A DNA stretch of 64,000 nucleotides from Noviherbaspirillum massiliense JC206 (GTDB taxonomy: Bacteria > Pseudomonadota > Gammaproteobacteria > Burkholderiales > Burkholderiaceae_D). Location: positions 126,674 through 190,673 of the forward strand of contig NZ_HE978635.1 in NCBI RefSeq assembly GCF_000312045.1, written 5' to 3'. Under the pieces are notes generated by a model that saw only the letters and a list, made by a program, of their open reading frames with translations, was not told the DNA's origin and did no database searches. A program made the position numbers and the translations under genes. Below, piece after piece: positions 1 to 64,000 of this stretch. Every line of letters starts with the position of its first letter. Position 1 is the stretch's first letter.

Positions 1-1
1 A

Positions 2-553
2 GGCGAAATCCTGGAACTGAAGAACACCATCAATGTGATGGTGGACCAGCTTTCGTCGTTTGCGTCAGAAGTGACGCGGGTGGCGCGCGAAGTGGGCACC
101 GAAGGCCGCCTCGGTGGCCAGGCCCACGTGCCGGGCGTGGGCGGCACCTGGAAGGACTTGACGGACAACGTCAACTTCATGGCGTCGAACCTGACAGGAC
201 AAGTGCGCAATATCGCGGAAGTGACGACGGCGGTGGCCCGCGGCGACCTGTCGAAAAAGATCACGGTGGATGTGAAGGGCGAAATCCTGGAATTGAAGAA
301 TACCATCAACGTGATGGTGGACCAGCTGTCCTCGTTCGCTTCGGAGGTGACGCGGGTGGCGCGCGAAGTGGGTACCGAAGGCAAGCTCGGTGGCCAGGCG
401 CAGGTGAAGGGCGTGGGCGGCACCTGGAAAGACTTGACGGAAAACGTCAACCAGCTGGCGGCCAATCTCACGACCCAGGTGCGGGCGATTGCGGAAGTGG
501 CGACTGCGGTGACGCGCGGCGACTTGTCGCGCTCGATCCAGGTGGAAGCGCGC
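2..553 (+). repeat. Tandem 276-bp coding repeat (HAMP units)
   Basis: Bases 2-277 and 278-553 are two copies of the same 276-bp (92-codon) unit. Both begin with GGCGAAATCCTGGAA and are largely identical in their first half, diverging towards the end. A third, more diverged copy starts at about 554. The first copy starts at the window edge, so more units probably lie upstream. The repeat encodes HAMP-like helices with the recurring motifs [21 protein letters not shown] and GTWKDLT. Confidence 0.9.
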
Positions 554-3394
554 GGCGAGGTGGCGGACCTGAAGGACAACATCAATGAAATGATCCGCAA
601 CCTGAAGGAAACCACGCAAAAGAATGCCCAGCAGGACTGGCTGAAAACCAACCTGGCGCGCTTTACCCGCCTGCTGCAGGGCCAGCGCGACCTGTCGACG
701 GTGACCGCGCTGATCCTGTCGGAACTGGCGCCGCTGGTGTCGGCGCACCACGGCATGTTTTACATGATGGATTCGGCCGGCGAGGAATCGCGGCTGAACA
801 TGGTTGCAAGCTATGGCTATCGTCCGCTCAACCAGTTCTCAACCTCGTTCGCGCCGGGTGAAGGCCTGGTCGGGCAGTGCGCGCTGGAAAAGCAGCGCGT
901 CTGGCTGACCGACGTGCCGCGCGATTACATCATGGTGTCCTCCGGCCTGGGCGCGGCACCACCCACCAATATCGTGGTACTGCCCATCCTGTTCGAGCAG
1001 CAGGTGAAAGCCGTGATCGAAATCGCTTCGCTCGACCGTTTCACCGAGACCCACCTGTCTTTCCTCGACCAGTTGATGGAATCGATCGGCGTGGTGCTGA
1101 ACACCATCGAAGCCAACAGCCGTACGGAAAGCCTGCTGACCCAGTCGCAATCTCTTGCGCAGGAACTGCAGCAGACCAACCTGGAGCTGGCGGAAAAGGC
1201 GCGCCTGCTGTCGGACCAGAATATCGAAGTCGAGCGCAAGAACCGGGAAGTGGAGCAAGCCAAGCGGGCGCTGGAAGAAAAGGCGACCCAGCTGGCCCTG
1301 TCGTCCAAGTACAAGTCGGAATTCCTGGCCAACATGTCGCATGAATTGCGCACGCCGCTCAACAGCTTGCTGATCCTGGCCCAGCAATTGAGCGACAACC
1401 CGGAACACAATCTGTCCGAGACGGAGGTGGAATTCGCCAAAACCATCTATTCCTCCGGCAGCGACTTGCTGATGCTCATCAACGACATCCTCGACTTGTC
1501 GAAGATCGAGTCCGGCACGGTGACGCTGGAAATCAGCGAGTACCGCTTTGCGAATTTGCGCGACTATGTCGAGCGCACTTTCCGCCACATGGCAGCGGAC
1601 AAGAATATCGATTTCCGCATCGAACTCGCGGACTCCCTGCCCGAGTCCATGATGACCGATACCCTTCGCCTGCAGCAGATCCTGAAAAACTTGCTGTCGA
1701 ACGCCTTCAAGTTCACGCCTCAGGGTGAGGTATCGCTTCGCATCGGAGTCGCCGAATCGGGCTGGACACCGGGGCATGCACACCTGAACGAAGCCGATGC
1801 GGTACTGGCCTTTGCCGTGACCGATACCGGCGTGGGCATCGCCTCCGACAAGCTGCAACTGATCTTCGAAGCCTTCCAGCAAGCCGACGGCAGCACTGCC
1901 CGCAAATATGGCGGCACCGGGCTGGGCCTGTCGATCAGCCGCGAACTGGCGCGCTTGCTCGGCGGCGAGATCCGGGTGGAGAGCGTCATTGGTATCGGCA
2001 GCACCTTCACGCTGTACCTGCCATATAACGGCAAGGCATTCATCGACCACGACCTGTCACGGGAATGGGGCCGTCACATGCCGGCGGCCACGGCCAATGT
2101 CATTCACCCGGACGAGGACTCGCACGTGAATGCACGGATGCCGCGGCAGGAAGCCGAGGCCGCCGGCGCGGCGCAGGCGGAAGGAGAAGTCAGCCTGGAC
2201 GACCGGACCCTGGTGGCCACGGGCGATCCCTCGGTGCTGATCATCGAACCGGACAGTCAGCTGGCAGCGGCCTTGCTGGACTATGCACGGGAAAAGAATT
2301 TCAAGGGCATTGTCACGCCGAGCGGGGAATCGGCGCTGACCCTGGCGCGCGACTATGCGCCGACGGCCATCCTCCTGGACCTCGATGAACTCGAACCGGA
2401 TGGCTGGACGGTGCTGGAACGACTGAAGCGCGATCCGGACACCCGCCATATTCCGGTGCATGTGCTTTCGGCTTCGCCGCAGCGCGAGCGTGCATTGCGC
2501 CAGGGCGTGCTGTCCTGGCTGCCCAAGCCGATCGATCAGGCAAGCCTGGACGAAGAGTTCAACCGCATCCAGCACTTCCTGAAAGGGGAAGAGCGCAGCC
2601 TGCTGGTGGTGGAAAACGATTTGATGCAGCGCGATGCCGTCGTCAAGCTGATTGGCGGCAGCGACGTGAACATCGTCGCGGTGGACAGCGGGCAGGCGGC
2701 GCTGGAAGCCCTGGAAGGCAGGCACTTCGATTGCATGGTGCTCGACCCCGAACTGCCCGACATGGAATGCCGCGAACTGCTGGAAAGGATCGCGCGCAAT
2801 CCGGCCCTGCATGAATTGCCGGTGGTGACCTATGCCGCGCAGTCGACGGCACCGACGGAGGTTCAACGCGAAGGCATGGCCGGGCCGGTCGTGCTCAAGG
2901 ATGCGCGCTCGCCGGAAAGCCTGCTCGACGAGACGGCGCTGTTCCTGCATCGCGCACCGGCCAGCCTGCCGGAGATGCAGCGCCGCATGCTGGAAGAGAT
3001 GCGCGCGGCTGAAGGGGCGCTCGAAGGCCGCACCGTGTTGATCGTCGACGATGATCTGCGCAATATCTTTGCGCTGAGCTCGGTGCTGGAGCGGCACGGC
3101 ATGACCACGCTGTATGCGGAAAACGGCAGGGATGGCATCGAAGTCCTGAAAAACCACCCCGGCATCGAAATCGTCCTGATGGACATCATGATGCCCGAGA
3201 TGGATGGCTATGACACGATGCGTGCGATCCGGGACATTCCGGAATTCAAGTCACTGCCCATCATCACCCTGACCGCGAAAGCAATGAAGGGCGACCGCGA
3301 CAAGTGCATCGCGGCGGGAGCCTCGGATTACATCACCAAGCCGGTCGATGTGGCCCGTCTGCTGTCCCTGCTGCGGGTCTGGCTGCATCGATGA
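2..3394 (+). CDS. Hybrid sensor histidine kinase: HAMP repeats, GAF, HisKA, HATPase, three receivers (5' partial)
   Basis: The reading frame is open from base 2, so the true start lies upstream of the window. HAMP-like repeats fill about bases 2-600, with a 276-bp unit seen twice and the start of a third. Then come a GAF domain (about 690-1110), a coiled coil (1130-1310) and HisKA with the H-box SHELRTP near 1338. HATPase_c follows (about 1650-2030) with NLLSNA, DTGVGI and GTGLGL intact. Three receivers lie at about 2236-2575, 2596-2930 and 3038-3390. The last is the most canonical, with [13 protein letters not shown] and a KP lysine. No membrane segment is visible in this part. Stacked HAMPs usually relay or tune conformational signals, and GAF binds small ligands. 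The input and target are unknown. The protein is paralogous in its C-terminal half to the kinase at 59716-62841. Confidence 0.93.
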
Positions 3395-3534
3395 GCAGAT
3401 TGTGACGCAGACTTGCGCCGTGCCAAGGCGGAGTGTCTGTCGCTATGGCATTACTGTTGCCTGGCTTGCCGGAACCAGGCACAGAGGAAACGCCATGGCG
3501 GCCGGTGTCCGTTGGGGGCAGGCCATGATCGGTG

Positions 3535-3562
3535 TTGACACCCGATCAAACTCCGCTAATGT
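3535..3562 (+). promoter_or_regulatory. Candidate sigma-70 promoter
   Basis: A perfect TTGACA at 3535-3540 is followed after 16 bp by TAATGT at 3557-3562, which matches three of six consensus bases. It would start transcription about 15 bp before the ATG at 3586. It overlaps the earlier in-frame GTG at 3532, which argues against that start. Confidence 0.45.
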
Positions 3563-3585
3563 TGTATTGTCAGGGTTTGAAAGTC

Positions 3586-5385
3586 ATGCTCCAACTCATC
3601 CGTCCCCAGTCCGCTTTTGAAGCCGAGGTGCGAGAACGGCTGGGCCTGCTGCCGAACTTTTTCCGGCATGGGCCGGAATCAGCCGCCATCGTTCAGCAAA
3701 TGTGGATGCTGGCCCAGGCAGCCTATCTCGACAACCCGCTTCCCAGCTTATTCAAGGAAAGGTTGCTGACTTATCTCGCGCGCCTTTCCTCGGCTCCCTA
3801 CTGGCGTGCGCGCCATGCCGGCTTTTTAACGGGACGCGGATTTCCGGCAGGCGATGCCGCGGCCGACCCGCAGACTGTGCAGGAAGCCATTGCCTTGCTG
3901 CAGATGCCCCTGGCGTCGCCGGAGCGGATCCAGGCCGCCGCCACGCGCCTGCTCGCGCAACCGGTACCGCTTGCAGCCCTGCCTGCACCGGGAGAGGATG
4001 AGGAACTTGCATTGTTTCATGCAGCCGGCGCAATCCTGCTGGCTCCGGACGCAAGCGAATTGCCGCGCAAGGCATTGCATCATGCGCTGGGCAGTGAAAG
4101 GGCGGAGTCGCTGCTCGGCCTGATCACCTTTGCCCACGCTGCGCAGATGTGGGCCAGCGTCCATCCGGATATTGCAATCGAAGACGACATGCAGGACGTG
4201 TTGCGGCAGCAGCCGGAACTCTCTGCCCTGGTCCATCTTCCGCCGCCGAGTGCAGGCGCGCCCGGAAGCATGCGCTCCGGCGGCCCGGCTCTGCGCAGCG
4301 AGCGTGACAGCGAGCAGGACGACTTCCTGATGCTGGTGGGGCATGATTTGCGCAATCCGCTGGCGGCAATGAGCGCGGCAGTGGAAGTCCTGCAGTTAAC
4401 GGGATCGCCAGACCCGAGGCTGCACAAGGCGAGCAACATCCTGAGTCGCCAGACCGAAGCGATGGGGCACATGCTGGATGAACTGGTGGATCTGGCGCAA
4501 CTGTCGCGCGGCCAGATTTCTCTCAACAAAGAGTTGCTGGCAATTGATGACGTATTGCGGGAGGCAGTGCGTGGACGCCAGGCATCGCTGCAGGAAGCCG
4601 GCATCACGGTAAGGCTGGACTTGCCGCTCACGCATACCTATGTGCTGGCCGACCGCAGCCGGCTCGGCCAGATTTTCAGCAATCTCTTGTCTGGCGCGCA
4701 GCGCTTCATGAGAGGACCTGGCCAGATCGTGGTGAACATGAGCACCACGGCCGAGCGGGTCTTGATCAGCCTGGGTGAAGCCGGTTCGGCCAGCCTGCCC
4801 GGCCCTCCATCGCGGCTTCCGGCCCAAGGCCAACGGAGGCAGGCGCCGAACCTCGGGCTGGCGATCGCCGTCAGACTTGCCGAGCTGCACGGTGCCTTGC
4901 TTGAAATCGGCGCGCCATCACAGGGAGCGGGATTCAAGTTTTCCATGCCCGTGAAGCAGCAGGCAACGCCGCCCGCGGAAACCGATTCCGCAAGCGAGCC
5001 TGCGTCCGAGGCCGTCAAGGTGCTCGTGATCGAAGACAACCGCGACCTGGCCAAGCTGTTTTGCGATTTGCTGGAAGTGATGGGGTGTACCACGGAAGTC
5101 GCACTCAATGCCCGGGCCGGGCTGGAGCGTGCGCGGAAACGCGCGCCTGACATCGTGTTTTGCGACCTTGCGCTGCCCGGCGAGAAAAACGGCTTCGATT
5201 TCGCCCACGACTTGCGCGCCGATCCACAACTGGGACGCATTCCGCTGATCGCCGTCACTGGGCACAGCGGCGACCAAGACCGGCAGCGCGCGCTTGGCGC
5301 CGGCTTCGACCGGGTGTTTGCCAAGCCGATCAAATTCGCGGAAATTCAGGAAGTCCTGCATGCCTTCCAGAGGCAGGCGCGCTAG
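3586..5385 (+). CDS. AhpD-like-domain hybrid histidine kinase with degenerate ATPase domain
   Basis: This 599-residue protein begins with an all-helical region (about residues 1-215) resembling the AhpD/carboxymuconolactone decarboxylase fold, with motifs LPNFFR, FKERLLTYLARLS and RARHAGFL. The usual AhpD CxxC active site is absent. HisKA follows, with H253 in the box GHDLRNP, then a HATPase-like region and a C-terminal receiver (about 480-595; IEDNRDLAKLF, CDLALPGEKNG, AKPIKF). The ATPase motifs are eroded: NLLSGA lacks the Mg-binding Asn, the DxGxG box reads EAGSA, and the G2 box is only LGLAI. It may therefore be a pseudokinase or phospho-acceptor. ATG 3586 is preferred because a promoter-like sequence covers the earlier in-frame starts at 3532 and 3559. 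The receiver closely resembles the protein at 62917-63342. Confidence 0.85.
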   Translation: MLQLIRPQSAFEAEVRERLGLLPNFFRHGPESAAIVQQMWMLAQAAYLDNPLPSLFKERLLTYLARLSSAPYWRARHAGFLTGRGFPAGDAAADPQTVQEAIALLQMPLASPERIQAAATRLLAQPVPLAALPAPGEDEELALFHAAGAILLAPDASELPRKALHHALGSERAESLLGLITFAHAAQMWASVHPDIAIEDDMQDVLRQQPELSALVHLPPPSAGAPGSMRSGGPALRSERDSEQDDFLMLVGHDLRNPLAAMSAAVEVLQLTGSPDPRLHKASNILSRQTEAMGHMLDELVDLAQLSRGQISLNKELLAIDDVLREAVRGRQASLQEAGITVRLDLPLTHTYVLADRSRLGQIFSNLLSGAQRFMRGPGQIVVNMSTTAERVLISLGEAGSASLPGPPSRLPAQGQRRQAPNLGLAIAVRLAELHGALLEIGAPSQGAGFKFSMPVKQQATPPAETDSASEPASEAVKVLVIEDNRDLAKLFCDLLEVMGCTTEVALNARAGLERARKRAPDIVFCDLALPGEKNGFDFAHDLRADPQLGRIPLIAVTGHSGDQDRQRALGAGFDRVFAKPIKFAEIQEVLHAFQRQAR

Positions 5386-6551
5386 TAGGCATAATACGGG
5401 CCGGTCCCGCCGGGCGTGCTCTTGCCCTCGATCGCGGTGAATACGCTCCTGCCAAAGAAAAACGGCAGTCCCCAATCAAATTCCGCAGCAGACGCATTGT
5501 AATAGCCGAGGCCATCGAAAACGGCCAGGCCGGGATTGAGGCGCACTAATGCTTCCACATTATCCAGGTGAAAGGCGGTCGCGATCGCCGCACCGTTGCT
5601 TCCCTGGTTGAACGCGCCGAGAACCTGCGGCATGGCCGGGCAATACGAGCCGGTACTGCATACCGGGAGTTCCGTGTCCGAAAAAAATATTCCGTTCGAG
5701 CCGCTGTCGATAAAGCCTTTGACGCGAGCTACACCCTTGTAAAAGGTGGTGAAGTAGCCGGCGGGATTCACCGCCAGAACGCTTGCCGCACCGAGCGTAT
5801 TGTTGGCTTGCGTGCCGATGCCGAACACAAGTTCGCCTGTGGCGGACGCAAGCCCGTGGGCAGCGGCGGGAGGCAGCTTGATCACGACGCCATTGTTATC
5901 GGCGGGGAAAAACGGGACCGGATGCTGCACCTGCCGCTCCAGCGGCGCGAGCGCCGGCTGGCAACCGGCCGGCGCACAGGCGTAATAAAAGCCCAGACTG
6001 GCGGTCTGGGCGCAAGGCAGGCCGCAGTCCTGAATGAACACGCCCACGCCCAGCAAGCCATTGGCGCGCAGGGATTGCACCCCGTCCACCAGCGGCGCAA
6101 CGCCGGCGCAGTCGGCCGGCACATTCGGAAATTCGGCGCCGCCTATGAGCTGGATCGGTATGGCGCTCGCCTGTTCGCCGGCCAGGCGCACATCCGCCTG
6201 CTTGACCGGTCCCCAGGCGACATGGGTCAGGAACTGGGTGCATTCCACCAGTGCGCTGCCGTCGGCCAGCGTTTGCTGGGGCAGCGGCAGGTCGAGGGCC
6301 GAGGCAAGAATCCGCAAGCCGGATGAACCGGTATCGACCATGACATGGTCGATAGTACGGCAATCGGTGCGGCTGCCCGGCATGCAGACGGTGACGCTGA
6401 CGAAAGGCCGGTTGATGCTCGCATTGACCGGTCCGGCATCGATCGTGATGGGAAGCACATTTGCATTCGCGCTGGCCGGAGTCTGAGCGCTCGCGGCGTG
6501 CCACGGCAAGAAATTCAAGCAGGACAGCAGGAGGATCAGGAAGGCGCGCAT
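5382..6551 (-). CDS. Exported DUF3443-family protein with pepsin-like motifs
   Basis: A 389-residue protein with a signal peptide of about 22 residues ending near HAASA. It matches the DUF3443 family of Burkholderiales. Two aspartic-protease-like motifs are visible: DTGSS at D73 and DSGSN at D282. The hydrophobic-hydrophobic-Gly segment NGLLGVG near 164-170 sits where pepsins have a similar one. At least ten cysteines, several in pairs, suggest a disulfide-bonded periplasmic or secreted protein. It lies 7 bp downstream of the DUF2844 gene on the same strand, so the two are probably co-transcribed. Its stop codon overlaps the 3' end of the convergent kinase gene. An AGG-type ribosome site precedes the ATG. 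Protease activity is inferred from motifs only. Confidence 0.88.
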   Translation of the reverse strand: MRAFLILLLSCLNFLPWHAASAQTPASANANVLPITIDAGPVNASINRPFVSVTVCMPGSRTDCRTIDHVMVDTGSSGLRILASALDLPLPQQTLADGSALVECTQFLTHVAWGPVKQADVRLAGEQASAIPIQLIGGAEFPNVPADCAGVAPLVDGVQSLRANGLLGVGVFIQDCGLPCAQTASLGFYYACAPAGCQPALAPLERQVQHPVPFFPADNNGVVIKLPPAAAHGLASATGELVFGIGTQANNTLGAASVLAVNPAGYFTTFYKGVARVKGFIDSGSNGIFFSDTELPVCSTGSYCPAMPQVLGAFNQGSNGAAIATAFHLDNVEALVRLNPGLAVFDGLGYYNASAAEFDWGLPFFFGRSVFTAIEGKSTPGGTGPYYAY

Positions 6552-6558
6552 GCTTGCC

Positions 6559-7014
6559 TCACTGCAGGTCTTCGGCCGCGACGCCTTGGGGCAGCAAGTC
6601 GGGCAGGTATGCCTTTCCGGAAAAGGTGCGCATATGGCCGCTCGATTGCAGCACGAAGCCGGGCTGCCGGATCATTGCCTGCCTTTGTCCCGCTGGAACT
6701 TCCTGCGCTGCTTCGCTGTATTGATCGAAGTAAGGGCCGAGGAGCTGGTCCAGTTTTGGTTGTGCCGGGCCTTCCCAGGTCACGGCAAACACCTTGCCGT
6801 TGGCGCCCGCATATTCCCGGACGACGGTGCCCGAAGGCATGCGCATTTCATGCACGGTGTAATCGCTGCCCGCGCTGGCATCGGTGCGCGTGGCCTGCAT
6901 GCGCAGGCGGTCAGCCTGGATGGACTGGATATCGCCGCCCAGTTCTGCCCGGGCGGGAAGAGTCATGTATGCGGCAATCAGGGCAATGCTTGCCGGCCAG
7001 ATTGCAGGCTTCAT
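6559..7014 (-). CDS. DUF2844-family exported protein
   Basis: A 151-residue protein with an N-terminal signal peptide (cleavage near LPARA, about residue 23). It matches DUF2844, a small exported family of unknown function usually found beside DUF3443, as here. The mature part is short and beta-rich in appearance, with the conserved segments YTVHEMRMPSGTVVREY and FAVTWEGPAQP. A good ribosome site (GGGAGA) precedes the ATG. It is the first gene of a likely two-gene operon with DUF3443 and is divergent from the serine hydrolase. The small size and fixed pairing suggest a partner, chaperone or inhibitor of DUF3443, which is inference. Confidence 0.85.
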   Translation of the reverse strand: MKPAIWPASIALIAAYMTLPARAELGGDIQSIQADRLRMQATRTDASAGSDYTVHEMRMPSGTVVREYAGANGKVFAVTWEGPAQPKLDQLLGPYFDQYSEAAQEVPAGQRQAMIRQPGFVLQSSGHMRTFSGKAYLPDLLPQGVAAEDLQ

Positions 7015-7168
7015 TGCATTCTCCCGTCAATCCCAGCATAGACTCTTTGACAAGCATGATAGTTCTGCCGGGACGATCGCGAGGGCGATGCGCTATCATG
7101 CCGCCCGGATAAGACACCGGCCTGACAACTCATTACCATGTGCCATTTCCGATGCCCGGAGCAGGAAG

Positions 7169-8371
7169 ATGAAGAAAATAATTGACCAGCCTGATTCCCG
7201 CGGGGTTTTGCGTGAGCGGCTCGCCATCTTGACGGACAGGATGCAAGCCGATATCGATGCCGGCCGGATTCCCGGTGCGGCCATGCTGATTGCCCGGGAA
7301 GGCGACGTCGTGTACGAGCAAGCCGTGGGTGTGCAGGATCCGGCCACCGGCGCGCCGATGACGCTCGATACCATTTTCCGCATTTATTCCATGACCAAGC
7401 CGATCGTATCGGTGGCGGTGATGATGCAGGTGGAGCGGGGCCGCCTCTTGCTCAGCGACCCGGTGGCGCAGTATCTGCCGGAACTGGCCAATCTCAAGGT
7501 CGGCATCGAAACCGTGGACGCGGACGGCCAGCCGGCACTGGAACTGGTCGAGGCGAGGCAGGCCATCACGGTGCAGGATCTGCTGCGCCATACTTCGGGC
7601 TTCACCTACGGAATCTTTGGCGAATCGCTGGTCAAGAAGGCGTACCTGAAGGCCGGCATCGGACATCCGAAAAGCACGAGCGAGGAATTCATCCGTGCCC
7701 TGGCCGGAGTGCCGCTCGCCTATCAGCCGGGAAGCACCTGGGAATACGGCGTGTCGACCGATGTGCTCGGCGTGCTGCTGGAAAGACTGTCGGGCAAGCC
7801 GCTGGATGCCTTCCTGGAACAGGAGATTTTCCAGCCGCTGGGGATGCGGGAAAGCGGGTTCTGGGTCGAGCCCCGGAACCAGCACCGGATCGCGGAACCG
7901 TTCGCGGCCGATCCGGTCACGGGCGCCGCGGTAAAGCTGCGCCAGGCGCAGACCAGGCCCAACTTCCTGTCCGGCGGCGGTGGCATGGTATCGACCATGC
8001 GCGACTACCGGCGGTTTGCACAAATGCTGCTGAATGAAGGCGAACTGGACGGCGTGCGCCTGCTGTCGCCCAAGACGCTGCGTTACATGACCAGCGACCA
8101 CCTTGGCGACCTGCCGCAGGCGAAAGGCGGCGCTGCCTTCCTGCCGGGACCCGGTTATGGCTTCGGGCTGGGATTTGCGGTCCGCACCAGCATGGGCGGC
8201 CCGGTCATTCCCGGCACGCCCGGCGATTACACCTGGAGCGGTCTGGCCGGCACTTATTTCTGGGTCGATCCTCAGGAAAGGATGCTGGCGATTTTCATGA
8301 TGCAGGCGCCGGAGCAGCGGGACCGTTACCGCCAGCTGTTTCGCCACCTGGTGTATGCCGCGCTCAGGTGA
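7169..8371 (+). CDS. Beta-lactamase-fold serine hydrolase (class C / family VIII esterase-like)
   Basis: A 400-residue cytoplasmic-looking protein of the beta-lactamase/PBP superfamily. The S-x-x-K nucleophile motif is SMTK (S74, K77). The second motif is the Tyr of WEYGVSTDVLG, and the C-terminal third motif is WSGLAGTYFW. This pattern fits family VIII esterases (EstB-like) and related 6-aminohexanoate or D-peptide hydrolases better than true AmpC enzymes. There is no signal peptide, which also argues against a periplasmic beta-lactamase. The ATG at 7169 is preceded by AGGAAG. A longer in-frame extension back to 6884 would run antisense through DUF2844 and is rejected. The substrate is unknown. 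Confidence 0.88.
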   Translation: MKKIIDQPDSRGVLRERLAILTDRMQADIDAGRIPGAAMLIAREGDVVYEQAVGVQDPATGAPMTLDTIFRIYSMTKPIVSVAVMMQVERGRLLLSDPVAQYLPELANLKVGIETVDADGQPALELVEARQAITVQDLLRHTSGFTYGIFGESLVKKAYLKAGIGHPKSTSEEFIRALAGVPLAYQPGSTWEYGVSTDVLGVLLERLSGKPLDAFLEQEIFQPLGMRESGFWVEPRNQHRIAEPFAADPVTGAAVKLRQAQTRPNFLSGGGGMVSTMRDYRRFAQMLLNEGELDGVRLLSPKTLRYMTSDHLGDLPQAKGGAAFLPGPGYGFGLGFAVRTSMGGPVIPGTPGDYTWSGLAGTYFWVDPQERMLAIFMMQAPEQRDRYRQLFRHLVYAALR

Positions 8372-8505
8372 TGCCGGCGGCTGCGGCCGGGTCGGGGCGC
8401 CTCTTTTCCCCGGGGCTGCCACTAAAGAGGTGTATGTCGACTTTAAGCAACACTCTCTGCTCGCGGGAGAGAGGACCTGTAGTACCTTCTACCGGTATTG
8501 CCACT

Positions 8506-8534
8506 TTGATTGCGGATTGGCGTCGGACTACAAA
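8506..8534 (+). promoter_or_regulatory. Candidate rpfC promoter
   Basis: TTGATT at 8506-8511 and TACAAA at 8529-8534 are separated by 17 bp, each matching four of six consensus bases. The predicted start is about 10 bp before the rpfC ATG, so the leader would be very short. No clear ribosome site is present. Support is modest. Confidence 0.3.
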
Positions 8535-8551
8535 CAGATACTTTGACAAGC

Positions 8552-10792
8552 ATGCAAAACCAGAATCAATTCGCAAATGCCGGCCTTTACCGCTTTCCCG
8601 AGAAAGCCCGCAAGCTGTTCAAGCCTTTCGAGCGGCGTTTCGTGGGCCGGCTCGACAGCGAACATGAGCAGGCTTTCGTCAGGCTTTGCGTCGGCATCGT
8701 CCTTGGTTGTTATTTTTCCTATTTCGCCTACCAGCATCCCGACAGCGGCCAGATGCTGAATACGCTTACCGTAAGCGTCATGGCGGTGTTCATTCTCGCT
8801 TCGGCGGCGCTCATCATCCACATTGCCCTCTATCCGGAGATTTCGGTCAGCAGGAGGATGATCGGCGCAGCGCTCGACTCGGGCACGACCACCTATTTCG
8901 CCTTTACCCTGCCGGAATTCGCGGCACCCCTGTACAGCCTGTACCTCTGGCTCATTTTCGGCCACGGATTCCGCTTTGGCCGGCGCTACCTGTTCTTTAC
9001 CCTGGCGCTGTCGCTGGTCGGCTTCGGCGCGGCGGTCGCCTATGTGCCGTATTGGGCCGACAAGACTTTCCTCGGGGTTGGCCTCTGGGTGGGGATGTTG
9101 CTCATTTCCTGCTATCTCAGCACGCTGGTCAATCGCCTCATGAAGGCGCTCGAACATGCGGAGGCGGCAAACCTTGCCAAGCGCAGGTTCGTCTCCTCGA
9201 TCAGTCATGAAATGCGCACGCCGCTGAATGCGGTGATCGGCATGGCCGATCTCCTGCAAAGCACGGACCTGAACAAGGATCAGGAAGAGATGGTGCGCAG
9301 CATGGACAGCGCATCCCGGCTGATGCTGTCGCTGATCGAGGATGTGCTGGACTTTTCCAAGATCGAGGCCGGCAAGCTGGTGGTGGAGAACACGCCGTTC
9401 AACCTGCATCAGTTGATCCATGAAACCGCCAAGCTGTTCAAGTACCAGGCTGCCGCGAAAAACCTGGCCCTGCAGGTTGACCTCCATCCGGACGTGCCCG
9501 AACCGGTAATCGGCGACCCGACCCATCTGCGCCAGGTCCTTTCCAATCTCTTGTCCAACGCCCTGAAGTTCACCGAGAAGGGCAGGGTGGTCCTGCGCAC
9601 CCGTGCGCTGGGCGTGGATACGAAGGCTGCGCGCCTGCGCTTCGAGATCGAAGACACCGGCATCGGCATTGCTCCGGACGCGCAAGCCCACATCTTTGAA
9701 AGCTTCACGCAGGCCGACGCCTCCACCACCCGGCAGTATGGCGGCACCGGCCTGGGCACGACCATATCCAAGCAACTCGCCGAACTGATGGGCGGCCGCC
9801 TGGGTTTTTACAGCGAAGCCGGCAAGGGCAGCACTTTCTGGCTCGAGCTGAAGCTCCCGCTCCAGCCTGCAGTTCCGGCTGCCGCGCCTGCACCCGTCAT
9901 GCACGGTCCGCAAAAGGCCCAGCTGCCACCGCCTCGGCAGAATCAGGACATATCGGTGCAGCGCCAGTACAGGATTCTGGTCGCCGAGGACAATTCCCTG
10001 AATCGCAAGGTCATCGAAAAAATGCTGGCGCGTGCAGGACATGTCTGCACACTCGCTACCAACGGGGAAGAGGCGCTCGATTTGCTGACGCAGTCAAGTT
10101 TCGATGCAGTGATCCTGGACATGAACATGCCGGAAATGAGCGGACTGGAAGTGATCAAGGCCTACCGCTACATGCACGGTGCCAAGCCGCGCTTTCCGTT
10201 CGTGATGCTTTCCGCCGACGTGACGCAGGAATTGCAAACCGAATGCCTGGCTTCAGGCTTCGATGAATTCCTGCCGAAGCCAATCCAGATCGCCCAATTG
10301 CTGACCACGATAGACCGACTGGTCGAGCAATACCAGAGCATCTCGAGTCCGGACGAAGGCAGCGGGGGCAGCCCGGCATCCGCAGCGGAGACAGGGATGG
10401 CGAAGGAAGACTCCAGCTTGCTCAATTATGAAATCCTGCATGAGCTGGATGAGATCACGAGCGACAATGCCTTTTTGAACGGCCTGATTGATGAATTTGC
10501 CACAAGTACGCAAGCGTTGACCGACAAGCTGGAAAGGGCGTTGCACATGCAGCAGATGAGCGACTGCAGGAATATCCTGCATGCGATCAAGGGGTCGGCG
10601 CTCGGAATCGGCGCGGTTTCGCTGCAGGCCACCTGCGAGGAATTTGAACGCACGTCCCAGCAGAAACTGCAAAGCGATCCGCAATTCGTGGTGGCTGCAG
10701 TGCGCAACAGCTACCGGCTGACGCAGCAGGCCCTTGAGAATTACCGCAGACGCCGGCAGCGGCCGCGCGCGGCGATGAACGCAACCAATTGA
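8552..10792 (+). CDS. rpfC: RpfC-type DSF sensor: membrane hybrid histidine kinase
   Basis: This 746-residue protein has the full RpfC layout. An N-terminal membrane region (about 42-195, roughly five segments) follows a juxtamembrane stretch GRLDSEHEQ that closely resembles Xanthomonas RpfC. HisKA has H219 in SISHEMRTPLN. HATPase_c (about 320-435) has NLLSNALKF, EDTGIGI and GTGLG. The receiver (about 473-592) has phospho-acceptor D523, and a C-terminal Hpt domain has H677 in HAIKGSA. In Xanthomonas, RpfC senses cis-2-unsaturated fatty acid signals, passes phosphate to RpfG, and restrains RpfF through its receiver. Here rpfF lies two genes downstream, but no HD-GYP rpfG gene is in the window. 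A longer start (8510) is possible. The ATG at 8552 aligns with the family N-terminus. Confidence 0.92.
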   Translation: MQNQNQFANAGLYRFPEKARKLFKPFERRFVGRLDSEHEQAFVRLCVGIVLGCYFSYFAYQHPDSGQMLNTLTVSVMAVFILASAALIIHIALYPEISVSRRMIGAALDSGTTTYFAFTLPEFAAPLYSLYLWLIFGHGFRFGRRYLFFTLALSLVGFGAAVAYVPYWADKTFLGVGLWVGMLLISCYLSTLVNRLMKALEHAEAANLAKRRFVSSISHEMRTPLNAVIGMADLLQSTDLNKDQEEMVRSMDSASRLMLSLIEDVLDFSKIEAGKLVVENTPFNLHQLIHETAKLFKYQAAAKNLALQVDLHPDVPEPVIGDPTHLRQVLSNLLSNALKFTEKGRVVLRTRALGVDTKAARLRFEIEDTGIGIAPDAQAHIFESFTQADASTTRQYGGTGLGTTISKQLAELMGGRLGFYSEAGKGSTFWLELKLPLQPAVPAAAPAPVMHGPQKAQLPPPRQNQDISVQRQYRILVAEDNSLNRKVIEKMLARAGHVCTLATNGEEALDLLTQSSFDAVILDMNMPEMSGLEVIKAYRYMHGAKPRFPFVMLSADVTQELQTECLASGFDEFLPKPIQIAQLLTTIDRLVEQYQSISSPDEGSGGSPASAAETGMAKEDSSLLNYEILHELDEITSDNAFLNGLIDEFATSTQALTDKLERALHMQQMSDCRNILHAIKGSALGIGAVSLQATCEEFERTSQQKLQSDPQFVVAAVRNSYRLTQQALENYRRRRQRPRAAMNATN

Positions 10793-10818
10793 AGAAAAAA
10801 TCAAAACAAGGAAGCTAC

Positions 10819-11460
10819 ATGTCATTTTTTATCCGTCTCATCGAGTCCACCGATAACAGCCGCCGCGAATTGGAAGCGCTCCCCAAGGTGCAGGACATGT
10901 TGAACAGCAGGATGTCGCGGGAAACCTACCAGGCGTTTTTGATGGATCTCTACCATATCGTGTGGCACTTCTGCCCGATCATGGCGGCGGCGGCAAGCCA
11001 TTGTCCCGACGAGTTCCGGGATGTGCGCTATCACCTCTACAACAACATCAATGAAGAAAAGGGACATGAATCGCTGGTGCTGAACGACCTGGCAGTGTTC
11101 GGCGTCAGTGCGCAACAAGTGGCCGCAGCGCCGCCGACTTATCCGGTACAGGCCATGATTGCCTATAACTACCATGCGGCGGAACGCATCCATCCCTGCG
11201 CGGCACTCGGCATGCTGTATGTGCTGGAAATCATTTCATCGGTGTATGGCGGCCAGGTGGCGACATCCATCTCCCGGGGCTTGAACATGGAACTGCCGGA
11301 CGGCTTTACCTTCCTGGAATCGCATGCGTCGATGGACATGGACCACATGGCGAAGCTGCGGGCGCTGCTGCAGAAGATCACGGATGAAGAGGTGCAGGAT
11401 ATCGTCATCAATGCGATCCACATGAATTTTTATCTCTTCATCAAATTCCTGTCCCAGTAG
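10819..11460 (+). CDS. Heme-oxygenase-like diiron oxidase/oxygenase (HDO), DSF locus
   Basis: A 213-residue, all-helical protein of the TenA/PqqC/heme-oxygenase-like fold, of the type usually labelled iron-containing redox enzyme. The metal-ligand signature of the HDO family is visible: E80-x2-H83 (EEKGH), E137 in YVLEII, and H169-x3-D173-x2-H176 (HASMDMDH). Histidines H46 and H50 in helix 1 may complete the site. Known HDOs include UndA (fatty acid to terminal alkene) and SznF (N-oxygenation). The gene starts 26 bp after rpfC with a strong AAGGAAG site and ends 233 bp before rpfF. Co-transcription with rpfC is therefore likely. A role in making, altering or destroying the DSF fatty acid is inference. 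The substrate is unknown. Confidence 0.82.
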   Translation: MSFFIRLIESTDNSRRELEALPKVQDMLNSRMSRETYQAFLMDLYHIVWHFCPIMAAAASHCPDEFRDVRYHLYNNINEEKGHESLVLNDLAVFGVSAQQVAAAPPTYPVQAMIAYNYHAAERIHPCAALGMLYVLEIISSVYGGQVATSISRGLNMELPDGFTFLESHASMDMDHMAKLRALLQKITDEEVQDIVINAIHMNFYLFIKFLSQ

Positions 11461-11693
11461 GAGACGGAATCTTGCTTCCGCGGGGCGCCAGGCATCGATG
11501 CAGGCCGACGGCATGCGCGTGCCTCATTCAGCATGGATTTGGGCTAGAGTAGCGGATCCGCGAATGAACCGCGCTGTGACTGCGCCGACCAGACATTACA
11601 TAACAAGGTTCGAAGTACTGTCCGGCGGCGGGCAAACCCGTACCGGTTCGGCCAGCAATTTCCAATCGCAGCGCAATCCTAGGGAGTATGAAA

Positions 11694-12635
11694 ATGAATG
11701 CATTGACAGGGCCGCAGCACCTGAGATTTCCGGTTAGCCCTGAAACTGCAGGGGGCAAGAAATTCAGCCAGATCGATGTCGAATACGATCCGGCCACGCG
11801 CTCGGTCTGGACTTTTCTGAAGCCGTCCGGCACGGCCTGCTTCAACCTGGGCATCCTGCAGGATTTGCACAACAACCATGAGTTCTTCAAGAAGAACGGC
11901 GGCAAGGCCTGGCATGCCGGCGACCTGTGCCCGGTGGATTATTTCGTCGTTGCTTCCAGGGTCGAGCACATCTTCAATTACGGCGGCGACCTTGCGCTGT
12001 TCGTCCTGCTGATCAAGTCGCGCGACCGCGAGGCGCTGCTGCATTACGCCAGGCTGTGCATTGACTGCATCTATGCGCGCATCAGGAATTACGACACCAA
12101 TGCCCTGACCATTTCACTGGTGCAGGGCGATGCCCTAGGCGGCGGTTTCGAAACGGCATTGACCAGCAACGTGGTCATTGCGGAAGAATCTGCGCGCATG
12201 GGCTTTCCTGAAATCCTGTTCAACCTGTTTCCGGGCATGGGCTGCTACAGCCTGCTGGCGCGCCGCCTGGGCCCGAGGAAGACGGAAGAGATGATCTTGA
12301 GCGGCAAGATCTACTCCGCCGCCGAGCTGCATGAGATGGGTCTGGTCGACGTCCTGGTGCCGGCGGGGCAGGGGGAACAGGCGGTGTATGACTTCATGCG
12401 TCAGAGCGGCAAGCGCCTGAACGGCATGCGCGCCATGTATGAATGCCGGCACCACACCTTCCCGGTCTCGTATGAAGAATTGATGAGCATTACCGAAGTG
12501 TGGGTGGATGCGGCGCTGCGCCTGCAGGACAAGGACTTGAAAATGATGGGGCGGCTGGTGCGTTCCCAGATGCGCCAGCAGGAGTTGCGCAAGAACGGCT
12601 TGCCGGTGGATCCGGACGGCGACTGCATCGATTGA
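11694..12635 (+). CDS. rpfF: RpfF-type DSF synthase (crotonase family)
   Basis: A 313-residue enoyl-CoA hydratase/isomerase-fold protein. RpfF enzymes dehydrate 3-hydroxyacyl-ACP to the cis-2-enoyl form and then release the free acid by thioesterase activity. The two catalytic glutamates are present as E153 (GGGFE) and E173 (GFPEILFNLFPGMG), with the same 20-residue spacing as E141/E161 of Xanthomonas RpfF. The neighbouring rpfC supports the assignment. ATG 11694 is chosen because AGGGAG at 11681-11686 lies 7 bp upstream. An in-frame ATG at 11688 would be too close to that site. The exact DSF chain length and branching cannot be read from the sequence. Confidence 0.93.
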   Translation: MNALTGPQHLRFPVSPETAGGKKFSQIDVEYDPATRSVWTFLKPSGTACFNLGILQDLHNNHEFFKKNGGKAWHAGDLCPVDYFVVASRVEHIFNYGGDLALFVLLIKSRDREALLHYARLCIDCIYARIRNYDTNALTISLVQGDALGGGFETALTSNVVIAEESARMGFPEILFNLFPGMGCYSLLARRLGPRKTEEMILSGKIYSAAELHEMGLVDVLVPAGQGEQAVYDFMRQSGKRLNGMRAMYECRHHTFPVSYEELMSITEVWVDAALRLQDKDLKMMGRLVRSQMRQQELRKNGLPVDPDGDCID

Positions 12636-12733
12636 GCGCGGAACGGCGACGCTTTTTACACTGTCCCGTCCCGCCCGCGCCGCCGTCTGCTGGCTAATGC
12701 GGAATGCCCGACTGCCGCCAGAGAATCAGCCTT

Positions 12734-13444
12734 TCAGTTCAGGCTGCCGAACACCTTGCCGATGATTTTGCTGCCGGTACCGATCGGGTCGCGCCGGATC
12801 GCCTTTTCTTCCTCGCCGATCATGTAAAACAGCCCGTCCAGCGCGCGCTGCGTCACATAAGCTTCCACCGTCGCCTGCTGCTCCGGTACCAGGTTCAGTG
12901 ACGAGACCTGGGCCATGGCGGCGTTGTATCGCGTGGCAAGGCCGGAGCGATCAGTCACGGCCTTCACCAGCGGCAGGAATTTCACGGCCAGCGGAGCGGT
13001 GGTCTTTTCCCTGAAAAAATCGGTGACGGAAGTCTCGCCACCCGTAAGAATTCTTTTTGCATCGGCCACCGACATCGATTTCACCGCATCGAGCAGCAAG
13101 GGCTTTGCCATCGGAATGGCGGACTCGGCGGCCCGGTTCATCGCCACCTCCAGCTCATCCAGGCGCTTGCCATGTCCCGTGATCTTCAGCAGCGGTTTCG
13201 CCCGTTCGAGCATGTCCGGCAGCGTGATGCGTACCTTGTCGTTCTTCAGAAAGCCATCCTCGATACCGAGTTTGGATACGGCCGCAAGCGAGCCCGTTTC
13301 CAGCGCCGCCTTCAATCCACTGGCGGCGTCACGGTTCGACAAATCCGACAGGGACAGCGCGAAGGCGCTCGAAGCGATTGCGATGGACAGCAGGAACGAT
13401 GACAGTTTGAAGACTTTGAAGCCGGACATGAAGTTTCGATGCAT
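12734..13444 (-). CDS. DUF4197-family exported protein
   Basis: A 236-residue protein with a signal peptide near the N-terminus (hydrophobic core SSFLLSIAIASSAFA). It matches DUF4197, a helical family of unknown function. Typical features are the LSDLSNRDAASGLKAAL start, the repeated ITLP/AKPLL helices, and a C-terminal ALDGLFYMIGEEEKAIR segment. The start is uncertain between ATG 13444 and ATG 13429, since neither has a clear ribosome site. The second gives a tidier signal peptide. It is convergent with rpfF and divergent from the kinase at 13594. No functional link to the DSF genes is visible. Confidence 0.82.
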   Translation of the reverse strand: MHRNFMSGFKVFKLSSFLLSIAIASSAFALSLSDLSNRDAASGLKAALETGSLAAVSKLGIEDGFLKNDKVRITLPDMLERAKPLLKITGHGKRLDELEVAMNRAAESAIPMAKPLLLDAVKSMSVADAKRILTGGETSVTDFFREKTTAPLAVKFLPLVKAVTDRSGLATRYNAAMAQVSSLNLVPEQQATVEAYVTQRALDGLFYMIGEEEKAIRRDPIGTGSKIIGKVFGSLN

Positions 13445-13593
13445 GGAACGGACAGGGCGCTTAGTGTAACCGGAACGGGAGGGGGACAGGCATTTGAAAC
13501 AGACATTTTCAACCGCTAGCCGAATTGACATAAATCAATCAGTTCTCCGCCGGTTTTGAGAACCTTAGCGCTTCACGAACTCGCCATGCCTCC

Positions 13594-15828
13594 ATGCGCC
13601 TGCGCTCCCGTCTTCTGATCCTGATTACGATCGTCTTGCTGCCGACGGTGCTGGGCGCGGTATTCGCCATCAGCTACGTCTATCAGGAGCAGCAGAAGGC
13701 TTACCGGCGCAGCATTCAGGAACTGGCCCGGGCCATGGCCATTGTGCTCGACAAGGAAATTCGCGAACGCGAATCCCTCCTCAAGTTGCTGGCAGCATCG
13801 CCTGCCCTGAAAACTGGCGACCTTGAATCGTTTTATGTCCATGCGACCGCCCTGGCGAGCTCATGGGATACCACCATCATCTTGTCCGACCTCTCCGGCC
13901 AGCAATTGCTCAATACCCGGGTACCCCTGGGCACGAAGGATTTGCCGCACTCCAGGCCCTTGATGCCGCTGCGCGAGCGTCTCGGGCCGGAAGCAAGTGT
14001 GGTTTCGGACGTGTACTTTGCGCCGATCGGCAAAAGTCACAGTTTCGCCATGCAGATCCCGGTGAAAATAAACGGCGAACTGAAGTACTACCTTGCGATC
14101 GGATCATTCACCAGCCATTTGCAGGACGTTTTCAAAGGCCAGCAGATGATGCCGGGCTGGGTGACGGCGATCATCGACCGAAACGGTACTGTCGCCGCAC
14201 GTTCGCATGAGCCGGAAAAATTCGTCGGGAAGCAGGTAAGTCCGGGATTGCGCAACGCCTTCGCCCAACAGAACGAGGGGTTTTACGAAGGGACTGGTTT
14301 GACGGGCATTCCGGTCACCGCGTTCTTCAGCCGTGCTCCCACTGCAGGCTGGGGATTCGTCGTGGCTGTGCCGCGGGCGCAGCTGCAGCAGACCGCCGTT
14401 CACGCCATGCTGCTGATGAGCGGCGTATTCATCCTCATGCTCATACTGGCGATCGCCGCCGCCGTGCTGGTCGGACGCAAGATCGCCAAACCCATGGAAT
14501 CTCTGCGCCGCGCGGCAGGAAGGATGGGGCAAGGGGAAGCCGTCGCCGCGCGCCAGACGGGCATTCTCGAGATCGATTCCGTCAACCTCGAGATGGCGCG
14601 CGCGAGCGAGCAGATCCGCAATACCAGGGCCGAACTCGAACATCGGGTCGCCGAAGCGGTGGCGGCCGCCGAGCGTTCGCATCGCGCGCTTTTGCAAGGC
14701 CAAAAACTGGAGGCGCTCGGGCGGCTGACCGGCGGTATCGCACATGATTTCAATAATGTCCTGCAAACCCTGACGACCGGTCTGCAGGTGGTTCTTATGC
14801 GCTCCCAAGAACCTGGCGTCAGGAAGGCAATCGAGTCGTGCCAGCGCGCGGTGCAGCGTGCGGCGGAGCTGGTGAGGCAGCTCATGGCTTTTGGCAGGGT
14901 GCAGGAAGCCCACTTGTCGACCATCGACCTCGGCAGGCAAATCGAGGAAATCCTCCCGATGCTGAAAAGCGGCCTGCGCAGCGATATCGACTTGCAGGTC
15001 GAGGTGGAAGCCGGCTTGTGGCCAGTGACGATCGATGCTCTGCTATTCGAGCTTGCCATGCTGAACCTGACGATCAATGCACGGGATGCCATGGCCTCGG
15101 GCGGCATGCTGAGGATAGCCATGTGCAATCGAGCGCTGGATCAGCTCCCCGACAACCTCCCGCCGGGAGATTATGTGCAGATTGCCGTCGCCGATACCGG
15201 GGCAGGCATGGAGGAGGAAGTGCTTGGGCGCGCCCTGGAGCCCTATTTCACGACCAAGAAGCTTGGTCACGGCTCCGGCATGGGCTTGTCGCAGGTATAT
15301 GGATTTGTGAAGCAGGCCGGAGGCGCCCTCTCGATCGACAGCGATCCGGGCAAGGGGACCGTCGTTACGCTCTATCTGCCGAGGGCAGCAGCCTGCGTGG
15401 CAACCGCTCCTTCCAGCCAGGCAAGGCTGGTGCCCGGACCTGTGAGCGGAAAGGTATTGCTGGTCGAGGACGATCCGCTGGTGTCGGTTGTCGTCCGCCC
15501 CGCCCTTGAAGCAGCAGGACTTGATGTGCGGGTGGCAATGAATGGCGACGAAGCATTGGCCATCCTGGCCGGGAATGAAAGCTTCGACGTCGTGTTTTCC
15601 GATGTCGTGATGCCGGGTATGACGAGTGGCATCGAGCTTGCACACCTTATCCGGGAGCAGCATCCGGACACCGCCATCGTCCTGGCAACCGGTTATTCCG
15701 AACAGCGCATCAGCCTTCCGCATGTAAGAGTTCTCGCCAAGCCGTATGAAACGGCAGACGTGGTGCAGGTGCTGCGCGGCGAACTGACCAGGAAGAGGGA
15801 ACATGCCGCGGCTAGGCACGGCCTTTAG
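13594..15828 (+). CDS. Membrane hybrid histidine kinase with periplasmic sensor, HAMP and receiver
   Basis: A 744-residue protein. TM1 (about 8-28) and TM2 (about 270-293) flank a periplasmic domain of roughly 240 residues that looks like a double Cache sensor. HAMP (about 293-345) and a coiled coil follow. The kinase core is of the HDFNN type (GGIAHDFNNVLQ), with NINARDAM-like TINARDAM, ADTGAGM and GSGMGLSQV. A C-terminal receiver (about 620-735) carries EDD, the phospho-acceptor in FSDVVMPGM and the LAKPYE lysine. It stands alone: the next gene on the same strand is a metabolic flavoenzyme 169 bp away. The ligand is unknown, though Cache domains often bind small organic acids or amino acids. 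Confidence 0.9.
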   Translation: MRLRSRLLILITIVLLPTVLGAVFAISYVYQEQQKAYRRSIQELARAMAIVLDKEIRERESLLKLLAASPALKTGDLESFYVHATALASSWDTTIILSDLSGQQLLNTRVPLGTKDLPHSRPLMPLRERLGPEASVVSDVYFAPIGKSHSFAMQIPVKINGELKYYLAIGSFTSHLQDVFKGQQMMPGWVTAIIDRNGTVAARSHEPEKFVGKQVSPGLRNAFAQQNEGFYEGTGLTGIPVTAFFSRAPTAGWGFVVAVPRAQLQQTAVHAMLLMSGVFILMLILAIAAAVLVGRKIAKPMESLRRAAGRMGQGEAVAARQTGILEIDSVNLEMARASEQIRNTRAELEHRVAEAVAAAERSHRALLQGQKLEALGRLTGGIAHDFNNVLQTLTTGLQVVLMRSQEPGVRKAIESCQRAVQRAAELVRQLMAFGRVQEAHLSTIDLGRQIEEILPMLKSGLRSDIDLQVEVEAGLWPVTIDALLFELAMLNLTINARDAMASGGMLRIAMCNRALDQLPDNLPPGDYVQIAVADTGAGMEEEVLGRALEPYFTTKKLGHGSGMGLSQVYGFVKQAGGALSIDSDPGKGTVVTLYLPRAAACVATAPSSQARLVPGPVSGKVLLVEDDPLVSVVVRPALEAAGLDVRVAMNGDEALAILAGNESFDVVFSDVVMPGMTSGIELAHLIREQHPDTAIVLATGYSEQRISLPHVRVLAKPYETADVVQVLRGELTRKREHAAARHGL

Positions 15829-15997
15829 ATTAATCGGCCTGCGGGCCGGCTTCCACGCCTCTGTCCTCGGACTCCAATCGCATTTCCCTCAGGGGAACGA
15901 GCCAGGCATCCAGCCTTGCGAACGCGAACATATCCACGCGGGCAGGGTCTAAACGGCGGCCTGAATTTCTTGCCGTATCTCTCTTCCGGAGCTTTGG

Positions 15998-17449
15998 ATG
16001 TTCGATGTGGTCGTCATCGGCGGCGGACTCGCCGGGCTTGCCTGCGGGGTAGCACTTGCGGACAGCGGTGTGCGCGTCGCCGTGATCGAGCGCGACGGGC
16101 GTCTTGGCGGGCGTGCGGGCAGCTGGGCGCACAGCGGGACCGGCGACATGGTCGATGTCGGGCCGCATGTGGTGCATACCGAGTATCGCGACATGCTGGC
16201 ACTGTTGGAGCGCCTGGGCACGCGCGACCTCATTACCTGGCACATGGACAAGGTGCTGACGATCGCGAGCAAGCCGCGGCCCGTCGTGTTGCGGCACTGG
16301 CCCCTGCCGCCACCCTTCAGCCTCTTCCCCAGTCTGCTCGGCGCGCCGGGCCTGACGATTCGCGACTGTCTTTCCATGAGAGCGACGACCTGGAAAACCA
16401 TGCAGTTCGGCGAGGAACAGGTGCCAGCGCTCGATCGCATGAGCGCGCTCGACTTCCTGCGCGCGCAAGGCGTGAGCCAGCCGATGATCGACTGGTGGTG
16501 GAAATTTGCTGCAATGGTGGTCACGAATGTGCCGCTTGAACACTGCTCGGCAGCGGCGCTCATGCGCATTCATGCTCAGCTGAGCGGCCATCGCCGCCTG
16601 CATTTCGGTTTCGCGGCGGTCGGTCTGGCGGAGCTTTTTGCACAGCAGGCTTCGCAGGCTATCGAAGCCGCAGGCGGCCGCGTCCTGACGGGCAGGGAAG
16701 TGCGTGCCTTCATCGGAAGCGACAGGGTGGAGGGCGTGGTCCTGGACGAGGGCACCCGGCTGCAGGCCGCGCATTGCGTCAGCGCCGTGCCGCCGCAAGA
16801 ACTTGCGCCATTGGTGCCGGATGCATGGAAGAGCCGGCAGCCGTTCGATGCGCTGGCCGCCTTCGAGCCCAGCCCCTATGTCTCCTGCTATCTCTGGTTC
16901 GATCGCCAAGTCCTGAACGAGCGCTTCTTTGCGCACCTGTGGTCGCCGACGCGCCTCAACTACGATTTTTACGATCTCTCCAGGATTCGCCGCGGCTGGG
17001 CCGACAGGCCATCGGTCATCGCCAGCAATATCATCTACAGCCACCGGGCGCATGGCATGAGCGACGAAGATATCGTGCAGGCGACGGTGCGCGAGCTTGC
17101 CGAATTCGCGCCGGAAGCGGCCAATGCACAGGTGCTGCATGCCGACGTGCACCACATTCCGATGGCCATTCCCTGTCCGACGCCGGGCACCGAGCGCAAG
17201 CGGCCACATACGCGCACGCCCATCCCCGGCCTGGTGCTTGCAGGCGATTGGGTGCAGACCCATCTGCCCTGCTCGATGGAGAGTGCGGTGCGATCAGGCT
17301 GGCTGGCCGCGGAACAGGTGCTCGCCGAGCGCGGCTCGCCGCGGCAAATCGCACTGCCCCAGCGACCGTATGACGGGCTTGCCGGGCTGGTGCGCCGGGC
17401 AACCTGCTGGTATCGCGGGCGCACGGCAGCGGGCAAGACTGACCCCTAA
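15998..17449 (+). CDS. FAD-dependent amine oxidase / HpnE- or phytoene desaturase-like flavoenzyme
   Basis: A 483-residue protein with an N-terminal dinucleotide-binding motif VVVIGGGLAGLACG followed by ERDGRLGGRAGS. The C-terminal FAD-contact segment is LVLAGDWVQTHLPCSMESAVRSG. Both fit the family of carotenoid desaturases and hydroxysqualene dehydroxylase (HpnE), and the C-terminal segment is especially HpnE-like. No phytoene/squalene synthase gene lies nearby in the window, so the substrate cannot be fixed. The next genes, YjbQ and a flavin reductase, follow on the same strand but after a 150-bp gap. The final 40 residues are basic and poorly conserved. Confidence 0.8.
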   Translation: MFDVVVIGGGLAGLACGVALADSGVRVAVIERDGRLGGRAGSWAHSGTGDMVDVGPHVVHTEYRDMLALLERLGTRDLITWHMDKVLTIASKPRPVVLRHWPLPPPFSLFPSLLGAPGLTIRDCLSMRATTWKTMQFGEEQVPALDRMSALDFLRAQGVSQPMIDWWWKFAAMVVTNVPLEHCSAAALMRIHAQLSGHRRLHFGFAAVGLAELFAQQASQAIEAAGGRVLTGREVRAFIGSDRVEGVVLDEGTRLQAAHCVSAVPPQELAPLVPDAWKSRQPFDALAAFEPSPYVSCYLWFDRQVLNERFFAHLWSPTRLNYDFYDLSRIRRGWADRPSVIASNIIYSHRAHGMSDEDIVQATVRELAEFAPEAANAQVLHADVHHIPMAIPCPTPGTERKRPHTRTPIPGLVLAGDWVQTHLPCSMESAVRSGWLAAEQVLAERGSPRQIALPQRPYDGLAGLVRRATCWYRGRTAAGKTDP

Positions 17450-17599
17450 TCGGCAAGGGCGCAGAGGCGCGATGGCCGGCATGGCATGTTCGTTCAAAGG
17501 GAAGGCCGGGATCGGATGCCGCCGGCCGCCTGCGGGAAGATGGCATAGAATCGGGCCACCGGCTTGCGGGCCGGCAGGAGGATGGAGCGGAGCATCGTC

Positions 17600-18019
17600 A
17601 TGAAAAGTTATCGCAAGGAACTCTGGTTCAACATACCCACGCGCCGCGCCTTCATCAATATCACGCAGCAAGTCGAGGCAGCGCTGGAAGAGAGCGGCAT
17701 CCGGGAAGGGCTGGTGCTCGTCAATGCCATGCATATTTCGGCGTCGGTGTTCATCAATGATGACGAACCGGGACTCCACCATGACTATGAAGTCTGGCTG
17801 GAAAAGCTGGCGCCGCATGAACCCGTTGACCAGTACCGCCACAACGATACCGGCGAAGATAATGCCGATGCCCACATCAAGCGCCAGGTCATGGGACGCG
17901 AAGTGGTGGTCGCAGTCACTGAGGGCCGGCTCGATTTCGGGCCATGGGAGCAGATCTTCTATGGCGAATTCGATGGCATGCGCAGAAAGCGCGTGCTCAT
18001 CAAGATCATCGGTGAATGA
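17600..18019 (+). CDS. YjbQ / UPF0047 family protein
   Basis: A 139-residue protein of the YjbQ (UPF0047) family, often labelled secondary thiamine-phosphate synthase from weak complementation data. Family hallmarks visible are [10 protein letters not shown], the [10 protein letters not shown] segment, the metal-binding-like [19 protein letters not shown], and the terminal [20 protein letters not shown] 17600 is preceded by GGAG at a good distance. In-frame starts at 17564 and 17582 add nothing conserved. A flavin reductase-like gene begins 41 bp after its stop, suggesting co-transcription. Its physiological role is poorly defined in general. Confidence 0.88.
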
Positions 18020-18060
18020 GGGGATGTTCCTCCGCGCCGGACAAGGAAAGAAGTGTTGTC

Positions 18061-18624
18061 ATGTCCTATCGTCTTCCGGTCGAACTATCCAAATGCTATC
18101 GCCTGCTCAATCACGGACCGACCGTCCTGGTCAGCAGCGCGCATGGAACGACTGTCAATGTGATGGCGGCGGCGTGGTCGATGCCGCTCGATTTTTCGCC
18201 GCCCAAGGTGGCGGTCGTGATCGACCGCAATACGCTGACGCGGCAACTGGTTGAAGGCTCGGGCGAGTTTGCCCTGAACATTCCTTCGCGGGAAATGGCA
18301 AAGGCAACGCTGGCGGCAGGCTCGGTCTCCGGTCGCGAATTGGACAAGTTCCGCGCGCATGGATTGCAAACCTTTGCCGCCGACAAGATCGGCGCACCCT
18401 TGCTCGATGGCTGTCTTGGCTGGCTGGAATGCCGGGTCCTTCCCGAGCCGCAGATCCAGGACCGTTACGACCTGTTCCTCGGCGAGGTTGTCGCGGCCTG
18501 GGCCGATCCGCGCGCATTCAGGGATGGGCACTGGCTGTTCGAGGAAGGCCAGCCGCGCAGCATCCACTATATTGCAGGGGGCAATTTCTTCGAGACGGGA
18601 ACCGAGTTCGAAATCGAGAAATAG
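18061..18624 (+). CDS. Flavin reductase-like FMN-binding protein
   Basis: A 187-residue protein of the flavin reductase-like domain family. The core matches the split-barrel FMN-binding fold: NVMAAAWSMPLDFSPPKVAVVIDRNTLT, then GEFALNIPS, and a late HYIAGGNFFETG segment. Such enzymes reduce free flavin with NAD(P)H for partner monooxygenases, or act alone. No obvious partner monooxygenase is adjacent. YjbQ lies 41 bp upstream on the same strand. It ends 47 bp before the convergent YihY gene. Confidence 0.87.
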   Translation: MSYRLPVELSKCYRLLNHGPTVLVSSAHGTTVNVMAAAWSMPLDFSPPKVAVVIDRNTLTRQLVEGSGEFALNIPSREMAKATLAAGSVSGRELDKFRAHGLQTFAADKIGAPLLDGCLGWLECRVLPEPQIQDRYDLFLGEVVAAWADPRAFRDGHWLFEEGQPRSIHYIAGGNFFETGTEFEIEK

Positions 18625-18671
18625 CGGCAAGGATTCCGGGCTCTCCCTTCCTGGCCGTAACCATGCCGGAC

Positions 18672-19589
18672 TCAGTCCGTGCGCCACGCCTGCTGCCGCA
18701 TATCCTCTTCCGTCTTGCCGATCCGCTCGTACTCTGAAATGACCTGGGCGCCGAACAGCAGCAGGGTGGCTGCGATTTCGAGGCTCAGGAGGACGGCGAT
18801 CGCCGTCGTCAGCGATCCATAGACCACCGTGACTTGCGACAGCGTGGCGAAGTACCAGACCAGCACGTGGCGGGTCAGCTCCCACAGGAGCGCGGCAGTC
18901 ACGCCGCCGAGCAGGGCATGGCGCAGTGACAGCCGCCCGACCGGCATGACAAGATAGATCGAGGTGAGGACGAAGATTTCTCCTCCAAGGCCAAGCAGGT
19001 AAAGCAGCAGGCCGGACACGCCGCCCAGCGACCAGGTATAGCCGAGGAAGTCGACGCTTTCCTGGCCCATGGCTTGCAAAATGCCTGCCACCAGCGTGAC
19101 GATCAGGATGCCGATGCCGAGGAACAGGATGTAGCAGTAGGGGAGCAAGGCCGACACGAGGAAGTGGCGCCGCCGGATCGCGACCCGGTGGATGAAGATC
19201 ACCGACATGGCATTTTCCAGCACGGTGAATGCGAGCGAACTGAAAAAGATCATCGTCGCCAGCAGCACCCATCCCATCACATCCCGGTGTTCGAGGAAAT
19301 TCGCCAGCTCGGCAATGATCGGTTTCGATTGTCCCGGAATCAGCCACTCCAGATAGCGGCCCAGGGTTTGCAGCAATTCCCCCTGGTCGATCAGGTGCGA
19401 GAGTGCAATCACGATCAGGATGAGCAGGGGCACGATGGACAGCAGGGCGTAATAGGCGACCGCGCCCGCGAGCAGCAGTCCCTGGTTGGCGCGGAACGCC
19501 TTGAGCGTGCGCACCGCGAAGCTGCCGGGGCGCTGCAGTACCTGCTGCGCCTGGGGGCCGATGTTCATGAGTGAAGGCTTGCCTTTCAT
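18672..19589 (-). CDS. YihY/BrkB-family inner-membrane protein
   Basis: A 305-residue integral membrane protein of the YihY/virulence factor BrkB family, with about six hydrophobic segments. It contains the family start region AGAVAYYALLSIVPLLILIV and the central AFTVLENAMSVIF. A later conserved segment reads VVYGSLTTAIAVLLSLEIAATLLLFGAQ. ATG 19589 has AAGGG six bases upstream. Longer in-frame starts back to 19826 give an unconserved, non-hydrophobic extension. ATG 19568 is also possible. The function of the family is unknown, and it is often mislabelled ribonuclease BN. Confidence 0.88.
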   Translation of the reverse strand: MKGKPSLMNIGPQAQQVLQRPGSFAVRTLKAFRANQGLLLAGAVAYYALLSIVPLLILIVIALSHLIDQGELLQTLGRYLEWLIPGQSKPIIAELANFLEHRDVMGWVLLATMIFFSSLAFTVLENAMSVIFIHRVAIRRRHFLVSALLPYCYILFLGIGILIVTLVAGILQAMGQESVDFLGYTWSLGGVSGLLLYLLGLGGEIFVLTSIYLVMPVGRLSLRHALLGGVTAALLWELTRHVLVWYFATLSQVTVVYGSLTTAIAVLLSLEIAATLLLFGAQVISEYERIGKTEEDMRQQAWRTD

Positions 19590-19884
19590 GCGATGCCCTT
19601 GTTCCTGCCATGTCCGCCATGCGGAAGGCAGCATGCCGCGGATGGCTATTTTTACAGGAAAACCCTGCGCTCTTGTTGATCCACAAAGAGATCCGCGCGC
19701 ATCTCTTGAAGAACCCGCAAGCTTTACGCCGATGCCTTTAGCCTTCCTGCAAGCTTCTGCAGAAAATGATTGATTCGCGGAACCGGTCCGTGCATCGACA
19801 GTCGTATGCCCCTGTGCCTCAGGCAATTTTGCTTACCCGCAAAAATGGCTTGTTCACTTATCACCTCGTAAAAGGAACGAAATA

Positions 19885-20556
19885 GTGAAAAAAACACTTG
19901 CGGCTTTCGGTGTATTGACAGGATTGATGACAGCAGGTGCTGCAGCGCATGCGGGCGTCTTTGGCGAAATTGGCACGACCGGCGCTGGCGCGCATGTCGA
20001 CATACCCTTGCGGCCCGACCTCAGTGCGCGTGTCGGCATGGGCCAGCTCAGCTATTCCTACAAGGGTGGCGCCCGCGACCTGGACTTCGATTTCAGGCTG
20101 CATGGGAAGACCTACGATGTCCTGCTCGACTGGTATCCCTCGAAGGACAGCTCCTTTCATCTGACCACCGGGCTCGCCTACAACGGCAACACCATCAGCG
20201 GACGCGCGCGCTCGAACGCTGCCGGCGGCTATACCATACAAGGCAATACCTATCAGGCCGGCAGCGTCGGCAGTATCGACAGCAGAATGGATTTCAACAA
20301 GATCGCACCCTATCTCGGCATCGGCTGGGGACGCCCTTCGGAAACGGACAAGGGCTGGAGATTTTCCACGGATGTCGGCGTGCTGTTCCAGGGAAGGCCG
20401 AAAACCAGCCTGACTTCCTCGGGGTGCAGTGCCGGTACGGTGGCCTGCAACCAGCTTGCCGCAGACCTTGCCAGGGAAAACGGTGCGCTCGGGCATGAGG
20501 CAGGCAAGCTCAAGCTGTATCCGGTGCTGCGCATCGGCATCAGCTACAAATTCTGA
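19885..20556 (+). CDS. Outer-membrane beta-barrel protein
   Basis: A 223-residue exported protein with a clear signal peptide (MKKTLAAFGVLTGL, cleavage near AAAHA). The rest alternates polar and hydrophobic residues as in a beta-barrel and ends in SYKF, with the C-terminal Phe typical of outer-membrane proteins. Segments such as KTYDVLLDWYPS and FHLTTGLAYNGN look like OmpW-type or generic porin-family strands. The start is GTG, preceded by AAAGGAACG at a suitable distance. It stands alone between divergent YihY and convergent chromate transporter genes. Cargo is unknown. Confidence 0.8.
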   Translation: MKKTLAAFGVLTGLMTAGAAAHAGVFGEIGTTGAGAHVDIPLRPDLSARVGMGQLSYSYKGGARDLDFDFRLHGKTYDVLLDWYPSKDSSFHLTTGLAYNGNTISGRARSNAAGGYTIQGNTYQAGSVGSIDSRMDFNKIAPYLGIGWGRPSETDKGWRFSTDVGVLFQGRPKTSLTSSGCSAGTVACNQLAADLARENGALGHEAGKLKLYPVLRIGISYKF

Positions 20557-20565
20557 TCTTTGTCG

Positions 20566-21150
20566 TCAGACCAAACCGAACCAGCCGAGCAGGGCACCGG
20601 CACCGAGCAGCCACAACAGGTGGATCCTGACGCGCCAGACGATGATGGCTGTAACCGCCGTCAGCAGCCACAGACGCCAGTCCTCGGCCGGACGATTGTG
20701 CGCGCTGGCCAGGATCCAGCCGGTGGCAATCACGAGCGCGACAACGATCGGCGCCATGCCCAGCTTGAATGCCCGCACGCCGCGCAATTCGCGGTTCTTG
20801 TGTCCCCAGCGCGCAGCCAGGTAAGTCAGCGTCGTACTCGGCAGCAGGATGCCGACCATGGTGATCAGCATGCCGAGCAGCCCGATCCACATGCTGCCGG
20901 CATTGTTGCCGACGTTCCAGCCCATCAGTGCGACGAACAGGATATTGGGCCCGGGAGCGGCCTGGGCGATCGCGATCGAAGCATTGAATTGCGGATCGGT
21001 CAGCCAGCGCTGCTGGTCCACCAGGTAGCGATGCATTTCCGGCGCGGTGGTGATGCCGCCGCCGACGGACAGGAGCGACAGCAGCATGTATTTGGCGAAC
21101 AGGTGCAGCCAGTCGCTCCATTGCAGGGACAGGTGAAGAGATTCGTTCAT
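20566..21150 (-). CDS. chrA: Chromate transporter, second half-size subunit
   Basis: A 194-residue membrane protein of the CHR (chromate ion transporter) family, corresponding to one of the two homologous halves found fused in long ChrA. The conserved motif region FAKYMLLSLLSVGGGITTAPEM and the following AQAAPGPNILFVALMGWNVG are present. It overlaps the partner gene by four bases (ATGA), so the two are translationally coupled and probably work as a heterodimer. Short-chain CHR pairs can export chromate, but substrate specificity is not readable from the sequence. Confidence 0.87.
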   Translation of the reverse strand: MNESLHLSLQWSDWLHLFAKYMLLSLLSVGGGITTAPEMHRYLVDQQRWLTDPQFNASIAIAQAAPGPNILFVALMGWNVGNNAGSMWIGLLGMLITMVGILLPSTTLTYLAARWGHKNRELRGVRAFKLGMAPIVVALVIATGWILASAHNRPAEDWRLWLLTAVTAIIVWRVRIHLLWLLGAGALLGWFGLV

Positions 21151-21722
21151 GGCTTGAGCTTCCGGTAGGCCAGGATGCAGGCGATGATGCCGAGGCCGAA
21201 CAGCACGTAAGCCAGCTGCCAGCGCAGCAGCGCCACCATCACGAAGCAGGCGAGTCCGAGCGCGGCGCAGACGGGAATGCCGAGCGGATTCTTTTTCAGC
21301 GCGGTGGACAGCTTCAACCCGGAAGCGATGATCAGTCCGGCAGCGACTGCGCCCAGTCCGCGCAGGGCGCCGGCGACGCCTGCATTGTCGGCGAAATGCA
21401 CATAGGCCAGCGCCAGCAGCATCACCACTACCAGCGGCAGCGCCAGCATGCCAATTAGTGCGACCATGGCGCCGCGCAAACCGAAATAGCGATCGCCGAT
21501 CATCAGTGACAGATTGACGACATTCGGTCCCGGCATGAGCTGCGCGACTGCCCAGTCTTCAATGAATTCTTCCCGCGTCATCCAGCGTTTTTTTTCCACC
21601 AGTTCATGCTGCACGATTGCCATGACGCCGCCAAAGCCTTGCAGCGCGAGCAGGGTGAAGGAGACAAACAGGTCGGTGAGGGAGCGGGGTCGCGGCCGGT
21701 CTTCGGTCGGCATGGCATTCAT
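21147..21722 (-). CDS. chrA: Chromate transporter, first half-size subunit
   Basis: A 191-residue CHR-family membrane protein, the other half of the split transporter. Motifs are LQGFGGVMAIVQHELVEKK and the AQLMPGPNVVNLSLMIGDR segment, diagnostic for CHR domains, followed by about five hydrophobic helices. It precedes and overlaps the second subunit by four bases. Start ATG 21722 is used, and ATG 21713 is an in-frame alternative. No chrB-like regulator is next to it in the window. Confidence 0.88.
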   Translation of the reverse strand: MNAMPTEDRPRPRSLTDLFVSFTLLALQGFGGVMAIVQHELVEKKRWMTREEFIEDWAVAQLMPGPNVVNLSLMIGDRYFGLRGAMVALIGMLALPLVVVMLLALAYVHFADNAGVAGALRGLGAVAAGLIIASGLKLSTALKKNPLGIPVCAALGLACFVMVALLRWQLAYVLFGLGIIACILAYRKLKP

Positions 21723-22016
21723 ACGGAGGAACTCGTCTTCGGAAATCTGGAACAGCCAGCCCGGCAGGGCAGCGACCGGTCATGGCAAAGGCATTACTAT
21801 ACCTATCCTCATGGCAAGAAGCGATCCTGTTTACGATCGCTTACGCGCGCTCTCGTCAGCGTGTAGTTTTTCGGGTTTCCATCGCTCAAGCTGATATAGC
21901 CCAAAAAGCTGCAGGAATTCCTTAGCGCTGCCGGGAACCGGATGGGAGAATGGGCAAAAACCGTACGGCTGCCGTCGTTTGCTTGCCGGTACAAGACTGC
22001 TTACAGGAAGCCCGCC

Positions 22017-22457
22017 ATGAAAACAGTTGCGCACATTCTCAAGTCCAAGCCGAGCCAGACTGTCTACACCATCGCCCCGGACAAGCCGGTGCTGGATGCC
22101 ATCAAGCTGATGGCGGAAAAGCGCATCGGGGCGCTGCTGGTGATGGAAGGCGAAAAGATCGTTGGTATCATGACCGAACGCGACTATGCCCGGAAAGTCG
22201 TGCTGATGGGGCGGTCTTCGGTCGATACGCCGGTGCGCGCCATCATGACTTCATCAGTGATGTATGTGCGCCCGGACAACAGCAATGAACAATGCATGGC
22301 GCTGATGACGGAAAACCGCTTGCGCCATCTGCCGGTGATCGATGATGGCAAGCTGGTTGGCCTGGTCTCGATCGGCGACCTGGTGAAAGACATCATCTCC
22401 GAGCAGCAATTCATCATCGAACAGCTCGAACATTACATCCGCGGCGAGCGCGGTTGA
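22017..22457 (+). CDS. CBS-domain pair protein
   Basis: A 146-residue cytoplasmic protein consisting of two CBS domains (about 8-65 and 75-135), which form a Bateman module binding adenosyl nucleotides or NADH-type ligands. Visible motifs are GALLVMEGEKIVGIMTERDYARKV in the first domain and RHLPVIDDGKLVGLVSIGDLVK in the second. No enzymatic domain is attached. Such stand-alone CBS proteins usually regulate another protein. The ATG at 22017 matches the family start, and an upstream in-frame ATG at 21942 adds 25 unconserved residues. It is monocistronic. Confidence 0.88.
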   Translation: MKTVAHILKSKPSQTVYTIAPDKPVLDAIKLMAEKRIGALLVMEGEKIVGIMTERDYARKVVLMGRSSVDTPVRAIMTSSVMYVRPDNSNEQCMALMTENRLRHLPVIDDGKLVGLVSIGDLVKDIISEQQFIIEQLEHYIRGERG

Positions 22458-22591
22458 GCGGCCCCGGCCTGCACGAGCACGTATCGCCCGCCGGGGGACG
22501 CACCTCGATATGACAGGGCCGCCCGCGCACGGGCAACTACTCCTGGCACCGGCAGCAAAAAACACCTGTTTGGTAGATACTCACGGCTTTC

Positions 22592-22610
22592 TTCGCCGCC
22601 CGGCGGCGAA
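22592..22610 (+). promoter_or_regulatory. 19-bp near-perfect palindrome in leader of MFS gene
   Basis: TTCGCCGCC-C-GGCGGCGAA is fully symmetric around a central C and lies 20 bp before the MFS start codon. As RNA it can form a 7-bp stem with a 5-base loop. As DNA it could be an operator. There is no following U-run, so it is not an intrinsic terminator. Confidence 0.4.
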
Positions 22611-22630
22611 TCAACCCGACAGGATTTTGA

Positions 22631-23869
22631 ATGGTGCATAAAGACGGGCCGTCTCCTTCTTCCGCGCTCGACGCCAAGGCCGAGCCTTTGCCTTCCGAAC
22701 ACTCCCGCTGGTATCTCTTGTTCGCGCTTTTCCTGGTCGGCATCAACCTGCGGCCGGCATTGTCCAGCGTCGCGCCCGTGCTCGCAATCATCCGTGACAG
22801 CATCGGCCTGTCTTCGACCGGCGCCGGCCTGCTGACCACGCTGCCGGTGCTGTGCTTCGGCTTGTTTGCCCCGCTGGCGCCGCGCCTGGCAAACCGGCTC
22901 GGCGCGGAACGGACGGTGTTCCTCGGCCTGCTGGTTCTGGCGGCGAGCCTCGGCTTGCGGGTATTCGGCGGCATTCCCGGCATGTTCTTCGGCACCCTGG
23001 TGGTCGGCGCCAGCATCGGCGTGATCATGATCCTGCTGCCTGGCATCATCAAGCGTGATTTTGCGCAGCAAGCCGGCAGCATGACCGGCGTCTATACCAT
23101 GGCATTGTGTCTCGGCGCCGCCTTGTCGGCCGGGCTGACCGTGCCGCTGGAAAAAATCAGCGGCAACAGCTGGCGCGCTGCCCTCGCATTCTGGCTGCTG
23201 CCTGCAGTGGTGGCGGCTGCGGCATGGTGGCCGCATGCCCGCGATATGCGCAACGAAGGCGCTGGCCGGCAGAGCCGGGTGCAGGGCTTGCGTTCCAATG
23301 CACTCGCATGGCAAGTCACGGCGTACATGGGACTGCAATCGGCGCTTGCCTACTGCGTGTTCGGCTGGCTGCCCACCATCCTGATCGAACGCGGCATGAG
23401 CCCGCTGACGGCAGGCGGCATACTGTCGCTATCCATCGCGCTGCAACTGGTCACTGCGCTGGGCGGACCGTGGCTCGCCAGCCGGCTGGGGCGCGACCAG
23501 CGGCCTTCGATTGCGCTGATGATGGCGCTGAGCCTGGTCGGTTATCTCGGCTGCATCTATGCCGGCCTCGATGCGATCTGGTTCTGGGCCATCCTGCTCG
23601 GCCTCGGGCAGGGCGGCTCCTTCAGTATCGGCCTGACGCTGATCGTGCTGCGCGCGCCGAATCCCGCCATCGCCGCTTCCCTGTCGGCGATGGTGCAGGG
23701 CATCGGTTACACCGGCGCGGCGCTCGGTCCGCTTGCCTTCGGCCTGCTGCGCGACCTGAGTCACGACTGGAATGCCGCGACCGAGTTTTTCGTGGTGGTA
23801 TGCCTCGGCGCCCTGATTGCCGGCATGGGAGCCGGGCGCAACCGCTACGTGACCGCCGCCGCTGCGTAA
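22631..23869 (+). CDS. MFS transporter, CynX/NimT (cyanate permease-like) family
   Basis: A 412-residue protein with about twelve membrane segments. The N-terminal part LFLVGINLRPALSSVAPVLAIIRDSIGLS is characteristic of the CynX/NimT group of the major facilitator superfamily. Further family segments are LLTTLPVLCFGLFAPLAPRL and GLGQGGSFSIGLTLIVLRA. Members carry cyanate, nitroimidazoles or other small molecules, but no cyanase gene lies nearby, so the substrate is unassigned. The gene is followed by the convergent GntR regulator. Confidence 0.86.
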   Translation: MVHKDGPSPSSALDAKAEPLPSEHSRWYLLFALFLVGINLRPALSSVAPVLAIIRDSIGLSSTGAGLLTTLPVLCFGLFAPLAPRLANRLGAERTVFLGLLVLAASLGLRVFGGIPGMFFGTLVVGASIGVIMILLPGIIKRDFAQQAGSMTGVYTMALCLGAALSAGLTVPLEKISGNSWRAALAFWLLPAVVAAAAWWPHARDMRNEGAGRQSRVQGLRSNALAWQVTAYMGLQSALAYCVFGWLPTILIERGMSPLTAGGILSLSIALQLVTALGGPWLASRLGRDQRPSIALMMALSLVGYLGCIYAGLDAIWFWAILLGLGQGGSFSIGLTLIVLRAPNPAIAASLSAMVQGIGYTGAALGPLAFGLLRDLSHDWNAATEFFVVVCLGALIAGMGAGRNRYVTAAAA

Positions 23870-23893
23870 GCGCAACGGCCGTAACCGGTTTCG

Positions 23894-24556
23894 CTAGGCG
23901 GCTTTCGCCGACAGTTGCGGCAATGATGCGATCAGATCGGCGAAGCGCTGTCCCTGGATCATGATGTGGTTGCGCAGCAGGTCAGCAGTCCGCTCGCCAT
24001 CGCCCGCGACAATGGCATTGACGATGTCTTCGTGCTCGGAATACGAGGTGGCTACCCGGTCGCGCACCCGCAACTGCAGGCGGCGGTAAGGCCGCAGGCG
24101 GCGGTGCAGGTTGCGCGCCTGTTCAGCCAGGAAGGTGTTGTGGCTTCCGGCATAAATCTCCTGGTGGAACGCTTCGTTCTGATAGTAGTAGCTATCGGCA
24201 TCATTGGCGTCGCGCGCCTGCTGGCAGGCCCGGTGCGCCGCCAGCAGCTGTGCATGCTCGGCTTCCGACATCCGACGTGCGGCCAGACGGCCGCACATGG
24301 CTTCCAGTTCCGCCATGACTTCGAACATTTCCACCAGCTTCTGCGGCGGGATTTCCGCGACGACGGTGCCGCGACGCGGACGAGTCACGACCAGGCCCAG
24401 CGATGCCAGCTGGATCAGCGCCTCGCGAATCGGTGTGCGGGACACGCCGAAGGCATTGGCCAATTCGGTTTCATCGAGATGCTGGCCGGGCTTCAGCTTG
24501 CCGACCGCAATCATTTCCTCAATCGAATCGCGCAAGGTTGCAGAACGGTTTTTCAT
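23894..24556 (-). CDS. GntR/FCD-family regulator of malonate genes
   Basis: A 220-residue regulator with an N-terminal winged helix-turn-helix (DETELANAFGVSRTPIREAL, about 28-47) and a C-terminal FCD effector domain with candidate metal ligands in NEAFHQEIY, SEHEDIVNA and LRNHIM. It is divergent from the TRAP and mdc genes and separated from them by an AT-rich 176-bp region holding a palindromic operator. This arrangement matches GntR regulators of malonate use such as MatR and MdcY. It probably represses both directions until malonate or malonyl-CoA binds, an inference from family and context. Confidence 0.88.
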   Translation of the reverse strand: MKNRSATLRDSIEEMIAVGKLKPGQHLDETELANAFGVSRTPIREALIQLASLGLVVTRPRRGTVVAEIPPQKLVEMFEVMAELEAMCGRLAARRMSEAEHAQLLAAHRACQQARDANDADSYYYQNEAFHQEIYAGSHNTFLAEQARNLHRRLRPYRRLQLRVRDRVATSYSEHEDIVNAIVAGDGERTADLLRNHIMIQGQRFADLIASLPQLSAKAA

Positions 24557-24611
24557 GGAACAGGCTGCGTCCGAGATTGATTTACTTCAAATACAAAAAA
24601 GTAAATATGTT

Positions 24612-24639
24612 TTGACAAAGTATTCTATAGAGGTATTCT
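24612..24639 (+). promoter_or_regulatory. Candidate promoter of TRAP-mdc operon
   Basis: A perfect TTGACA at 24612-24617 is followed after 16 bp by TATTCT (24634-24639, four of six consensus bases). The -10 box overlaps the start of the TCTTGTA/TACACAA palindrome. On the minus strand, TTGTGT (24650-24645) and TAGAAT (24627-24622) with 17-bp spacing could serve the GntR gene. Both promoters would therefore be blocked by a protein on the palindrome. Confidence 0.5.
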
Positions 24640-24650
24640 TGTATACACAA
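24637..24650. promoter_or_regulatory. GntR-type operator TCTTGTA/TACACAA
   Basis: The half-sites TCTTGTA and TACACAA surround a perfect TGTATACA core, the usual shape of FCD-GntR operators. From memory it resembles the site described for rhizobial MatR (TCTTGTA/TACACGA), which I could not verify here. It lies between the divergent GntR and TRAP-mdc genes and overlaps both candidate promoters. Confidence 0.6.
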
Positions 24651-24732
24651 ATAAAGAGTTTGCATAAAAGTTGACTTAAAGTCATCGCGAAGCGAACCTC
24701 AAATTCCTATTTCTTACTTGTAGGAGGAGCAC

Positions 24733-25749
24733 ATGTCTTTTTTAAAAAGAAGATCCGTTCTTGGCGCAATCGCAGCAAGCCCCCTGTTGTCGGTCCTGCC
24801 GGCCTGGGCAGAAACAAACCTGAAGATTTCCCATCAGTTCCCCGGCGGGACCATCAACGAAGGAGACTTTCGCGACCGTCTGTGCCGCATGTTTGCAGCG
24901 GAAGTGGAAAAGCGTACCAAGGGTGACCTGAAATTCACGGTGTATCCCGGCTCGTCGCTGATGAAAACCGTGGCCCAGTTCTCCGCGATGCGCAAAGGGG
25001 CTCTCGATCTTTCACTGGTTCCACTGTCCTATGCCGGCGGAGAAGTGCCGGAAGTGAATATCGGGCTGATGCCGGGCCTGGTGCCATCCTATGAAGTGGG
25101 TTATGCCTGGAAAAACGCCGAGATCGGCAAGGCGCTGACCAAGCTGCTGGAAGACAAGGGCATCGTGCTTGTCAGCTGGATCTGGCAAGCGGGAGGCATG
25201 GCGTCGCGCGGCAATCCGGTGATTAATCCGGAAGATGCGAAAGGCATGAAAATCCGCGGTGGCTCGCGCGAGATGGACCTGATCCTGAAGGCGGCCGGTG
25301 CCGCGGTGGTGTCTCTACCCTCGAACGAGATCTACGCCGCGATGCAGACCGGCGCCATGGATGCCGCCCTGACTTCGTCGACTTCCCTGATTTCCTTCCG
25401 CCTCGAAGAAGTGTCCAAAGCCCTGACGACCGGACGCGGCAAATCCTACTGGTTCATGTTCGAGCCGCTGATGATGTCCAAGGCCGTATTCGATCGCCTT
25501 ACCAAGGAACAGCAGGCAGCCGTGATGGCGGTCGGCGCAGAGCTGGAGCAGTTTGCACTGAAGTCCGCGCGCATGGACGACAATCAGGTTGCCTCGGTCT
25601 ACCAGAAAGTCGGCGCAAAAGTGGTTGACCTGAACGATGCGACAGTCAAGAAATGGCAAGCCATCGCGCGCGACACTGCATGGAAAGACTACGCCGCCAA
25701 GAATGAGAACTGCGCCAAGCTGCTCTCGCTGGCGGAGAAAATGCTATGA
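24733..25749 (+). CDS. TRAP transporter substrate-binding protein (DctP-type), probably for malonate
   Basis: A 338-residue periplasmic binding protein of the DctP family. It has a signal peptide (RRSVLGAIAASPLLSVLPAWA) and family segments such as NLKISHQFPGGTINEGD, the MKIRGGSREMDLILKAAGA region with the carboxylate-binding Arg, and VVSLPSNEIYAAMQTGAMDA. The ribosome site TAGGAGGAG is strong. It overlaps the small permease gene by four bases. Its place at the head of the mdc genes suggests malonate or a related dicarboxylate as ligand, as for MatP of rhizobia. Confidence 0.9.
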   Translation: MSFLKRRSVLGAIAASPLLSVLPAWAETNLKISHQFPGGTINEGDFRDRLCRMFAAEVEKRTKGDLKFTVYPGSSLMKTVAQFSAMRKGALDLSLVPLSYAGGEVPEVNIGLMPGLVPSYEVGYAWKNAEIGKALTKLLEDKGIVLVSWIWQAGGMASRGNPVINPEDAKGMKIRGGSREMDLILKAAGAAVVSLPSNEIYAAMQTGAMDAALTSSTSLISFRLEEVSKALTTGRGKSYWFMFEPLMMSKAVFDRLTKEQQAAVMAVGAELEQFALKSARMDDNQVASVYQKVGAKVVDLNDATVKKWQAIARDTAWKDYAAKNENCAKLLSLAEKML

Positions 25750-26300
25750 GTCACGGCTTTGAACTGGAATCGGCGAACACACCGCCGGTTCCCGAAAACC
25801 TGACGATGGCCGGCGCATTCCATGTTCTGCATGTCATCAACAAGGGATTGCTTGGTCTTTCAATGGTGGCCATGGTACTGACCAGCATCGTCCTGACCTA
25901 CTCGGTGGTGACCCGCTATTTCTTCAGTGCCCCCACCGACTGGCAGGACGAGGCATCCGTATTCATGCTGGTCGGTGTCACCTTTTTCTGCTCGGCTTAC
26001 GTGCAGTCGTATCGCGGGCACATCGGGATCGAGGCGCTCGCCCCCTTGCTGCCGCCGGCAGTGAACGCAGTGCGCCTGCTGCTGGTCGACGTTTTCTCGT
26101 TCGCATTCTGTGCCTTCTTTTCCTGGAAGTCGTGGACCTTGTTTCATGAAGCATGGCGCGATGGGCAGACCACATCGTCCACACTTGCGCCTCCGCTCTG
26201 GATTCCTTATTCCATGATGGCGCTGGGCATGACCCTGCTGACAGTCCAGATTCTTGTGCAAGTGCTGTCCCGAATCACCAGCAAGAAGGGTGGGAAATGA
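25746..26300 (+). CDS. TRAP transporter small permease (DctQ-type)
   Basis: A 184-residue inner-membrane protein with four hydrophobic segments, typical of the small DctQ subunit. The segment YFFSAPTDWQDEASVFMLVGVTF is characteristic of the family. It overlaps the binding-protein gene upstream and the large permease downstream by ATGA, so the three subunits are translationally coupled. It bridges the binding protein and the large permease of a sodium-driven uptake system. Confidence 0.9.
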   Translation: MSHGFELESANTPPVPENLTMAGAFHVLHVINKGLLGLSMVAMVLTSIVLTYSVVTRYFFSAPTDWQDEASVFMLVGVTFFCSAYVQSYRGHIGIEALAPLLPPAVNAVRLLLVDVFSFAFCAFFSWKSWTLFHEAWRDGQTTSSTLAPPLWIPYSMMALGMTLLTVQILVQVLSRITSKKGGK

Positions 26301-27646
26301 GCGATCTGACATTAGGTGCGTTGTACGGCATCGTTACCCTGCTGGTGATGTTCTCCGGCATGCCGATCGCGTTCGCGCTCGGCGTGGTCTCGGTCGGGTT
26401 CATGTATTTCTTCATGCCGGAATCCTCCCTCGATACGGTCACGCAGAACGTCTATGAAGAGCTGGCTTCCATCACGCTGCTCTCCATCCCGCTGTTCATC
26501 CTGAAGGGGGCGGCCATCGGAAAATCGCCTGCCGGCCGCGACCTGTATGCCGCGATACATGCCTGGTTGCACAAGGTCCCGGGCGGTCTGGGTATCGCCA
26601 ACGTGTTTGCCTGTGGTCTGTTCGCGGCGATGGCTGGATCCTCACCCGCTACCTGTTCGGCCATCGGATCGGCTGGCATTCCGGAGATGCGCCGGCGCGG
26701 CTATTCGCCGGGCTTTGCCGCCGGCATCATCGCCGCGGGAGGCACGCTGGGAATCCTGCTGCCGCCATCGATCACGATGATTCTGTATGCGGTGGCGGCG
26801 GAGCAGTCGCTCGGCCGCCTGTTCCTGGCCGGCATCGGTCCCGGCTTCCTGCTGGTCCTCCTGTTTGCCGGATATGCGGTGTACCGGGCCCGCAAGGAAT
26901 ACCGCATTGCGCTCGATGTCTATCAGCGCGGCGGCGAGAAATCCGCCTACCTCGCCGACGAGCATTTCACGTTCTCACAGAAAGTTGAGATGCTGCCGCG
27001 GGTGCTGCCTTTCGTCGTGCTGCTGATCGGCGTCATGGTGGCCTTGTACGGTGGCTATGCCACGCCTTCCGAAACCGCCGGTCTCGGCGCCCTGCTGGCC
27101 ATGGTACTGATCGCGCTGGTCTACCGCATCTGGAAGCCGAAGGACTTGTCACCCATCCTCGGATCCACCATCAAGGAATCGACCATGCTGCTGATGATCA
27201 TCGGCATGTCGCTGCTGTATTCCTATGTGATGAGTTACCTGCACATCAGCCAGTCGGCTGCGCAATGGGTGGTCGGCCTGCACCTGTCGAAATGGCTGCT
27301 GCTGGCGATGATTCTGTTCATGGTGATCGTGCTCGGCTTTTTCCTGCCGCCGGTCTCGATCATCCTGATGACGGCGCCCATCATCCTGCCCCCGCTCCGA
27401 GCAGCCGGATTCGACCTGATCTGGTTTGGCGTCGTGATGACGATCGTCATGGAAATGGGCCTGATCCACCCGCCGGTCGGCCTGAACATATTCGTGATCA
27501 AAAATATCGCGCCGGACATTCCGCTGCGCGACGTGATCTGGGGTGTCATGCCTTTCGTCGCTCTCATGTTTCTGGCGGTCGTGCTGCTCTGCGTGATGCC
27601 TGAAATCGCAGTCGGCTTGCCGAATGCGATCATGGGAGGACGATAA
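26297..27646 (+). CDS. TRAP transporter large permease (DctM-type)
   Basis: A 449-residue protein with about twelve hydrophobic segments, the DctM channel subunit. Conserved segments are FSGMPIAFALGVVSV, GGLGIANVFACGLFAAMAGS, and SAGIPEMRRRGYSPGFAAGI followed by AAGGTLGILLPPSITMILY. ATG 26297 overlaps the dctQ stop (ATGA), and a longer in-frame start at 26153 would run inside dctQ. The gene abuts mdcA with no gap: its stop ends at 27646 and mdcA starts at 27647. This ties uptake to malonate decarboxylation. Confidence 0.92.
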   Translation: MSDLTLGALYGIVTLLVMFSGMPIAFALGVVSVGFMYFFMPESSLDTVTQNVYEELASITLLSIPLFILKGAAIGKSPAGRDLYAAIHAWLHKVPGGLGIANVFACGLFAAMAGSSPATCSAIGSAGIPEMRRRGYSPGFAAGIIAAGGTLGILLPPSITMILYAVAAEQSLGRLFLAGIGPGFLLVLLFAGYAVYRARKEYRIALDVYQRGGEKSAYLADEHFTFSQKVEMLPRVLPFVVLLIGVMVALYGGYATPSETAGLGALLAMVLIALVYRIWKPKDLSPILGSTIKESTMLLMIIGMSLLYSYVMSYLHISQSAAQWVVGLHLSKWLLLAMILFMVIVLGFFLPPVSIILMTAPIILPPLRAAGFDLIWFGVVMTIVMEMGLIHPPVGLNIFVIKNIAPDIPLRDVIWGVMPFVALMFLAVVLLCVMPEIAVGLPNAIMGGR

Positions 27647-29314
27647 ATGGGCGTGCCTGACCGGGCATGGAACACGCAGCGGGCAAATCGGTCGCAGCGC
27701 CTGGAGCGCGCACGTTCCGCCCTTGGGAGCTCGTTGTCGGGCAAGCTGTGTGCAACAGACCGCATTACCGACTTGCTGCACCAGGTGCTGGAACCCGGAG
27801 ATCGGGTTTGCCTGGAGGGCAATAACCAGAAGCAGGCTGATTTCCTGGGCAAGGCGCTCACTCGGCTCGACTCGGCCCGCATCAATAGCCTGCACATGCT
27901 GCAATCGGTGCTGGCGTTGCCGGAACACCTCGACGTCTTTGAGAAGGGCATTGCCTCGCGGCTCGACTTTTCCTTTTCCGGACCACAGGCCGGACGACTG
28001 GCGAAACTCACGGCGGCCGGCAAGCTGGATATCGGCGCGATCCATACCTATCTCGAACTGTTCGCCCGCTATTTCATCGACCTCACGCCGCGCGTGGCTC
28101 TCGTTGCAGCACAGGCGGCCGACCGCCACGGCAACCTGTACACCGGGCCGAATACCGAAGACACGCCAGCCATCGTGGAAGCGACGGCGTTCAAGAGCGG
28201 CATCGTGATCGTCCAGGTCAATGAAATCCTCGACGTGCTGCCGCGGGTGGATATCCCGGCCGACTGGGTCGACTTCGTAGTCCAGGCGCCGACGCCGCAT
28301 TACATCGAACCGCTGTTCACACGCGACCCGGCACAGATCTCCGAGATCCAAATATTGATGGCAATGATGGCCATCAAGGGCATCTATGCCGAATACGAGG
28401 TTCAAACGCTGAACCACGGCATCGGCTTCGATACCGCAGCAATCGAACTGCTGCTGCCGACCTATGGCGCATCTCTTGGCCTCAAGGGAAAAATCGCCCT
28501 GCATTGGGCCTTGAATCCCCATCCGGCGCTGATCCCGGCGATCGAGGCCGGCTTCGTCGAATCGATCCATTCCTTCGGCTCAGAACTTGGCATGGAGGAG
28601 TACATCCGTGCCCGCCCCGATGTGTTCTTCGTCGGGCCGGATGGCTCCATGCGCAGCAACCGCGCATTCTGCCAGGCAGCCGGGCACTATGCCTGCGACA
28701 TGTTCATCGGCTCGACGCTGCAGATCGATTTGCAGGGCAATTCCTCGACTGCCACGCTGGGCCGCATTTCCGGTTTCGGCGGCGCGCCCAACATGGGCGC
28801 GGATGCGCGAGGACGCCGCCATGCGAGCGCCGCATGGCTGAAGGCGGGACAGCAAGCGCGCAATGGCAAGAAACTGATTCCGCGCGGACAAAAGCTGGTG
28901 GTGCAGACAGTCGAGACCTTTCGCGAACACATGCAGCCCGCCTTTGTCGAAAAGCTCGATGCCTGGCAGCTGGCGGAACAGGCCAGCATGGCGATTCCGC
29001 CGGTGATGATCTACGGCGAGGATGTCACGCATATCCTGACCGAGGAGGGCATTGCCAATCTGCTGCTGTGTCGCACGGAGGAAGAGCGCGAACAGGCGAT
29101 CCGCGGCGTCGCCGGTTATACCCCGGTCGGCCTTGCACGCGACAAGCGCATGGTGGATAACCTGCGCGACCGCGGCATCATCCGGCGCGCCGAAGACCTC
29201 GGCATCGACAAGCGGCGCGCCACGCGCGACCTGCTGGCAGCCAAGAACATGAAAGACCTGGTGCGCGCATCCGGCGGTCTGTACGACCCGCCCAAACGTT
29301 TCAGAAACTGGTGA
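27647..29314 (+). CDS. mdcA: Malonate decarboxylase alpha subunit (acetyl-S-ACP:malonate ACP transferase)
   Basis: A 555-residue MdcA, the transferase that swaps acetyl for malonyl on the MdcC carrier. The length matches the family. It is CoA-transferase-like, with conserved stretches including LLHQVLEPGDRVCLEGNNQK, the AAQAADRHGNLYTGPNTEDTP segment, and SGFGGAPNMGADARGRRHAS. It is the first of seven contiguous mdc genes in the order ACDEGBH, the biotin-independent type. The start immediately follows the dctM stop. Confidence 0.95.
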   Translation: MGVPDRAWNTQRANRSQRLERARSALGSSLSGKLCATDRITDLLHQVLEPGDRVCLEGNNQKQADFLGKALTRLDSARINSLHMLQSVLALPEHLDVFEKGIASRLDFSFSGPQAGRLAKLTAAGKLDIGAIHTYLELFARYFIDLTPRVALVAAQAADRHGNLYTGPNTEDTPAIVEATAFKSGIVIVQVNEILDVLPRVDIPADWVDFVVQAPTPHYIEPLFTRDPAQISEIQILMAMMAIKGIYAEYEVQTLNHGIGFDTAAIELLLPTYGASLGLKGKIALHWALNPHPALIPAIEAGFVESIHSFGSELGMEEYIRARPDVFFVGPDGSMRSNRAFCQAAGHYACDMFIGSTLQIDLQGNSSTATLGRISGFGGAPNMGADARGRRHASAAWLKAGQQARNGKKLIPRGQKLVVQTVETFREHMQPAFVEKLDAWQLAEQASMAIPPVMIYGEDVTHILTEEGIANLLLCRTEEEREQAIRGVAGYTPVGLARDKRMVDNLRDRGIIRRAEDLGIDKRRATRDLLAAKNMKDLVRASGGLYDPPKRFRNW

Positions 29315-29322
29315 GTCTCGAC

Positions 29323-29637
29323 ATGGAAACCCTGAAATTCCGTTTCGACCGTGGATCCCGCAAAGGCGGCTCGCAGCCGCAGATCGTCGGCGTCGTCAGT
29401 TCCGGCAACCTGGAAGTGCTGATCGAGCCGGCAGCGCTGAATGGTGCCTGTGAAATCGAAGTGAAAACCGCGGCCGTCGGATTCGGCACGATCTGGGATG
29501 CGGTGATGCGCGACTTCCATGCGCGCTGGCCGCTGGCCGATACCCGGATCTCCATCAACGACATGGGCGCGACGCCGGCGGTGGTCAGCCTGCGCCTCGA
29601 CCAGGCAGTGGAATCCCTGCTGGGAGCGGCCGCATGA
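29323..29637 (+). CDS. mdcC: Malonate decarboxylase acyl carrier (delta) subunit
   Basis: A 104-residue acyl carrier protein that bears the 2'-(5''-phosphoribosyl)-3'-dephospho-CoA group. The prosthetic-group site is the Ser in VVSSGNLEVL, most likely S27. ATG 29323 gives the family-typical METL start. An upstream GTG at 29311 overlaps the mdcA stop (GTGA) and would add four residues. It overlaps mdcD by four bases. Confidence 0.93.
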   Translation: METLKFRFDRGSRKGGSQPQIVGVVSSGNLEVLIEPAALNGACEIEVKTAAVGFGTIWDAVMRDFHARWPLADTRISINDMGATPAVVSLRLDQAVESLLGAAA

Positions 29638-30527
29638 GCAGCTATCTCGAAGCCAGCGCCCGCGAGCGCGTGCAGCAGTTGCTCGATGCCGGTTCTTTCG
29701 AGGAATTCCTGCCGCCGGCGATGCGTGTCATCAGCCCGCACCTGGAACAGCTCGGCGCGCCGGTATCGTTCGACGATGGCGTCGTCATCGGGCGCGGCCG
29801 CTTGCAGGGAAAAGCGGTATTCGCCGCCGCGCAGGAAGGCGGCTTCATGGGCGGCGCGGTGGGGGAGGTGCATGGTGCCAAGCTGGTCGGACTGCTCAAG
29901 CGCGCCATCCAGGAGCATGCCGAGGCAGTCGTGCTGCTGCTGGAAACCGGCGGTGTGCGCCTGCATGAAGCGAACGCCGGCCTGATCGCGGTATCGGAAG
30001 TGATGCGCGCCGTGCTCGACGTGCGCGCAGCCGGCATTCCCGTGATCGTGTTGATCGGCGGTGCGAACGGCTGTTTCGGCGGCATGGGCATTGTCGCGCG
30101 CTGCGCCAATGCCATCATCATGTCGGAAGAAGGGCGGCTTGCTTTGTCGGGCCCGGAAGTGATCGAAACCGCGAACGGCGTGGAGGAATTCGATTCCCGC
30201 GACCGCGCGCTGGTGTGGCGCACCACCGGCGGCAAGCATCGTTATCTGTTGGGCGACTGCCAGCGCATCGTCGACGATGACATTACCGTCTTCCGGCAGG
30301 CTGCCGCGGAAGAGATCGAGTTCACCGCCGCAGCAGGTACCGGGCTGTCGCTGTCCGAACTGGAAGCCGAACATGAATTGCTCGACCGCCGTCTGCATGA
30401 CTTCGGCACGGCAGCCGATTCGATGGAGATCTGGTCCGGTCTCGGCATCGTCGAACCACAGAAGCTGCCGATTCTGGACGGCGACGCCTTCCGCAAAGCC
30501 GCAGAACACCACCGGGCAGGAGCGTGA
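29634..30527 (+). CDS. mdcD: Malonate decarboxylase beta subunit
   Basis: A 297-residue carboxyltransferase-like (crotonase-fold) protein. It forms the decarboxylase with MdcE, releasing CO2 from malonyl-S-carrier to give acetyl-S-carrier. Family segments are RERVQQLLDAGSFEEFLPP, AAQEGGFMGGAVGEVHGAKL and the oxyanion-region IGGANGCFGGMGIVARC. It overlaps mdcC (ATGA) and mdcE (GTGA), so it is translationally coupled on both sides. Confidence 0.95.
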   Translation: MSSYLEASARERVQQLLDAGSFEEFLPPAMRVISPHLEQLGAPVSFDDGVVIGRGRLQGKAVFAAAQEGGFMGGAVGEVHGAKLVGLLKRAIQEHAEAVVLLLETGGVRLHEANAGLIAVSEVMRAVLDVRAAGIPVIVLIGGANGCFGGMGIVARCANAIIMSEEGRLALSGPEVIETANGVEEFDSRDRALVWRTTGGKHRYLLGDCQRIVDDDITVFRQAAAEEIEFTAAAGTGLSLSELEAEHELLDRRLHDFGTAADSMEIWSGLGIVEPQKLPILDGDAFRKAAEHHRAGA

Positions 30528-31246
30528 CGATGGATTGGAAAACCCTGGCATCAAACCTGTTCCCGCAAGGTCATGACATTACCGAACGCGATTGCTTCCT
30601 CTCGGGCACGGCGCAGGTCGGCGACACGACCGTCACCGTGATCGGCACTACCGGGCATACGCCGATCGGCGTCGAGATTGCCTTCGCCCAGGCCACGGCC
30701 ATCCTGCACACGATGCGCGAGCATCCGGGCCGGGCAATCGTCATCCTGATCGACACCGAAGGCCAGCGCCTGCGCCATCGTGATGAAATGCTGGGCATCA
30801 ACAGCTACATGGCCCACCTCGGCAAGTGCATCGATCTCGCGCGCCGGCGCGGACACAAGGTGATCGGGCTGGTCTATGACCAGGCGCTGTCCGGCGGCTT
30901 CATCACCAGCGGCCTGATGGCCGATGCCTGCTATGCCTTGCCGGATGCGACGATCCGGGTCATGGGCTTGCCGGCGATGGCGCGCATCACCAAGGTGCCG
31001 GAAGAACGGCTGCGGGAATTGGCCAAGACCAATCCGGTGTTTGCACCCGGCGCGGAAAATTATTTCGTGATGGGCGGCGTGGAAGCGATCTGGACCGGCG
31101 ACCTCGCCCAACAACTGGCCCGGGCCCTCGAACACGCGAGCCCGAAAGACAGGCGCAGCCGGCTTGGCGCCGAACGCGGCGGACGCAAGCTGGCGCAGCG
31201 GGTGGCGCAGGCAGTGATGTCCGATGGCCATGCTCGCACGACATAG
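30524..31246 (+). CDS. mdcE: Malonate decarboxylase gamma subunit
   Basis: A 240-residue MdcE, partner of MdcD in the decarboxylation step. Segments typical of the family are ILIDTEGQRLRHRDEMLGIN and the QALSGGFITSGLMADACYAL loop. GTG 30524 overlaps the mdcD stop, and ATG 30530 is a plausible alternative two codons in. The 3' end overlaps mdcG by 23 bases. Confidence 0.94.
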   Translation: MTMDWKTLASNLFPQGHDITERDCFLSGTAQVGDTTVTVIGTTGHTPIGVEIAFAQATAILHTMREHPGRAIVILIDTEGQRLRHRDEMLGINSYMAHLGKCIDLARRRGHKVIGLVYDQALSGGFITSGLMADACYALPDATIRVMGLPAMARITKVPEERLRELAKTNPVFAPGAENYFVMGGVEAIWTGDLAQQLARALEHASPKDRRSRLGAERGGRKLAQRVAQAVMSDGHARTT

Positions 31247-31910
31247 CCTGGTCTGGCTGACCGACGCGGGATGGCAGGAGGCGCAAAACAGCGCGCCGCA
31301 AGACTGCCGCGAGATCATCGCGGCGTGGAAGCGCACAGACTGGCCGGCAATTGCGCGGCGCCACGATCCGGAAGCCACGCAGGAGCAAGCTTGCCTCGGC
31401 ATCGCATTGCCACCGGATTCTGTCGATGGCAGCAAGAAGCGCATCCCAGTGCGCGTATCCCGCTCCAGCATCCGGAAGTCCGATGCCCCTCCGGCACTCG
31501 ATGCGGTGCTGGCAGCGGCACCACCCGATTGGCGTGAACCGCTGGCTGCGCTCGATGCCAATGCACGGGCAGCCGGCATCTGCCTGAGAGTGTATGGATC
31601 GCTTGCATTGCAGGCGTTCACCGGCCAGGCTTATCTCACCAAAGCATCCGATATCGATCTCCTGTTTGCGCCGCACTCTGTGGCGAGCCTGTCACGCGGG
31701 CTTGAGTTGCTGCGTACCTATGCCGGCAGCTTGCCTCTGGATGGCGAAATCCTGTTTCCGGCGGGACAGGCTGTGGCGTGGAAGGAATGGGACAGGGCGC
31801 AGACTTCGGGAGGCGGCTGCCGCGTACTGGTCAAGGAAATGCAAGCCGTGCGGCTCCGGTCCTTGGATGAGCTGCTGTCGCTACTGGAGACTGCGCCATG
31901 GCCGGCATAG
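31224..31910 (+). CDS. mdcG: Phosphoribosyl-dephospho-CoA transferase (holo-MdcC synthase)
   Basis: A 228-residue nucleotidyltransferase-fold enzyme that attaches the prosthetic group to MdcC. The nucleotidyltransferase signature is visible as YGSLALQAFTG followed by ASDIDLLF, the two aspartates being the likely metal ligands. The N-terminal RHSLVWLT and the internal ACLGIALPP segments are family-typical. It is embedded by overlaps with mdcE upstream and mdcB downstream. Confidence 0.92.
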   Translation: MAMLARHSLVWLTDAGWQEAQNSAPQDCREIIAAWKRTDWPAIARRHDPEATQEQACLGIALPPDSVDGSKKRIPVRVSRSSIRKSDAPPALDAVLAAAPPDWREPLAALDANARAAGICLRVYGSLALQAFTGQAYLTKASDIDLLFAPHSVASLSRGLELLRTYAGSLPLDGEILFPAGQAVAWKEWDRAQTSGGGCRVLVKEMQAVRLRSLDELLSLLETAPWPA

Positions 31911-32845
31911 CGACGCATGCCATGCAGGTATCCGAATGGATTCGGCCTTACCCGCCGGCGGAAGACGCGCATCGGGAACGGAAGTTGGCCGCAGCTCATG
32001 CGTTCTGCGCACGGTTGGGCCGCCTTGCAGTACGCAGCCTCTACGACGAACTCACGCTGTATCCCAAGCCCGGCCTGGTGTCGCTTGTCGACAATGGCAG
32101 CCATCGCGACATGAATGCGGAAACTTTCATGCGCAGCCTGTTCGCCTTGCGACACTACTTCATCCGGATTGCCAAAGCGGGCGCGGACGGTGCGGCGTTT
32201 ACCGAACTCAGGCAGCTCGGCATCGATGCCGAGCAAAAAATGCTGCACGCCACCCGTGGCATCAACACCCACCGCGGCGCAATCTTCTGCCTTGGCCTGC
32301 TATGCGCCGCTGCCGGCTATTGCCACGCACATCGCATCCGCTTGTCGCCGCAGGCGCTGCGCGCGGTGCTGCTGATGGAGTGGGGCCAAGCCCTGACCAT
32401 CCATGCCCGGGCGACTGACGGCAGCTCGCACGGCTTGCAGGTCGCGGCACGGCATGCCGCGAGCGGTGCGCGGGAAGAAGCCGCGCTTGGCCTGCCTTCC
32501 GTGTTTGAGGTTGCTCTGCCGGCGCTGCAAAGTACTCTGGAAACGCGCGCCTGCTGGGAGCGCGCACGCATCGATGCACTGTTCGCCCTGATGGCGTACG
32601 TCAGCGACACCAATGTGTACTACCGCGGCGGCACGACAGGCGCCGCAATGGTGCGCAGCATGGCGCAGGAATTCCTCGTGCGTGGTGGCACGGCGCATGC
32701 TCAATGGAAAACGTATGCGCTCGAATGCCACCGCCAGTTCATCAGCAGGAAACTGTCGCCGGGCGGCGCGGCGGACTTGCTGGCGGCTGCCTGCCTGGTG
32801 CACAGGCTGACTTACCGTTTGGGCGGCACGATTGCCGCTGCGTAG
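31898..32845 (+). CDS. mdcB: Triphosphoribosyl-dephospho-CoA synthase
   Basis: A 315-residue CitG/MdcB-family enzyme making the MdcC prosthetic-group precursor from dephospho-CoA and ATP. The family signature YPKPGLVSLVDNGSHRDMN is intact, followed by GINTHRGAIFCLGLL and a late SDTNVYYRGG segment. Its start overlaps mdcG by 13 bases. A 78-bp gap separates it from mdcH. Confidence 0.93.
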   Translation: MAGIATHAMQVSEWIRPYPPAEDAHRERKLAAAHAFCARLGRLAVRSLYDELTLYPKPGLVSLVDNGSHRDMNAETFMRSLFALRHYFIRIAKAGADGAAFTELRQLGIDAEQKMLHATRGINTHRGAIFCLGLLCAAAGYCHAHRIRLSPQALRAVLLMEWGQALTIHARATDGSSHGLQVAARHAASGAREEAALGLPSVFEVALPALQSTLETRACWERARIDALFALMAYVSDTNVYYRGGTTGAAMVRSMAQEFLVRGGTAHAQWKTYALECHRQFISRKLSPGGAADLLAAACLVHRLTYRLGGTIAAA

Positions 32846-32923
32846 TGAAATGAAGCGCTGCAGGTATTCATTCCACGTCGCTAAAGGCATTACGGACGGG
32901 AGGAAGCCGCAAGGAGCGCACGC

Positions 32924-33853
32924 ATGAGCCGCCTCGCCATCCTGTGCCCGGGACAGGGCGCACAGCATCCGCACATGTTTGACTTTGCCCACGTCGTGCT
33001 TAGCGCCGATGTGGTGCCAGATCATTGGGCGCTGGAACAGGCGCTTGGCATGCCGCTGGATGCGGCGCTGAACGACAAGGCTATGCTTTTTTCCAATCGC
33101 ATCGCGCAACCCTTGATCGTTGCCGCAACCATGTCCACCTGGGCAGCCATCCGGAACCTGCTGCCACAGCCAGCCCTGGTCGTCGGCTACAGCATCGGCG
33201 AAGTGTCGGCTTATGCGATCACCAATGGACTGCAACCGGAAGAGGCCATACGCCTCGCCGCCCGCCGCGCACAACTGATGGATGCCTGCCTTGATCCGGA
33301 TGCGCCGCAAGCCCTCGTCGCGGTTTCCGGTCTCACCCGGCAAGCGCTAGCCGGCCTACTGGATCAATATGGGTTCGCCATCGCGATCGAAACCGGTGAA
33401 GACAGCATCATCGCAGGTGGCCTGGCTGCATCCTTGCCCGCGCTGCAGCAGAAGATCATCGATCTGGGCGGGCACCCGACTGTCCTCCCGGTGGAAATCG
33501 CATCGCACACGCCCCTCATGCATGCTGCAGTCGAACCTTTCAGGCAGGCATTGCACCAATCCGGCTTGGCGGACCCGGAGGTGCCCGTGCTGGCAGGAGT
33601 ACTGGGAGAAGCAGTGTCCCGCAAGGAGCAAGCCATCGCTACGCTCGCACGCCAGCTGGAAGAAACCATACGCTGGAAGGATTGCATGGATGCCTGTGCC
33701 GAGGCAGGCATTACTGTCGCCCTCGAACTCGGTCCGGGTTCGGCGTTATCGCGCATGCTGCAGGCGAGACATCCCGATATTGCGTGCCGGTCGATTGCGG
33801 ATTTCCGTAGCGCCGCGGGAGTGGGGGCCTGGGTTGGACGGCAGTTGGACTGA
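32924..33853 (+). CDS. mdcH: Malonate decarboxylase epsilon subunit (malonyl-CoA:ACP transacylase-like)
   Basis: A 309-residue FabD-like acyltransferase that charges the MdcC carrier with malonyl to start the cycle. Motifs are the N-terminal LCPGQGAQHPHMF, the nucleophile elbow GYSIGEVSAY (Ser as catalytic residue), and the histidine in EIASHTPLMH. It is the last mdc gene. No malonate permease mdcL/mdcM or mdcF occurs here, so the upstream TRAP genes fill that role. No clear terminator follows. Confidence 0.93.
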   Translation: MSRLAILCPGQGAQHPHMFDFAHVVLSADVVPDHWALEQALGMPLDAALNDKAMLFSNRIAQPLIVAATMSTWAAIRNLLPQPALVVGYSIGEVSAYAITNGLQPEEAIRLAARRAQLMDACLDPDAPQALVAVSGLTRQALAGLLDQYGFAIAIETGEDSIIAGGLAASLPALQQKIIDLGGHPTVLPVEIASHTPLMHAAVEPFRQALHQSGLADPEVPVLAGVLGEAVSRKEQAIATLARQLEETIRWKDCMDACAEAGITVALELGPGSALSRMLQARHPDIACRSIADFRSAAGVGAWVGRQLD

Positions 33854-33980
33854 GCGGGCCGGCAGCATGCCATTTCGATGAAGCGATGTATTGATGGGGT
33901 CTGCATCGTTGGCTCAAGTGATATGAATTACACGGAGCCGGAAAAACGAACAAAAGCGTATCCCGGTCTCGGGAAGAGCC

Positions 33981-34889
33981 TTACTTGCGAAGGGCGCTGG
34001 CCGATCCGATTCTTTCCTCTATCAAATCAAGCATGGCCTTGGCCGCTATCGACAGAGGCTGGTCTTTGCGTTTCACCATCAATATGGGCCGCTTCTGTTC
34101 AGAGCGCAAAGGAACCGCAACCAGATCCATCTGCCGGAACTGAAACAGCGTTAATTCGGGCACCAGACTGATTCCCAGGCCCTGGCTGACCAAACCTGCG
34201 ACGGTCGCAAGGTGCTCCACCTCGAACCCAGAGTGGATGGCACGCACCTCCCGCAGCAGGATGTCGACGTGCTGGCGGACGCTTGACGACTTCGCGAGAT
34301 GTATCACTTCCTGGCCTGCAAGGTCCGTTACCCGAACAATGCGTTTTCTTGCAAGCGGATGGTCATGCCGGCAGACGAGGTAAAAAGGATCGCTGCAAAG
34401 CGTCCGCGACTCGAACTCTGCGACATTGGACCCTGGTGCAGTGAGCACGATGTCAGCTTTTCCCTGGCGCAGGAGGGAAAGGCACTGGTCGGACAGCGCG
34501 TCATGCAAGGTGACTGCCACGGCCGGGTACAGCTTCTTGTACTCGGCGATGATCTCGGGCAGGCCGTTGGCGGCGAGGGACGGCAAAGCCGCCACGGAGA
34601 CTCGCCCGCGCCGTCGTGCAACGTAGTCCGACATATCGTCGAACGCCGATTCGATCTCGGCAAGGAGGGAGCGGACCGCTTCAGCGAACAATTCGCCTTC
34701 CGGGGTCAATGTGACCTTTCGCGTATCCCGCTCAAATAGCCGTGTCCCGACTTCGGACTCGAGTTTCCGGATCATCACGCTTAATGCCGACTGCGAAGTG
34801 TGGCATCGCTCCGCCGCGCGGGTGAAGTGTTTCAGTTCCGCGAGTGCAGCGAAAGCGTACAGAAGGCGCGTGGAAATATTGGCTTGCAT
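33981..34889 (-). CDS. LysR-family regulator, divergent from atuA-like gene
   Basis: A 302-residue LysR-type regulator. The N-terminal helix-turn-helix is AALAELKHFTRAAERCHTSQSALSVMIRKLE (split here: AELKHFTRAAERCHTSQ then SALSVMIRKLE), followed by the usual effector-binding domain. It is divergent from the AtuA-like gene, and a T-N11-A box lies 3-23 bp upstream of its start codon. It most likely controls itself and the AtuA/Bug genes in response to their substrate. Confidence 0.9.
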   Translation of the reverse strand: MQANISTRLLYAFAALAELKHFTRAAERCHTSQSALSVMIRKLESEVGTRLFERDTRKVTLTPEGELFAEAVRSLLAEIESAFDDMSDYVARRRGRVSVAALPSLAANGLPEIIAEYKKLYPAVAVTLHDALSDQCLSLLRQGKADIVLTAPGSNVAEFESRTLCSDPFYLVCRHDHPLARKRIVRVTDLAGQEVIHLAKSSSVRQHVDILLREVRAIHSGFEVEHLATVAGLVSQGLGISLVPELTLFQFRQMDLVAVPLRSEQKRPILMVKRKDQPLSIAAKAMLDLIEERIGSASALRK

Positions 34890-34891
34890 GA

Positions 34892-34912
34892 TTAATACTG
34901 GAACACGATTAA
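34892..34912. promoter_or_regulatory. LysR-type box TTAAT-N11-ATTAA
   Basis: An exact 5-bp inverted repeat TTAAT / ATTAA is separated by 11 bp, the classic T-N11-A layout bound by LysR regulators. It lies immediately upstream of the lysR start in the AT-rich divergent region shared with the AtuA-like gene, so the LysR protein probably binds it and autoregulates. Confidence 0.6.
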
Positions 34913-35016
34913 ATGATCAGAAATTTTCATTTTACTTAATCAAACTACCTGGGGAAAATCAGATCATCAATCGTTCGGGGCGTCGGCATTTCGTCCAGCG
35001 CCTCCAAAGGGTCTTC

Positions 35017-36369
35017 ATGAAAAGCATCAGAATAGGTTCGGGCGCAGGCTACTCCGGTGACCGCATCGAGCCGGCTGTCGAGCTTGCCGAAAAAGGTGCC
35101 ATTGATTACCTGATTTTCGAATGTCTCGCCGAGCGCACGATCGCTCTTGCCCAGCGCACCAGGCTGGCCGATCCGGCAGCTGGTTACGACCCCTTGCTTG
35201 AGGACCGGATGCGGGCAGTGCTCCCGGCTTGCCGGAAAAGGGGGATCCGCATCATCACGAACATGGGTGCGGCCAATCCGCTTGCGGCGGCGGTAAAGGT
35301 GCGGGAAATCGCGGAATCACTGCAGCTTGGCGGATTGAATGTGGCAGCCGTGCTGGGAGACGATGTACTGGATATCGTGCGAAATGGCGACTATACAGAC
35401 GATACCGGGCGCCAGGTCGGCGAGCTCGGCGAACGCCTGATCTCTGCCAACGCGTATCTCGGAGCCCAGCCGCTGGCTGATGCGCTAGAACAGGGAGCCG
35501 ACGTCATCATTACGGGCCGCGTCGCGGATCCATCCCTGGTCCTTGCGCCGCTCATCCACGAATTCGGCTGGGCGATGGACGACTGGCATCGTCTCGGACA
35601 GGGAACCCTGGTCGGCCACCTGCTGGAATGTGCCGGGCAGATTACCGGCGGCTATTTTGCGGATCCCGGCTACAAGGATGTTGCTGGCCTGGCCCGCCTC
35701 GGATTTCCGATCGGAGAAGTGTACGAGGATGGCACTGCCATCATAACGAAGGTCGACGGAAGCGGCGGGCAAGTCACCACCGCAAGCTGCAAGGAGCAGA
35801 TGCTCTATGAGATCCACGATCCTCGCTCGTATTTGACGCCGGATGTCGTGGCCGATTTTTCCGGCGTCGATATTGCGCAAGTCGGCCCGGACCGGGTTCG
35901 CGTCAGCGGGGCGACGGGGCGCGCCCGGCCGGATAATTTAAAAGTGTCGATCGGCTACCTCGACAGTTACATCGGAGAGGGCCAAATGTCCTACGCCGGG
36001 CCGGGCGCTTTGGCTCGCGCCCGGCTGGCGCTCGACATCGTGGCTGAGCGCTTGAAGATCATAGGCTTGCAGGCGAGTGAAGTCCGCTACGACCTTCTTG
36101 GCGTCAATGCAATGCACGGAGAAAAGTTGTCCTCCGGCTCGCAGGAGCCGTACGAAGTACGCATCCGGGTGGCAGGTCGGACTGAAAGCCTCAAGGAAGC
36201 GATGCGCGTCGCCAACGAAGTCGAAAGCCTCTATACCTGCGGCCCCGCAGGCGGCGGTGGCGCAACGAAATCGGCGAAAGACATCGTGGCAGTGGTTTCC
36301 ACGCTTTTGCCGCGCGATAAAGTAAAAGCGTCAGTGCACATCGAGGAGGTTCCGGATGTTATTGCGTGA
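35017..36369 (+). CDS. AtuA-family (DUF1446) protein
   Basis: A 450-residue protein of the acyclic terpene utilization AtuA family (DUF1446). Recognisable stretches are GSGAGYSGDRIEPAVELAE, DYLIFECLAERTIALAQ and the GADVIITGRVADPSLVLAP segment. AtuA of Pseudomonas is needed for growth on citronellol and geraniol, but its reaction is not established, and many homologues sit in unrelated catabolic loci. ATG 35017 follows AAAGGG at a suitable distance. An in-frame extension back to 34711 would run antisense into lysR and is rejected. It overlaps the next small gene by 14 bases. Confidence 0.88.
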   Translation: MKSIRIGSGAGYSGDRIEPAVELAEKGAIDYLIFECLAERTIALAQRTRLADPAAGYDPLLEDRMRAVLPACRKRGIRIITNMGAANPLAAAVKVREIAESLQLGGLNVAAVLGDDVLDIVRNGDYTDDTGRQVGELGERLISANAYLGAQPLADALEQGADVIITGRVADPSLVLAPLIHEFGWAMDDWHRLGQGTLVGHLLECAGQITGGYFADPGYKDVAGLARLGFPIGEVYEDGTAIITKVDGSGGQVTTASCKEQMLYEIHDPRSYLTPDVVADFSGVDIAQVGPDRVRVSGATGRARPDNLKVSIGYLDSYIGEGQMSYAGPGALARARLALDIVAERLKIIGLQASEVRYDLLGVNAMHGEKLSSGSQEPYEVRIRVAGRTESLKEAMRVANEVESLYTCGPAGGGGATKSAKDIVAVVSTLLPRDKVKASVHIEEVPDVIA

Positions 36370-36679
36370 GATCGCCCATGCTCGTGCGGGCGACAAAGGA
36401 GACATCTCCAACATATCGCTCATCGCGTATGAGCTCAAGGATTACCCCCTGCTCGAAAAATATGTGACTGCTGCTCGCGTCAAGGATCACCTCTCAGGAA
36501 TCGTGCACGGCACGGTGGAGCGCTATGCCTTGCCCGCGCTAGGCGCCCTGAACTTCGTGATGCACCACGCGCTTGCTGGCGGCGTTACCCGTTCGCTTGC
36601 GCTCGACGCGCACGGAAAGACCTTAAGCTTTGCCCTGCTCAGCATCGAGATACCCGAACCCGGCCAGCCTGATAGCTGA
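36356..36679 (+). CDS. Small AtuA-associated protein (ferredoxin-like fold family)
   Basis: A 107-residue protein starting inside the end of the AtuA-like gene. Homologous segments occur as a C-terminal domain or a separate subunit next to AtuA proteins (REIAHARAGDKGDISNISLIAY). No cofactor-binding cysteines are present, so the ferredoxin-like label refers to fold only. The tight overlap implies it forms a complex with the upstream protein. The Bug transporter gene starts 57 bp after its stop. Confidence 0.8.
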   Translation: MLLREIAHARAGDKGDISNISLIAYELKDYPLLEKYVTAARVKDHLSGIVHGTVERYALPALGALNFVMHHALAGGVTRSLALDAHGKTLSFALLSIEIPEPGQPDS

Positions 36680-36735
36680 TGATTGGCGGGCTAACTCCTG
36701 CAACTCCCCATCACAATCCTACAAAGGAGACAAAC

Positions 36736-37707
36736 ATGAAGTTCACCAAGCTGCCTTATATCGCGATGTCGTCGCTTTGCCTGGCGTTGCTGGCGGGTCC
36801 AGCGGCTGCAGAATTCCCGGAAAAGCCGATCCGCTTTGTCGTGCCGTTTGCTTCCGGAACAGCAACCGACCAGCTCGCGCGCGCACTGGGACAAGCCATT
36901 ACCCAGGAAACGAAGCAGCAGGTGATCGTCGATAACAAACCCGGCGGCAATGGCTTCATTGGCGCGAACGATGCGGCCCGCTCGGCGCCGGACGGATATA
37001 CCGTGTTTATCACCACCAACACCACCCACGCGGCCGCAGAGCATCTCTTCAAAAAGCTCCCCTACGATCCCGTGAAGGACTTCGCTCCCATTACTGCATT
37101 GGGCAAGGGTGGGCAAATGATGGTCGTCAACGCTCAGTTTCCCGCAACAAGCGTCAAAGACGTCATCGCCATGGCCAGGAAAGAACCGGGAAAGATCACG
37201 TTTGGCAGCGGAAGTTCATCGAGTCGGATCGCAGGTGAACTATTCCAGCAGCTCGCTGATGTGAAATTGCTGCATGTTCCATACAAAAGCAACACATTCG
37301 CCATCACTGATTTGCTGGGCGGGCAAATCGACATGATGATCACGGACACGGCTACCGGCCTGCCCCATGTAAAGAGTGGCAAGCTGCGCGCCTTGGGCTA
37401 CTCTGCAAAAACCCGGTCGCCGCTGGCTCCTGATGTCCCGACGATTAATGAGGCCGGCGTGAAAGGCTACGACATCGGATATTGGTTTGCGGCGTATGCG
37501 CCAGCCAAGACTCCACAAGCGATTGTCGCGCGGCTTAATGAATTCCTGACGAAGGCTGCCAAGAGCCCTGCTGCAAAATCGGCGTTCTATGCCCAGAGCG
37601 GTGTGGAGGTTTTCGTGACAACACCCGAAGAGCTTGCCCAGTTCCAGGCGGAGGAAACACGGAAATGGGGCGAGATCATCAAGAAGGCGGGAATTGAAAA
37701 GGAATAA
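36736..37707 (+). CDS. Bug-family (TctC-like) periplasmic solute-binding protein
   Basis: A 323-residue Bug/tripartite tricarboxylate transporter receptor. A signal peptide ends near GPAAA, and the mature protein begins EFPEKPIRFVVPFASGTATDQLAR, typical of Bug proteins. GGNGFIGANDAARSAPDGYT is the second conserved segment. The ribosome site AAAGGAG is strong. There are no tctA/tctB permease genes beside it, so as with many Bug proteins it either shares a permease (for example the set at 55157-57126) or serves sensing. Its locus suggests that it binds the substrate degraded through the AtuA-like protein. Confidence 0.9.
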   Translation: MKFTKLPYIAMSSLCLALLAGPAAAEFPEKPIRFVVPFASGTATDQLARALGQAITQETKQQVIVDNKPGGNGFIGANDAARSAPDGYTVFITTNTTHAAAEHLFKKLPYDPVKDFAPITALGKGGQMMVVNAQFPATSVKDVIAMARKEPGKITFGSGSSSSRIAGELFQQLADVKLLHVPYKSNTFAITDLLGGQIDMMITDTATGLPHVKSGKLRALGYSAKTRSPLAPDVPTINEAGVKGYDIGYWFAAYAPAKTPQAIVARLNEFLTKAAKSPAAKSAFYAQSGVEVFVTTPEELAQFQAEETRKWGEIIKKAGIEKE

Positions 37708-38072
37708 GAGCGCCTTGAACTGCTTCCTTTCGCGCTGCTGATTCCGCAGCTGGAAGGTTATTGCAAAAGCAGGGAGATCGGATCTACCCTGCCTTCCTTG
37801 AGAGGCGGCCTCAAATGGCCGCCGCAATCGCCTTCCCTCCGCCGTCGTAATTTGCCATGCCGCCCAAATCTGGCGTGCGCGGCCTGCATGCTCTTAAAAG
37901 GCAAAATTCCGAACCATCGACTACGTGCTCTTTGTACAGCTCTGGGTTACCGGCAGCAGCGAGTCTGCCTTTCCAATCCATCTCTGCAGGAGTCACGACC
38001 CCGGACTATAATCTGCCCGTTCCCTGCCGTTCCAGCCCGATCATCTTGCCACCCACTTCCTCCCATACGCAG
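37708..38072. other. Gap between bug and clc genes
   Basis: About 365 bp without an intact gene. It contains the dehydrogenase 3' remnant described separately (37811-37882). The rest, up to the proposed clc start, shows no convincing reading frame, promoter or terminator. An open frame from 37857 on the plus strand that joins clc is antisense to the remnant and reads as non-conserved sequence. Confidence 0.5.
37811..37882 (-). pseudogene. 3' remnant of a tartrate/isopropylmalate dehydrogenase-type gene
   Basis: On the minus strand, 23 codons plus stop read PRTPDLGGMANYDGGGKAIA then AAI. This is nearly the same as the last residues of the intact dehydrogenase at 39923-40999 (PRTPDLGGTANTTEVGKAIA, AAI). 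Upstream of these codons the similarity stops abruptly and no start or body of the gene is visible. It looks like the tail of a deleted paralogue. Confidence 0.7.
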
Positions 38073-39482
38073 GTGTCCAGACAAACATCTGCGCGATCCC
38101 GCCTTGTTGGCTCCGTCCGACGCCGCGCGCGCCACACCCTGAGGTTCTCCCGCCACGGCATTCGCTATGCGGTCTTCCTGGCCGGCGCAGCATGCGTCGC
38201 CCTGGTGTCGATGTCCTTTGCCTGGCTGGCTGAAAAGGCGCTCGACGTCAACCTCCTTGTCACGCATGCCTATTGGTGGAGCAGCTTGCTGATGCTGCCG
38301 CTCGGCTTCGCCGGCTTGCGCTGGCTGACGGTTCGCTATGCGGCACAGGCGCGCGGAAGCGGGATACCGCAGGTGATCGCGGCGATGGACATGCCTTCCC
38401 GCAGCGACCAGCAGCGTCTGCTGGTCTCGCTGCCGCAAGCGCTCTGGAAGATCGTGCTCACTGTCAGCGGCCTGGCGATCGGCGCTTCGATCGGCCGTGA
38501 AGGCCCTTCGGTGCAGGTCGGCGCCGCAGTCATGCTGGCATGGGGAGTATGGTTGCATGAAAAGACGCGCGCAAACAGCAACTTGCGCTTCGGTTTCCGC
38601 ACCGACGCCCTGATTGCCGCCGGCGCGGCAGGCGGGATCGCCGCCGCGTTCAACACACCGCTGGCCGGCGTGGTGTTCGCCATCGAGGAGTTGGGGCGCG
38701 GCAGCGTGGTGCGCTTTGACAGGCTGGTGATGGCAGGTGTGCTGACGGCCGGCTTCCTGACACTCGCACTCCTTGGAAACAACTCGTATTTCCGCGTCGA
38801 CCATACTTTCCTCGCGCTGAGCACCGATTGGTGGGGCGTATTGCTGGCGGGAGTCGTGAATGGCGTGCTTGGCGGGCTGTTCGCGCGGCTTCTGTTGCGT
38901 GGCGCGCCGGGCCTCGTGCCTGCCGGGTGGCGCCACTACACGCAGCAACATCCCATCGTGGTGGCAGCGGCATGCGGTCTGCTGGCTGCGCTGCTTGGCC
39001 TCGTCGCGCATGGCAGCACATACGGTACCGGCTATGCGCAAGCCTCGTCACTGCTCAACGGCCGCGAAAGCGGCAGCGACCTGTTCGGCATTGCGAAACT
39101 GGCCTCGACCGTGCTGGCCTATGTCGCCGGTCTGCCTGGCGGCATCTTTACGCCCTCGCTCGCCATCGGTGCCGGCATCGGCGAACATCTTTCAGCACTG
39201 TTACCCGGGCATTTCTCGCCCGGTATGCAGGCCCTGTTGTGCATGGCAGGTTTCCTCGCCGCTGCCACGCAGGCGCCGATCACCGCGACTGTCATCACGA
39301 TGGAAATGACGCGCTCGCAAGACCTGACGCTCCTGCTCCTGGCGGTGACGGTAGTCGCCTCCTTCGTCTCGCGTCAGTTCTGTCCGCGCCCGTTCTATCA
39401 CAGTGCCGCCCGCAACTTCCGCCGCGAAGCGGTGACATTGGTACGCGCGAGCCAGGAAACGCGACTGGATCGGCACGGTTAG
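38073..39482 (+). CDS. CLC-family chloride channel or transporter
   Basis: A membrane protein of about 469 residues with about ten hydrophobic segments. The three CLC selectivity motifs are present: GSGIP (in GSGIPQVIAAMD), GREGPSVQ with the gating glutamate, and GGIFTPSLAIGAG. The gating Glu suggests an exchanger- or gated-type CLC rather than a Glu-less fluoride CLC. The start is uncertain because no ATG occurs near the first helix. GTG 38073 gives a family-like N-terminus, TTG 38046 is an alternative, and ATG 37857 would add a non-conserved 72 residues. There are no C-terminal CBS domains. Confidence 0.86.
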   Translation: MSRQTSARSRLVGSVRRRARHTLRFSRHGIRYAVFLAGAACVALVSMSFAWLAEKALDVNLLVTHAYWWSSLLMLPLGFAGLRWLTVRYAAQARGSGIPQVIAAMDMPSRSDQQRLLVSLPQALWKIVLTVSGLAIGASIGREGPSVQVGAAVMLAWGVWLHEKTRANSNLRFGFRTDALIAAGAAGGIAAAFNTPLAGVVFAIEELGRGSVVRFDRLVMAGVLTAGFLTLALLGNNSYFRVDHTFLALSTDWWGVLLAGVVNGVLGGLFARLLLRGAPGLVPAGWRHYTQQHPIVVAAACGLLAALLGLVAHGSTYGTGYAQASSLLNGRESGSDLFGIAKLASTVLAYVAGLPGGIFTPSLAIGAGIGEHLSALLPGHFSPGMQALLCMAGFLAAATQAPITATVITMEMTRSQDLTLLLLAVTVVASFVSRQFCPRPFYHSAARNFRREAVTLVRASQETRLDRHG

Positions 39483-39922
39483 CCGCGCCGGCTTTGCGGT
39501 TACATCCTCTAGCTGCGGACTGGGTCAGTCTGCAGCTACCGACATCATGGTCATGGTGCCGTCATCCGGATGAACCGACGGCCGATCTGCATTCAGGCGC
39601 AACCAGAAACTTCCCTTGCCTGTTCAACATCGGCGTCAACAAGTCCGGCAAGACGTAGGTAAGGCAAGCACAGGCGCCAAGTCAGTCAAGGCCCGCTGGC
39701 TGGGATTACTGCGGAATGGTGCCTCATGGCCGACAGCAGTCGTGAAAAATGTCCAAGGCACACAGGATGGTGTACCGCTGCACCGGGTATGCGGCAAATC
39801 CGAAGGCCGACCGAACCATTAACAAAGCAGGAGCTTGATGCATTCCGGGCCAGCCATCTTCTCGATACATGCGAAGAGCGGCGGGCAGGACGTCTCCCCG
39901 CTGCTTTTCTCAGCAGTCGATT
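39483..39922. other. Gap between clc and tartrate dehydrogenase genes
   Basis: About 440 bp between two convergent genes. Apart from the 12-bp stem-loop at 39511-39537 there is no convincing coding frame. Short plus-strand frames here lack family motifs and ribosome sites. The longest, which runs into 39923-40052, is antisense to the dehydrogenase gene. Confidence 0.5.
39511..39537 (+). terminator. Stem-loop after clc
   Basis: AGCTGCGGACTG-GGT-CAGTCTGCAGCT pairs over 12 bp (one G-U) with a three-base loop, 28 bp after the clc stop. There is no U-run, so it may be a Rho-assisted end or an mRNA-stabilising hairpin rather than a classical terminator. Confidence 0.4.
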
Positions 39923-40999
39923 TCAAATCGCTGCCGCAATTGCCTTCCCTACCTCCGTCGTATTCGCCGTGCCGCCCAGGTCCGGGGTGCGCGGGCCTTC
40001 CACCAGGCTCTTCTCAATCGCCTTGATGATCGCGTCATGCGCGGCAGTGTAGTTCTGGTCGCCGTTCCCGAGGAAGTCGAGCATCATTGCGCCGGACCAG
40101 ATCATGGCGATCGGGTTGGCGATGTTCTTGCCGTAGATGTCGGGAGCGGAGCCGTGCACCGGTTCGAACAGCGAGGGGAAGGTGCGCTCCGGGTTCAGGT
40201 TGGCCGACGGTGCAATGCCGATGGTGCCGGTGCAGGCCGGGCCGAGGTCGGAGAGGATGTCGCCGAACAGGTTGGAGGCGACCACGACATCGAAGCGCTC
40301 CGGGCTGAGCACGAAGCGGGCGGTCAGGATGTCGATATGGTATTTGTCCCAGTGCACGTCGGGGAAAGCCTTGCCCATCGCTTCGACGCGCTCGTCCCAG
40401 TACGGCATGCTGATCGAGATGCCATTGGACTTGGTGGCCGAGGTCAGGTGTTTTTTCGGCCGGCTTTGCGCGAGCTCGAAAGCGTACTTCAGGATGCGGT
40501 CGACGCCCTTGCGGGTGAATACGGCTTCCTGCAGCACGGTCTCGCGCTCGGTGCCTTCGAACATGCGGCCGCCGACGGAAGAGTATTCGCCTTCCGTGTT
40601 TTCGCGCACCACGTAGAAGTCGATGTCGCCCGGCTTCTTGTTTGCGAGCGGACAGGGCACGCCGGGCATCAGTCGCACCGGACGCAGGTTCACGTATTCA
40701 TCGAAGTCGCGGCGGAACTTGATCAGCGAGCCCCACAGCGAAATATGGTCGGGTACGGTGGCAGGCCAGCCGACCGCGCCGAAGTAGATGGCTTCGAAGC
40801 CCTTGAGCTGCTCGAACCAGTCGGGTGGCATCATTTCGCCATGCTTGATGTAGTAGTCGCAGTTGGCCCAGGCAAACGTGGTGAATTCCAGGTTGATGTT
40901 GAACTTGCGGGCGGCGGCCTGCACGGCGCGCAGGCCTTCCGGCATGACTTCCTTGCCGATGCCGTCGCCGGCGATCACGGCGATCTTATGAGTTTTCAT
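39923..40999 (-). CDS. Tartrate / D-malate dehydrogenase (decarboxylating), isocitrate-dehydrogenase family
   Basis: A 358-residue NAD-dependent beta-decarboxylating dehydrogenase of the TtuC/DmlA/LeuB superfamily. Motifs are IAVIAGDGIGKEV at the start, LRPVRLMPGVPCPL with substrate arginines, YVVRENTEGEYSSVGG, and the metal-binding SNLFGDILSDLGP. ATG 40999 matches the family start (MKTHKIAVIAGDG). It is divergent from a LysR regulator, the usual layout for dmlA/dmlR or ttuC loci, so D-malate or tartrate is the likely substrate. The exact choice cannot be made from sequence alone. Confidence 0.9.
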   Translation of the reverse strand: MKTHKIAVIAGDGIGKEVMPEGLRAVQAAARKFNINLEFTTFAWANCDYYIKHGEMMPPDWFEQLKGFEAIYFGAVGWPATVPDHISLWGSLIKFRRDFDEYVNLRPVRLMPGVPCPLANKKPGDIDFYVVRENTEGEYSSVGGRMFEGTERETVLQEAVFTRKGVDRILKYAFELAQSRPKKHLTSATKSNGISISMPYWDERVEAMGKAFPDVHWDKYHIDILTARFVLSPERFDVVVASNLFGDILSDLGPACTGTIGIAPSANLNPERTFPSLFEPVHGSAPDIYGKNIANPIAMIWSGAMMLDFLGNGDQNYTAAHDAIIKAIEKSLVEGPRTPDLGGTANTTEVGKAIAAAI

Positions 41000-41067
41000 G
41001 GTCGTATTTCCCAAGAGTAAAAAGGCAGAATAGGGGAGAGGATGACTGGCGAGGATGATACTGCACA

Positions 41068-41109
41068 TGATTGGCAATATAATGCGCCGTCATGTAATGC
41101 AACCAATCA
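41068..41109. promoter_or_regulatory. Inverted repeat in lysR-dehydrogenase intergenic region
   Basis: TGATTGG at 41068-41074 and CCAATCA at 41103-41109 are perfect inverted 7-mers, 28 bp apart, ending 6 bp before the LysR start. The interval contains a minus-strand TATATT that could be the dehydrogenase -10 box. It is a candidate binding region for the LysR protein. Confidence 0.45.
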
Positions 41110-41115
41110 CGAATC

Positions 41116-42027
41116 GTGAACAATCGACCTCTCCTGGAAGACTTGCGCCTGTTTTGCATCGTGGTGCGCAAGCAAAGTTTTGCCGCATCGGCGCTTGAGC
41201 TGGGAGTGTCCAAAGCCTTTGTCAGCAAGCGGATCGCGCTGCTGGAGGCATCCCTGCAAGTGAAGCTGCTGCACCGGACCACGCGCAGCGTCAGCCTGAC
41301 CGAGAATGGCGACATCGTGCAGCAGTGGGCGCAGCGCATCCTGGAAGACGTCGACCAGATGGCTGAAGCCGTCTCCAGCGCGAAGCTCACGCCGCGCGGG
41401 TTGCTGCGGGTATGCACCAGTTCCGGTTTCGGTCGCAACCGGGTGTCGCCGGCGATCTCGGCATTCGCCCTGAAGTATCCGTCGCTGGAAATCCAGCTCG
41501 AATTGCTGGACCGGCCGGTGGATTTGATCGGAGAAGGTTTCCACTTGGATATACGCATCGGCGAAGTGCATGAGTCGAACCTGATTGCCAAGCGCATCGC
41601 GCCGAATGCGCGTGTGCTGTGCGCCTCGCCTGCCTATCTGAAAAAGCATGGAACGCCGAAAGCGCTCGCCGACCTGGTCAGCCACCGCTGCATCGTGATC
41701 CGGGAGCGCGACCAGGATTTCGGGCGCTGGAAGCTGAGCGGACCCGACGGGACAGAAACGGTGCGCGTTGGCGGCCCGCTGTCGGCCAACAATGGCGAAC
41801 TCGTCCACCGCTGGGCCATAGACGGGCACGGGATCATCCTGCGTTCGATCTGGGATGTCGGCCCCAGCCTGGAAAACGGCGACCTGGTCCGGGTGCTGCC
41901 GCAGTATCGGCAGGAAGCGGACGTCTGGGCGGTTTATCCCTCGCGGCTGTCGAGTTCGGCCAAGGTCAGGGTATGCGTCCAGTTCCTGGAACAGTGGCTG
42001 AACAAGCCCGCAAGGCGCTCCCGCTGA
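41116..42027 (+). CDS. LysR-family regulator, divergent from dehydrogenase
   Basis: A 303-residue LysR-type regulator starting at GTG 41116. The helix-turn-helix is at the N-terminus (RKQSFAASALELGVSKAFVS then KRIALLE), followed by the effector domain with AKRIAPNARVLCASPAYL. These segments are typical of the CrgA/DmlR-like branch. Divergent placement from the tartrate/D-malate dehydrogenase implies that it controls it. The intergenic inverted repeat is the candidate operator. Confidence 0.9.
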   Translation: MNNRPLLEDLRLFCIVVRKQSFAASALELGVSKAFVSKRIALLEASLQVKLLHRTTRSVSLTENGDIVQQWAQRILEDVDQMAEAVSSAKLTPRGLLRVCTSSGFGRNRVSPAISAFALKYPSLEIQLELLDRPVDLIGEGFHLDIRIGEVHESNLIAKRIAPNARVLCASPAYLKKHGTPKALADLVSHRCIVIRERDQDFGRWKLSGPDGTETVRVGGPLSANNGELVHRWAIDGHGIILRSIWDVGPSLENGDLVRVLPQYRQEADVWAVYPSRLSSSAKVRVCVQFLEQWLNKPARRSR

Positions 42028-42157
42028 CCGGGCTTGCATTGGCGGCGATAACGAAGTATTAATTCTTATCAGAGACGCGGCCTGCAGAAGCTTTGAAGAT
42101 AAGCAGTGCAGCGGCTCCGGACTGGCATACAGCCGCTTCTCATGAAAGGAGGCTCAC

Positions 42158-42613
42158 ATGTATCGCAAGATCCTGGTCGCCTACAATGGCACCCCCGAAA
42201 GCCGTCTCGCTTTGCAGGAATGCATACGCCTCGAGCCCGGCCCCGCGACGGAAATCCATTTGCTGGCGGTGATCACGCCGCAGCCGGTGCTGCTGATCGG
42301 GGAATTCGCGGCTGCAGCCATTCCCAGCGAAGAAGAGGAGCGGGCGGAGCGGCAGGCGATGGAAGACGTGCTGGAATCGGGGCGCAGCTACCTGGCGGAC
42401 GCCGGCCTGCGTGTGCAGACCCGTCTGGAAACCGGTGAGCCGGCCGACATCATCGCCAATATGGTCAACAGGCTGGGAATCGATCTGGTGATCGTCGGCC
42501 ACTCGCGCCACAAGCCGTTTGCCCTGCGCTGGTGGCGCGGCTCCATGGATGCCCTGCTGGTGGAAAAAGTGCGCTGCAGCGTGCTGGTGGCGGGGGATCC
42601 GCAGCGGTCCTGA
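42158..42613 (+). CDS. Universal stress protein (UspA family)
   Basis: A 151-residue single Usp domain. It starts with MYRKILVAYNGTPESRLALQ and ends with the ATP-binding signature region, GHSRHKPFALRWWRGSMDALLVEKVRCSVLV here. That fits the nucleotide-binding G-2x-G-9x-G pattern only loosely (G-H-S-R...R-G-S). The ribosome site AAAGGAGG is strong. It stands alone between LysR and the convergent DUF1275 gene. Its role is likely in stress resistance, by family. Confidence 0.88.
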   Translation: MYRKILVAYNGTPESRLALQECIRLEPGPATEIHLLAVITPQPVLLIGEFAAAAIPSEEEERAERQAMEDVLESGRSYLADAGLRVQTRLETGEPADIIANMVNRLGIDLVIVGHSRHKPFALRWWRGSMDALLVEKVRCSVLVAGDPQRS

Positions 42614-42615
42614 TG

Positions 42616-42635
42616 CGGCAGCCATCGTTCTGCCG
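42616..42635. terminator. Weak bidirectional stem-loop
   Basis: CGGCAG / CTGCCG with an eight-base loop lies in the 31-bp gap between the convergent UspA and DUF1275 genes. The stem is short and has no clear U-run, so support is weak. Confidence 0.25.
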
Positions 42636-42644
42636 TCAAAGCGT

Positions 42645-43388
42645 TCAGAGAGTCGGCTTCGACGGCTTGAGCGAAGGTGCCATCGAAATCAGAACCAGCA
42701 CGACGGCAAGTGGAACGGTCGAGGAAAAACCGACATACTTGAATCCGAGCGCGCCTGTCAGGCCTCCGGTGAAGAAGGAGACGATCAGGGAGGAATGCAC
42801 GACCAGCCGTTTCCGGTTCGCGAGTACCAGCTGCTGAGTTCCGCTTCCGCTGCGATTCCAGTACAGGAGCTTCCCCAGTTCGATGCCGAAATCCGTCACC
42901 AGCCCGGTGAGATGGGTGGTGCGGATTTCCGCATTCGAGATCTTTGTCACCAGGGCATTCTGCAATCCCATGACATAGCACAGCAGGACGGTCGTCAGCG
43001 ACACGCTCACTAATTCATGCAGCTGCAGCCTGGCGCCGACAAATCCGAACACGAGCAGCAGCAGTGCTTCGATGATCAGCGGCGTGGTGTAGATATTGGT
43101 TTTGCCGTTTCGCTTTGCATAATTGACCAGCAGTGCCGTGGTTGCCGCGCCGGAAACGAAGGAACCGAGGGAGAGAAATCCGGCCGCGGCAAGGGCGATA
43201 TTGCCGAGGACTAGATTGTCCGCGGCTGATGACACGATTCCCGTCATGTGGGAGGTGTACTGTCCGATGGCGAGGAAGCCCCCGGCATTGACGGCGCCGG
43301 CGACGAAGGCAAGGCAAATACCCAGTTGAAGATTGGCACGCGCGCTGCGCTCGGGGGAAATGAGGCGGCTCAGATAAGCAACCGGCAT
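42645..43388 (-). CDS. DUF1275 (YoaK-type) membrane protein
   Basis: A 247-residue protein with about six hydrophobic segments, matching the DUF1275/YoaK family. Diagnostic segments are AGAVNAGGFLAIGQYTSHMTG near the N-terminus and GLQNALVTKISNAEIRTTHL in the middle. ATG 43388 (MPVAYLSRL) is preferred over a longer frame opening at 43469. The function is unknown for the family. Confidence 0.88.
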   Translation of the reverse strand: MPVAYLSRLISPERSARANLQLGICLAFVAGAVNAGGFLAIGQYTSHMTGIVSSAADNLVLGNIALAAAGFLSLGSFVSGAATTALLVNYAKRNGKTNIYTTPLIIEALLLLVFGFVGARLQLHELVSVSLTTVLLCYVMGLQNALVTKISNAEIRTTHLTGLVTDFGIELGKLLYWNRSGSGTQQLVLANRKRLVVHSSLIVSFFTGGLTGALGFKYVGFSSTVPLAVVLVLISMAPSLKPSKPTL

Positions 43389-43542
43389 GCTATTGCTGGA
43401 AATGATTGCGTACGGACATTGCGGTAGTGTACGCGCCGCAAAGCAGGCCTGTCCATCCAGAGGCGGCATTTCTTCGGCCGGGGCCGCATGCAGTCATGGT
43501 TCACCGGACCGCTTAACAAACTATCAATCCAAACCATCAACC

Positions 43543-44301
43543 ATGAACGACAATGCCCTCCCTGTCTCAAGGCTTCGCCTCGCTGTCACGCTCTGGCTTG
43601 CCGGCGTGCCGGGCATTCTTGCCGTCGTGCTGTTCTGGCTACCCGGCTTGCTGGCTGGCCGCGTGCTTTCGCTGACGTCCTGGGCCATCCTGACGCTGAG
43701 CGGCTTGCAGACTGCAGTCCTGCTGGCCGTCGCCGTATGGGTGGGAGTTCGGTTTGGCACAAGGGCTGACTTGCATGCACCTGCGTTCGAGGCCTTGGTC
43801 GCTTCCCGGCCGCTGCTGCCGGCCTTCCTTCCCCAATTGCGGCCAGGCTTGGTCGGCGGGCTGGCGGGTGCCATCCTCCTGATCCTGTTCAGCCAGCACG
43901 CTCCTGCTGAACTGGCGTCCGCACCGGAGAGGGCCGGCATGCCGCTCTCGGTACGCGTGCTGTACGGTGGCATTACGGAAGAGCTTTTGCTGCGCTGGGG
44001 ATTGATGTCATTGCTGGTGTGGCTGCTGTGGCGCATTCTGCAACGAAGCCGCCCCGTGCCTGGGGCGTTCTCTGTACTGCTGGCGGTGCTTGCCAGCGCC
44101 CTGTTGTTTGGAGCAGGGCATTTGCCGGCAGCGCATGCGGTCGCCGGCAGCCTGTCTCCTGCAGTAATTGCCTATGTCGTCGGTGGCAACGCCTTGTTCG
44201 GTATCCTGGCCGGCTTCCTGTTTTGGCGTTTTGGGTTGGAAGCTGCCATGCTGGCACATGCATTCGCCCACCTTCTTGCCTACTGGCTTGCTGCCACGTG
44301 A
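43543..44301 (+). CDS. CPBP-family intramembrane glutamic protease
   Basis: A 252-residue protein with about seven hydrophobic segments. The family motif EExxxR is present as EELLLR in GGITEELLLRWG, followed by FGAGHLPAA and HAFAHLLAYW carrying the conserved histidines. This is the CPBP (CAAX protease/bacteriocin-processing, Rce1-like) family. ATG 43543 is the sensible start, since an in-frame upstream extension overlaps the DUF1275 promoter side. No bacteriocin gene is adjacent. Confidence 0.87.
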   Translation: MNDNALPVSRLRLAVTLWLAGVPGILAVVLFWLPGLLAGRVLSLTSWAILTLSGLQTAVLLAVAVWVGVRFGTRADLHAPAFEALVASRPLLPAFLPQLRPGLVGGLAGAILLILFSQHAPAELASAPERAGMPLSVRVLYGGITEELLLRWGLMSLLVWLLWRILQRSRPVPGAFSVLLAVLASALLFGAGHLPAAHAVAGSLSPAVIAYVVGGNALFGILAGFLFWRFGLEAAMLAHAFAHLLAYWLAAT

Positions 44302-44340
44302 CCGCGTCACGGGTCGGGCCGTGTACGCAGTGCGGCAGCT

Positions 44341-44643
44341 TCAAGGCAGCTGGTCTGCCGAATGGGAGGGAAACTGCCAGGTCCGGCTCATATGATTGAG
44401 CCAGTCGCCGCAGCCCGAATGCCGCGCGGCCCAATCCTCAGTCAGCCTGGCTATGAAGAGCACATCATCCGTGCGGATGAATCTGCTCAGTTCATCCCGA
44501 ATTTGTGTTGCAGTCTTGTTGGTATCCAGCAGCCAGACCGGCTCCATGCCATGGCAATGCGTAAATTTTTGTAAATGCTGTGTCAGGGGACGGTAATCGT
44601 GATCCTGCCCTTTCAACACATAGCTGACCAGTATCACTGCCAT
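44341..44643 (-). CDS. SinR-family / Cas2-like small protein
   Basis: A 100-residue protein with the pattern of stand-alone Cas2-like (SinR family) proteins. It has an N-terminal strand AVILVSYVL, then VWLLDTNKTATQIRDELSRF, then the strand-like TDDVLFIARLTEDWAA. These align with a ferredoxin-like fold typical of Cas2 and VapD relatives. The canonical Cas2 N-terminal Asp of the YD motif is replaced by Val (SYVLKG). There are no CRISPR repeats or cas genes in the window. The function is unknown. Confidence 0.7.
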   Translation of the reverse strand: MAVILVSYVLKGQDHDYRPLTQHLQKFTHCHGMEPVWLLDTNKTATQIRDELSRFIRTDDVLFIARLTEDWAARHSGCGDWLNHMSRTWQFPSHSADQLP

Positions 44644-44831
44644 TTTCTTCTGCTTTTCTCTCTGTTAGACGGGGTTGCGGGGCAAGTCACTTCGATGCCC
44701 TTGCGAGCGGGCGCTGATTGCATCATAGAGTGGCCAGATACGCCATCCCATAAATGCGGTATCCCCACAGGAAGCGCTCTTGTGTACTCTTCCTTCGCCG
44801 CCTCTCTTCTATTCCACAACGAAGGACGCGT

Positions 44832-45092
44832 ATGTTCAACAGACCGTTAAATGTAATGAAAGAAGCCCCACGCTGCTCCCCGCCCTCTGTTCGCCTGTCA
44901 CGCGGCTATTGTCTTGCCGGTGGCGTTGTCGCGTTGTGTGCCGGGGTCGCATTCCTTCTTGTCGGGCCGGCGAAGTCCTTGCCCCTGACTGCCGGACTGC
45001 TGTCGGGCGGTGCAGCATTGATGTTCCTGGCGTTTTCAAGGACTGACCATGCCGATGCAACGCCCGGCGAGGACGAGGACATCACGGGCTGA
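44832..45092 (+). CDS. Small putative membrane protein
   Basis: An 86-residue frame starting MFNRPLNVMKEAP, with two hydrophobic stretches (GYCLAGGVVALCAGVAFLLV and LTAGLLSGGAALMFLAF) and an acidic tail. No family is recognised. There is no strong ribosome site and the upstream start is unsettled (44754 is possible). It could be a real small inner-membrane protein or a chance frame. Confidence 0.4.
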   Translation: MFNRPLNVMKEAPRCSPPSVRLSRGYCLAGGVVALCAGVAFLLVGPAKSLPLTAGLLSGGAALMFLAFSRTDHADATPGEDEDITG

Positions 45093-45189
45093 GCACGAAA
45101 ACGGTTCGATGTCGTCAAAGAGACGGGGAATTTTTTTCAGGACAATGCCCAAGATCCCTGCCCGGTAGCGATCGTCTTCCGCATTTCTA

Positions 45190-45933
45190 CTAGGCTCCAA
45201 GATAGGCACGCTGCACCGCCGGGTCGTCTATCAGCACGCTGGCGGGACCGCTGTGCACGATGCGGCCGGTTTCCATGACATAGGCGCGGTCCGCGTTTGA
45301 CAATGCCAGTTGCACATCCTGTTCCACCAGCAGTACCGTCACGCCATTGCCGCGAATCGCGGCCAGCACTTCCATCAGCTGTTCGACCACCACCGGCGCC
45401 AGGCCAAGGCTCATTTCATCGACCATCATCAGCACTGGCGCTGCCATGAGCGCCCGCGCCATCGCGCACATTTGCTGCTCGCCGCCCGACATGCTGCCAG
45501 CCAGCTGGCGCCGCCGCTCGCCCAGCCGCGGAAACAAGGCATACATCCGATCCAGGTCGTGCGCCACAGCCACCTTGTCGGAACGCCGGTACGCCCCCAT
45601 CAGCAAGTTATCCTGCACCGTCATGCGGTCGAACAGCTGGCGGCCTTCAGGCACCTGCACCAGCCCGAGGCCGAATACCTGGTCGGGCGTCATTCCGACG
45701 AGTTCCCGACCGTTCATCGTGACGCTGCCGCTGCAGGGCAGCACGCGGGACAGCACCCGCAGCAGGGTGGTTTTGCCGGCGCCATTGCTGCCCACCAGCG
45801 CCACCATTTCTGCCGGGTACACCTCGAGTGCAAGCTCGCGCAGCACCAGCATTTCGCCGTAGCCTGCGGACACATTTTCGAGCTTCAGCAGCGGCTTGTT
45901 TGCCTGCGTGCCAGGGATCGGTGAGTCCTTCAT
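45190..45933 (-). CDS. livF: ABC transporter ATP-binding protein, LivF type
   Basis: A 247-residue ABC ATPase. Walker A is GSNGAGKTT, the signature is SGGEQQMCAMARAL and Walker B is VLMMVDEMS. The LivF branch is supported by DQVFGLGLVQVPEGRQLF. It is the last gene of a minus-strand operon livK-H-M-G-F and overlaps livG by four bases. The substrate class is branched-chain amino acids or related amides and acids. Confidence 0.9.
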   Translation of the reverse strand: MKDSPIPGTQANKPLLKLENVSAGYGEMLVLRELALEVYPAEMVALVGSNGAGKTTLLRVLSRVLPCSGSVTMNGRELVGMTPDQVFGLGLVQVPEGRQLFDRMTVQDNLLMGAYRRSDKVAVAHDLDRMYALFPRLGERRRQLAGSMSGGEQQMCAMARALMAAPVLMMVDEMSLGLAPVVVEQLMEVLAAIRGNGVTVLLVEQDVQLALSNADRAYVMETGRIVHSGPASVLIDDPAVQRAYLGA

Positions 45934-46664
45934 CGGCGTTTCTTTCCGAGGTAAGCCTGCACTACCGCTGGATCCGAAAGCACGGCATCCGGGGCACCAT
46001 CCGCGATCTTTTCCCCGTGGTGCAGCACAAGCAGCCGGTCGGACAGGCTCTTGATCGCCTTGATCACATGTTCGATCACTAGAATGCTGATGCCCTGCGC
46101 ACGCACCTTACGGATCACTTCGATCACTTCGTCGATTTCCACATGGTTCAGCCCGGCCATGACTTCATCGCACAGTAGCAGCTTCGGCTGCATCGCCATG
46201 GCCTTGGCCAGCTCCAGCCGCTTGCGGCCGGGGCCGCCGAGTTCCTCGGCACGCTGTCCGGCATATCGGCCGAGACCGACGAAATCGAGGCAGGCGCGGG
46301 CCTGTTCACGCGCCTGCTGCAACTGGGCTTGGCCGCCGCCGTAACCGAACAGCGCGCCGACTGCAACGTTGTCCAGCACCGTCAGGCCCGGGAAGGGACG
46401 CATGATCTGGAAGGTGCGGCCGATGCCAAGGCGCGCGCGCCGATAAGCCGGCAAGCGGTTGATCTGTTCGCCCTGGAACAACACGTCGCCTGCGCTCGGC
46501 GCGAGCGTGCCGCTGATCAGACTGACCAGCGTGGTCTTCCCCGCGCCGTTGGGGCCGATCAGGCCGACGATGTCGCCTTGCTCCAGCGTGAAGCTGACGT
46601 CGCTCACCGCTACCAGGCCGGCGAAGCGCCGCGTCACATGCCGCACTTCGAGGATTGCACTCAT
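45930..46664 (-). CDS. livG: ABC transporter ATP-binding protein, LivG type
   Basis: A 244-residue ABC ATPase with Walker A GPNGAGKTT, a LivG-type GIGRTFQIMRPFPGLTVLDNV segment, and Walker B LLLCDEVMAGL. The signature position reads LGGPGRKRLELAKAM, with PGRK in place of the usual SGQQ/YGQQ. This is compatible with LivG proteins. It overlaps livF (ATGA) and livM and pairs with LivF to drive import. Confidence 0.9.
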   Translation of the reverse strand: MSAILEVRHVTRRFAGLVAVSDVSFTLEQGDIVGLIGPNGAGKTTLVSLISGTLAPSAGDVLFQGEQINRLPAYRRARLGIGRTFQIMRPFPGLTVLDNVAVGALFGYGGGQAQLQQAREQARACLDFVGLGRYAGQRAEELGGPGRKRLELAKAMAMQPKLLLCDEVMAGLNHVEIDEVIEVIRKVRAQGISILVIEHVIKAIKSLSDRLLVLHHGEKIADGAPDAVLSDPAVVQAYLGKKRR

Positions 46665-47608
46665 AGACGGTGCGCCCGGATGTTTTCAATGAAATAGCGC
46701 CAGCCGGCGCCCCGGATGCGCCGCAGCATGTCGGCCAGCCCGCGCGGCATCAGCACCACCGCGGCGACGATGACGACGCCGAAGAAGAGGCCGGCGATGC
46801 TGGTGACTTCGCTCGCCAGCACTTCGGAAATCGCGGACAGGCTGAGCGCGCCGACGATCGGGCCGAATACCGTTCCCGGGCCGCCGAACACTGCCATGAT
46901 GATCATCTTCACGTTCAGGCTGATGTCGAAGGCGCTGTCGGGATCGAGAAAGGTGATCCAGTAGGCGTGGATGCCGCCTGCCAGTGCGCTGAACACACCC
47001 GACAACGCGAATGCCAGTACCTTGTACAACGTGGTGTTAACGCCCATGACCGCCGCTCCTTCCTCGTTTTCGCGGATTGCGATCAGGCCGAAGCCGAACC
47101 GGCTGCGCGTCAGCCAGAACACCGTCAATGTCACGATGATCAGCAGGCCGAGCGCGAGCTCATAGAACAACAGGTCGTTGTTCAGCGGCGGCAGGACCAG
47201 GCCGATGTTCTGGCCGGCCAGCTCGACATTGGACACGATCGCCGTCATCACTTGCGCCAGTGCGAGCGTCGCGATGGCGAAATAATGGCCGCGCAGCCGC
47301 AGCACCGGCAGCCCGAGCAGCACCGCGAACACCACGGCCAGCACCACGCCAAACAGCAGGCCGACGGCGAACGGCAGCTGCCACTGCACCATCGCGATCG
47401 CCACACCATAGCTGCCGAGGCCGTAGAACACCGAGTTGCCGAAGGAGGCGTATCCGGTGTAGCCGCCGATGATGTTCCAGGCCTGTGCCAGCACCGCCAG
47501 CAGCAGAGCATTGATGCCGAACTGGACCAGCACGTCCGACTCGAACCAGGGCAGGGCGGCCAGCGCCGCGAGGATGACCGCGAGTACTATGATGCGGAAA
47601 GCCTTCAT
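46661..47608 (-). CDS. livM: ABC transporter permease, LivM type
   Basis: A 315-residue inner-membrane permease with about nine hydrophobic segments. LivM hallmarks are AWNIIGGYTGYASFGNSVFYG, LRLRGHYFAIATLA and GGIHAYWITFLDPDSAFDIS. ATG 47608 overlaps the livH stop by four bases. A longer plus frame-shifted reading to 48319 has no family support before 47608 and is rejected. Confidence 0.91.
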   Translation of the reverse strand: MKAFRIIVLAVILAALAALPWFESDVLVQFGINALLLAVLAQAWNIIGGYTGYASFGNSVFYGLGSYGVAIAMVQWQLPFAVGLLFGVVLAVVFAVLLGLPVLRLRGHYFAIATLALAQVMTAIVSNVELAGQNIGLVLPPLNNDLLFYELALGLLIIVTLTVFWLTRSRFGFGLIAIRENEEGAAVMGVNTTLYKVLAFALSGVFSALAGGIHAYWITFLDPDSAFDISLNVKMIIMAVFGGPGTVFGPIVGALSLSAISEVLASEVTSIAGLFFGVVIVAAVVLMPRGLADMLRRIRGAGWRYFIENIRAHRL

Positions 47609-48468
47609 GCGGTTTTCCCAAGCAGGCCGCTGGGACGGACGATCAGGACCAGCACCAGGATGCCGAAGCTGGCCACGTCGGCAAAGGTCGGCCCGATGTA
47701 CAGCGCGGTCAGCGATTCGACGATGCCGAGGAACAGGCCGCCGACGATCACGCCGAGCGGATTGTCCAGCCCCCCGATGATCGAAATCGCAAACGACTTG
47801 GCCGTCAGCGTTGCGCCGATATAAGGGTTGATTTGCGACACCGTGCCATACAGTCCGCCGGCCGCACCGGCGAGTGCAATGCCGAGCGCAAAGGTGGTCG
47901 CATACAAGTGACGCGGCTCGACGCCGTACAGGCGCGCCGCGACTAGGTTTTGCGCGGTCGCACGGATCGCCCTCCCGAGCCGGGTGTGCAGCAGGAACAG
48001 CCACATCCCCACGGTCAGCACGATGGCCGTGCCGAACGCCGCCAACCGGACCACCGGGATCACTACTGTCCCCCATTGCAGGTTGCTGCCGGCATACGGC
48101 GGATTGATGGTGCGGAAATCTGCCGAAAACGCCAACTGCGCGAGGTAGGTCAGCACCACTTCCAGGCCGAAGGTGATCAGCAGGGTGTTGAACATCGGTG
48201 CCCGCACTACGAAGTTCAGCAGGCCGCGCTGCAAGCCGTAGCCGATGGCGTACATCAGCAGCGCGGTCAGCGGCAGCCCCAGGAACGGATCGATATGGAG
48301 GTGGTAATACAGGTGCCACGATGCATACGCGCCGAGCATGATGAAGGCACCGTGCGCCAGGTTAACAATGTTGAGCACGCCCCAGACCAGCGCCAGACCC
48401 AGCGCCATCACCGCATACAGCCCGCCCAGCAGGACGCCGTTGACCAAAATTTGGGCAAGCAGGCTCAT
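47605..48468 (-). CDS. livH: ABC transporter permease, LivH type
   Basis: A 287-residue inner-membrane permease. Hallmarks are the N-terminal LVNGVLLGGLYAVMALGLALVWGVLNIVNLAHGAF and the central IRATAQNLVAARLYGVEPRHLYATTFALG (both given here as landmarks of the LivH family). It lies 24 bp after livK and overlaps livM by four bases. Confidence 0.91.
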   Translation of the reverse strand: MSLLAQILVNGVLLGGLYAVMALGLALVWGVLNIVNLAHGAFIMLGAYASWHLYYHLHIDPFLGLPLTALLMYAIGYGLQRGLLNFVVRAPMFNTLLITFGLEVVLTYLAQLAFSADFRTINPPYAGSNLQWGTVVIPVVRLAAFGTAIVLTVGMWLFLLHTRLGRAIRATAQNLVAARLYGVEPRHLYATTFALGIALAGAAGGLYGTVSQINPYIGATLTAKSFAISIIGGLDNPLGVIVGGLFLGIVESLTALYIGPTFADVASFGILVLVLIVRPSGLLGKTA

Positions 48469-48492
48469 TGGGGTGCTTGGCGATGACAGTCG

Positions 48493-49704
48493 TCAGCGCG
48501 CATCCCAGGCCGGCATCGGATACTTCGGCTGCTTGACGAAACCTTTGCCGCCGAAGATTTCGGCCAATTGATTGCCTTGAACCTGGATCACCACCTGCGG
48601 CAGGTCGATCTGGCCGTTCTGGCCAAAGGCGATCGGCCCGTACAGGCTGTCGAACTTGATCTTTGCCAGTGCATCACGCACTTTCTGAGGATCGGTGCTG
48701 CCGGCGGTTTCCATCGCCTGCGCCAGCGCTTCGACGTCGGCCACCCCGGATGCAGCATGGTAATCCGGGTCATAGCCGAACTTCGTCTTGTATTCCTTCG
48801 CGAATTGCTCGGCGTCGCCGAACCACCGGTCCTTGAGCGAGGCGGACGGCAGCCATGCCGTCATGCCGAAGGCATAGTTGGCGTCGGCGCCAAGGGCCCG
48901 ACGGAAATCTTCGCTTGGCACGCCGACGGTGAACGAATACATTTTCGGCGCCACCGCGAGGCTCTTGGCTTGCCGCACGAAATTCAGGATTTCGGTTTCA
49001 TGGCCGGCCACCAGCACTGCGTCCACATTCTTGCTCTTGATCTGGGAGAGCAAGGAGTTGAAATCGGTGGCGTTGGTGCTGTAACGCTCGTCCATCACGA
49101 TGTTCAGCCCGGCCTGCTTCAGCTTCGGCCGTGTGCCGTCCGCCACCGAAACGTCGAATGCGTCATCGGCATACAGCAGTGCCACCGCCTTCGGAACGGG
49201 CTTGAGCTGCTTCATCATTTCGATCGTGCTGCCGAAATAATTGCTGGCCGGCGCCAGCGTGCCGAAGATGTACTTGAACTTACGGGCAAAGATCTGATCG
49301 GAGGCGCCGCCGCCCTGCACCATGGGAATCTTGTATTTTTCCGAAACCGCTGAATCGGCCAGCGCGAAATTGCTGGCGAACGGCCCGAGCAACAGGTTGA
49401 CCTTGTCCTGTGACACAAGCTGGGTGTACTGGCGCACGCTCAGGTTGACGTCGGACTGGTTGTCATAAATTTTCAACGCCAGCTTGTGAGGCTTGCCGCC
49501 GATCTTGACGCCGCCACCGGCATTAATCTTGTCGATGGCAATCTGATAAGCATCGCGATAGTAGCGACCGGTATTGGCGAGCGGCCCGGTGAGCTGGACC
49601 GATGCGCCGAGCACCACTTCCTGGGCCTGCAAGGCAGTGGCGGAAAGTGCACCGGTCAAGGCAAGGAAAAACGGCGCCAATAGTCGGAACAGTCTGGGCA
49701 GCAT
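48493..49704 (-). CDS. livK: Periplasmic binding protein of Liv-type ABC transporter
   Basis: A 403-residue leucine/amide-type periplasmic binding protein. The signal peptide is [23 protein letters not shown], and the mature N-terminus [25 protein letters not shown] is typical. ATG 49704 has a good ribosome site (CGGAGGAAA), while longer in-frame starts precede the signal. It is first in the livKHMGF operon. The substrate is not identifiable: members bind branched-chain amino acids, urea, amides or aromatic acids. Confidence 0.89.
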
Positions 49705-50183
49705 GACGTTTCCTCCGTGCAGTTGTTCTAATACCCCGGACAAATTAAGACTAGTACAAGGCGTGGTCGATATAAAAAAATCGGGGGTAATCAAGATCTG
49801 CATCAATTCCGGCAATAGCGTCGGCGGGAACAGCGTTTCGGCGATTCATCCGGTTTGACACTGTTTGCCAAAAGCACGATTACCAAATGGCATCGTTGGG
49901 ATGTGAAAAGCTTGCAGGCCAGGTGCAGACTCTTGTCGCGCCGCTTTATTTCGCACTTGCCGAGGTGCGATGGCGCCAGGGGCATTATTTCTTATATAGG
50001 AATAGTCATTTTCCACCAATGATGTTTTTTGCGAGCCGCGCAACGACTAAACTACGCTTCATCGATGAGCACACAGTTGATTCAAGTGCGCCTCACCGAG
50101 GCAGGACCTATCGGGCAGCAAGATTGCCCGAGTCGCCAAACCGAACTTGAGTCATCAATGACTTATCCTTTCAGGAGAACAAT
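49705..50183. other. Gap between livK and DUF4148 genes
   Basis: About 480 bp, more AT-rich than the flanking genes, between two divergently transcribed genes. It presumably holds promoters for both, but I found no consensus -10/-35 pair I would defend. A short hairpin GCCTC-ACC-GAGGC lies near 50092-50104. Open frames here (for example 49887-50150) have no family features. Confidence 0.4.
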
Positions 50184-50609
50184 ATGAACGCAAAAAAACT
50201 GATTGCTGTTGCCGCTCTTGCCGCTACCGGATCTGCATTTGCCGGCACCCCGGGTACCGACATCACCGGCAGCTACTTTGATTTCAGCAATGTCCAGTCG
50301 ACCAAATCCCGTGCCGAAGTGCGCGCTGAAGCCGTACAGGCTAACGGTCGCAGCAACAAGCTGAGCCGGAACAATGAAGTCGCCGAGCCCGCGAAATTCG
50401 CCGGCGTTCAGGCGCCGAAGACCCGTGCAGAAGTGCGCGCCGAGCTTGAGCAGGCCTATGCCCAAGGCGAGCTGAACAAGAACAACGAATACGTCGATAC
50501 GCTGCAATTTGCAACGGCATCTCACAAGACGCGTGACGAAGTGCGCAATGAAGTCACTCAGTTGGCAAAGGACCGCCAGGTTGCTCCGCGTTACGTCGGC
50601 GGCAACTAA
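50184..50609 (+). CDS. DUF4148-family exported protein with three repeat units
   Basis: A 141-residue exported protein. The signal peptide (KKLIAVAALAATGSAFA) ends at residue 20. The rest has three repeats of about 38 residues centred on SRAEVRAEAVQA, TRAEVRAELEQA and TRDEVRNEVTQL. This is the DUF4148 family, common in Burkholderiales and of unknown function. The ribosome site TTTCAGGAGAAC is good. An intrinsic terminator follows, so it is a single-gene transcript. Confidence 0.87.
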   Translation: MNAKKLIAVAALAATGSAFAGTPGTDITGSYFDFSNVQSTKSRAEVRAEAVQANGRSNKLSRNNEVAEPAKFAGVQAPKTRAEVRAELEQAYAQGELNKNNEYVDTLQFATASHKTRDEVRNEVTQLAKDRQVAPRYVGGN

Positions 50610-50633
50610 GCCGAACCAGGTAATCTCCTCCCG

Positions 50634-50664
50634 AAAAACGCCACGCAATGTGGCGTTTTTTTTT
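50634..50664 (+). terminator. Intrinsic terminator after DUF4148 gene
   Basis: AACGCCAC-GCAAT-GTGGCGTT forms an 8-bp stem, followed by an uninterrupted T-run and preceded by an A-run. It starts 25 bp after the stop codon and is the best intrinsic terminator in the window. Confidence 0.9.
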
Positions 50665-50818
50665 GTCATTTGCCCACACCGATCTGGGCGTCGCCGAAAA
50701 CGCCACGTTCAGCCATAATGCGCGGCACGCACAGCGCATATCGCGACTTGTGGCAGACATCAGCGCCAGCGTACGTTGGCTGCAGAGAGTTCCCATAACC
50801 AGAAAGAGAAAAGGCTCC

Positions 50819-51490
50819 ATGATTACTGTTCACCACCTCAACAACTCCCGGTCGCAACGCGTGCTGTGGCTGCTGGAAGAACTCGGCCTCGACTATCAGA
50901 TCAAGCGGTACGAGCGCGACCCGAAAACGATGCTTGCGCCTGCGTCCTTGCGGGAAGTGCACCCGCTCGGCAAGTCCCCGGTGATCACGGATGGCGCACT
51001 GACGCTCGCCGAATCGGGAGCGGTCATGGAATACCTGGTGGAGCGCTATGGCAAGGGGAGCTTGGTCCCCGCGCCCGGCACACCGGAGAAGCTCCGCTAC
51101 ACCTATTGGATGCACTATGCGGAAGGGTCGGCCATGCCCCCGCTGCTGCTGAAGCTGGTGTTCGACCGCATTGAGCGCGGACCGATGCCATTTCTAGTGA
51201 AACCGGTTGCCCGCGCCATCGCGGCCCGAGCCAAAAGTTCCTTCATCGCACCGCAGATTGCGCGCCATCTCGATTACCTCGAGGCGGAAATCGGGAAGGA
51301 GGGATGGTTTGCGGGCAAGGAATTTACTGCAGCGGATATCCAGATGAGTTTTCCGCTTGAAGCAGCCGCTGCGCGCGCCGGCTTGAACGAGAGCAGGCCG
51401 CAACTTATGGACTTCCTGAAGCGGATTCATGCACGCCCAGCCTACCGGCGCGCACTCGAACGCGGCGGCGAGTACCAGTTGCTGGATTGA
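50819..51490 (+). CDS. Glutathione S-transferase family protein
   Basis: A 223-residue protein with a thioredoxin-like N-terminal domain (MITVHHLNNSRSQRVLWLLEELGLDY; the Ser of NSRSQR is the likely catalytic residue) and the SGAVMEYLVERYG glutathione-binding region. The all-helical C-terminal domain ends with FTAADIQMSFPLEAA, the usual N-capping box of GSTs. The ATG at 50819 is the family-consistent start. An in-frame extension from 50648 crosses the terminator and is rejected. It is a stand-alone gene, a beta- or theta-like GST of unknown substrate. Confidence 0.88.
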   Translation: MITVHHLNNSRSQRVLWLLEELGLDYQIKRYERDPKTMLAPASLREVHPLGKSPVITDGALTLAESGAVMEYLVERYGKGSLVPAPGTPEKLRYTYWMHYAEGSAMPPLLLKLVFDRIERGPMPFLVKPVARAIAARAKSSFIAPQIARHLDYLEAEIGKEGWFAGKEFTAADIQMSFPLEAAAARAGLNESRPQLMDFLKRIHARPAYRRALERGGEYQLLD

Positions 51491-51503
51491 GCGGAACGCC
51501 GAT

Positions 51504-51528
51504 GCGGGACGGCAGGTGCGCGTCCCGC
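51504..51528. terminator. Stem-loop between GST and small orphan genes
   Basis: GCGGGACG-9 nt-CGTCCCGC is a perfect 8-bp stem, 13 bp after the GST stop and between convergent genes. It lacks a strong U-run. Confidence 0.35.
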
Positions 51529-51589
51529 TTGACCGGATCAAGGCAGACTTCGCCTCGTACACAATTATCCTCGTGCGACGGGCAGCAGC

Positions 51590-51826
51590 TTACTCTCCTG
51601 CCGAATCGAATTCAGCGACGGCCTTTGCCGTCCAGAGCGCCTTGTTGTAGGAATCGAACGGGGCATCATAGGTTTCGGTTTCGCCGTCTTCACCGACAAA
51701 ATGCGTCCACCAGCCCGGACCATCCTGCACCAGCGCAATATCGCCGGGCTTGCAGCAATCTGCGATTTTCTCGTGCGGATCCAGGGTAACGATATTCGCA
51801 TTTCTGTGCCGGATTACGGTTGCCAT
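51590..51826 (-). CDS. Small conserved-looking protein of unknown function
   Basis: A 78-residue acidic protein, not recognised. It reads MATVIRHRNANIVTLDPHEK at the start, with a CC pair, WW and a GEDGETETYDAPFDSYN stretch, and looks like a compact beta-rich domain. On the minus strand, the sequence AAAGGAGCG lies 5-13 bp before its ATG, a good ribosome site. It is convergent with GST and divergent from tctD. No partner gene is evident. Confidence 0.65.
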   Translation of the reverse strand: MATVIRHRNANIVTLDPHEKIADCCKPGDIALVQDGPGWWTHFVGEDGETETYDAPFDSYNKALWTAKAVAEFDSAGE

Positions 51827-52045
51827 TGGCGCTCCTTTCCATCAAGCGGACGGGATTTTGGAATGTAGTCTGCTCCGACGCCGTTCCGGCGTAAAGGTTC
51901 GGTCAGCATCGGCATGTGCATCCATCTTGCCCGGTTTTTGGCAAACCGGTTCGGCAAGTGGGACGCCGGCCATGTATGCTTTCGCGAAATTCCAGGTTGC
52001 CGCATTGAAGGCGGATTTGGAACTCATTTTGCAAAGCGACCGAAC

Positions 52046-52711
52046 ATGAGACTTTTGCTGGCTGAAGATGAACGCGAATTGGCCAACTGGCTATGCCTGG
52101 CCTTGGGGCAGAATGGCTATATCGTTGACTGGGTCAACGACGGACGCCTGGTCGAAAACAGCGTGCGCGAGGTGAAGTACGATGCATTGATCCTGGATCT
52201 CGGCCTCCCTGGCATCGATGGTCACGCAGTGCTGGCCCGCCTGCGCGAGCTCGATGCCAGGCTGCCGGTCCTGATCCTGACGGCGCGCGATTCGCTGCTG
52301 GAACGTGTGACCACCCTGAAAAAGGGAGCGGACGACTTCATGGCGAAGCCGTTTGCCATCGATGAACTGGAGGCTCGCCTGACGGCACTGATCCGGCGCG
52401 CGCGTGGCAGCGAGCATCCGCGGATGAGCTGCGGTCCGCTCGTTTTCGATCCCCTGACCCGGCAATTTACCCTCAACGACAAGATCCTGTCGCTGTCGCG
52501 GCGCGAGCATGCGCTGCTCCATGCGCTCTTGCAATGCAGCGGCGAGCCGCTGTCCAAGAAGGATATCCACGACAAGGTTTTCAGCGACGAGGTCGACGCG
52601 ATGCCCGAGGCGGTGGAAGTGCTGATCTACCGCGTACGCAGGAAGCTGGAAGCCAGCCCGCTGCATATCGTTACCCTGCGCGGCATCGGCTATCTGCTGG
52701 AACTGCGATGA
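52046..52711 (+). CDS. tctD: OmpR-family response regulator TctD-type
   Basis: A 221-residue regulator with a receiver (about 1-115; the phospho-acceptor is the Asp in LILDLGLPGIDG) and a C-terminal winged helix (ILSLSRREHALLHALLQCSGEPLSK then RVRRKLEAS). ATG 52046 is preferred. It overlaps the kinase gene by four bases. With the tctCBA genes directly downstream, it is the likely activator of tricarboxylate uptake. Confidence 0.9.
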   Translation: MRLLLAEDERELANWLCLALGQNGYIVDWVNDGRLVENSVREVKYDALILDLGLPGIDGHAVLARLRELDARLPVLILTARDSLLERVTTLKKGADDFMAKPFAIDELEARLTALIRRARGSEHPRMSCGPLVFDPLTRQFTLNDKILSLSRREHALLHALLQCSGEPLSKKDIHDKVFSDEVDAMPEAVEVLIYRVRRKLEASPLHIVTLRGIGYLLELR

Positions 52712-54132
52712 GGCGGGATCTTTCGCTGCCGCGCTGGAGCCTGAGGCGTACCGTCCTGACGTTGCTTCTGCCCGCCTTTGCGCTCATAGGCGCAGCCGAA
52801 TTGTGGGTCACCTACCGCACCGCCGTGGATGCGGCCAATTCGGCTTACGACCGGTCGCTGCTCGGCGCGATCAAGGCAATGGATGCGAACATTTCCACAG
52901 CATCCGGCGGCATCGCTGTGGAGCTGCCTTACACCATGCTGGAATTCTTCGAGCTGACTGCGGCAGGGGAAGTGTTCTTCCGCGTCGCTACCGAAGACGG
53001 CTTGATGGAAGTGGGCAGCGCCGACTTGCCCAAGCCACCCGTCAAGCTCGAGCCACGTATGCCGTATTTCTACGACGCGGTCTATTTCGGGGAAAAGGTC
53101 AGGATCGGCGCCTATGCGCGCTATCTCGACAAGCCGGTGACAAGAGGCGCGAACCCGCAGCACCGCATCGTCATCCAGGTTGCGGAAACCACCGGCTCGC
53201 GCGCGGAATTCATCCGCAAGCTGGTCTGGCAAGCGGCCTGGCGCGACTTCCTTCTGCTGGCCGCGGCGGGCGGCCTGCTGGTACTGGTGCTGAACCTGAG
53301 CCTGCGGCCGCTGGCACGGCTGCGCGAGGAGGTCAGTGCTCGCTCGCCCACCGACCTCACGCCGATAGACAGGAGTGCCGTGCCGGTGGATGTGCAGCCC
53401 CTGGTCGATGCCATCAACCAGCATATGCTGCGCAACCAGAAGATGTCGGAAGAATTGCGGCGCTTCGTGGACGATGCCTCGCACCAGTTGCGCACGCCGC
53501 TGACCACGCTGCGGACCCAGCTCGATTATGTGCTGCGCGAAAGCGATCCCGGAAACGTCAGGCGTGCGCTGGGGGCGATTTCCCGGCAGCTCGACGACGC
53601 CACCCGCCGGACCAACCAGATGCTCTCGCTGGCACGGGCGGATGCAGCCGAGCTGCCGGTGTCCACAGTGGACCTGCAGTTCGTGGTCGGACAGGTGGCT
53701 CGCGATTTCGTGTTCCAGGCGCGGGAAAGGAGAATCAACCTGGAGCTGGACTGTGTCGACCAGTCCTTGCCGGTGCAAGGCCATGCCGGGATGTTGCGGG
53801 AAGCCGTGGCCAACCTGCTGCACAACGCCATCCGCTTTGCCCCGGAACACGGCAATGTGAACCTGAAGCTGAGCCAGGCGGCGGGATATGCTTTTCTGTC
53901 GATCACCGACGACGGTCCCGGCATCCCGGCTGACCAGCTTCCGCGCCTGGGCCAGCGCTTTTTCCAGGCACACAATGCCTCGCCCGCTGGCTCTGGCCTG
54001 GGAATCGCCATCGCACGGGCAGTGGTAGAACGGCACGGCGGCAGTCTTGCGATAGACAATGCTCCGGACACGGCCGGTTGTATCGCCACCATCATCCTGC
54101 CGCTGGCGGAAAGCGAGTTGACAGTTTCCTGA
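52708..54132 (+). CDS. tctE: TctE-type sensor histidine kinase
   Basis: A 474-residue membrane kinase. TM1 (about 15-35) and TM2 (about 174-196) flank a 2CSK-like periplasmic sensor. The HAMP-like linker is followed by HisKA (DDASHQLRTPL) and HATPase_c with NLLHNAIRF, DDGPGIP and GSGLGIAIAR. It is co-transcribed with tctD. It probably senses citrate or related tricarboxylates, by analogy with Salmonella TctE. The binding protein TctC follows 51 bp after its stop. Confidence 0.9.
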   Translation: MRRDLSLPRWSLRRTVLTLLLPAFALIGAAELWVTYRTAVDAANSAYDRSLLGAIKAMDANISTASGGIAVELPYTMLEFFELTAAGEVFFRVATEDGLMEVGSADLPKPPVKLEPRMPYFYDAVYFGEKVRIGAYARYLDKPVTRGANPQHRIVIQVAETTGSRAEFIRKLVWQAAWRDFLLLAAAGGLLVLVLNLSLRPLARLREEVSARSPTDLTPIDRSAVPVDVQPLVDAINQHMLRNQKMSEELRRFVDDASHQLRTPLTTLRTQLDYVLRESDPGNVRRALGAISRQLDDATRRTNQMLSLARADAAELPVSTVDLQFVVGQVARDFVFQARERRINLELDCVDQSLPVQGHAGMLREAVANLLHNAIRFAPEHGNVNLKLSQAAGYAFLSITDDGPGIPADQLPRLGQRFFQAHNASPAGSGLGIAIARAVVERHGGSLAIDNAPDTAGCIATIILPLAESELTVS

Positions 54133-54182
54133 CAGCTTGGACCTGCTACATTCCGGGTACAACTCACAACCTGGAGACAAGC

Positions 54183-55160
54183 ATGAAGAAACTGTTTGGC
54201 CTGCTGGCCTTCGCCTCCCTGACCGTTTCTGCTGTGGCCGGCCCGCTCGACAAGAGCGAATGCATCGCGGCTGCCAAGCCCGGCGGCGGTTTCGACCTGA
54301 CCTGCAAGCTCGCGCAAAGCGCGCTGATGGACACGCACCTGATCAAGGACCCGATGCGGGTCACCTATATGCCCGGCGGCATAGGCGCAGTCGCCTACAA
54401 CGCCATCATCGCCCAGCGCCCGGCCGAACCGAATACCATCGTCGCCTTTTCCGGCGGTTCGTTGCTCAATATCGCGCAGGGCAAGTTCGGCAAGTACACC
54501 GAGAACGATGTGCGCTGGCTGGCTGCCGTCGGTGCCGACTACGGCGCAGTGGTGGTGCGCAAGGATTCGCCCTACAGGACATTGAAAGATCTTGCGGACG
54601 CCCTGAAAGCCGATCCCAGCAAGGTCGTGTTCGGCGCAGGCGGCACGGTGGGCAGCCAGGACTGGATGAAGGCCGCGCTGACCGCCAAGGCAGCCGGCAT
54701 CGGTTACAAGACAATGCGTTTCGTCGCCTTCGAGGGCGGTGGTGAAGGCATCGCAGCTCTGCAGGGCGGACACGTCCATGTGTATTCCGGTGACGCTTCC
54801 GAGGCCGCATCGCAGATCAAGGCCGGTGCCAATATCCGCATCCTGGCCGTGATGTCGGACAAGCGTCTGCCGGGGCAGTTGAAGGATGTGCCGACCGCCA
54901 AGGAGCAGGGCTTTGATGTCGAATGGCCGATCATCCGCGGCTTCTACATGGGTCCGAAAGTCAGCGATGCCGATTTCAAGGTCTGGACTGATACCTTCAA
55001 CAAGCTCATGAAGACTTCGGAATTCGCCAGGTTGACTGACGAACGAGGGCTGTATCCGTTCGCGATGACCGGGCCTGAGCTGGACGCCTATGTCAAGCGC
55101 ACGACCCAGAACTACCGCACGCTCGCGCAGGAATTCGGCCTCATGGGACCCAAGCAATGA
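54183..55160 (+). CDS. tctC: Tripartite tricarboxylate transporter binding protein
   Basis: A 325-residue periplasmic receptor of the TTT (TctC/Bug) family. The signal peptide is KKLFGLLAFASLTVSAVAG, and the mature N-terminus ECIAAAKPGGGFDLTCKLAQS binds carboxylates. It contains the conserved MRVTYMPGGIGAVAYNAI segment. It overlaps tctB by four bases. Confidence 0.91.
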   Translation: MKKLFGLLAFASLTVSAVAGPLDKSECIAAAKPGGGFDLTCKLAQSALMDTHLIKDPMRVTYMPGGIGAVAYNAIIAQRPAEPNTIVAFSGGSLLNIAQGKFGKYTENDVRWLAAVGADYGAVVVRKDSPYRTLKDLADALKADPSKVVFGAGGTVGSQDWMKAALTAKAAGIGYKTMRFVAFEGGGEGIAALQGGHVHVYSGDASEAASQIKAGANIRILAVMSDKRLPGQLKDVPTAKEQGFDVEWPIIRGFYMGPKVSDADFKVWTDTFNKLMKTSEFARLTDERGLYPFAMTGPELDAYVKRTTQNYRTLAQEFGLMGPKQ

Positions 55161-55615
55161 GTGACCGCATACTTGGGGCAGTCGCGATCCTTGTAGCCGC
55201 CGCCATGGCGGTGGCGTCCTGGGGTTATGCGGCGCCGGTGGAATACGAGCCGGTCGGGCCGCGCGCCTTCCCGCTGCTGCTGGCGGCCCTGATGGCCCTG
55301 TGCGGCGCCTGGCTCGTGTTGCGGTCGGCGGCCGGCGAAGGGCCGTTCTTCATGCATGCCGGGAATGGCCCCAGGGTAGCCCTGTGTGCTGCTGCCGTCG
55401 TGGTCTATGCCATCCTGTTCCAGCTGCTCGGCTTCATCCTGGCGACCGTCCTGATGGCCTTGCCGGTTGGCCGCCTGTTCGGCGGCAGCTGGAAGCAATG
55501 CACACTCACCGGCATAGTCTTGGGCGTGGCGCTGTATATCCTGTTTGACAAATTGCTGGACGTGGTGCTGCCTGTTGGCGTGCTGAAGCCGGTATTCGCC
55601 CAGATCGGACTGTAA
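55157..55615 (+). CDS. tctB: Tripartite tricarboxylate transporter small subunit
   Basis: A 152-residue membrane protein with four hydrophobic segments, the TctB family. Landmarks are the PVEYEPVGPRAFPLLLAALM segment and the C-terminal LYILFDKLLDVVLPVGVL. It is tightly coupled to tctC (ATGA) and tctA (TAATG). Confidence 0.9.
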   Translation: MSDRILGAVAILVAAAMAVASWGYAAPVEYEPVGPRAFPLLLAALMALCGAWLVLRSAAGEGPFFMHAGNGPRVALCAAAVVVYAILFQLLGFILATVLMALPVGRLFGGSWKQCTLTGIVLGVALYILFDKLLDVVLPVGVLKPVFAQIGL

Positions 55616-57126
55616 TGAATACGCTTTCCTTCCTGATGAACGGCTTCGGCGTTGCGCTGCAGCCGGTCAATCTGATGGTGGCCCTGTTCGGCGCCTTCGT
55701 CGGCACCGTGGTCGGGCTGCTCCCGGGCCTCGGCCCGATCAACGGGGTCGCGATCCTGCTGCCCCTGGCCTTCGCCCTCAAGCTGCCGCCGGAAACCGCG
55801 ATCATCCTGCTCGCCGCCGTCTATATCGGCTGCGAATATGGTGGCCGCATCTCCGCCATCCTGATCAATGTGCCGGGCGACGCCTCGGCCATCATGACCG
55901 CGATCGACGGCTATCCGATGGCTCGGAAGGGCCTGGCCGGCGTGGCGCTGTCCATCTCGGCCTGGAGTTCCTTCGTCGGTTCCATTGTCGCCACCATCGG
56001 CCTGGCGGTCGCCGCGCCTCTCCTTGCGAAATGGGCGCTTGCGTTCGGGCCGGCCGAGTACTTCGCGCTGATGGTGTTCGCCTTCGCCTGCCTCACCGGC
56101 CTGGTCGGCGACCAGCCGGTCAAGGCGCTTCTGGCCACCGTCATCGGCCTGGCGCTGGCTACCATCGGCATCGATGCGAATTCCGGCGTCTACCGCTTCA
56201 CCTTCGACTCGGTGCACATGGCGGACGGCATCCAGTTCATCGTGGTGGTGATCGGCCTGTTTTCCATCAGCGAAATCCTGCTGATGCTGGAAGAGATGGC
56301 GCATGGCACGGCGTCGATCCCCATGACCGGGAGGATGCTGTTCAACCTGAAGGAGCTGGCACATACCTGGTGGGGCACGCTGCGCTCCTCGGTGGTCGGC
56401 TTCGTTGTGGGTGTCCTGCCGGGCGCCGGCGCAACCGTCGCCAGCGCAATCACGTACTCGATGGAAAAGCGGCTGACCGACAAGGAAGGCACGTTCGGCC
56501 AGGGCGACATCCGGGGCGTGGCGGCGCCGGAAGCTGCCAATAATGCCGCGGCCAACGGCTCCTTCGTGCCTATGCTCACGCTCGGCGTGCCGGGCTCCGG
56601 CACGACGGCGGTGATGATGGGGGCGCTGACGCTGTACAACATCACGCCCGGCCCGGCCCTGTTCGAGCAGCAACCCAACCTAGTATGGGGCCTGATCGCA
56701 TCCATGTTCATCGGCAACGTGATCCTGCTGGTGATGAACATCCCGATGGTCGGCCTCTTCACCCGCATGCTCAAGGTGCCGAACTGGGCGCTGGTGCCAG
56801 GCATCCTGGCGATCAGCGCAGTCGGCGTGTATGCAGTGCATGCCACCACCTTCGACCTGGTGCTGATGTCGGCGCTCGGTGTCCTTGGCTACCTGCTGCG
56901 CAAATGCAAGGTGCCGATGGCACCGCTGATCCTGGGTTTCGTGCTGGGAGAAATGATGGAGCAGAATCTGCGCCGCGCCCTCTCGATCACCAACGGGGAT
57001 GTGGCCATCCTGTGGGAAAGCCCGATTTCGATCGGACTCTGGATCTGTGCTGCGGTCATGGTAATCGTGCCGATTCTCTACCGCCGCCTCAGCCGCCGCG
57101 GCAAGACGCAGGCCGTCGCCGCCTGA
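55615..57126 (+). CDS. tctA: Tripartite tricarboxylate transporter large permease
   Basis: A 503-residue protein with about twelve hydrophobic segments, the TctA family. Signature segments are VGLLPGLGPINGVAILLPLAF and GVLPGAGATVASAITYSMEKR, each repeating the PGxG motif. It is the last gene of tctDE-tctCBA, and a strong stem-loop follows 3 bases after the stop. Confidence 0.92.
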   Translation: MNTLSFLMNGFGVALQPVNLMVALFGAFVGTVVGLLPGLGPINGVAILLPLAFALKLPPETAIILLAAVYIGCEYGGRISAILINVPGDASAIMTAIDGYPMARKGLAGVALSISAWSSFVGSIVATIGLAVAAPLLAKWALAFGPAEYFALMVFAFACLTGLVGDQPVKALLATVIGLALATIGIDANSGVYRFTFDSVHMADGIQFIVVVIGLFSISEILLMLEEMAHGTASIPMTGRMLFNLKELAHTWWGTLRSSVVGFVVGVLPGAGATVASAITYSMEKRLTDKEGTFGQGDIRGVAAPEAANNAAANGSFVPMLTLGVPGSGTTAVMMGALTLYNITPGPALFEQQPNLVWGLIASMFIGNVILLVMNIPMVGLFTRMLKVPNWALVPGILAISAVGVYAVHATTFDLVLMSALGVLGYLLRKCKVPMAPLILGFVLGEMMEQNLRRALSITNGDVAILWESPISIGLWICAAVMVIVPILYRRLSRRGKTQAVAA

Positions 57127-57129
57127 TTC

Positions 57130-57155
57130 TGACCGGGAGCGTTGCCTCCCGGTCA
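57130..57155 (+). terminator. Rho-independent-like stem-loop after tctA
   Basis: TGACCGGGAG-CGTTGC-CTCCCGGTCA is a perfect 10-bp GC-rich stem with a six-base loop in the 39-bp gap between tctA and the convergent kinase gene. The following T-run is short (GTTT), so termination efficiency is uncertain. Confidence 0.65.
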
Positions 57156-57165
57156 GCTCTGTTTC

Positions 57166-58248
57166 CTACGCGTTGCGTGGCAACGAGATTTCAAACGTCG
57201 TTCCTTGTTCCTCTGTTGAGGTCATGCTCACGCTTCCACCGTGGGCTTCCACGAAGCGCTTGACGATGTACAGGCCCAGGCCGAGGCCGACGGATTGCTC
57301 TTCCTGCGAACCGGTTTGGAACGGTTCGAAAATCCGGGCGAGCGCCTCGGCTGCCATGCTTCCGCGATTGCGGATGCGAATGAGGACATGGCTGCCACGC
57401 GAACCATCCATGGCGATCCGGATCGGTCCTTCCGGATCGCCATGCTGCAACGCATTTCCTACCAGATTCGCAAGTACCTGGCCTATGCGGTCGACGTCGA
57501 ACATGCCCTGCATGTCGCCCTGGCATTCCATGCGGATGCGGTCGGTGTGCGCGAATTCCTCGATGATGCGCCGCCCGACTTCTTCATAGCTGGCTGGCTG
57601 CAGCTCCAGCCTCAGCTTGCCGCTGCGCAGCCGCGTCACATCGAGCAGCTGGCTGACCATCTTTTCCATCCGCAGGCTGCTTGAGCGGATGCGCTCCGCT
57701 GCGGCGTTCACCTTCGGATCGGCGGACAGCTGCAGAATCAGTTCAGCGCCGTTCATCACCGCCGACAGGGGCGTGCGCAAGTCGTGGCCGAGTACGGCCA
57801 TGAACATTTCATTGACCTGCAGTGCCTGGCGCAGCTCTTCGAGCTGGTGCGAGATCTGCTTTCTTTGCGCGTACAGTTCGACGAACACCTCCACCTTGCT
57901 GCGCAAGATGGCAGAATCGATCGGCTTGTACAGGAAATCGACGGCACCTGCCTGGTACCCCTGGAAACTGCGCTGAGGCTCTCCCGTGGCAGCGGTCAGG
58001 AAGATCAGTGGGATGGACCGTGTCCGGCTATTGCCACGGATGAGTTCCGCAAGCTCGAATCCATCCATCTGCGGCATCTGCACATCGATCAGTGCCAGCG
58101 CAACCTCTTGCACCAGCAGGATCTCGAGCGCTTGCTCGCCGGAGGAAGCTTTCAATATGTTCAGCCCGGGGCGGGCAAGCAGGGCTTCCGTGGCCAACAG
58201 GTTTTGTTCAATATCGTCGACCACAAGCACATTGATACTTGGAGGCAT
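57166..58248 (-). CDS. Response-regulator/histidine-kinase fusion (REC-HisKA-HATPase)
   Basis: A 360-residue soluble protein. The N-terminal receiver (about 1-120) has VVDDIEQNLL, phospho-acceptor Asp in LIDVQMPQMDG, and the YKPID lysine. HisKA has GHDLRTPLSAV and HATPase_c has NLVGNALQHGD. The DxGxG box reads NRGSM, an Asn-for-Asp change. G2 is GLGLGLYIVKRF. It is the last gene of a five-gene minus-strand operon and sits 12 bp after CheB. It probably receives phosphate from the upstream hybrid kinase and relays it further, or controls CheB. Confidence 0.9.
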   Translation of the reverse strand: MPPSINVLVVDDIEQNLLATEALLARPGLNILKASSGEQALEILLVQEVALALIDVQMPQMDGFELAELIRGNSRTRSIPLIFLTAATGEPQRSFQGYQAGAVDFLYKPIDSAILRSKVEVFVELYAQRKQISHQLEELRQALQVNEMFMAVLGHDLRTPLSAVMNGAELILQLSADPKVNAAAERIRSSSLRMEKMVSQLLDVTRLRSGKLRLELQPASYEEVGRRIIEEFAHTDRIRMECQGDMQGMFDVDRIGQVLANLVGNALQHGDPEGPIRIAMDGSRGSHVLIRIRNRGSMAAEALARIFEPFQTGSQEEQSVGLGLGLYIVKRFVEAHGGSVSMTSTEEQGTTFEISLPRNA

Positions 58249-58260
58249 GGCTGTCTGTCT

Positions 58261-58875
58261 CTAATTATTTCTATCGATCTGATGATTGCTGGCGCTGCGT
58301 GTCATGCGCGACAGCCGCAAGGCCATGTCCTTCAAGGGCAGAACCAGGTCCGCACCCGCCTGCGCAATTGCCGCAGCAGGCATGGCCCGGGCCTGCGCTT
58401 CCGCCGGGTCCTGTACCCAGGCCAGGCCTCCCTCTGTGCGAACGGCTTCCAGCCCGGCTGCGCCATCCATGTTGGCGCCGGTCAGGATGATGCCGAGCAG
58501 GCGGTCGCGGTAGGCATAGGCTGCGGATTCGAACAGCACATCGATGGATGGCCGCGAAAAGAGCACGGCTTCTTCCCGGGACAGCGAAAGCAACTTCTCC
58601 CGTTCCACCAGCAGGTGGTAGTCGGGCACTGCGAAGTATACCGTGCCGGGCTCGATCGCTTCCTTGTCTTCCGCTTCCTTCACCGGCAATGCACAGCGGC
58701 GGCCGAGCAGCTGCGGCAGCATGCCGGGTCCGTCGGGTGCAAGATGGATCACGGCGCAGACCGCCGGCGCGAAATCGGCCGGCAAGGCCTGCAGCAGCAT
58801 GGTGAGCGCCTCCACGCCGCCTGCCGATGCGCCGATGACCACTGCCTCGATCTGCCTGCTGCTGTCCATGTCCAC
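58261..58875 (-). CDS. cheB: Stand-alone CheB-type methylesterase
   Basis: A 204-residue CheB catalytic domain without its receiver. The catalytic triad is visible: Ser in VIGASAGGVEAL, His in VIHLAPDG and Asp in LTGANMDGAAGL. With CheR 9 bp upstream it forms a methylation/demethylation pair, but no methyl-accepting receptor or CheA/CheW genes are in the operon. Loss of the receiver means phospho-control must come from elsewhere or be absent. ATG 58869 is an alternative start. Confidence 0.9.
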   Translation of the reverse strand: MDMDSSRQIEAVVIGASAGGVEALTMLLQALPADFAPAVCAVIHLAPDGPGMLPQLLGRRCALPVKEAEDKEAIEPGTVYFAVPDYHLLVEREKLLSLSREEAVLFSRPSIDVLFESAAYAYRDRLLGIILTGANMDGAAGLEAVRTEGGLAWVQDPAEAQARAMPAAAIAQAGADLVLPLKDMALRLSRMTRSASNHQIDRNN

Positions 58876-58884
58876 CTCGCCTTT

Positions 58885-59700
58885 TCAAATGCGCTGGTAA
58901 ATCCGCTGCCGCGCCGGGATTTCGGAAAAACGATGGGCATGGGCAGAAAAGCGCAGGCTCTCCTTCGGACCGATGCCGAGGAAGCCGCGATGGACCAGCG
59001 CATCGTGGAACAGTCCGATCGCCCGGTCCTGCAAGGCGCGGTCGAAGTAGATCAGCACATTGCGGCATGACACCAGGTGGACTTCCGAAAATACGCTGTC
59101 GGTTGCAAGGCTATGGTCTGCAAACACGATCTGGCGCTTCAGCTGCTGGTTGAAGATGGCACTGTTGTAGGCGGCGCTGTAGTAATCCGACAGCGACGCC
59201 GTGCCGCCGGCCTGCCGGTAGTTTTGGCTGAACTGGGCGATCCGGTCCAGCTCGTAAATGCCGGCCTCGGCCGTGCGCAGGGCTTCCGGGTTGATATCGG
59301 TCGCATAAATGATGCTGCGTTCGAGCAGCTCTTCCTCTTGCAGCAGGATCGCCAGCGACCAGACTTCCTCCCCGTTGCTGCAGCCGGCCACCCAGATCTT
59401 CAGCGACGGATAAGTGCGCAGGACCGGAACCACATGCTCGCGCAGCGCCTTGAAATAGGCCGGGTCGCGGAACATTTCACTGACCTGCACGGTGAAAAAG
59501 CGCAGCATCTGCGGGAACACGGCGGGGTCATGCAGGACCTTGTCCTGAAGTTGCGACAAGGTCCTGCACTCGAACCGGACCATTGCCTGCTGCATGCGGC
59601 GCCTGAGCGAAGCGAGCGCGTAATGCCGGAAATCGTGCTGGTACTTGAGGTACACGGCTTCCAGCAAGAGCTTCAGTTCGATGTCGAAATCGGCGTTCAT
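58885..59700 (-). CDS. cheR: CheR-type protein methyltransferase
   Basis: A 271-residue CheR. The SAM-binding motif is WVAGCSNGEEVWSLAI (family GCStGEEpyS), with the later conserved VSCRNVLIYF. It starts 16 bp after the hybrid kinase gene. CheR normally methylates glutamates on chemoreceptors. Here none is nearby, so the target may be the HAMP/GAF-type kinases or a remote receptor. Confidence 0.91.
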   Translation of the reverse strand: MNADFDIELKLLLEAVYLKYQHDFRHYALASLRRRMQQAMVRFECRTLSQLQDKVLHDPAVFPQMLRFFTVQVSEMFRDPAYFKALREHVVPVLRTYPSLKIWVAGCSNGEEVWSLAILLQEEELLERSIIYATDINPEALRTAEAGIYELDRIAQFSQNYRQAGGTASLSDYYSAAYNSAIFNQQLKRQIVFADHSLATDSVFSEVHLVSCRNVLIYFDRALQDRAIGLFHDALVHRGFLGIGPKESLRFSAHAHRFSEIPARQRIYQRI

Positions 59701-59715
59701 GGCAGCGCCTGCGCC

Positions 59716-62700
59716 TTACTTCGGCATCCAGACCCGGCACAGCGATACCAGCTGGTCCACATCGATCGGCTTGGCGATGTAATCGTTGGCGCCCGCTTCA
59801 AGGCAGTTCCGGCGGTCGTCAGCCATCGCCTTCGCCGTCAGCGCGATGATCGGAAGACGGGCGAGTTGCGGCTGCTTGCGGATTTCCCGCATGGCTGTCA
59901 GGCCATCCATTTCCGGCATCATCAAGTCCATGAGGACCAGGTCGATGGCCGGATTTCTTTCCAGGAGTTCGAGCGCTTCCCTGCCGTTGCGTGCAATTTC
60001 CAGCGTCGCGCCCAGCGGCTCGAAAACGCTGGTCAGGGCGAAGATGTTGCGCACATCGTCTTCCACCAGCAGGATCTTCCTGTACTCGAACACTGCGTCA
60101 CGCTGGCGCGCCTGCAGCAGCAGCTTCTGCTGGTCGGCAGGCAGGGATGCCTCGACCCGGTGCAGGAACAGGCTGACCTCGTCGAGCAGGCGTTCCGGCG
60201 ACTTGGCGCCCTTGATGATGATGGACTGGGAATAGCGGCGCAATCTCTGCTCTTCGTCCCGCGTCAGGGCGCGGCCGGTGTAGACGATGACCGGCGGGAA
60301 GGAGTATTTGCCGCCCTGTGCCATGCGCTCGAGAATGTCATGGCCGGAGGCGTCCGGCAGCATCAGGTCCATGACCATGCAGTCGAAGGTGTTTTCGGAC
60401 ACCTGGTCGAGCGCTTCGGCGGCAGTGGCCGCGGTAACGATTTCGACGTCGTCGGCGGCCAGCATCCGTGCCAGGCTTTCGCGCAGGGTCGCATTGTCTT
60501 CAACGATCAGAATGCGGCGCAGCCCGTTCTGCAATTTGCGCTCCAGCTTGCGGATCGCATCGGTCAGTTCTTCCCGTGCCACCGGCTTCAGTGCATAGCC
60601 GACCGCGCCCATTTCGAGCGCCGTTTGCCGGTAATCGTTGACGGAAATCATGTGGACCGGGATGTGGCGGGTCGCCGGGTCGCGCTTGATGCGCTCCAGC
60701 ACGCTCAATCCGGAATGATCGGGCAGGCCGACGTCGAGCAGGATGGCGTCGGGCACATATTCCTGCGCCAGCCGCAGCGCCTCGCCGGCAGAGGGTGCAT
60801 GAATGCAGTCGAAACGCATCTCGTGCGCGAGTTCATACAGGACGGACGCGAATTTTTCATCGTCTTCGACCATCAGGATCAGCCGCCCGTGCCGCCGCTG
60901 CTCCCGATCATCCTTGATTGCCGCTGGCGCGGGCTCGTTCTGCTGCGGCTTGATGCGGGCCTGCGTCACGCTGGCTTGGCGCGCATTCTTTGTCCGGTCT
61001 TCGTCCTTGCGAGTCGTACCGGCAGCCGGGCTCTGGCCGGGCGCCTCGCCATCCGCAGGCGCGGCAGCGAGATGCACTGGAATCTCGAGCGTGAAGGTGC
61101 TGCCCTGACCAAGACTGCTTTCCACGGAGATTTCGCCGCCGAGGAGTCGGGCCAGTTCGCGGGAGATCGACAGGCCCAGGCCAGTGCCGCCATAGGCCCG
61201 GCTGGTGCTGCCGTCAGCCTGCCGGAAGGCTTCGAAGATCACCTGCTGCTGATGTTCGGCGATACCGATGCCCGTGTCGCGCACGGAGAAGCGCACCCGT
61301 CCTCCGGTCGCGTCCACCCGCAGCGTGACTTCGCCCTCTTCGGTGAACTTGAAGGCATTCGACAGCAGGTTGCGCAAGACCTGCTGCAGGCGCTGGCTGT
61401 CGGTGACCAGGAAGGCCGGCACGTCTTCGCCGGCTTCCAGGATGAAGGCCACGCCCTTCTGTCGGGATACCGGTTCGAAGGTCTGGCGCAACTGGTCCAG
61501 AATCGTGGCGACTTCCGCGGGCTCCGGCTTGAGCTCGACGTGTCCGGCTTCGATCTTGGACAGGTCGAGGATATCGTTGATCAGAGCAAGCAAATCCTGG
61601 TTGGAGGCATGGATGGTGCGTGCATAGTTCACCTGCTCTTCCGTCAGCGTACCCTGCTTGTTTTCGGCCAGCATGTGGGAAAGGATCAGCGAGCTGTTGA
61701 GCGGCGTGCGCAATTCATGCGACATGTTGGCCAGGAATTCCGACTTGTAGCGGCTCGCCTTCTCCAGCTCGATTGCATTGTTTTCGAGCGTCTGCTGGAC
61801 GAACAGCAGCTCGCGCTTCTGCTTTTCAAGGAGCCGGGTGCGTTCTTCCAGCTGGATATTGGTCTGCTCCAGTTCGCTCTGCTGTGTCTCGAGCTGGGCT
61901 TGCGACTCCTGCAGGGCACGGCTCTGTTCCTGCAATTCCTCGTTCGCTACCCGCAGTTCTTCCTGCTGGCTTTGCAGCTCTTCGCTCTGGCGCTGGGTCT
62001 TTTCCAGCAGTGCCCTGAGGTTTTCCCGGTATAGCGCCGAACGCAGGGCCATCCCGATCTTTTCTGCGACCAGGCGCAGGAGCTGAAGCTCAACGTCGAG
62101 GTCCCGGGAACGGCGCACAAAGCCGAGTTCGACCACGCCGAACACGCGGTCGTCGGCTGTGATGGGGGCAATGAGTACATGAGCCGGGCTGGCTGCGCCG
62201 ACCGCCGAGTTCACGCGCAGATACGCTTCCGGAAGCTCGCTCACGACCATCGGGCTTCCATGCCGGGCCACCTCTCCCGCCAGACCCTGGCCGAGCTTGA
62301 TTTCGGGTATGTCGGGCAGGGCTGAATCGGTCGCATAGGCTGCGGCCGGCACGAGAGTGCCGCCGTCGAGGCGGTACAGCAGGCCGACCTGCGCATTCAC
62401 ATACTTTGCGAGTGCATGGAGGATGTTATCGGCGACTTCGTGGACCCCCAGCTCGCCCATCAGGCTGCGCGAGATTTCCACCCGGCCTTGTTCCAGCCAA
62501 AGCTGGCGCCGCATTTGCTCGCGCTCGCCAATGAAGCGTTGCACCAGGTACGCGACGGCGAACACGGCGCCCATGCCGAGCACGCGGTTGATGAACGCGA
62601 CGTCAGCTGCTATCCCGGGGGCCGAGACGAGGAATCCGATGGCGGTCAGGAGGATTTGCGCGCCGGCGACGAGCAGCGGCAGATAGCGGTGTGACTGAAA

Positions 62701-62841
62701 TATGCAGAGAAAGACCGGGACCAGGTAAAAAATCCATTCGGCGACGCCGAGGCGGGTGTACAGGTCGACCAGAAAGACCAGGAGGCTGGTGCCCGCCACG
62801 AGGAGGTAGACGGGCGTATTGGATTGGCTCTTGAATAGCAT
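59716..62841 (-). CDS. Membrane hybrid histidine kinase with GAF and three receivers
   Basis: A protein of about 1041 residues. About five membrane segments occupy residues 8-110. A GAF domain follows (about 118-265), then a Glu/Gln-rich coiled coil (275-365), HisKA ([10 protein letters not shown]) and HATPase_c ([23 protein letters not shown]). Three receivers lie at about 655-775, 780-895 and 922-1040. The final one has MDLMMPEMDG and the AKPID lysine. ATG 62841 is chosen over a TTG at 62877. The architecture and the last receiver are paralogous to the protein at 2-3394, which has HAMP repeats in place of the membrane part. Confidence 0.92.
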   Translation of the reverse strand: MLFKSQSNTPVYLLVAGTSLLVFLVDLYTRLGVAEWIFYLVPVFLCIFQSHRYLPLLVAGAQILLTAIGFLVSAPGIAADVAFINRVLGMGAVFAVAYLVQRFIGEREQMRRQLWLEQGRVEISRSLMGELGVHEVADNILHALAKYVNAQVGLLYRLDGGTLVPAAAYATDSALPDIPEIKLGQGLAGEVARHGSPMVVSELPEAYLRVNSAVGAASPAHVLIAPITADDRVFGVVELGFVRRSRDLDVELQLLRLVAEKIGMALRSALYRENLRALLEKTQRQSEELQSQQEELRVANEELQEQSRALQESQAQLETQQSELEQTNIQLEERTRLLEKQKRELLFVQQTLENNAIELEKASRYKSEFLANMSHELRTPLNSSLILSHMLAENKQGTLTEEQVNYARTIHASNQDLLALINDILDLSKIEAGHVELKPEPAEVATILDQLRQTFEPVSRQKGVAFILEAGEDVPAFLVTDSQRLQQVLRNLLSNAFKFTEEGEVTLRVDATGGRVRFSVRDTGIGIAEHQQQVIFEAFRQADGSTSRAYGGTGLGLSISRELARLLGGEISVESSLGQGSTFTLEIPVHLAAAPADGEAPGQSPAAGTTRKDEDRTKNARQASVTQARIKPQQNEPAPAAIKDDREQRRHGRLILMVEDDEKFASVLYELAHEMRFDCIHAPSAGEALRLAQEYVPDAILLDVGLPDHSGLSVLERIKRDPATRHIPVHMISVNDYRQTALEMGAVGYALKPVAREELTDAIRKLERKLQNGLRRILIVEDNATLRESLARMLAADDVEIVTAATAAEALDQVSENTFDCMVMDLMLPDASGHDILERMAQGGKYSFPPVIVYTGRALTRDEEQRLRRYSQSIIIKGAKSPERLLDEVSLFLHRVEASLPADQQKLLLQARQRDAVFEYRKILLVEDDVRNIFALTSVFEPLGATLEIARNGREALELLERNPAIDLVLMDLMMPEMDGLTAMREIRKQPQLARLPIIALTAKAMADDRRNCLEAGANDYIAKPIDVDQLVSLCRVWMPK

Positions 62842-62916
62842 GACGACACAAGCAAAAAGAAAAAGCCGGCCGGGCAATCATGCCGTGGCCGGACACGGGA
62901 AACTTCCGAACCGTTC

Positions 62917-63342
62917 TTAAGGTCGCGTACCCTGCGATGCCCTGAATTCCGTCAATACCTCGTGCATTTGCGCGAACTTGACTGGCTTGATGAACACCCG
63001 GTTGAACCCGGCATTCAAGGCACGCTCATGCATGGCCGGGTCTTCGTGGCCGGTGACAGCCACCAGCCAGGTGCCCGCCAGGTCCTTGTGCGCGCGGATG
63101 GCGCGGGCCACATCGAAGCCGGTTTTCTCGCCGGGCAGGCTGATGTCGCAAAAGATGATATCGGGAGCGGTTTTTTCCGCCAGCTCCAGGCCGGAACGGC
63201 CGCTCCAGGCGACTTCCGCCGTGCAGCCCATCGCCTGCACCAGATTGCGGAACAGCAAGGCCAGATCCCGATTGTCCTCGATGATCAGGATGCGCACATC
63301 GGGAGCGCGTTTTTCCTGTTGACTGCTATTGTTGTTGTTCAT
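62917..63342 (-). CDS. Single-domain response regulator
   Basis: A 141-residue receiver-only protein. Key residues are DNRD near the start (IIEDNRDLALLF), the phospho-acceptor Asp in IFCDISLPGEKTG, and the lysine of FIKPVKF. It closely resembles the C-terminal receiver of the AhpD-like kinase at 3586-5385 (EDNRDLAKLF, CDLALPGEKNG, AKPIKF). It is the first gene of the five-gene signalling operon and probably serves as a phosphate shuttle. Confidence 0.9.
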   Translation of the reverse strand: MNNNNSSQQEKRAPDVRILIIEDNRDLALLFRNLVQAMGCTAEVAWSGRSGLELAEKTAPDIIFCDISLPGEKTGFDVARAIRAHKDLAGTWLVAVTGHEDPAMHERALNAGFNRVFIKPVKFAQMHEVLTEFRASQGTRP

Positions 63343-63686
63343 GATCCCTGGCGGTTGTTAGTTCAACGGCTGCTGACAATGGCGAAGCGTGCTGGACAAC
63401 CCTGCCGGGACAGGTACGCTGCAAAGTTTTTTAAATTGCTGAGCAAGAAAAACATTAGTGTACCTTTTCGCGCTACCGGTTGCCCATTTTTACTATAAAA
63501 GGCTTCCGGGATCCGATCATGAGCAGGCGCAAGACTTGCCCGCTGAATGAGCATCCCCTGTCCTTGGAGCAGGCTCGGCGGAGATAGATGCGCCCCCGTC
63601 CCATTGCGCTACAATGCATTGCAGGCCTTCCGGCGGCTATTTGTTCCCTCAAGCAAGAATCGAATTGCCCAACTCAGGCATGCCCC
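63343..63686. other. Divergent intergenic region upstream of receiver and PAS genes
   Basis: About 344 bp between the receiver gene (minus) and the PAS gene (plus), AT-rich around 63424-63510. It presumably contains both promoters. No defensible -35/-10 pair was found. Short frames here lack features. Confidence 0.4.
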
Positions 63687-64000
63687 ATGAACTCTTCCAT
63701 TGATTTCAAGGCGATTTTCACGGCGTCTCCCAACGGATGCGTGCTGCTGACGCCCGACCTGACGGTACTTGAAGTCAACGAGTCCGGTTTGCGTGTCCTG
63801 GGCAAGTCGCGTGACGCGGTGTTGCAGCGCAATGTCAGGGACTTGTTGGTTGACATACTGCCGGATGCGGCCAATGGCCTGGCGATCGAGCTGAGCGCTT
63901 CCTATGCCCGGGTGCTGTCGAATAATCATCCGGAGGTGGCATGGCTGCCGCAGGCCGGCTCCCCCGGGCGGTACTGGAAATTGACGCATACGCCGATTTT
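63687..64000 (+). CDS. PAS-domain protein, 3' partial
   Basis: The frame is open from ATG 63687 to the window end (104 codons, no stop) and reads as the start of a PAS domain: FKAIFTASPNGCVLLTPDLT, then VLEVNESGLRVLGKSRDAVL. The Asn in EVNESG matches the usual PAS pattern (VNxA). It is divergent from the signalling operon and is probably the sensor part of a further kinase. The rest lies outside the window. Confidence 0.8.
   Translation, partial: MNSSIDFKAIFTASPNGCVLLTPDLTVLEVNESGLRVLGKSRDAVLQRNVRDLLVDILPDAANGLAIELSASYARVLSNNHPEVAWLPQAGSPGRYWKLTHTPI

Follow-up and report, generated by a model that had tools for sequence, protein, structure and literature searches.

The synthesis of all DSF-family signals is regarded as depending on RpfF, which is reported to act both as dehydratase and as thioesterase, freeing cis-2-unsaturated fatty acids and being able to free saturated ones as well; in Xanthomonas the release of saturated acids is counteracted by RpfB, and binding between RpfF and RpfC has been reported (PMC4504480). 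The rpfF/rpfC system of xanthomonads places the crotonase-type synthase beside a hybrid kinase, often in convergent orientation, and the passages on it in that source mention no oxidase. Heme-oxygenase-like diiron oxidases (HDOs) are a separate superfamily with more than 10,000 members, of which about a dozen have been functionally validated according to a review (PMC13108848). Crystal structures show the substrates of five 3H/3C HDOs coordinated to Fe1 by a carboxylate (PMC13108848, PMC13185094). One HDO, UndA, takes free fatty acids as substrates and decarboxylates saturated medium-chain acids, with attack at C3 proposed in one of two mechanisms (PMC13108848). The word 'quorum' does not occur in the review, and no paper describing an HDO in an rpf locus or linking RpfF with an HDO was found in the open-licence literature.

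The locus described here lies in a window of 64,000 nucleotides from Noviherbaspirillum massiliense JC206, in which an HDO-type gene is found between relatives of rpfC and rpfF. As in the xanthomonad system, a crotonase gene and a hybrid kinase gene form the frame of the locus. The rpfC-like gene (8510..10792, plus strand) encodes a sensor kinase of 760 residues with a hydrophobic N-terminal part followed by HisKA, HATPase_c, REC and Hpt domains, which is the order of RpfC in DSF systems (Pfam). Four hydrophobic segments were detected in the N-terminal part by a simple hydropathy scan, and RpfC of DSF systems is a five-helix membrane sensor. The oxidase gene (10819..11460, plus strand) was confirmed as a real gene; it starts 26 nt after the end of the rpfC-like gene at 10792 and encodes 213 residues, both as originally predicted, with an AAGGAAG-like ribosome site read by eye 5' of its ATG. 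The original prediction was also correct in placing it between the rpfC-like and rpfF-like genes, although its wording 'just before the synthase' was loose, as 227 nt (11461..11687, plus strand) separate the oxidase stop from the start of the rpfF-like gene at 11688. A simple scan of this stretch reported no promoter or terminator sites and was uninformative.

The rpfF-like gene (11688..12635, plus strand) encodes a crotonase of the DSF synthase family with 315 residues. It passes the broader profile NF006452 (PRK08788) with 374.9 bits against a cut-off of 177 and fails the NCBI equivalog NF053515 with 245.8 bits against a cut-off of 550, so that it is only a putative maker of a DSF. Its glutamates E155 and E175, which we take to be the equivalents of the two catalytic glutamates of Xanthomonas RpfF, are invariant in 79/79 aligned RpfF relatives. 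Unlike the xanthomonads, the window organism shows no clear RpfG, with only partial matches in its genome (REC-HD-GYP; the best 37% over ~136 residues). A clear REC-EAL orthologue was not found in it, and the window has neither an RpfG-like nor a REC-EAL gene directly beside rpfC. Some loci with the oxidase have an RpfG-like gene beside rpfC. Two relatives from Noviherbaspirillum carry a regulator immediately upstream of rpfC (L032:6281-7510, REC-EAL by Pfam, and its homologue L033:6143-7369), in the slot that elsewhere, for example in L036, is taken by an RpfG-like REC-HD gene. The window itself has, upstream of rpfC, a hybrid kinase/receiver gene and a gene for a beta-lactamase-like serine hydrolase (3532-5385 and 6884-8371; names from reading the sequence).

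Assignment of the oxidase to the HDO-type proteins was upheld by a match to PF14518 (Haem_oxygenas_2; 5.4e-23, 82.1 bits, cut-off 28.9) and by a set of six metal ligands. The far lower score for TENA/THI-4/PQQC (PF03070; 28.4 bits, gathering cut-off 22) is a broad superfamily overlap, and heme oxygenase (PF01126) stays under its gathering cut-off of 23 with 21.4 bits. The metal signature had been predicted as E80, H83, H169, D173 and H176; these residues were numbered correctly, but the glutamate of the second helix, E137, was missed, and as it is required for a complete two-metal site the five-residue signature was incomplete. The full set consists of three His and three carboxylates (E80, H83, E137, H169, D173, H176). 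In an alignment of the window protein with 43 relatives, which leaves out L123, truncated where its contig stops, and the remote L139, all six are retained in 43/44 rpf-linked oxidases, which makes the match more than chance; the sole deviating row (L114:7001-7663) has Glu in place of D173. Judged by this alignment alone, the carboxylate/histidine two-metal site would be complete. The predicted structure is helical and confident (pLDDT 94.2, pTM 0.89), in agreement with a heme-oxygenase-type fold. Between the close relatives L119 and L121 dN was ~0.03 and dS ~0.66; between the window oxidase and L095 dS was saturated. No second copy of the gene was found in the window genome at E<=1.

Comparison with described HDOs places UndA at some distance. 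Profile comparisons returned MboA at 8.1e-8, CADD at 8e-6 and UndA at 2.8e-4, the last also behind 3DDE, the solved structure of Sden_3740 from Shewanella denitrificans, which shares 20% identity with the window oxidase and has itself no assigned function. MboA, the HDO acetylenase of mangotoxin biosynthesis, has the same six-ligand set with an E-x2-H spacing (E86/H89), and the acidic residue after its helix-1 His (D90) is matched by E84 in the window protein and by E or D in 44/44 rows. The two differ in the third helix (H172/D176/H181 in MboA, H169/D173/H176 here), the base Tyr82 of MboA corresponds to N76 by sequence position only, and MboA acts on a tripeptide together with a redox partner, MboB. 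All six UndA ligands align with those of the window oxidase, including E-x2-H and H-x3-D-x2-H, but at a profile E-value of 2.8e-4 UndA is remote and does not qualify as a close sequence relative. With better matches to MboA and CADD, UndA is set back as a direct model. Its product is 1-undecene, and an alkene as product of the window oxidase would be only conjectural. We know of no UndA from a DSF locus. The self-sacrificing pABA synthases CADD/PabS have a helix-1 spacing of E-x6-H, in contrast to the E-x2-H of the window oxidase, UndA and MboA, and the window oxidase reaches 40.1 bits against the TIGR04305 cut-off of 200.

Linkage of the oxidase to rpf genes was followed through three sets of genomes. 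A search of 245 family genomes with the window oxidase (E<=1e-5) matched 41 genomes; 30 loci were inspected (L001-L030), while 15 further weak places, all at <=33% identity, stayed without loci. At identities of >=40% (L001-L017), the oxidase was preceded on its own strand by an rpfC relative and followed by an rpfF relative in 17/17 loci, the latter codirectional in 3 and convergent in 14. At 30-34% identity (L018-L030), 13/13 were without an rpfC or rpfF relative within 1.5 kb. A wider scan of contigs from GTDB species, with the 17-row alignment as query, gave 45 loci, of which 44 with >=40% identity in the best segment were kept; L139, at 25% identity and with no rpf gene detected, was dropped. 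An rpfF relative is present in 43/44 of these, within 510 bp of the oxidase in 42 and at ~2 kb in L102; in the 44th, L123, the contig ends inside the oxidase. It lies convergently downstream in 36 of the 43 loci, codirectionally downstream in 2 and codirectionally upstream in 5. A match to rpfC was found near 41/44 oxidases, weak (28-33%) in L125, L129 and L138, and in L102, L113 and L118 the contig begins 110-325 bp before the oxidase. The family and GTDB sets share genomes, so their counts overlap; together with loci found later they hold 46 distinct oxidase sequences. A phylum search of 398 genomes with the 44-row alignment (E<=1e-15) matched 85, and among 30 inspected loci rpfF stood beside the oxidase in 2, the window's own and G489 (44%), with the other 28 being of a second type, HDO2. 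The rpfC-HDO-rpfF order that the original prediction proposed to look for does recur in related genomes, and the gene is not absent from other rpfC/rpfF loci, which was to have counted against the idea, although many rpfF loci are without it. Linkage of the oxidase with rpf genes is not confined to the local neighbourhood. Some labels in the scan appear doubtful: L123 belongs to a MAG labelled Bordetella parapertussis, and L101, whose MAG bears the label Rhodospirillales, shows rpfC, oxidase and rpfF in the gene order of Betaproteobacteria and clusters on the RpfF tree with rows that carry a Betaproteobacteria label; it is mislabelled, misbinned or transferred.

Five arrangements were observed. 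Most commonly, rpfC and the oxidase are codirectional and face a convergent rpfF; in three Noviherbaspirillum genomes, including that of the window, all three genes run in one direction. In L128, labelled Inquilinus (an alphaproteobacterial genus), rpfF precedes the oxidase and both converge with rpfC, and in G489 (L232) the oxidase precedes rpfF, again convergent with an rpfC-like gene. The fifth arrangement is a fusion, in which rpfF and the oxidase form one frame of 628-688 codons (L125, L129, L130, L138), joined by a polar, low-complexity linker of ~70-130 residues (by eye). Pfam detects ECH_1 and Haem_oxygenas_2 (PF14518) in each of the four, and the genome search showed all four frames to be stop-free. 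The fusions come from MAGs, L125 and L130 labelled Alphaproteobacteria and L129 and L138 only Proteobacteria, but as L125, L129 and L138 share 55-65% identity with L130 in the matched parts, a single assembly error cannot account for them. With rpfF adjoining the oxidase in further gene orders and fused to it in these four loci, the association is wider than originally predicted. When a 630-residue fusion was searched against 240 genomes of another class (taken for Alphaproteobacteria; E<=1e-40), no fifth full fusion appeared in the 18 matching genomes, 16 of which held RpfF relatives and 2 only an HDO2-type protein, and the short loci around the RpfF relatives in those 16 contained no oxidase. 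The RpfF-oxidase fusion is rare.

When 88 distinct oxidase domains (46 rpf-linked, 41 HDO2 and one Bdellovibrionaceae protein) were placed in a quick tree, the 46 rpf-linked oxidases, fusions included, fall on one side of a branch with SH-aLRT 99; the Bdellovibrionaceae protein has a very long branch, and the tree program warns of long branches meeting. The HDO2 sister clade has 29-35% identity to the window protein. The ligand residues are kept in both groups, while at positions F51, C52, N117, Y143 and N203 the rpf-linked group is nearly invariant and HDO2 has other residues. The HDO2 genes stand in a conserved cluster of their own, and no rpfF relative was found within ~1.5 kb in 41/41 examined loci.

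Presence of the oxidase is variable among rpfF loci. When the 245 family genomes were searched for RpfF, 41 places were found; the best 25 comprised 17 with the oxidase, 7 with adjacent rpfC and rpfF and no oxidase and 1 at a contig edge, and 0/16 of the weaker remainder had it. In 349 genomes of the order, 65 places were found, 63 of them new, with the oxidase in 4 and without it in 59; for 19 places (5 family, 14 order) the flank covered only ~1.5 kb. The oxidase is an accessory of rpfF loci, as many of them are without it, and was apparently lost several times. A quick tree was built from 79 RpfF rows (44 with oxidase, 35 without), mostly chosen for having an rpfC relative and excluding L106, L114 and L243 (short RpfF pieces) as well as identical sequences; on it the oxidase label required 11 changes against a shuffled mean of 26.3. 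Oxidase bearers occupy three places in it: a 50-row clade (38/50), a five-row clade consisting of the four fusions and L128 (5/5) and the long-branch row L232. Oxidase-less rows nested among bearers suggest repeated loss, or gain by transfer, and since a single oxidase clade is paired with RpfF partners in three places of the tree, co-inheritance is not simple. The tip branches of oxidase-less rows seem longer by visual impression; measured from the root of the 50-row clade, such rows were not measurably further away (one-sided Mann-Whitney p 0.31; 12 vs 38).

The predicted fold and the ligands, the close linkage across different gene orders, the naturally occurring fusions and the grouping in one clade lead us to favour, with moderate confidence, a diiron oxidase that acts on a free fatty acid released by RpfF and most likely tailors the DSF-type signal read by RpfC. 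The oxidase would be a soluble enzyme of the heme-oxygenase fold that holds two metal ions, probably iron, by three His and three carboxylates and uses O2. RpfF would free a cis-2-unsaturated fatty acid, along with a saturated by-product; the carboxylate of the freed acid could then bind the metal site, as is the case with other HDO substrates, and the nearby chain could be oxidised by desaturation, hydroxylation or decarboxylation. As the oxidase is either fused to RpfF or switches sides between rpfC and rpfF and yet stays, and as the item shared by these partners is the signal, the signal is what it presumably acts on. Plain UndA chemistry on a DSF is doubtful because C3, the position proposed for UndA attack, has no hydrogen other than a vinylic one once the cis-2 bond is present; by analogy, an MboA-type desaturation is conceivable.

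Alternatively, the oxidase could inactivate the DSF, for example by decarboxylation or hydroxylation, and thereby end signalling. UndA provides a precedent for an HDO that decarboxylates medium-chain acids (PMC13108848), and the position of the oxidase behind rpfC on the same strand in most loci means that it may be co-expressed with the receptor. However, both MboA and CADD match better than UndA, and joining synthase and destroyer in one chain would be wasteful; as a fusion of maker and destroyer seems improbable, tailoring is ranked above such turnover, which we regard as unlikely. Somewhat harder to accept is a non-catalytic role, in which the protein would bind iron or O2 and regulate RpfF or RpfC through contact. 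The reported binding between RpfF and RpfC in Xanthomonas (PMC4504480) speaks for it, as do the near-fixed non-ligand residues F51, C52, N117 and Y143 that distinguish the clade from its sister, but the metal ligands are retained and the oxidase changes partner, standing behind rpfC or with rpfF, including in a fusion with a long linker. That the oxidase instead consumes the saturated free acids arising from RpfF thioesterase activity, which is the task of RpfB in Xanthomonas, appears improbable: RpfF can free such acids and RpfB counteracts it (PMC4504480), UndA works on saturated medium-chain acids (PMC13108848) and the fusion with RpfF fits, but oxidation of the acyl chain is, by our reasoning, costlier than re-esterification, and loci without the oxidase cope. 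An unrelated housekeeping protein hitch-hiking in the locus is highly improbable, given that a pABA-synthase role is disfavoured by the TIGR04305 score, the helix-1 spacing and the gene context, and a simple hitch-hiker, TenA-like or otherwise, by linkage that persists through several rearrangements and a fusion.

If the oxidase does tailor the signal, a further and more tentative possibility, to which we give rather less than even weight, is that the true quorum signal is an RpfF product which a dedicated diiron oxidase has oxidised, for instance to a volatile alkene or to a hydroxylated, dienoic or ynoic acid. Gain or loss of this oxidase would then set the signal dialect, and in some Proteobacteria it would form a two-headed protein together with the synthase. 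Both the enzyme superfamily and the signalling system are known, but their conserved partnership seems not to have been described before. Tied to RpfF by gene order, clade and fusion, the oxidase predicts an extra O2-dependent step and, with it, signals or a mode of signal removal that would form a new class. It hints that the making or removal of fatty-acid signals includes a step so far undescribed, and an orphan HDO clade gains a concrete candidate substrate.

The cluster around HDO2 is widespread and consists of an AMP-binding ligase, HDO2, an SDR and nearly always a TPR protein, with ligase and SDR in 41/41 loci and the TPR protein in 40/41 (L018-L030, L048, L050, L090, L092, L093, L142-L169). 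No description of it was found in the open-licence literature; the cluster may represent a further system of acyl-derived signals or metabolites. In L093 a 'thermostable hemolysin' gene (PF12261) precedes HDO2, and genes for an OmpR-type regulator and a histidine kinase follow it, an arrangement that L048 and L050 partly share. Among rpf loci, L246 has a ketoacyl synthase gene (L246:4875-6143) between rpfC and rpfF, in the place that the oxidase takes in other loci, possibly as an accessory of signal biosynthesis.
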